Positions 1-20,224 of a stretch of 20,224 nt of DNA are shown piece by piece (the first letter of the stretch is position 1; each line of letters opens with the position of its first letter). Below the pieces are notes generated by a model that was not told the DNA's origin, searched no databases, and saw only the letters and a program-made list of their open reading frames with translations. The stretch is from positions 1-20,224 of the IMG/VR virus record IMGVR_UViG_3300031669_000301; one strand, given 5' to 3'. The translations under genes were made by a program, and so were the position numbers. The stretch comes from a virus.

Positions 1-33
1 GGCAAAGACAGCTGCTCTTGTAAAGGTGAGTAA
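1..33 (+). CDS. C-terminal end of an upstream gene (partial)
   Basis: The window opens inside a reading frame that ends in GKDSCSCKGE followed by TAA at 31-33. Only eleven codons are visible, so the function cannot be named. The C-terminal CxC pair recalls redox-active tails of enzymes such as ribonucleotide reductases, but that is only a resemblance. A second open frame ends at 43 (AKTAALVKVSNYK, stop 41-43). It uses AAG and GTG, which are rare in this window, so the first frame is slightly favoured. Sequence upstream of the window would decide between them. Confidence 0.35.
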   Translation, partial: GKDSCSCKGE

Positions 34-83
34 TTACAAGTAATAATAAACTATAAACCTAACTAATTTTAAACCAATACCAA

Positions 84-365
84 ATGACACTATTTTACCA
101 GACTCAATCGTGGTCTAGTCAACTACAAATTTCCGAAAAAACCATTAATATTTGGAAACGTTATTCAAAGAAAAAAAATTGGAGAATAACACAATTAGCA
201 AACGGTTATTATCAATCTGAATGGAAAGATTTTAATGATAACTGGATAGGCGTTACAAGAAGAGAAACTATTGAGGGAGCTGAAAAAGCAATTGAATCTT
301 CAATAGAACATTACACAAAAAAGTTAAAATTCTCTGAAGGACCTATTGTTGTGAAAACCTTTTAA
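84..365 (+). CDS. Small conserved phage protein, function unknown
   Basis: A 93-residue soluble protein with no membrane segment. A lysine-rich stretch (about residues 24-33) is followed by WRITQLANGYYQSEWKD (33-49), a TRRETIEGAEKAI motif (about 58-70) and a charged helix ending in GPIVVKTF. From memory, this pattern occurs in uncultured marine phage genomes as a hypothetical protein; no function is known to me. The start at 84 follows an A/C-rich leader (AACCAATACCAA) without a Shine-Dalgarno sequence. It lies just upstream of the chaperonin genes and could be cotranscribed with them. The many tryptophans, tyrosines and basic residues would suit nucleic-acid or protein contacts, but that is speculative. 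Confidence 0.75.
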   Translation: MTLFYQTQSWSSQLQISEKTINIWKRYSKKKNWRITQLANGYYQSEWKDFNDNWIGVTRRETIEGAEKAIESSIEHYTKKLKFSEGPIVVKTF

Positions 366-374
366 ATACAATAC

Positions 375-396
375 TTAAATTAAATTAAATTAAATT
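375..396 (+). repeat. TTAAA tandem repeat forming the groEL leader
   Basis: Four perfect head-to-tail copies of TTAAA (375-394) plus TT lie directly against the groEL start codon at 397. There is no purine-rich Shine-Dalgarno sequence. An unstructured A/T leader of this kind is what Bacteroidota ribosomes tolerate or prefer. The repeat therefore probably acts as the translation-initiation region, and could vary in copy number by slippage. Confidence 0.6.
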
Positions 397-1950
397 ATGT
401 CAGACGCAATCGTCAAAAACCTAAGCTTTGGAGACGAAGCTAAGGAACAATTATTTGAAGGTATAGAAAAACTCACGAAAGCCGTTAGCTCCACATTAGG
501 GGCTAGCGGTAAACGTGTAATATTAGAAGATGGCGCAGGTAAGCCTGTTATTACAAAAGATGGTGTAACTGTTGCCGATTCAATTATACTACTGGATCCT
601 ATAGAAAATATGGGTGCTACGCTTTTGAAAGAAGCTGCTAGGAAAACTGTTAAAGAAGCTGGCGACGGAACAACAACGGCTACAGTGCTAGCGCACTCAA
701 TATTAAAACAAGCTTACCCTAAATTAAAAGAGCTTGGTCCTAGAAAAGTAAAACAGGGTATTGATGATGCAGTAGATAAAGTAATAAAATATATTGAAAA
801 AAATTCTGTTAAAGTAACAGGAGATATGGTAAATCAAGTTGCTACTATATCTACAAACAACGATAAAGAATTAGGTTCAGTTATTGCAGAAGCTTTTAGA
901 TTAGTAGATGAAACAGGTATTGTTATGATGGAACAAACTGAATCATCAAAAACTACAGCTGAATTAATTGATGGTATTCAATATGAACAAGGATTAACTA
1001 ATTCTCATTTTGTTACTAGAAAAGATAATAGAATTGCTGAATTGGAAAAAGCTTATGTATTGCTTATAGAATCACCCGTTGAAAATATAAGGAAGATACA
1101 ATCAATATTAGAGTTTGTTATTAAAAATAATAAACCTTTACTTATAATTGCTGACACGGACCCAACGGTTATATCGGCATTAGCAATGAATAAAGTAAAA
1201 GGTAATATAAAAGTAAATGTTATCAATGCTCCTGTATACGGGGTTAATAGAAAAGATACATTTTCTGATATTGCTTTATTAACCGGTGCTACAGTAATAA
1301 ATGAAGATTTAGGTGATGATATGGATTTAATTCAACCTGAGCACTTAGGCTTTTGTGAAAAAGCTATTACTAATGATACTGAAACAATAATTAAAGTATC
1401 TGATATTCCGGAAGCTGTAGAAGAGTTAATTAAAAGTGTTAAACAAGATCTTAAAAAAGCAACTGTACCACCTGAAATACAAAAGCTTGAAAAAAGAATA
1501 GCTAGATTATCAGCTAAAATTTCCACTGTAAAAGTTGGTGCGGATTCAAGTATAGAATTAAAAGAAAAAACCGATAGGGTAGAAGACGCTATCTGTGCTA
1601 CTAAAGCCGCTATTAAAGAAGGTATTGTTGCCGGTGGCGGGGTAGCATTATTAAATGCTTCTATGTTTATCAAACCTAAAGATGAAGCTGAAAGCATCCT
1701 TTTGGACGCAATTAAAGCTCCCTATCACACTATCTTAGACAACGCTAATATTAGCGAAGCACATTCAGAAAAGAAAGGATGGGGATTAGATGTGATAACG
1801 GGTAAATCGGTTAATATGGTTAAAGCCGGAATAATCGATCCTCTACTTGTAACTAAAGCTGCCCTTAAAAACGCGGCATCTGTTGCAACTACTATTTTAT
1901 CTACTGATTGTATAATTAATAACTTAAGGGTTAATGAAGGCAATAGGTAG
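397..1950 (+). CDS. groEL: Phage-encoded GroEL-type chaperonin (Cpn60)
   Basis: A 517-residue group I chaperonin, slightly shorter than the roughly 540-548 of bacterial GroEL. ATPase elements are intact: ITKDG with the nucleotide Asp at 55, GDGTTT at 89-94, VAGGGVAL at 411-418 and the hydrolytic Asp in RVEDA (D397). The apical domain (about 190-375) is divergent. By eye against E. coli, F204 is kept (F205 here), but Y199, Y203 and L234 align with Leu, His and Gln. The equatorial stretch around 443-463, where E. coli has R452 and E461 inter-ring contacts, is shortened and changed. The C-terminus lacks the GGM-repeat tail and ends LRVNEGNR. The gene overlaps groES by 17 bases. It presumably folds phage proteins, with capsid or tail proteins the obvious clients, in the host cytoplasm; client identity and ring number are inferred. 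Confidence 0.96.
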   Translation: MSDAIVKNLSFGDEAKEQLFEGIEKLTKAVSSTLGASGKRVILEDGAGKPVITKDGVTVADSIILLDPIENMGATLLKEAARKTVKEAGDGTTTATVLAHSILKQAYPKLKELGPRKVKQGIDDAVDKVIKYIEKNSVKVTGDMVNQVATISTNNDKELGSVIAEAFRLVDETGIVMMEQTESSKTTAELIDGIQYEQGLTNSHFVTRKDNRIAELEKAYVLLIESPVENIRKIQSILEFVIKNNKPLLIIADTDPTVISALAMNKVKGNIKVNVINAPVYGVNRKDTFSDIALLTGATVINEDLGDDMDLIQPEHLGFCEKAITNDTETIIKVSDIPEAVEELIKSVKQDLKKATVPPEIQKLEKRIARLSAKISTVKVGADSSIELKEKTDRVEDAICATKAAIKEGIVAGGGVALLNASMFIKPKDEAESILLDAIKAPYHTILDNANISEAHSEKKGWGLDVITGKSVNMVKAGIIDPLLVTKAALKNAASVATTILSTDCIINNLRVNEGNR

Positions 1951-2194
1951 AAATTTAATTATAGAAAAAGAAAAGCAAGGAGCATCAGAGACCAAAGGAG
2001 GTTTGATACTGGGTGAAAAGCAAAGAGAAGATCTGAGATACAATAAAGCAAAAGTTATATCTACAGGATCTGATATTAAGGGTATAAAAGAAAACGATCT
2101 TATTTATTACGATAGACACGCTGGTCATAATATTGAAATAAATAAAAAAATATACCAAGTAATAAAAGATTCCGATATAGTAATAGTTTTATGA
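1934..2194 (+). CDS. groES: GroES-type co-chaperonin (Cpn10)
   Basis: An 86-residue Cpn10, shorter than E. coli GroES (97). The N-terminal strand KAIGRNLIIEK is followed by a mobile loop (about 14-32) with GGLIL at 22-26, the position of the GroEL-contacting hydrophobic tripeptide in GroES. The second half has IKENDLIYYDRHAG, and the C-terminal strand IYQVIKDSDIVIVL matches the LIMSESDILAI strand of GroES. The region corresponding to the GroES roof hairpin appears reduced, as in the phage T4 co-chaperonin gp31. The start ATG lies inside the last codons of groEL and the stop overlaps the next gene by four bases (ATGA), so translation is probably coupled. The lid function with the adjacent GroEL is inferred from family and context. 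Confidence 0.92.
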   Translation: MKAIGRNLIIEKEKQGASETKGGLILGEKQREDLRYNKAKVISTGSDIKGIKENDLIYYDRHAGHNIEINKKIYQVIKDSDIVIVL

Positions 2195-2637
2195 AAAGGT
2201 TAGAAGCAAGGGATGTTAAAGACATGAACTTGCTAAAACATTATAGAATAATACGTAAGTGGGCTGCAAAAAATAATAATATAACTGATGCCGACTTAGA
2301 GCTTTTAATATATCTTGATTGTATCGACCTGTTTACTAAGATTGATTTTAAAATGGGTGCTTATTCTTATAGTTGGAATAATAGAAGATGGAATAGTTTA
2401 TTAAAAGAAGGTTGGATTGTTGTATGGAGAAAAAGAAATATGACTACCCAAAAATATCATATATACAGAGTTTCTTTTAAAGGTAAACAGCTTATAAATA
2501 GAATGTATAAGATGATGCTGGGTATAGAAGATATTCCAACTAGTGAGCGAAGAAACGTAATAATGAAAGGCGAAACCTACACTAATAAAGTATTAAAGGT
2601 TTCTATTGATAATGTTAATAAAGATAAATATAGATAA
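2191..2637 (+). CDS. Winged-helix-like DNA-binding protein (putative)
   Basis: A 148-residue basic protein. Helical segments at about 14-28 and 31-52 (ITDADLELLIYLDCIDLF) lead into SWNNRRWNSLLKEGWIVVW (about 61-79), which reads like a recognition helix. A beta wing (YHIYRVSFKGKQLINRMY) and a basic tail follow. This order resembles MarR-type winged-helix regulators. From memory, similar proteins occur beside packaging genes in marine phage genomes without an assigned role. It could be a transcription regulator of the late genes, or a DNA-binding packaging or virion protein. ATGA overlap with groES suggests the same transcript. The wHTH reading rests on pattern alone. Confidence 0.7.
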   Translation: MKRLEARDVKDMNLLKHYRIIRKWAAKNNNITDADLELLIYLDCIDLFTKIDFKMGAYSYSWNNRRWNSLLKEGWIVVWRKRNMTTQKYHIYRVSFKGKQLINRMYKMMLGIEDIPTSERRNVIMKGETYTNKVLKVSIDNVNKDKYR

Positions 2638-2639
2638 TT

Positions 2640-2843
2640 ATGAAACTAAAAGATCCAAAAATCAATTTGATTGAAAAAGCTGGAGTTGTAGGTGCTAACG
2701 CAGTATGGGATGGCCCATTAGATACTGATGGCTTCCCAATGGGGAAAGGTTCTAGCTCTGGAATATCCGGTATGGAAGTAAAAAAATATCCTACGTCTTA
2801 CTCCGCTGGCCCTATTACTCAAAAAGCTAAAGCTTTTAGATAG
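2640..2843 (+). CDS. Small glycine/serine-rich protein, unknown
   Basis: A 67-residue protein beginning two bases after the preceding stop. It has a lysine-rich start (MKLKDPK), then glycine/serine-rich sequence with GKGSSSGISGMEVKK (about 36-50) and a basic end (QKAKAFR). No membrane helix, cysteines or known motif is visible. The low hydrophobicity suggests a flexible or disordered protein. It resembles in style the other small cationic proteins at 2999-3316 and 4200-4622, so a shared role in virion assembly or DNA condensation is possible but unsupported by any motif. Confidence 0.6.
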   Translation: MKLKDPKINLIEKAGVVGANAVWDGPLDTDGFPMGKGSSSGISGMEVKKYPTSYSAGPITQKAKAFR

Positions 2844-2848
2844 TGGCT

Positions 2849-2995
2849 ATGAGTCTTCCGGATATAAAATTATACGCGGCAAATTTTCTTGCATTAGGTG
2901 TAACCATGACGGAAATAGAAGTAAGGTTAAAAATACTTTTATTGTTAATTACGATTGGTTATACTGTAGCAAGATGGGTTAATATAAAAAAATAA
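2849..2995 (+). CDS. Small single-helix membrane protein
   Basis: A 48-residue open frame fills the gap between its neighbours: ATG at 2849 and TAA at 2993-2995, four bases before the next start. The N-terminal half (LPDIKLYAANFLALGV) is amphipathic or weakly hydrophobic. TEIEVRLK is followed by a clear membrane helix KILLLLITIGYTVARWV (about 28-44) and a basic end (NIKK). One hydrophobic helix with charged flanks fits a pinholin, a holin accessory protein or another inner-membrane phage protein. From memory, comparable small proteins with a TEIE-type motif before the helix occur in flavobacterial phages. Its role in lysis is inferred from topology and from the holin gene 1.6 kb downstream. 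Confidence 0.7.
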   Translation: MSLPDIKLYAANFLALGVTMTEIEVRLKILLLLITIGYTVARWVNIKK

Positions 2996-2998
2996 ATA

Positions 2999-3316
2999 AT
3001 GGCTTATTCTCAAAGTTCTTCTCCGTTTTTAAAAAAAGGTGATGCCCCATCACGTAAAAAATCTAAAGGATATTATGCAGAAGTAAAAAAAGGTGGCGGT
3101 ACTGGTAGTAAAGCGGGTGGCGGTATGACAGAAAAAGGAGTTAAAAAATACCGTAAAGATAATCCTGGTAGTAAATTAAGTACAGCTGTAACTACCCCTC
3201 CTTCTGAATTAAAAAAAGGAAGTAAAGCTTGGAAAAGAAGAAAATCATTTTGTGCGCGTTCAAAGAGCTGGACAAGTGAAAGAGGTAAAGCCGCAAGAAG
3301 AAAGTGGAATTGCTAA
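2999..3316 (+). CDS. Small cationic protein with RRKSFCAR / RRKWNC motif
   Basis: A 105-residue, very basic protein rich in Lys, Arg, Gly and Ser. The middle has GGGMTEKGVKKYRKDNPGSK (about 40-59). The C-terminal third carries the recognisable pair KRRKSFCARSKSW and ERGKAARRKWNC with two cysteines. From memory this C-terminal module recurs in many uncultured phage genomes as an unnamed domain. The charge and lack of hydrophobic core suggest binding to nucleic acid, for example a packaged-DNA or virion-internal protein. The two cysteines might bind metal or form a disulfide. The start follows AAATAAATA, typical of this window. No enzyme motif is seen. Confidence 0.75.
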   Translation: MAYSQSSSPFLKKGDAPSRKKSKGYYAEVKKGGGTGSKAGGGMTEKGVKKYRKDNPGSKLSTAVTTPPSELKKGSKAWKRRKSFCARSKSWTSERGKAARRKWNC

Positions 3317-3342
3317 AAGTATAATTAATAAAATATAAAAAA

Positions 3343-3705
3343 ATGGACAAAGCAACTAAATACGATTTAAAAGAAGCCTATAATAAAAATCTTACCGATA
3401 AAGCTAGATTACATTATTTAGAAAATGTAGAGCATAATGTACATAGCCGTAAAGGTTACGCAGGTAGTTATTCTGGATCACATCCAAGATTTTCTTCTCC
3501 TGCTGGCTTAATGGGACAACCTCAAGGTTTAGCACAAGCGCAAAACTTGCAACAAATGCCATTAGATTCAAATTACAATCCCGTAGCTGAAATTCCGGTT
3601 CCAACTTCTCCTATTGCTCCTATAGTTCCTGCTGCTAATACAGCACCTATGGCACCTGTTGCCCCAGAGCAATTAGCTGCACCTACTTATTATAAAAAAT
3701 ACTAA
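3343..3705 (+). CDS. Proline/alanine-rich C-tail protein, unknown
   Basis: A 120-residue protein in two parts. The N-terminal 45 residues are charged and probably helical (ATKYDLKEAYNKNLTDKARL). From about residue 50 the sequence becomes Gly/Gln-rich and then Pro/Ala/Val-rich, with repeated PxAPxxPA-like units (about 80-112), ending in TYYKKY. This looks like a small folded or helical anchor with a flexible extended arm, as in minor virion or scaffold-associated proteins. No family is recognised. It is flanked by short A/T leaders and belongs to the same run of small genes. Confidence 0.7.
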   Translation: MDKATKYDLKEAYNKNLTDKARLHYLENVEHNVHSRKGYAGSYSGSHPRFSSPAGLMGQPQGLAQAQNLQQMPLDSNYNPVAEIPVPTSPIAPIVPAANTAPMAPVAPEQLAAPTYYKKY

Positions 3706-3715
3706 GCTTAAGACA

Positions 3716-3871
3716 ATGCAAAAAGCACAAGGATTAGGAGATACTATAGAAACAATAACAAAAGCTACTGGTATAAAATCGGTAGTTGATACTGTTTCTA
3801 AAGGTTTGAACATACCATGCGGCTGTAAGCATAGAAAAGAAAAGTTAAATGAAATATTTCCATATAAATAA
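3716..3871 (+). CDS. 51-residue CGC-motif protein
   Basis: A short frame runs from ATG at 3716 to TAA at 3869-3871; its last base is the first base of the next ATG (TAATG). The protein begins GLGDTIETITKATGIKSVVD, then NIPCGCKHRKEKLNEIFPYK. The CGC-xxRKExLNxxFPY ending is, from memory, a recurring small protein of Bacteroidota phages, always found as an unannotated gene near structural genes. The cysteine pair next to a basic patch could bind metal or an Fe-S cluster, but two cysteines alone would need a partner or a dimer. The translational coupling with the metallopeptidase gene supports it being real. Confidence 0.75.
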   Translation: MQKAQGLGDTIETITKATGIKSVVDTVSKGLNIPCGCKHRKEKLNEIFPYK

Positions 3872-4188
3872 TGGCTTTTAAAATTTTCCCACCTTACGCA
3901 TTGAATAATACACCTATTTATACAGTAGATTTAGAAGATAATGTTTTAGGTAAAGCAAACAATAATGGTAGCATTATAATAAATAAAAATTTAAATCCTT
4001 CTGCAATAAAAAAAGTTGTAGATCATGAAATGGTTCATGCAGATCAATTTAAAAGAGGTGATCTAGATTATGATGATCAAAATGTTTATTGGAAAGGTAA
4101 AACATATCCGAGATCAAAAATGAATGAAGGGAGTCCCACCCTACCTTGGGAAAAAGAAGCTTATAATAAAACTAAACAAATAACTTAA
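3871..4188 (+). CDS. Minimal HExxH zinc metallopeptidase (putative)
   Basis: A 105-residue protein with a zincin active-site helix DHEMVHADQ (H52, E53, H56). Downstream, PWEKEAY (92-98) offers E94 or E96 as the third zinc ligand, the gluzincin arrangement. The N-terminal part (PIYTVD, GSIIINKNL) reads as the edge strands preceding the helix. Soluble, without a signal peptide. At about 100 residues it is one of the smallest plausible zincin folds, comparable in size with the cores of DUF4157-like and M78-like proteins. Possible roles are a lysis peptidase, since the three-helix holin follows 0.4 kb later, or a virion-maturation protease. The substrate is unknown. The start overlaps the previous stop (TAATG). 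Confidence 0.7.
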   Translation: MAFKIFPPYALNNTPIYTVDLEDNVLGKANNNGSIIINKNLNPSAIKKVVDHEMVHADQFKRGDLDYDDQNVYWKGKTYPRSKMNEGSPTLPWEKEAYNKTKQIT

Positions 4189-4199
4189 AAATTAAAATT

Positions 4200-4622
4200 A
4201 TGCCTAAAGGATTTGGATATGGTGGTGAGTCTGCCAATCAAGAAAAAAAGAATTTATCAAAAGATATGCCTGTTGTAAAACAAGCATCTTGGATGTCAAA
4301 GCATTCTATCTCTGGTGGTTCCCCGGTTGCTATGGGTGGATCTTATAAAGGATCTGCAATGGAAATGCATAAATCAGGACATGAAGATGACTTTGATTAT
4401 ACCCCATCAACTCCAGGTGCTGGTGTTACTGGTACTATGGTAACTGAAATAGTAGGTGCTGGAACTGGAAAACCTGTTTACGAAAAAGGTAAAAAAGGCG
4501 GTAAATTTGAAGTAAAAAAAGCTGGAGAAAAACTAGCCGGAGGTGGTAAAGTTATTGAAAGCAAAAAAGTTGGTTCGAAAGGAAAAATTCAACAAAAAGT
4601 AAGAAAAGTAAAATTTAGCTAA
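4200..4622 (+). CDS. Glycine/lysine-rich small protein, unknown
   Basis: A 140-residue, low-complexity, basic protein. It has a Gly/Ser/Met-rich first half (SGGSPVAMGGSYKGSAMEMH, about 39-58), a short acidic stretch GHEDDFDY, a Gly/Thr/Val middle and a C-terminal third dominated by Lys and Gly (GKKGGKFEVKKAGEKL; ending KIQQKVRKVKFS). No membrane helix or catalytic motif. Probably disordered in part. Charge and position suggest a virion or nucleic-acid-associated protein, like the basic protein at 2999-3316. The leader TTAAAAATTAAAATT directly before ATG is the Bacteroidota-like A/T type. Confidence 0.65.
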   Translation: MPKGFGYGGESANQEKKNLSKDMPVVKQASWMSKHSISGGSPVAMGGSYKGSAMEMHKSGHEDDFDYTPSTPGAGVTGTMVTEIVGAGTGKPVYEKGKKGGKFEVKKAGEKLAGGGKVIESKKVGSKGKIQQKVRKVKFS

Positions 4623-4628
4623 TAATAA

Positions 4629-5009
4629 ATGTTTAAATTGCTTCTTGGGTTATTAAAAGGTAATAACGAAAATAAATCCATCGCGGGTAGTTTAGCATGG
4701 GAGATACGAGAGGCTATTAAAGGCAAAGAGTTAGATCCTAAAGAATTACTTGAAATACAAACTAAAATAAATGAGATTGAAGCCCAGCACAGAACTATAT
4801 TTGTTGCTGGGTGGCGTCCATTTATAGGTTGGATTTGCGGGATAGCTTTAATGTATAATTTTGTAATAAGAGATTTATTTATATGGGTAATGAAGCCTGA
4901 AGATATACCTCCCGCATTACAAATGGAACACTTAATGACAGTCTTACTAGGTATGCTGGGGTTAGGTGGGCTTAGAACCTATGAAAAAATAAAAGAAAAA
5001 ACACACTAA
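4629..5009 (+). CDS. Three-helix holin (GTA-type holin family)
   Basis: A 126-residue membrane protein. A charged, probably coiled N-terminal region (about 20-58: REAIKGKELDPKELLEIQTK) is followed by GWRPFIGWICGIALMYNFV (61-79), extended by an aromatic stretch to about 88. The last hydrophobic helix HLMTVLLGMLGLGGLRTYEK lies at 101-120. The WRPFIGW motif, a helix pair separated by a short Pro-rich turn, and the GLGGxRTYEK end are the signature of the three-TM holins first named from gene transfer agents. The protein would oligomerise in the inner membrane at the end of infection and let the lytic enzyme out. No canonical endolysin is visible in the window; the zinc peptidase two genes upstream is the only candidate. 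Confidence 0.85.
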   Translation: MFKLLLGLLKGNNENKSIAGSLAWEIREAIKGKELDPKELLEIQTKINEIEAQHRTIFVAGWRPFIGWICGIALMYNFVIRDLFIWVMKPEDIPPALQMEHLMTVLLGMLGLGGLRTYEKIKEKTH

Positions 5010-5036
5010 TTATTATAATCAATTAAATTTAATCAA

Positions 5037-5294
5037 ATGAAAAAAACAGAAGAAAAAAAAGTAACAGAAGAGCAATTAGCTAAAATTAAAGATCAACAAC
5101 TTTCAATGAGTAATAAGCTGAGAGATGTGGGTTTTTTGGAACAGCAGAAACATGTGCTTCTCCATGAATACGCGGGTATAGCCAGCGATATGGAAGAGTA
5201 TAAAAAAGAGTTAGAAAAAGAATACGGAGCTATAAGTGTAGATTTAGAAACCGGAATTTACACAGAAATAGATTCATCAGAAATTAAACAATAA
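5037..5294 (+). CDS. Small coiled-coil protein, unknown
   Basis: An 85-residue, mostly helical, highly charged protein. Residues about 3-65 form heptad-like Leu/Ile/Met patterns (EEQLAKIKDQQLSMSNKL; SDMEEYKKELEKEYG), then a short beta end DLETGIYTEI. From memory, related proteins with EEQLxxxxxQQ and AILHE/LLHE-type motifs occur in cyanophages, pelagiphages and other marine phages without known function. A dimeric coiled coil that docks on another phage protein is plausible. It sits between the holin gene and the small beta protein in one tight run. The leader CAATTAAATTTAATCAA has no Shine-Dalgarno sequence. Confidence 0.75.
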   Translation: MKKTEEKKVTEEQLAKIKDQQLSMSNKLRDVGFLEQQKHVLLHEYAGIASDMEEYKKELEKEYGAISVDLETGIYTEIDSSEIKQ

Positions 5295-5300
5295 AATAAA

Positions 5301-5531
5301 ATGTCAAGTATTATAAGAAAGATCAGTATTGGAGCTGATTATAAAAATGATGCTATGCATTACTCTATAGGACAGGAAGTCTACGGTGGTCATAAAATAG
5401 CTTATATCATATTTGAAGATACTGACAGTTCTTATAATATTCATATTAAAAAAAATGATGAGGTAGTACCATGGAAAAAGTTTAACAGCAACATGGCTAT
5501 TTCTGTTGAATATGATTTAAAGTATGAATAG
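5301..5531 (+). CDS. Small beta-strand protein, unknown
   Basis: A 76-residue protein beginning SSIIRKISIGADYKNDAMHY, followed by alternating polar/hydrophobic segments (IAYIIFED, YNIHIKK) and the end WKKFNSNMAISVEYDLKYE. The pattern suggests a compact beta-sheet or barrel. From memory it is conserved as a hypothetical protein next to the terminase region of marine phages. Its last eight bases overlap the start of the two-barrel GroES-like gene (ATGAATAG), so the two are probably translationally coupled and may act together. No function is recognised. Confidence 0.7.
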   Translation: MSSIIRKISIGADYKNDAMHYSIGQEVYGGHKIAYIIFEDTDSSYNIHIKKNDEVVPWKKFNSNMAISVEYDLKYE

Positions 5532-6129
5532 TCTTTATGATTTTATTGTTGAACCTATTGGTGAAAGATATAGTAACACCATAGAAGTAGACAATTTAAA
5601 GCTAATTTTAAATACAAAAATTGAATCTTACAAGTTTGTAAATAAAACAGCTAAAGTAATAAGTGTACCACTTGCTTACAAAACTGTAATAAAGCCTGGG
5701 GATCACGTAATTATACATCATAACGTATTTAGAAGGTATTACGATATTAAAGGAAAAGAAAAAAATAGCAGTAAATATTTTAAAGACAATCTTTATTTCT
5801 GTCAACCTGATCAAATATATATGTACAAAAAACAAAACAAATGGAAGTCCTTTATGGATCGTTGTTTTGTAAAGCCAATTTTAAATAACGACAATCTAAG
5901 CTTAGATAAAACAAAAAGCCTTGTTGGTATATTAAGATATGGTAATAGCTCCTTAAACGAGCTTAAAATAGCTCCTGGTGACCTGGTAGGGTATACGCCG
6001 AATAGTGAATGGGAATTTATTATTGATAATGAGCTTTTATATTGTATGAAATCAAATGATATTGTTATTAAATATGAACATCAAGGAAACGAAACTAAAT
6101 ATAATCCAAGCTGGGCAAAAAGCAGTTGA
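5524..6129 (+). CDS. Tandem GroES-like (double Cpn10 barrel) protein
   Basis: A 201-residue protein that reads as two related GroES-like units. Unit 1 has FIVEPIG (7-13), a loop with LKLIL (25-29) where Cpn10 has its mobile loop, AKVISV (43-48), IKPGDHVIIH (56-65) and NLYFCQPDQIYMYK (89-102). Unit 2 repeats FVKPIL (115-120), VGILRYG (134-140), IAPGDLVGYT (149-158) and DNELLYCMKSNDIVIKYE (168-185). The last segment closely parallels the GroES strand DNEEVLIMSESDILAI. Unit 2 lacks the mobile loop. The end YNPSWAKSS overlaps the next gene by 56 bases. It could be a second co-chaperonin for the phage GroEL, a lid variant for one client, or a barrel protein reused in head assembly. The GroES relation is my reading of the sequence; the gene itself is certain. 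Confidence 0.75.
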   Translation: MNSLYDFIVEPIGERYSNTIEVDNLKLILNTKIESYKFVNKTAKVISVPLAYKTVIKPGDHVIIHHNVFRRYYDIKGKEKNSSKYFKDNLYFCQPDQIYMYKKQNKWKSFMDRCFVKPILNNDNLSLDKTKSLVGILRYGNSSLNELKIAPGDLVGYTPNSEWEFIIDNELLYCMKSNDIVIKYEHQGNETKYNPSWAKSS

Positions 6130-6340
6130 GGAATTAATTAAGGTAGCTAAAGAAGCAATAGTAGATTCTGATGATGATATATCTGCGGATAGATTAAAAA
6201 ACGCTGCAGCAACAAAAAAATTAGCAATATTCGATGCATTTGAAATTCTTACAAGAATAGAAAATGAAAAAAACATATTAGAAGCTAACGATAAAACCTC
6301 AAAGCAATTTGGTGGTTTTGCCGAAAAAAGATCTAAGTAA
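6074..6340 (+). CDS. Probable small terminase subunit
   Basis: An 88-residue helical protein (start at 6074). It has a first helix GQKAVEELIKVAKEAI, an acidic turn (VDSDDDISADRL), the helix KNAAATKKLAIFDAFEILTR and a charged tail ending GGFAEKRSK. Size, helicity and position immediately before the large terminase (TAATG overlap) support a terminase small subunit or an equivalent packaging factor that recognises phage DNA. No clear HTH is visible, so the name rests mainly on context. An in-frame ATG at 6056 would add six residues (MILLLN) and lengthen the overlap with the previous gene to 74 bases; 6074 follows ATTAAAT and is preferred. The first 56 bases are coded in two frames. Confidence 0.65.
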   Translation: MNIKETKLNIIQAGQKAVEELIKVAKEAIVDSDDDISADRLKNAAATKKLAIFDAFEILTRIENEKNILEANDKTSKQFGGFAEKRSK

Positions 6341-8559
6341 TGTACCAACAAACATTATATAAAGTATTAGATGATCATATAAAGCCTAATACTTTAAAAA
6401 GATTAAATAGACTAAAAAAGTTTAAGTACGGCTATAACAAAGAATACGATATAGTAGTTATAAGTAAAAACGGTACAGTTGGTGAAATATATGAAATTCA
6501 AAACCTTAAAATTGGATTACCATTAGTAGATAAAATTTATCAAAGAAGTAAAGTCAAAGCAGAACAATATTGGGAAAGACTTCCTTTTCCAGAACAATTA
6601 GTTAAAATAAAATCTGTATTTGATTGGAATAAATACCCTGATAGTTTTAAAGAAAATTGGTACGATTATATTGATAACGAATTTAGATATAGAGATGAAG
6701 GGTTTACGTTTTATAATAAAGGGGTTGCAACTTATGTTACTGGTTCTCATTACATGTACTTGCAGCACACCAAGATTGATGTGGGGGCAGCAGACTTTAG
6801 GGAGTCGAATAGATTATTCTTTATATTTTGGGAGGCCTGTAAGGCCGATGACCGATGTTATGGTCTTATCTACCTCAAAAATAGACGGTCTGGGTTTAGC
6901 TTCATGGGATCGTCAGAGGTTGTTAACCAGGCAACAATGTCAAGTGATTCTAGATTTGGAATATTATCAAAGACGGGAGCTGATGCGAAAAAAATGTTTA
7001 CCGATAAGGTTGTACCAATATCCACAAACTACCCGTTCTTTTTCAAGCCGATACAGGACGGAATGGACAGGCCGAAAACCGAGCTTGCGTACAGAGTCCC
7101 GGCGTCAAAATTAACTAGAAGAAAAATTGAAATAGGTGAAAAGCTAGATGAAATTGATGGGCTTGACACAACTATTGACTGGAAAAATACGGGTGACAAC
7201 AGTTATGATGGTGAAAAATTAAAATTATTAGTTCACGATGAATCTGGTAAATGGGAAAGACCAGATAATATATTAAATAACTGGCGAGTAACTAAAACTA
7301 CTTTAAGATTAGGAAGCAAGATAGTTGGAAAATGCATGATGGGGTCTACCTCAAACGCATTAGATAAAGGAGGTGAAAACTTTAAAAAACTTTACAATGG
7401 CTCGGACGTTACTAAAAGAAACCGCAATGGACAGACTAGTACAGGATTATATAGTTTGTTCATACCTATGGAATGGAATTACGAAGGATTCATTGATATG
7501 TATGGATTACCTGTATTCGACACCCCTGATGAAGAAGTCAAAGGGATTGATGGCCAATGGATTGACACTGGAGTAATTGAATATTGGCAAAATGAAGTAG
7601 AAGGATTAAAAAATGATCAAGACGCTTTAAACGAATTTTATAGGCAATTTCCTAGAACACAGGAGCATGCTTTTAGAGATGAAGCAAAACAATCGTTGTT
7701 TAATTTGTCTAAAATATATGAACAAATAGATTATGTTGAGGAAGCTAAATACAGTGGTTTAGTTACTCAAGGCAATTTTCAATGGGAAAACGGTATAAAA
7801 GATACTAAAGTAATCTTTATGCCGAGTAAAAACGGAAGATTTTTTATTACCTGGACACCACCATATCATTTGCAAAATAAAATTATTATAAAGAATGGTA
7901 TAAAATATCCCGGCAATGAAGACTTTGGTGCGTTTGGATGCGACAGTTATGATATATCAGGTACGGTAGACGGTAGAGGCTCTAAAGGTTCTTTGCATGG
8001 ATTAACAAAATTTACCATGGCTGATGTACCGCCAAACCAATTTTTTTTAGAATATGTAGCTAGACCTGATAATGCCGAAACATTTTTTGAAGATGTACTA
8101 ATGGCTTTAGTTTTTTACGGCATGCCAATATTAGCAGAAAACAACAAACCTCGACTATTATATTATATTAAAAGAAGGGGCTATAGAGGTTACTCAATGA
8201 ATAGACCCGATAAAGTATATAATAAATTATCTGTAACAGAAAGAGAAATAGGTGGAGTACCGAACTCTAGTGAAGATATGAAGCAAGCTCATGCCGCTGC
8301 TATTGAAACTTACATTAACGAACACATAGGTTTCAATAATGATAGTTATGGGAATATGTATTTTACTAGAACTTTAAATGATTGGGCAAAATTTAATTTA
8401 AATAATAGAACAAAACATGATGCGTCCATTAGTTCTGGGCTAGCTATTATGGCTTGTAATAAAAATAGATATGCACCAATTTCTAAAAAAGTATTTGAGC
8501 CAGTAAGTTTGCAAATAAGAAAATATAATAACGATGGAGTTACGTCAAAAATAATTTAA
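6340..8559 (+). CDS. terL: Terminase large subunit (ATPase-nuclease)
   Basis: A 739-residue DNA-packaging motor protein, longer than the usual 450-650, with about 170 residues ahead of the ATPase. The Walker A-like segment is KNRRSGFS (180-187), an adenine/arginine-type variant lacking the classic GKT. Walker B is LLVHDESG (296-303; D300, E301), and a coupling motif GSTSN lies at 335-339. The RNase H-like nuclease begins at GCDSYD (D535, D538), with a late acidic residue in HDASISSG (D694). It would dock on the portal, cut concatemers and pump DNA into the procapsid. About 6721-7200 (residues 128-287) is markedly GC-richer, near 42% against 23-30% on either side, with Leu CTC, Arg CGG and Pro CCG codons unusual here. 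Confidence 0.9.
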   Translation: MYQQTLYKVLDDHIKPNTLKRLNRLKKFKYGYNKEYDIVVISKNGTVGEIYEIQNLKIGLPLVDKIYQRSKVKAEQYWERLPFPEQLVKIKSVFDWNKYPDSFKENWYDYIDNEFRYRDEGFTFYNKGVATYVTGSHYMYLQHTKIDVGAADFRESNRLFFIFWEACKADDRCYGLIYLKNRRSGFSFMGSSEVVNQATMSSDSRFGILSKTGADAKKMFTDKVVPISTNYPFFFKPIQDGMDRPKTELAYRVPASKLTRRKIEIGEKLDEIDGLDTTIDWKNTGDNSYDGEKLKLLVHDESGKWERPDNILNNWRVTKTTLRLGSKIVGKCMMGSTSNALDKGGENFKKLYNGSDVTKRNRNGQTSTGLYSLFIPMEWNYEGFIDMYGLPVFDTPDEEVKGIDGQWIDTGVIEYWQNEVEGLKNDQDALNEFYRQFPRTQEHAFRDEAKQSLFNLSKIYEQIDYVEEAKYSGLVTQGNFQWENGIKDTKVIFMPSKNGRFFITWTPPYHLQNKIIIKNGIKYPGNEDFGAFGCDSYDISGTVDGRGSKGSLHGLTKFTMADVPPNQFFLEYVARPDNAETFFEDVLMALVFYGMPILAENNKPRLLYYIKRRGYRGYSMNRPDKVYNKLSVTEREIGGVPNSSEDMKQAHAAAIETYINEHIGFNNDSYGNMYFTRTLNDWAKFNLNNRTKHDASISSGLAIMACNKNRYAPISKKVFEPVSLQIRKYNNDGVTSKII

Positions 8560-8563
8560 ATAA

Positions 8564-10978
8564 ATGGTTTATACAAATTACAATAGTTCATTTCCAGACC
8601 AAGTAGTATCTGATGAAATAAAAAATAGTTACGACTATGGTCTACAAGTGGGGCAAGCTATTGAAAATGAATGGTTTAGACAAGATACCGGCGGTGACCG
8701 TTATTTGCAGAATTTTCAAAACTATCATAATCTTAGATTATATGCCAGAGGCGAACAGTCTGTTCAGAAGTATAAAGATGAATTATCCATAAATGGTGAT
8801 TTATCTTATTTAAATTTAGATTGGAAAATAGTACCTATAATACCTAAGTTTGTTGATATTATAGTAAATGGAATGGTGGACAAAGGCTATGAAATTAAAG
8901 CTTTTGCAAACGACCCATTTGCTATTAAAGAAAGAACAGATTTTGCTTTTAATGCATTACGCGATATTCAAAATAGAGAATATATTGAACAATTAAATCA
9001 ATTAACTGGTCAAAATTTTTATGCGAGTGCAGACCCAAAAGCTTTACCTGCAACTAGGGAAGAATTAGATGTTATGCTGCAATTAGATTATAAGCAAAGC
9101 ATTGAGATAGCAGAAGAAGAAGTTATAAATAATGTTTTTGATTTTAATAAATATGATGAAACAAAAAGAAAGATAGCTTACGACTTAACTGTATTAGGAA
9201 TTGGCGCTTCTAAAACAAGCTTTAATTTATCTGAAGGTATCAAAGTTAATTATGTAGATCCCGCAGCTCTTGTTTATTCTTATACAGAAGATCCTAATTT
9301 TGATGACATATATTATGTTGGCGAAGTTAAAAATTTAAGTCTTTCTGAAGTAAAAAAACAATTCCCTAATTTAACTAATTCTGATTTAGAAGAAATTCAA
9401 AAATATAGAGGGCCAAGTAATTATAGTAATTACGTAAGAAATTATAGTGGTAATAATGATGACAATTTAGTTTCTATATTATTTTTTGAATATAAAACTT
9501 ATGCTAATCAAGTATTTAAATTAAAATACACTGACCAAGGCTTAGAAAAAATATTAGAAAAAAACGACAGCTTCAATCCTCCAGAAAGCGATAACTTTGA
9601 AAAAGTAAGTAGAAGTATTGAGGTATTATATACAGGAGCTAAGGTTTTAGGAATGCCTAAAATATTAGATTGGAAGTTATCTGAAAATATGACTAGGCCT
9701 TATGGTAATGTTACTAAAGTTAACATGAATTATTCCATCTGCGCGCCTAGATTATATAAAGGTAGAATTGATTCAGTTGTAAACAAGATAACTTCTTTTG
9801 CAGATATGATTCAATTAACCCATTTAAAATTGCAACAGGTTTTGTCAAGAGTTGTACCAGATGGGGTGTATTTAGATATGGATGGTTTGGCCGAGGTTGA
9901 TTTAGGTAATGGAACCAATTATAATCCAGCGGAAGCACTAAACATGTATTTCCAAACCGGTAGCATCGTTGGTAGATCATTAACACAAGAGGGTGATTTA
10001 AATAGAGGTAAAGTACCAATTCAAGAATTACAGACATCAAATGGTATGTCTAAAATTTCCGCTTTAATCCAAACTTATCAATATTATTTACAAATGATAA
10101 GAGATACTACAGGATTAAATGAAGCTGTGGATGGTAGTTCACCTGATAAAAATGCTTTAGTAGGACTACAAAAAATGGCAGCCGCAAATTCAAATGTAGC
10201 TGTTAGACACATATTGAAAGCTTTAATGTATATTACAATAAGAAATGCAGAAAATATCGGTCTTAGAGTAAATGATGCTTTGCAATTCCCATTAACAAAA
10301 GAAGCTTTGCTAAGCAGTATTAATACTTTCAATGTAAATACATTAGAAGAGATTGCTAAATTAGATATACACAATTTTGGTATATTCTTAGAGCTAGAAC
10401 CAGATGCTGAAGAGAAAGCAATGCTTGAGCAAAATATTCAAGTTTCATTGCAACAAAATTCTATTAATCTTGAGGATGCTATTGATATTAGAGAAATAAG
10501 AAATATTAAGTTAGCTAATCAAGTATTAAAATTAAGAAGAACTAAAAGAGCTGAACAACAACAAGCTGCTCAACTGGCTAATATTCAAGCGCAAGGCCAA
10601 TCTAATGCACAAGCTTCAGAAGCAGCTGCTTTAGCTGAGGTGCAAAAACAACAAGCATTAGCTGAAACAAAAGTACAAATTGAAAAAGCAAAGTCTGAGT
10701 TTGAAATAAATAAAATGGAACAAGAAGCTTTAATTAAAAAACAATTAATGGCTGAAGAGTTCCAATACAAAATGAAGCTTGCTCAAATAGAAGCAGACGC
10801 GCAAGCAATGAAAGAAAAACAAATAGAAGATCGTAAAGATCAAAGAGTTAAAATTCAAGGAACTCAACAATCTGAACTTATAGATCAAAGAAAAAATGAT
10901 CTATTGCCTAAAGATTTTGAATCATCAGGTAATGATAATCTAGGCGGGTTTGGATTAGAGCAATTTGAACCAAGGTAA
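8564..10978 (+). CDS. Portal protein
   Basis: An 804-residue protein directly after the large terminase and before the scaffold and capsid genes, the canonical portal position. The N-terminal part contains FVDIIVNGMVDKGYEI and a middle domain with helices (EEEVINNVFDFNKYDETK) and beta segments (VDPAALVYSY). The region around RDTTGLNEAVDGSSPDKNAL (about 511-530) fits the portal crown/clip transition. Residues about 655-765 form a long Gln/Ala/Lys/Glu-rich helix, a coiled coil or barrel-like extension as in podovirus portals, and the tail ends GGFGLEQFEPR. Twelve subunits would form the DNA entry ring and anchor the tail. The call is based on size, context and this architecture rather than a short catalytic motif. 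Confidence 0.85.
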   Translation: MVYTNYNSSFPDQVVSDEIKNSYDYGLQVGQAIENEWFRQDTGGDRYLQNFQNYHNLRLYARGEQSVQKYKDELSINGDLSYLNLDWKIVPIIPKFVDIIVNGMVDKGYEIKAFANDPFAIKERTDFAFNALRDIQNREYIEQLNQLTGQNFYASADPKALPATREELDVMLQLDYKQSIEIAEEEVINNVFDFNKYDETKRKIAYDLTVLGIGASKTSFNLSEGIKVNYVDPAALVYSYTEDPNFDDIYYVGEVKNLSLSEVKKQFPNLTNSDLEEIQKYRGPSNYSNYVRNYSGNNDDNLVSILFFEYKTYANQVFKLKYTDQGLEKILEKNDSFNPPESDNFEKVSRSIEVLYTGAKVLGMPKILDWKLSENMTRPYGNVTKVNMNYSICAPRLYKGRIDSVVNKITSFADMIQLTHLKLQQVLSRVVPDGVYLDMDGLAEVDLGNGTNYNPAEALNMYFQTGSIVGRSLTQEGDLNRGKVPIQELQTSNGMSKISALIQTYQYYLQMIRDTTGLNEAVDGSSPDKNALVGLQKMAAANSNVAVRHILKALMYITIRNAENIGLRVNDALQFPLTKEALLSSINTFNVNTLEEIAKLDIHNFGIFLELEPDAEEKAMLEQNIQVSLQQNSINLEDAIDIREIRNIKLANQVLKLRRTKRAEQQQAAQLANIQAQGQSNAQASEAAALAEVQKQQALAETKVQIEKAKSEFEINKMEQEALIKKQLMAEEFQYKMKLAQIEADAQAMKEKQIEDRKDQRVKIQGTQQSELIDQRKNDLLPKDFESSGNDNLGGFGLEQFEPR

Positions 10979-10980
10979 AC

Positions 10981-11012
10981 TTTTTTATTAATCAATTTTA
11001 TATTATTATATC
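10981..11012 (+). promoter_or_regulatory. A/T leader element shared with the element at 13771
   Basis: The scaffold gene is preceded by TTTTTTATTAA, a variable A/T stretch and TATTATATC directly against ATGGC. The same 5' and 3' blocks, with nearly the same spacing, precede the gene at 13802. Two copies in front of two structural genes suggest a shared promoter or translation leader. The T-run could also be part of a weak terminator after the portal gene. Not experimentally supported. Confidence 0.4.
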
Positions 11013-12263
11013 ATGGCAGAAGTACAAGTAAAACAAGAGGGGGAATTCAAAATGAAGAAACCCACTAAACCGAAAAATTTAGTGCAAGAACAAAAGATCG
11101 TAAAAGTTGAATTAAAAGATCAAGCGCCACTAGATAAACCTAAAGAAGAAGTTACCAAAGTGGTAATTCCTAACGAACAAAAAATAGAAGAAAATGCCGT
11201 TCAAGAGTCAAGCGCAGAGAAGGTGGATGTATCTAACCAATCCGGAGATGGCAAAGAAGTGGGAGAAAGAAACGCCAAAGGGGAAGACGCTACCCAAGAA
11301 AGTCAAAAAGAAGAAGTAGATTCCCCTATAAAATTAGTGGAAGATGAAGAAAATAATTCTGGAACGACGGGAATGGATGGAAGCAATGAAACTACCCCTC
11401 CCCGACTGGAACAAAAAGAAGTATTACAGGAAACAAAAGCACCAGAGCTACCCGAAGGAATAGATAAACTAATTAAGTTTATGCAAGAAACAGGTGGTAC
11501 TGTGCAAGATTATGCAAGATTAAATGCTGATTATTCAAACGTTGATAGCAATACTTTATTAAAAGAATATTACAAACAAACAAAACCTCATTTGGATCAA
11601 GAAGACATTGATATTTTATTAGATGATTTCACTTATGATGAAGAAATAGATGAGGATAGAGATATACGCAAAAAGAAAATTGCGTTTAAAGAAGAGGTTG
11701 CAAAAGCTAAAAACTTTTTGGAAGAAACAAAGAGTAAGTATTACGAGGAAATTAAATTAAGACCTGGTATTACTCAAGAACAACAAAAAGCTATGGATTT
11801 TTTCAATCGCTATAATAATGAAGAGCAAAATAGAAGGTCTATTATAGACAGGTTTGAAAAGACTACTGACAATTATTTTTCCAGCAATTTCGAAGGTTTC
11901 GATTTTAATGTAGGATCTAAAAAATTTAAGTATTCTGTAAAAGACCCTGTTTCCGTTGCTGACAGCCAGAAAAATTTATCTAAGTTCGTTGAGACGTTCT
12001 TAAACGACAAAGGTGAATTACAAGACCCTGGAGGTTATCACAAGGCCCTCTATGCCGCTAGGAATACTGACCAACTTGTAAATCATTTCTATGAGCAAGG
12101 CCGTGCCGATGCTATTAAAGAACAGATTGCTAAAACTAAAAACATTACAACTGAGCCAAGACAAACAGCCGGCGGTGATGTATTTATTAATGGATTAAAG
12201 GTCAGGGCTATTAGCGGGGCTGATTCTAGTAGACTAAAAATAAAAACAAAAAAATTTAACTAA
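11013..12263 (+). CDS. Scaffold-like head assembly protein
   Basis: A 416-residue, highly charged protein between the portal and major capsid genes, where podoviruses carry the scaffold. Residues 1-150 are low-complexity and acidic (Glu, Lys, Gln, Asp, Pro), surely disordered. Residues about 150-300 are helical and acidic (DQEDIDILLDDFTYDEEIDE). The C-terminal part (about 290-416) contains basic patches and a lysine-rich end (SSRLKIKTKKFN), where scaffolds bind the coat protein. It would direct procapsid formation and leave before packaging. No protease motif is seen. The 11200-11460 stretch is about 43% GC with different codons, unlike the gene's other parts. An internal ATG at 11052 is a possible alternative start. 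Confidence 0.75.
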   Translation: MAEVQVKQEGEFKMKKPTKPKNLVQEQKIVKVELKDQAPLDKPKEEVTKVVIPNEQKIEENAVQESSAEKVDVSNQSGDGKEVGERNAKGEDATQESQKEEVDSPIKLVEDEENNSGTTGMDGSNETTPPRLEQKEVLQETKAPELPEGIDKLIKFMQETGGTVQDYARLNADYSNVDSNTLLKEYYKQTKPHLDQEDIDILLDDFTYDEEIDEDRDIRKKKIAFKEEVAKAKNFLEETKSKYYEEIKLRPGITQEQQKAMDFFNRYNNEEQNRRSIIDRFEKTTDNYFSSNFEGFDFNVGSKKFKYSVKDPVSVADSQKNLSKFVETFLNDKGELQDPGGYHKALYAARNTDQLVNHFYEQGRADAIKEQIAKTKNITTEPRQTAGGDVFINGLKVRAISGADSSRLKIKTKKFN

Positions 12264-12279
12264 TTAAAAAAAATTAAAA

Positions 12280-13719
12280 ATGGCAAATGTTTCACCTGCT
12301 TTTGGTTCAATTAAACCAAGTCAAAAGCAACAAATACTTAGTGATAACTACCTAAGTTTTACAGATGGTACTAATGACTTCGCTCAACAGTACCTACCCG
12401 AAATTTACGAGCAAGAAGTAGAAAGATATGGTAACAGAACTTTATCTGGCTTCTTAAGAATGGTTGGTGCAGAAATGCCCATGACTTCTGATCAAGTTGT
12501 ATGGTCTGAGCAAAATAGACTACATGTTGCTTATGCTAATGTAACTGTTGCAACTGGTTCTACTTTAACATTCGTATTGAATGCTACTGCTGGAGCTAGC
12601 TTTGTTGCAAACGTTATTTCTGCAAATGATACTATTGTTCTTATGGATCCTGCTACAGGAAAAGAACTAAAATGTTTTGTAGAAACTAGCGTTGATACTT
12701 CTCCTACTTTGGCTACTTTAACTGTTAAGCCTTATACTCAAGGAGATCTAATTGCTACTGGTGGTGGTTCTGAAATTGATTTTACAGGACTAACAACTGG
12801 TAAGATTTTTGTTTATGGTTCTGAATTTAAGAAAGGAACTGCTGACGGTCGTGAGCGTTCTATCACACCTTCTTTCACTCAATACAACAATTCACCTATC
12901 ATCATTAAAGATAAGTATGCAATTTCTGGATCAGACGCTGCACAAATCGGATGGGTTGAAGTTGCTACTGAGGATGGTACTTCTGGATTCCTATGGTATC
13001 TAAAAGCTGAGTCTGAAACAAGACTACGTTTTGAAGATTATCTAGAAATGGCAGTTGTTGAAGGTGAACTAGTAAGCGGAACTTCTACATTGACTGTAAA
13101 AGGTACTGAAGGACTTTTTGCTTCTATTCAATCAAGAGGTAACGTTCTTAATAACTTTACTGGTGGAGCTACAGGACTTACCGAATTTGATAGCATCTTG
13201 AAAAACTTAGATACTCAAGGAGCTATTGAAGAGAACATGCTTTTTGTTAATAGAGGACTTGCTCTTGATATTGACGGCATGCTAGCTAATGTTTCTGATG
13301 GTGCTCAAGGTGGTACTGCTTATGGATTGTTTGAAAATTCTGAAGAAATGGCATTGAATCTTGGATTTAGTGGTTTCCGCAGAGGATCTTACGATTTTTA
13401 TAAGACAGATTGGAAATATCTAAATGATGCTTCTACAAGAGGTGCAGTTGCAGTTTCTGGTATTGAAGGAGTTTTGATTCCTGCAGGTACCTCAACTGTT
13501 TACGACCAAATTTTGGGAACTAACATCCGTAGACCTTTCTTGCATGTAAGGTATAGAGCTTCTCAGGCTGATGATCGAAGAATGAAATCTTGGATTACTG
13601 GTTCTGTTGGAGGTGCTTATACTTCAGCGCTTGATGCTATGGAAGTACACTTCCTATCTGAAAGATGTCTTGTAACTCAAGGTGCAAACAATTTCGTATT
13701 GTTCACAGCTTCTGCATAG
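12280..13719 (+). CDS. Major capsid protein
   Basis: A 479-residue protein after the scaffold gene and ahead of a strong terminator, fitting the coat protein. Features include an extended N-terminal arm (SIKPSQKQQILSDNYLSF), long helix-like QQYLPEIYEQEVERYGNRT (about 36-54), a central beta-rich, Thr/Val/Ala-rich insertion (about 85-165), and a C-terminal half with mixed alpha/beta segments (RGVAVSGIEGVL-like) and acidic/basic helices. An HK97-type fold is expected but cannot be shown by motif. Codon use differs from neighbours: by hand count leucine is about 14 CTA, 11 CTT, 10 TTG and only 5 TTA, as expected for a very highly expressed gene. The leader TAATTAAAAAAAATTAAAA abuts the start. Confidence 0.88.
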   Translation: MANVSPAFGSIKPSQKQQILSDNYLSFTDGTNDFAQQYLPEIYEQEVERYGNRTLSGFLRMVGAEMPMTSDQVVWSEQNRLHVAYANVTVATGSTLTFVLNATAGASFVANVISANDTIVLMDPATGKELKCFVETSVDTSPTLATLTVKPYTQGDLIATGGGSEIDFTGLTTGKIFVYGSEFKKGTADGRERSITPSFTQYNNSPIIIKDKYAISGSDAAQIGWVEVATEDGTSGFLWYLKAESETRLRFEDYLEMAVVEGELVSGTSTLTVKGTEGLFASIQSRGNVLNNFTGGATGLTEFDSILKNLDTQGAIEENMLFVNRGLALDIDGMLANVSDGAQGGTAYGLFENSEEMALNLGFSGFRRGSYDFYKTDWKYLNDASTRGAVAVSGIEGVLIPAGTSTVYDQILGTNIRRPFLHVRYRASQADDRRMKSWITGSVGGAYTSALDAMEVHFLSERCLVTQGANNFVLFTASA

Positions 13720-13728
13720 ACTATTATT

Positions 13729-13776
13729 GTAAGGATAAGGGGTATCGTAGTGGTGCCCCTTACTTTACATTTTTTT
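13729..13776 (+). terminator. Rho-independent terminator after the capsid gene
   Basis: TAAGGGG (13736-13742) pairs with CCCCTTA (13756-13762). The pairing extends inward as TATC/GGTG with two wobbles around a five-base loop. Outside it, GTAA (13729-13732) pairs with TTAC (13765-13768) across a small bulge. Seven T residues follow (13770-13776). This is the only GC-strong hairpin plus T-tract in the window. It would end or attenuate transcripts after the capsid gene, letting upstream late genes and capsid be made in excess over the tail genes. Confidence 0.85.
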
Positions 13777-13801
13777 ATTAACTATTTAATTATATTATAT
13801 C
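13771..13801 (+). promoter_or_regulatory. A/T leader element, second copy
   Basis: TTTTTTATTAA followed by an A/T spacer and TATTATATC abuts ATGGC at 13802, matching the arrangement at 10981-11012. Here the T-run doubles as the tail of the capsid terminator, so the element may restart transcription or simply provide an unstructured translation leader after termination. Confidence 0.4.
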
Positions 13802-14653
13802 ATGGCTAAACAAGCTACCACAAAAAACACAACTACTGATAACGTTATTGACGTTCCACAAAAAGAAGAGACTATTAATGTTATTCCAGTAAAAAAAGAA
13901 GTAAAACCTTCTAAACCCCAATGGGAAATTAAAGATAGAACTTATTTGTTAAAAGGTGCACATCAACCTATAACATATACGATTCAATCTAAACATTCAC
14001 AAAGATGGCCAATGCTTTGGTTTAATAATGAAACCGGTGAGCAACAAGAGCTTAGGTATGCAACTAATCAAAACTCACCTTTTGTAAGTGAACAAAAAGG
14101 AGAAGCAACATTAGGGCATATAATGTTTAAAAATGGTTCATTGTTTGTTCCTAAAGAAAAACAAAATTTACAAAAGTTACTTTCTTTATATCATCCTAAG
14201 AAAGGTGTATTATATTATGAATACGATCAAGTAGAAGTTGCTGAAGATGATTTAGAAGACCTTTTAACAGAGGTGGATGCACTGAATGCGGCAATGGGTA
14301 TGGAAATAGATCAAATGGAAGCTATATTAAGAGTTGAGGTTGGATCTAAGGTAGCAGATCTCACATCTAAGGAGATTAAAAGAGATTTACTATTATTCGC
14401 TAAGAAAAATCCTAACTTGTTCTTAAACTTGGCTAATGACGAAAACGTAGAGCTAAGGAATTTTGCAATTAAAGCTAGCGAAGCTAACATTATTTATTTA
14501 TCATCTGATCAAAGAAGTATACACTGGTCTTCAAATGATAAAAGATTAATGATTGTTCCTTTTGATGAAAATCCATTTTCTGCATTTGCTTCTTACCTTA
14601 AAACTGATGAAGGTGTAGAAGTTTATAAATCAATAGAGAAAAAACTATATTAA
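13802..14653 (+). CDS. Conserved structural-region protein, unknown
   Basis: A 283-residue protein. The first 40 residues are flexible (Thr/Lys/Val/Pro). A beta-rich domain follows (WEIKDRTYLLKGAHQPITYT, about 41-60; SKHSQRWPMLWFNNETGEQQ), then KEKQNLQKLLSLYHPKKGVL (about 117-136). The acidic segment around 140-160 (EVAEDDLEDLLTEVDAL) leads to helices (SKEIKRDLLLFAKKN) and a C-terminal domain with SIHWSSNDKRLMIVPF. From memory the family occurs right after the capsid gene in uncultured marine phages and is unnamed. Position suggests a head-completion, decoration or connector protein. No catalytic motif is seen. It begins just after the capsid terminator. Confidence 0.7.
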   Translation: MAKQATTKNTTTDNVIDVPQKEETINVIPVKKEVKPSKPQWEIKDRTYLLKGAHQPITYTIQSKHSQRWPMLWFNNETGEQQELRYATNQNSPFVSEQKGEATLGHIMFKNGSLFVPKEKQNLQKLLSLYHPKKGVLYYEYDQVEVAEDDLEDLLTEVDALNAAMGMEIDQMEAILRVEVGSKVADLTSKEIKRDLLLFAKKNPNLFLNLANDENVELRNFAIKASEANIIYLSSDQRSIHWSSNDKRLMIVPFDENPFSAFASYLKTDEGVEVYKSIEKKLY

Positions 14654-14661
14654 CGTGTAAT

Positions 14662-14706
14662 ATTATAGTAGTTAGGCTGCTTTAAAAGTGGCCTAGCTAT
14701 TATAAT
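14662..14706 (+). other. Long intergenic hairpin without T-tract
   Basis: ATTATAGTAGTTAGGC (14662-14677) pairs with GCCTAGCTATTATAAT (14691-14706), 16 pairs including two G-T wobbles. The intervening 13 bases can extend the stem further, closing on a loop of about three bases. No run of T follows (ATTAATAATAAATAAAC), so it is not a standard intrinsic terminator. It could be an RNA processing or stability site, a bidirectional weak terminator, or a recognition element upstream of the connector gene. Confidence 0.6.
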
Positions 14707-14722
14707 TAATAATAAATAAACA

Positions 14723-15454
14723 ATGGCAATAAACGTAAACACTGTATATCAAACAGTTTTATACATATTAAACAAAGAACAAAGAGGTTATATACCTCCA
14801 GCTGAGTTTGATAGTTTAGGAACTCAAGTACAGCTTGAAATATTTGAAAAGTATTTTGAAGACTTAAATCAACAATTAAGAGTTCCCCAAACTGATGATA
14901 CATATGCAAGCCGTGTAGAAAATATTGATGAAAAAATATCTATATTTAAAACATTTGGCAATGCAGTTTACGATAATACGTCAACCCCTGGGCAACAATA
15001 CTTTACATTGCCTACAACTGATGTCTATGGAACTATCGTTTCATTCTACAGACTAGGAGAAGTAATATATAAAAATACTACAGAAGTACAAAGACTTCAA
15101 AGAAATGATTTTTATAATATACAAAAATCAAAACTAACAAAAGCTACAGAAGATTTTCCCGTATATTTATATGAGAATAATAAACTATTTATTCAGCCAG
15201 CAACAATAACAAGTAATATAATTGTTGACTACGTTAGAAAGCCCGCTAATGTAAATTGGAGGTTTACCGTTGGTGGATTAGGGCAATATATACATAATGG
15301 TGAAACTTCGGTAAATTTTGAACTACATGAATCTGAACAAACAGAAGTTATTTTAAAAATATTGCAATACTCTGGAATAATAATAAGAGATCCGCAGATA
15401 GTTCAAGCAGCTGGGCAACAAATTCAAAAAGAAGAAATAAATCAAAAAAGTTAA
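14723..15454 (+). CDS. Head-tail connector / adaptor protein (putative)
   Basis: A 243-residue protein with the N-terminal helices VNTVYQTVLYILNKEQRGYI (about 4-23) and FDSLGTQVQLEIFEKYFEDL (about 29-48). A beta-rich centre follows (QQYFTLPTTDVYGTIV; KLFIQPATITSNIIVDYVRK), then C-terminal helices (ESEQTEVILKILQYSGIII) ending in an acidic/basic tail. Helical ends around a beta core, directly downstream of the capsid region, are typical of adaptor proteins that ring the portal (T7 gp11/P22 gp4-like role). The assignment is by architecture and position. From memory, homologues are common in marine Bacteroidota phage genomes. The long hairpin lies immediately upstream. Confidence 0.65.
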   Translation: MAINVNTVYQTVLYILNKEQRGYIPPAEFDSLGTQVQLEIFEKYFEDLNQQLRVPQTDDTYASRVENIDEKISIFKTFGNAVYDNTSTPGQQYFTLPTTDVYGTIVSFYRLGEVIYKNTTEVQRLQRNDFYNIQKSKLTKATEDFPVYLYENNKLFIQPATITSNIIVDYVRKPANVNWRFTVGGLGQYIHNGETSVNFELHESEQTEVILKILQYSGIIIRDPQIVQAAGQQIQKEEINQKS

Positions 15455-15460
15455 TAAGCT

Positions 15461-16678
15461 ATGGCAACACCCAATGGAGGTTTAATAACCGAAACAAATA
15501 GACAATATTACGCTGGGGCACAAAGTTTTATAGCTGATGGTACTCAACTTTCATATACTACTACTTTTGATACTAAGTTAATTTTTGGGGGATATGATCC
15601 TTTATCTGTTGGTTATGCACAAAATAACTTTAAAATATACACTAGCACTACAGGCGCTGGAAGTAGTTACATAGAATATATTGCTCCATATACAGTTGTT
15701 GACAACGTTATAACATTAGAAACACAATTACCCGCCGGCGATTATCTTGTTGTGCAATTAAAAAGACAAGATGGAGGCGTGTATGGTAATCAAGATGCTT
15801 ATGGCAATGCTGTAGAGGATAACTATGGTGGATATGCATATATAAAAATTTCTGATTTAATAAATAATTTTATAGTTGCTTATGTAGGCGCTGGTAAACT
15901 TATACCTAGTGTTAAAAGAACTGATGTTATTTTTCATGCTAAACGCGCTTTACAAGAACTAAGCTATGACACTTTAAAAAGTGTTAAATCACAAGAACTT
16001 ACAATCCCTCCAAATCTTTCTATACCTCTTCCGCAAGATTATGTAAATTATGTAAAGACTTCTTGGGTCGATCAACAAGGTGTTAAGCATATAATATACC
16101 CAACTACACTTACTTCTAATCCCTCTGAAATATTACCGCAAGATTATGCAGGAGATCCTATACAAGATAACTTTAACGAAAATGTTAGAGCTACTTCAAT
16201 TACTGAAGAAAGATGGGATAAAGCAAATAATAAATTAATCAATGGTAATTTTAATAATGCTGCATACGATCAATCGGTTTTTTATAATTATCAATTCGCC
16301 GATGGTCTTCTAGGGCAGCGTTATGGAATGAACCCTGAAATATCTCAATTTAATGGGTGGTTTACTATAAATGAAAGAGAAAAAAGCATGTCTTTTTCTA
16401 GTAATTTGAATAGCGCTCTTATAATATTAGAATACATATCTGATGGTCTTGCTTACGATCAAGATATGAGGGTGCCTAAAATGGCCGAGGCGGCTGTATA
16501 TGCTTATTTAAACCATGCAATATTATCATCTAGAATTAACACCCCTGAATATATAGTAAATAGATATAAAAGAGAAAAATCTGCAGCTACTAGAAATGCT
16601 AAAATTAGATTATCTAATATTAAATTAGATGAAATAGCACAAATAATGAGAAATAAATCTAAATGGATTAAAAGTTAA
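15461..16678 (+). CDS. Tail tubular/connector protein with extra N-terminal domain
   Basis: A 405-residue protein. The N-terminal ~110 residues form a beta-rich domain (AGAQSFIADGTQLSYTTTF; FGGYDPLSVGY), ending in QLPAGDYLVVQLKRQ and a Gly/Tyr/Asn linker. The C-terminal part contains KRALQELSYDTLKSVKSQEL (about 164-183), a beta domain (LSIPLPQDYVNYVKTSWVDQ) and the helical end MRVPKMAEAAVYAYLNHAIL (about 339-358). The second half resembles gatekeeper/tail-tubular A type proteins of podoviruses in helix and strand order. The N-terminal domain looks like an added attachment or decoration domain. It starts six bases after the preceding stop and is followed five bases later by the giant tail protein. 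Confidence 0.65.
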   Translation: MATPNGGLITETNRQYYAGAQSFIADGTQLSYTTTFDTKLIFGGYDPLSVGYAQNNFKIYTSTTGAGSSYIEYIAPYTVVDNVITLETQLPAGDYLVVQLKRQDGGVYGNQDAYGNAVEDNYGGYAYIKISDLINNFIVAYVGAGKLIPSVKRTDVIFHAKRALQELSYDTLKSVKSQELTIPPNLSIPLPQDYVNYVKTSWVDQQGVKHIIYPTTLTSNPSEILPQDYAGDPIQDNFNENVRATSITEERWDKANNKLINGNFNNAAYDQSVFYNYQFADGLLGQRYGMNPEISQFNGWFTINEREKSMSFSSNLNSALIILEYISDGLAYDQDMRVPKMAEAAVYAYLNHAILSSRINTPEYIVNRYKREKSAATRNAKIRLSNIKLDEIAQIMRNKSKWIKS

Positions 16679-16682
16679 ATAG

Positions 16683-19600
16683 ATGGCGGAAGTTAAAAAT
16701 GCTTTTATAGGGTCTAAAATGAATCAAGACCTTGATGATAGGTTAGTACCATCAGGGGAATATAGAGAGGGCTTTAATATACAGGTAAGCAAATCACAAG
16801 GTGCGGATGTTGGTGCTTTAGAAAATATTTTAGGTAATGAACTTATAAGAGATTTTGAAGCTTTAACTGTGCCAAACATTCAAGTTATAGGGCAATTTAC
16901 TAATCCAGCTAAAGATACAATATATTTATTCCTTACTAATTACGAGGACAAAAACTTTATTACAAACCCTACATATAATCCTTCTGCACAAAACTTTATA
17001 TATGAATACAATGTATTAACTAAAGACGTAAATAGATTAGCTGAAGGAGCTTTTTTAAATTTTTCTACAACAAACCCTATTTTAGGGGGTAACATGCTTG
17101 AAAACATACTGTTCTTTACGGATAATAGAAACCAGCCCCGTAGAATAGATGTTACTAGAAGAAGTGATGCTGGGGGTGTTTACTATACCAGTGAAGATTT
17201 AGTATCTGTAGCACAATATAATCCGTTCCAACCAATAGAGCTTTATAAAGTAAGTTTAGTTCCCGGTGCAGCAGGAGCTTATGAAAGCACAATGTACGAT
17301 GTAGTAAACGAATTTCTTCCTGATGGTACTACTAATAACCCTTATTACAATCCTAATTATGCGGGTGACCCCGATTATTTAGAGGATAAATTTGTAAGGT
17401 TTACCTATAGATTCCGTTTTAATGGTGGTGAATATTCTGTCTTAGCTCCATTTACGCAAGCTCTTTTTATACCGCAACAAGATGGTTATTTTTTACCCGG
17501 TGATGAAGAAGGTGCTTACAGAAGTACTATTGTGCAGTTTATGCAAAATAAAGTAAATCAAATACTTTTACAAATACCTATTCCTGCTAATAATGGAACT
17601 GAATTTATTTCTAATTTTAATATTAATGAAATAGAAGTAATATTTAAAGAATCAGATTCGCAGGCATTATACGTTGTAGATGTTATTTCAGCGGCAACAA
17701 TAGAAGCCAGCACAACTAGTTACATTGAATATGATTATCAAGCTAAAAAGCCATTTAAAACCTTACCTGAATCTACCTTAATAAGAGTATACGATAAAAT
17801 ACCTGTTAAGGCTTTATCACAAGAAATAATTGGTAATAGAGTTGTGTATGGTAATTATCAAGACAAGCATACTCCCCCTACGGTATTAAGTTACGATGTG
17901 GGGATTTCACCTAAATCTAACTTTGATATTCAAAGCGCTTTCCCACCTGAAAATACTACCAGCATAGTTGAATATCCTAATCATACATTAAAACAAAATA
18001 GAAACTATCAAGTAGGTGTAGTGCTTTCCGATAGATACGGAAGATCGTCTACTACTATATTATCTTCTATTACTTCTGGTGAAGTAGAATCAGATGTTCT
18101 ATATGGTGCTTCTACAGTATACAATCCATATAGAATTGGTACTTTAGGTAACAACTCACCGTTTTCAAGGCCTGTAGCTGAATGGCCAGGAGATTCTTTG
18201 AAAATAAGATTTGATCTTCCAATAACGTCTAGTAAAAGCCCCGCAACTAAACAGCCAGGTTTATATAATGGTAATCCTAATAGTACAAATTATAATCCAT
18301 TAGGATGGTATTCTTATAAGATAGTTGTTAAACAATTAGAGCAGGAATATTATAATGTTTATTTAGGTGGTATATTAAACGGTTATCCTGGAGCACCAGC
18401 ATCTCCTTCGGATCCGCAAAATACAACAGCATTTGTAACTCTTATAAATGATAATATCAACAAAGTGCCTAGAGATCTTGTTGAGGTTGGTCCAGATCAA
18501 AAACAATATAGAAGTAGCGTACAGCTTTTTGGTAGAGTAACACCCAACAGGAGCACAGCACCTACCTATAATCAACAATATTATCCAGGTCAAGTAAACA
18601 GTATAACTCCAACTACTGCTATTACAAAATTGCCGTCTTCTGATACGGTTAATACAATTGGGGAAGAAAGTAATATTATTACTACTGGTACTTATGTTGA
18701 TATTTATCAAACTGATTCTAATCCATATTTAGCTAGAATAGCTCAAGGTAATACTAATAACCCAATAGGATCTTTGCCTGTTGCCTCTGGGTCATATAAT
18801 TTTTTATTGGGTATTTACGAAACCGAGCCTGTTGTTTCAAGACTTGAAATATTTTGGGAAACTTCAACAGCTGGTTTAATATCAGAACTTAATGAAGCTA
18901 TTAACACCGGTACTAATGAAGTAGCCGGGTTGTTTGGGTTTATTTGGAGCTTAACTGAGGCTAGTGCTATAGGAGATTCTATAGCTGGAAGGTTTGCGCC
19001 CATAGACGAAGCGGGTGAAAACGAAACGCCCCAAGAGCCACTGGCTACAAGCGATTTAGGCATGTCCGTAATAGATATAAACGGAAATACTATAAGCAAG
19101 TTTAGCTTGATTAAAATACCTGGCTCTGGTGTTTACAATCCATTAGATCCATCAACTTACGATACATATGAAATAAAAACTACAAATTATTTTTATTATG
19201 GTCCTGGTGCAGCGGTAAACGAAGTTTATTATTTTACATTTTTTGAAAAGACCCAAAACAATAAAGTAGTTGCTAATTTAATACAAAGTTTAGAAAATGT
19301 TGCTCCTACAATAACAAATGGTATTAATGTAAATTTAGATCCCACCGTTCCAAATCCAGTGTTTACATATACCGCAGTAAACGGTACTGCTAGTCCAACA
19401 TTAAACGCTGAAAATTTAACATGGAGTATTGTAGGCAACCCGCCTGAAATGTCAATTGAACCTACTACTGGAAATTTAAATGTTTCTGAAGAATTGTTTG
19501 GTAAATACACATTAACAATAACTGTTCAAGACGCGGGTGGTTTAACTGATACCATTACAAGTAATGTTGTTTTTGGAGAAATACCAATTAACGACGGGTT

Positions 19601-20224
19601 TGGTCAAAGGCAAAATTACTCTTTATCAACAGGCTCTGGCGATTCAGGCGCTGCTTATTGGGTAGATGATAATACTAATGCGTTGACATCCACACCTTTA
19701 CCTGGTTCAATTTCTGGTACAGTAGATATAAGAGCGCCATATCCAGGATTAGCCTTATCTACAACTAGCAGCAATGTTGAAATTCCCGCACCCGATTGTG
19801 CTGGGTGGACATTTAAAAATTCTAATATAGAATCAGCAGGTGCATATAATGGTACAGGAGGATTATCTCAAGGTACTGCATTTATAGCTTTAGAATTACA
19901 ATTAGATCAATTTAGTTATAATCAAAATTATACAAGTCTTTTTCCCTTTGTAATGTACCCAGTGTATTTACAATTTAGAGACCCCAGTGGTGTTGGTTAT
20001 CCTAATAATTGGGTGCCAGCTGCTGATATTGAAGGTAATGAAATAAAATTTGGTGGTACACATGGTAATAATTATACAGTAACTACTGATCCAGATGAGG
20101 ATATTGATAAATCAGGGGTTATGACTGTAGACAATGGCGCCGCAGATTTTAATGCACTTGAAATTAATCCAAGTCTACTTGGGACTAATATTGATAATAA
20201 TGATTGCTTAGAGTCAATACTTGC
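16683..20224 (+). CDS. Giant tail protein with Ig/cadherin-like domain (partial, 3' end missing)
   Basis: An open frame starts at ATG 16683 and runs without a stop to the window end, 1180 complete codons. It begins MAEVKNAFIGSKMNQDLDDR, followed by LVPSGEYREGFNIQVS and GALENILGN, a start I associate with stabilisation/tail-tubular-B proteins of podoviruses. Beta-rich repeats follow (VIGQFTNPAKDTIYLFLTNY; ENILFFTDNRNQPRRIDV), suggesting a beta-propeller-like core over the first ~450 residues. Around 875-965 an Ig/cadherin-like domain is readable: LTWSIVGNPPEMSIEPTTG, then GKYTLTITVQDAGGLTD. It probably forms the tail nozzle or its host-contacting extension. The start follows the previous stop by four bases. 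Function is inferred from context and the opening motif. Confidence 0.8.
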   Translation, partial: MAEVKNAFIGSKMNQDLDDRLVPSGEYREGFNIQVSKSQGADVGALENILGNELIRDFEALTVPNIQVIGQFTNPAKDTIYLFLTNYEDKNFITNPTYNPSAQNFIYEYNVLTKDVNRLAEGAFLNFSTTNPILGGNMLENILFFTDNRNQPRRIDVTRRSDAGGVYYTSEDLVSVAQYNPFQPIELYKVSLVPGAAGAYESTMYDVVNEFLPDGTTNNPYYNPNYAGDPDYLEDKFVRFTYRFRFNGGEYSVLAPFTQALFIPQQDGYFLPGDEEGAYRSTIVQFMQNKVNQILLQIPIPANNGTEFISNFNINEIEVIFKESDSQALYVVDVISAATIEASTTSYIEYDYQAKKPFKTLPESTLIRVYDKIPVKALSQEIIGNRVVYGNYQDKHTPPTVLSYDVGISPKSNFDIQSAFPPENTTSIVEYPNHTLKQNRNYQVGVVLSDRYGRSSTTILSSITSGEVESDVLYGASTVYNPYRIGTLGNNSPFSRPVAEWPGDSLKIRFDLPITSSKSPATKQPGLYNGNPNSTNYNPLGWYSYKIVVKQLEQEYYNVYLGGILNGYPGAPASPSDPQNTTAFVTLINDNINKVPRDLVEVGPDQKQYRSSVQLFGRVTPNRSTAPTYNQQYYPGQVNSITPTTAITKLPSSDTVNTIGEESNIITTGTYVDIYQTDSNPYLARIAQGNTNNPIGSLPVASGSYNFLLGIYETEPVVSRLEIFWETSTAGLISELNEAINTGTNEVAGLFGFIWSLTEASAIGDSIAGRFAPIDEAGENETPQEPLATSDLGMSVIDINGNTISKFSLIKIPGSGVYNPLDPSTYDTYEIKTTNYFYYGPGAAVNEVYYFTFFEKTQNNKVVANLIQSLENVAPTITNGINVNLDPTVPNPVFTYTAVNGTASPTLNAENLTWSIVGNPPEMSIEPTTGNLNVSEELFGKYTLTITVQDAGGLTDTITSNVVFGEIPINDGFGQRQNYSLSTGSGDSGAAYWVDDNTNALTSTPLPGSISGTVDIRAPYPGLALSTTSSNVEIPAPDCAGWTFKNSNIESAGAYNGTGGLSQGTAFIALELQLDQFSYNQNYTSLFPFVMYPVYLQFRDPSGVGYPNNWVPAADIEGNEIKFGGTHGNNYTVTTDPDEDIDKSGVMTVDNGAADFNALEINPSLLGTNIDNNDCLESIL

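Follow-up and report, generated by a model that had tools for sequence, protein, structure and literature searches.

Double-barrel co-chaperonins of the GroES type have been described in plastids, where the Cpn20 proteins (CPN20, CPN23, AtCpn20/21 and the apicoplast cpn20) carry two head-to-tail barrels per chain and are made alongside a single-barrel Cpn10 and Cpn60. Mobile loops are present on both domains of plastid Cpn20. The chains of the solved ring 7ekq are one CPN11, one CPN23 and two CPN20, which together give seven barrels (1+2+4), and the CPN11/20/23 ring is referred to as a heterotetramer in PMC8889267. As cited in PMC4242682, a minimum of four functional GroES subunits out of seven is required for GroEL binding, and the same source states that an inactive Cpn20 mutant regains activity once single-domain Cpn10 is added. 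Two questions still stand for chloroplasts: why their co-chaperonins are fused, and how fusions with an even number of barrels fit a chaperonin of seven-fold symmetry. Among phages, T4 encodes the lid protein gp31, described in PMC6318259 as a single-barrel homoheptamer that works with host GroEL and is needed for capsid protein folding.

The source of the locus analyzed here is a virus record of 20,224 bases, and the whole of this stretch is called the window. An open reading frame of 201 residues, proposed in the initial annotation to encode two fused GroES-like barrels, was found in it at 5524-6129 on the plus strand. The genes considered in this work are the following:

397..1950, plus strand: GroEL, 517 aa (Pfam Cpn60, 203.5 bits), the proposed barrel that the lid would close.
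1934..2194, plus strand: single Cpn10 (GroES) of 86 aa whose mobile loop reads GGLIL (Pfam Cpn10, 48.2 bits), the proposed ring partner.
5301..5531, plus strand: gene of 76 aa, function unassigned, upstream of the tandem gene and overlapping its start by 8 nt.
5524..6129, plus strand: predicted tandem Cpn10 co-chaperonin gene, 201 aa, with the ATG at 5524 and the stop codon ending at 6129.
6074..6340, plus strand: ORF of 88 aa (start chosen by the analyst) between the tandem gene and TerL, overlapping the 3' end of the tandem gene by 56 nt.
6340..8559, plus strand: terminase large subunit, TerL (PHROG 6681, 1.7e-166).
8564..10978, plus strand: portal protein (PHROG 6547, 1.3e-136).
12280..13719, plus strand: virion structural protein (PHROG 13704, 8.9e-94, head and packaging).

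By its position, the virion structural protein is the probable major capsid protein and a candidate client. All these genes belong to a one-strand run (GroEL, GroES, small ORFs, 76-aa ORF, tandem, 88-aa ORF, TerL, portal and virion protein) in which no gap between neighbors exceeds 34 nt and both flanking ORFs are overlapped by the tandem gene; the small ORFs between GroES and the tandem include a holin (PHROG 3427). An ordinary GroES and a GroEL had been noticed in the same genome, and both were recovered by Pfam, with 3.3 kb from the stop of the single GroES to the start of the tandem. One small ORF separates the tandem from TerL. The 76-aa gene gave no significant match in the PHROG and Pfam family searches, and a relative of it lies directly upstream of the tandem in 201 of the 203 tandem loci collected (it is missing at loci L188 and L189). 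Relatives of the 88-aa ORF are present at 174 of the 203 loci. A small terminase gene often directly precedes TerL. This ORF could be one, kept as its own gene in one lineage and lost by fusion or replacement in another.

The whole tandem protein was modeled with AlphaFold2 from a 54-sequence alignment, with a mean pLDDT of 86.9 and a pTM of 0.80; Cpn10 structures were included in AlphaFold training. The top Foldseek matches in the PDB were chains R and Q of 7ekq (E 4.9e-5 and 7.3e-4; TM 0.53 and 0.48; rmsd 7.1 for chain R), which by their chain names are a Cpn20 co-chaperonin subunit and Chaperonin 23 (CPN23), followed by GroES/Cpn10 chains. With VIA-align, 7ekq_R was the best PDB match of the whole model (Z 10.2, 157 residues, 4.0 A, spanning 1-185), so that plastid Cpn20, suggested beforehand as the closest concept, is also the closest whole-chain structure together with CPN23. 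In the viral structure library, A0A516LJK4 ranked first (E 1.8e-19), and the highest-ranking entry with a name was the 'Chaperonin cpn10' of Cellulophaga phage phi18:3. The parts of the predicted chain are the following:

5524..5838, plus strand: barrel 1, residues 1-105 (whole-model Z 8.2 to 1wnr_C, 71 residues, 2.6 A).
5557..5640, plus strand: long segment of barrel 1 resembling a mobile loop, residues 12-39, between strands 7-11 and 40-47; it contains the hydrophobic patch LKLIL.
5716..5793, plus strand: family-specific segment of barrel 1, residues 65-90, in which H65, N67 and G77 do not vary across the alignments built.
5815..5850, plus strand: beta-hairpin connecting the final strand of barrel 1 with the opening one of barrel 2, residues 98-109 (DSSP strands 98-103 and 106-109).
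5839..6075, plus strand: barrel 2, residues 106-184 (Z 8.4 to GroES 8wuc_a, 78 residues, 2.4 A).
5884..5910, plus strand: short turn of barrel 2 at the mobile-loop position, residues 121-129 (the flanking model strands stop at 120 and start at 130).
6076..6126, plus strand: C-terminal tail, residues 185-201, seen in the window clade and overlapping the next ORF.

The structure 1wnr_C is aligned to tandem residues 1-103 and 8wuc_a to residues 106-185. Since the first half gave the weaker sequence signal, residues 1-106 were also modeled alone (pLDDT 84.9, 45 sequences), and the best match was 3nx6 (Z 8.9, 62 residues, 1.8 A). Z values of 7-8 are common according to the aligner's own note, and the case for this half is that a block of co-chaperonins ranks above all else: Cpn10/GroES, gp31 and CPN20 fill the first 15 places by Z (7.0-8.9). 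The GroES folds of alcohol-dehydrogenase type, considered as another identity for this half, reached a Z of 5.9 at most and were rejected. Foldseek with the N half alone gave nothing below E 0.001 (best 4.1e-3). Comparison of the model with GroES and Cpn20 has thus returned co-chaperonins for each half, and the window protein is predicted with good confidence to be two GroES/Cpn10 barrels in one chain, as first proposed; neither a different fold nor a lack of Cpn10 signal was found. In GroES rings the strands corresponding to the hairpin at 98-109 pair between adjacent subunits, and for this reason the modeled fusion looks like a captured subunit contact.

At the sequence level, the profile PHROG 13932 ('co-chaperonin GroES') covers residues 1-182 of the tandem (positions 1-197 of 200, E 5.3e-28), and the single GroES of the window matches the C half of this profile (3.8e-6). 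The same profile matches the tandem relatives of phages phi46:3 (1.6e-101), phi38:1 (1.8e-82), MW202828 (3.8e-21) and Panino (3.2e-19), and residues 1-142 only of the tandem of the Flavobacterium elemo phages (4.9e-15). With Pfam Cpn10 (PF00166), the window tandem stays under the curated cut-off (14.9 versus 21.1 bits), which is passed by the relatives of phi46:3 and phi18:3 (33.3 bits each), phi38:1 (28.2) and locus L188 (24.1); this model gave no match for the MW202828, Panino and elemo tandems, for L234 (a relative from a metagenome-assembled genome, MAG) or for the N half of phi46:3 alone. No GroES model of NCBIfam matched the window tandem at E up to 10. The family profile gave only weak matches to PDB sequences (an alphaRep at the top with 0.054, then GroES with 0.11 and 0.12), and therefore sequence alone falls short of the solved structures. 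Two copies of a Cpn10-like pattern had been reported in the protein: its xPGDxV part is present in both (KPGDHV in copy 1, APGDLV in copy 2), whereas the literal DxIxxxY is absent from both (DQIYMY and DIVIKY), so that this detail of the pattern is loose.

The separate check of each half for Cpn10 signal, as advised in the initial annotation, was carried out with hhalign against 17 phage single Cpn10s plus E. coli GroES, with column-shuffle controls. The C-half profile scored 39.2 (92%; shuffle maximum 17.5 in 40 shuffles), and 45.5 (95%) with a wider alignment (shuffle maximum 17.3 in 100). The N-half profile scored 25.2 (32%) over only 22 columns (shuffle maximum 14.7 in 40), and 25.9 (39%) over 58 columns with the wider alignment (shuffle maximum 18.0 in 100). 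By these profiles the Cpn10 signal of the N half is weaker than that of the C half, yet above background, and it is clearer in relatives: residues 14-64 of the elemo N half match the single-GroES family phrog_3188 (E 3e-4), and the phi46:3 N half alone, which has a KTESGLEL loop, gave 87.9% in hhalign, a score without shuffle control. Against each other the N and C halves score 16.9 and 17.4, no more than shuffles reach (maximum 18.6 in 40 shuffles, 18.3 in 100), so that no recent internal duplication is visible in the sequence. Two other Pfam families were considered: the Lamin tail domain PF00932 (16.3 bits, E 0.013) ranks above Cpn10 for the window tandem, and UPF0300 (E 4.7e-4, 20 bits) is the best match of L234, but each scores below its own cut-off and was set aside. 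An ORF artifact or a chance motif was rejected because purifying selection acts on the gene (median dN/dS 0.19; 45 pairs, 10 sequences), 53 distinct protein sequences were present among the 80 loci retained from the viral-contig search, and the profile scores lie beyond the shuffles. For residues 184-201 the dN/dS is 0.59.

The two barrels differ in their loops. In the model, the block of residues 12-39 has a pLDDT of 60-73, with a weak hairpin at 19-28. The barrel 1 loop segment, between the first two strands, is 26-30 residues long in all 68 aligned sequences, and its motif varies (GGVEF in Panino, TMAV in phi38:1). The barrel 2 segment is 11-14 residues long in the window clade, the elemo, MW202828-like and Panino sequences and other MAG sequences, and 20-22 residues long in the phi38:1-like and Pachyviridae sequences (clade labels are those of the analyst). 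A mobile-loop insert had been assigned to the first copy only, which holds for the window clade (29-30 residues versus 11); as read from the aligned sequences, some tandem lineages have two long loop segments and others have one. By a crude rule, a hydrophobic patch is present in 64 of 68 N segments and in 11 of 68 C segments. The Pachyviridae, which differ at residues 65-90, are outside the alignments in which H65, N67 and G77 are invariant.

Tandem relatives were found in 77 phage records, corresponding to 68 Flavobacterium elemo phages, seven Cellulophaga phages, Maribacter phage Panino and MW202828. In viral contigs, the window query gave at least 597 relatives (597 of the 599 pattern-matching stretches listed) and the MW202828 query gave 540 of 545 stretches, a set that may overlap the former; relatives were 20 of 23 stretches with the elemo query and 4 of 8 with phi38:1, and the Panino query found none among 13. 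Of 176 stretches from genome contigs, 15 were relatives, all in MAG records, 12 of which have Bacteroidota in their titles and the rest Aliivibrio, Ca. Aenigmatarchaeota and TMED88. The Ca. Aenigmatarchaeota locus (L243; CP070801.1, 864639-883193, a MAG chromosome) carries the tandem and a TerL of the same family; the G+C of this stretch is 36% at one edge and 40-46% elsewhere, and it is likely a binning or assembly chimera. The Pachyviridae phi46:3 (L247:4029-4631) and phi18:3 (L249:3029-3631) have a divergent tandem, each barrel of which carries a loop-length segment, and encode a single Cpn10 elsewhere. Most known viruses carrying the tandem infect Bacteroidota, and the phage of the window probably does so too.

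A TerL gene is located downstream of the tandem on the same strand in 201 of the 203 loci, its match starting more than 800 nt away in 16 of them; in the two exceptions the match is followed by 19 and 262 nt. All 203 loci were found via the tandem gene and are therefore no proof that every such TerL has a tandem. In Tenacibaculum phage Gundel, a relative by its TerL, no tandem was annotated or detected and no Pfam-detectable Cpn10 or GroEL was present. The TerL of elemo, phi38:1 and Panino is longer than that of the window (about 876-879 aa versus 739), with an N-terminal extension in place of the 88-aa ORF.

Partner chaperonins were counted in 29 phage or virus records that bear a tandem: 27 chosen chiefly by length among the 203 loci (a set of 17 that includes the window, and a set of 10), together with phi46:3 and phi18:3; four MAG assemblies were excluded because host chaperonins are present in them. 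A single Cpn10 accompanies the tandem in 27 of the 29 records and a GroEL in 24, although many of these records are near-relatives and therefore not independent events. The two records without a single Cpn10 are also without GroEL, and they are probably fragments (39 and 42 kb), as complete relatives have 60-77 kb. Three records (phi46:3, phi18:3 and G009) have both Cpn10 forms and no detectable GroEL, and the Pachyviridae among them would therefore need host GroEL or another partner. In 16 aligned phage GroELs, D52, D87 and D398 are kept in all. Among the GroES-contact sites, positions 204 and 237 stay hydrophobic and 234, 263 and 264 vary: L234 is replaced by Q, E or A in 12 of the 16 sequences, and V263 by A in 11. 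None of these 16 GroELs carries the GGM-rich tail of the E. coli protein, and at the ring-ring contact positions 452 and 461-464 most of them depart from its sequence; ring assembly in these phages may be altered.

The reading preferred here, with a probability of roughly 0.55, is that the tandem and the single Cpn10 would assemble into one seven-barrel lid that folds virion proteins. Three doubles and one single Cpn10 would give 2+2+2+1 barrels, as in the chloroplast CPN20/CPN23/CPN11 ring, and this lid would close the phage GroEL, or host GroEL where the phage has none. With one loop from each of three doubles and one from the single protein, the lid of the window clade would present exactly four mobile loops. 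Its clients would be late products of this gene cluster, with the capsid protein as the likeliest one, in parallel with T4 gp31; the position of the tandem before the TerL, portal and virion genes fits this late role. Residues 65-90 of barrel 1, conserved in the family, may face the interior of the dome and be suited to a capsid client. Points that count against this reading are the sub-threshold Pfam score of the window tandem and the missing Pfam match in several relatives, the absence of profile similarity between its halves, the modest Foldseek values of the N half, the variable loop motif of barrel 1 and the altered GroES-contact sites of the phage GroELs. A tentative extension, which has to be considered rather doubtful, is that the chamber would be asymmetric and dedicated to the virion, with four GroEL-binding loops, three loop-less barrels and the barrel 1 segment, and that the 2+2+2+1 solution has been reached by phages and plastids, possibly independently. 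The initial suggestion of a second, fused co-chaperonin is supported by the predicted fold and the partner genes; binding to GroEL and activity are the part that has been inferred.

A doubles-only lid is a live rival to the mixed lid, since lids with six or eight domains also work according to PMC5780408. In this arrangement, three or four doubles (six or eight barrels) would form a separate lid for late virion clients and the single Cpn10 would be the ordinary lid for others. Separate timing of the two genes is conceivable, as the distance between them is 3.3 kb in the window and larger in elemo and phi38:1, where they also lie on opposite strands, and the doubles of the Pachyviridae and the phi38:1-like phages carry two loop-length segments. 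However, single and double forms occur together in 27 of 29 records, including the three without detected GroEL, and with one loop per chain such a lid would have three or four loops, at or below the reported minimum of four. It is considered unlikely.

Less probable still is a second use of the GroES fold in virion assembly or packaging, where the protein would form, for example, a ring that resembles a small terminase or binds the portal, and would no longer serve GroEL; reuse for assembly had also been suggested at first. The constant place of the tandem upstream of TerL (201 of 203 loci), where a small terminase gene is often located, the conserved family-specific segment of barrel 1 and the weak or absent Pfam Cpn10 signal in most clades are in line with such a role. 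The C half nevertheless retains its Cpn10 profile match, the barrel 1 loop-length segment is kept in 68 of 68 sequences and the tandem co-occurs with Cpn10 and GroEL. In addition, a different small ORF directly precedes TerL in the window clade and phi46:3, and in the 10 kb stretch seen of phi18:3 the tandem has no MS/MS virion flag, while other proteins are flagged.

The algal CPN11/20/23 ring also binds ClpP, so that a ring of single and tandem proteins could cap and block the host ClpP protease during infection; although the nearest solved structure is the ClpP-bound 7ekq ring, the title of a preprint in the reference list of PMC8889267 states that the interaction inhibits ClpP proteolysis, and three records have both Cpn10 forms with GroEL undetected, this is very improbable, because GroEL is present in 24 of 29 records and host GroEL could serve the phages lacking one, as it does for T4 gp31.

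The protein is already catalogued as 'co-chaperonin GroES' or 'chaperonin cpn10' in PHROG and GenBank/RefSeq. PHROG 13932, a 200-position profile, is the family that holds it, named without the tandem architecture in the annotations seen; a relative in Calle_1 is annotated as 'chaperonin Cpn10'. A 'chaperonin cpn10' is also listed among the core proteins of the Pervagoviridae (Bartlau et al. 2021, PMC8776804), and it appears to be the TerL-adjacent tandem, not the single Cpn10. In the literature search, in which a paper may have been missed, none was found on the double-Cpn10 architecture of phages or on its pairing with a single Cpn10. Of the initial remark that no double-Cpn10 co-chaperonin of this kind was known in phages, the part concerning the tandem architecture stands within the scope of this search; the protein itself was already in the databases under a GroES or cpn10 label. 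Such labels in phage annotation can conceal a distinct tandem architecture. Phages with a double and a single Cpn10, usually GroEL, and one or two long loop segments per double would constitute a compact natural series in which to test the plastid question, and it includes cultured phages of Cellulophaga and Flavobacterium.

When compared to ordinary GroES/Cpn10 (PF00166), the tandem shares the barrel fold, the GD motif and the last strand, and its C half matches by profile; it is twice as long, the window copy is under the Pfam cut-off and barrel 2 is without the long loop. T4 gp31 is likewise a phage-encoded lid of Cpn10 fold, and both tandem barrels match gp31 structures, but the tandem is double, paired with a single Cpn10 and usually accompanied by a phage GroEL. 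The chloroplast Cpn20 types share with the tandem both the two head-to-tail barrels and the company of a single-barrel Cpn10 and a chaperonin. The identity to CPN20 and CPN23 is only 13-14%, even though these are the nearest solved structures, and the tandem differs from them in being phage-encoded, in having its own conserved segment in barrel 1 and, in the window clade, in carrying one long mobile-loop segment where plastid Cpn20 has two.
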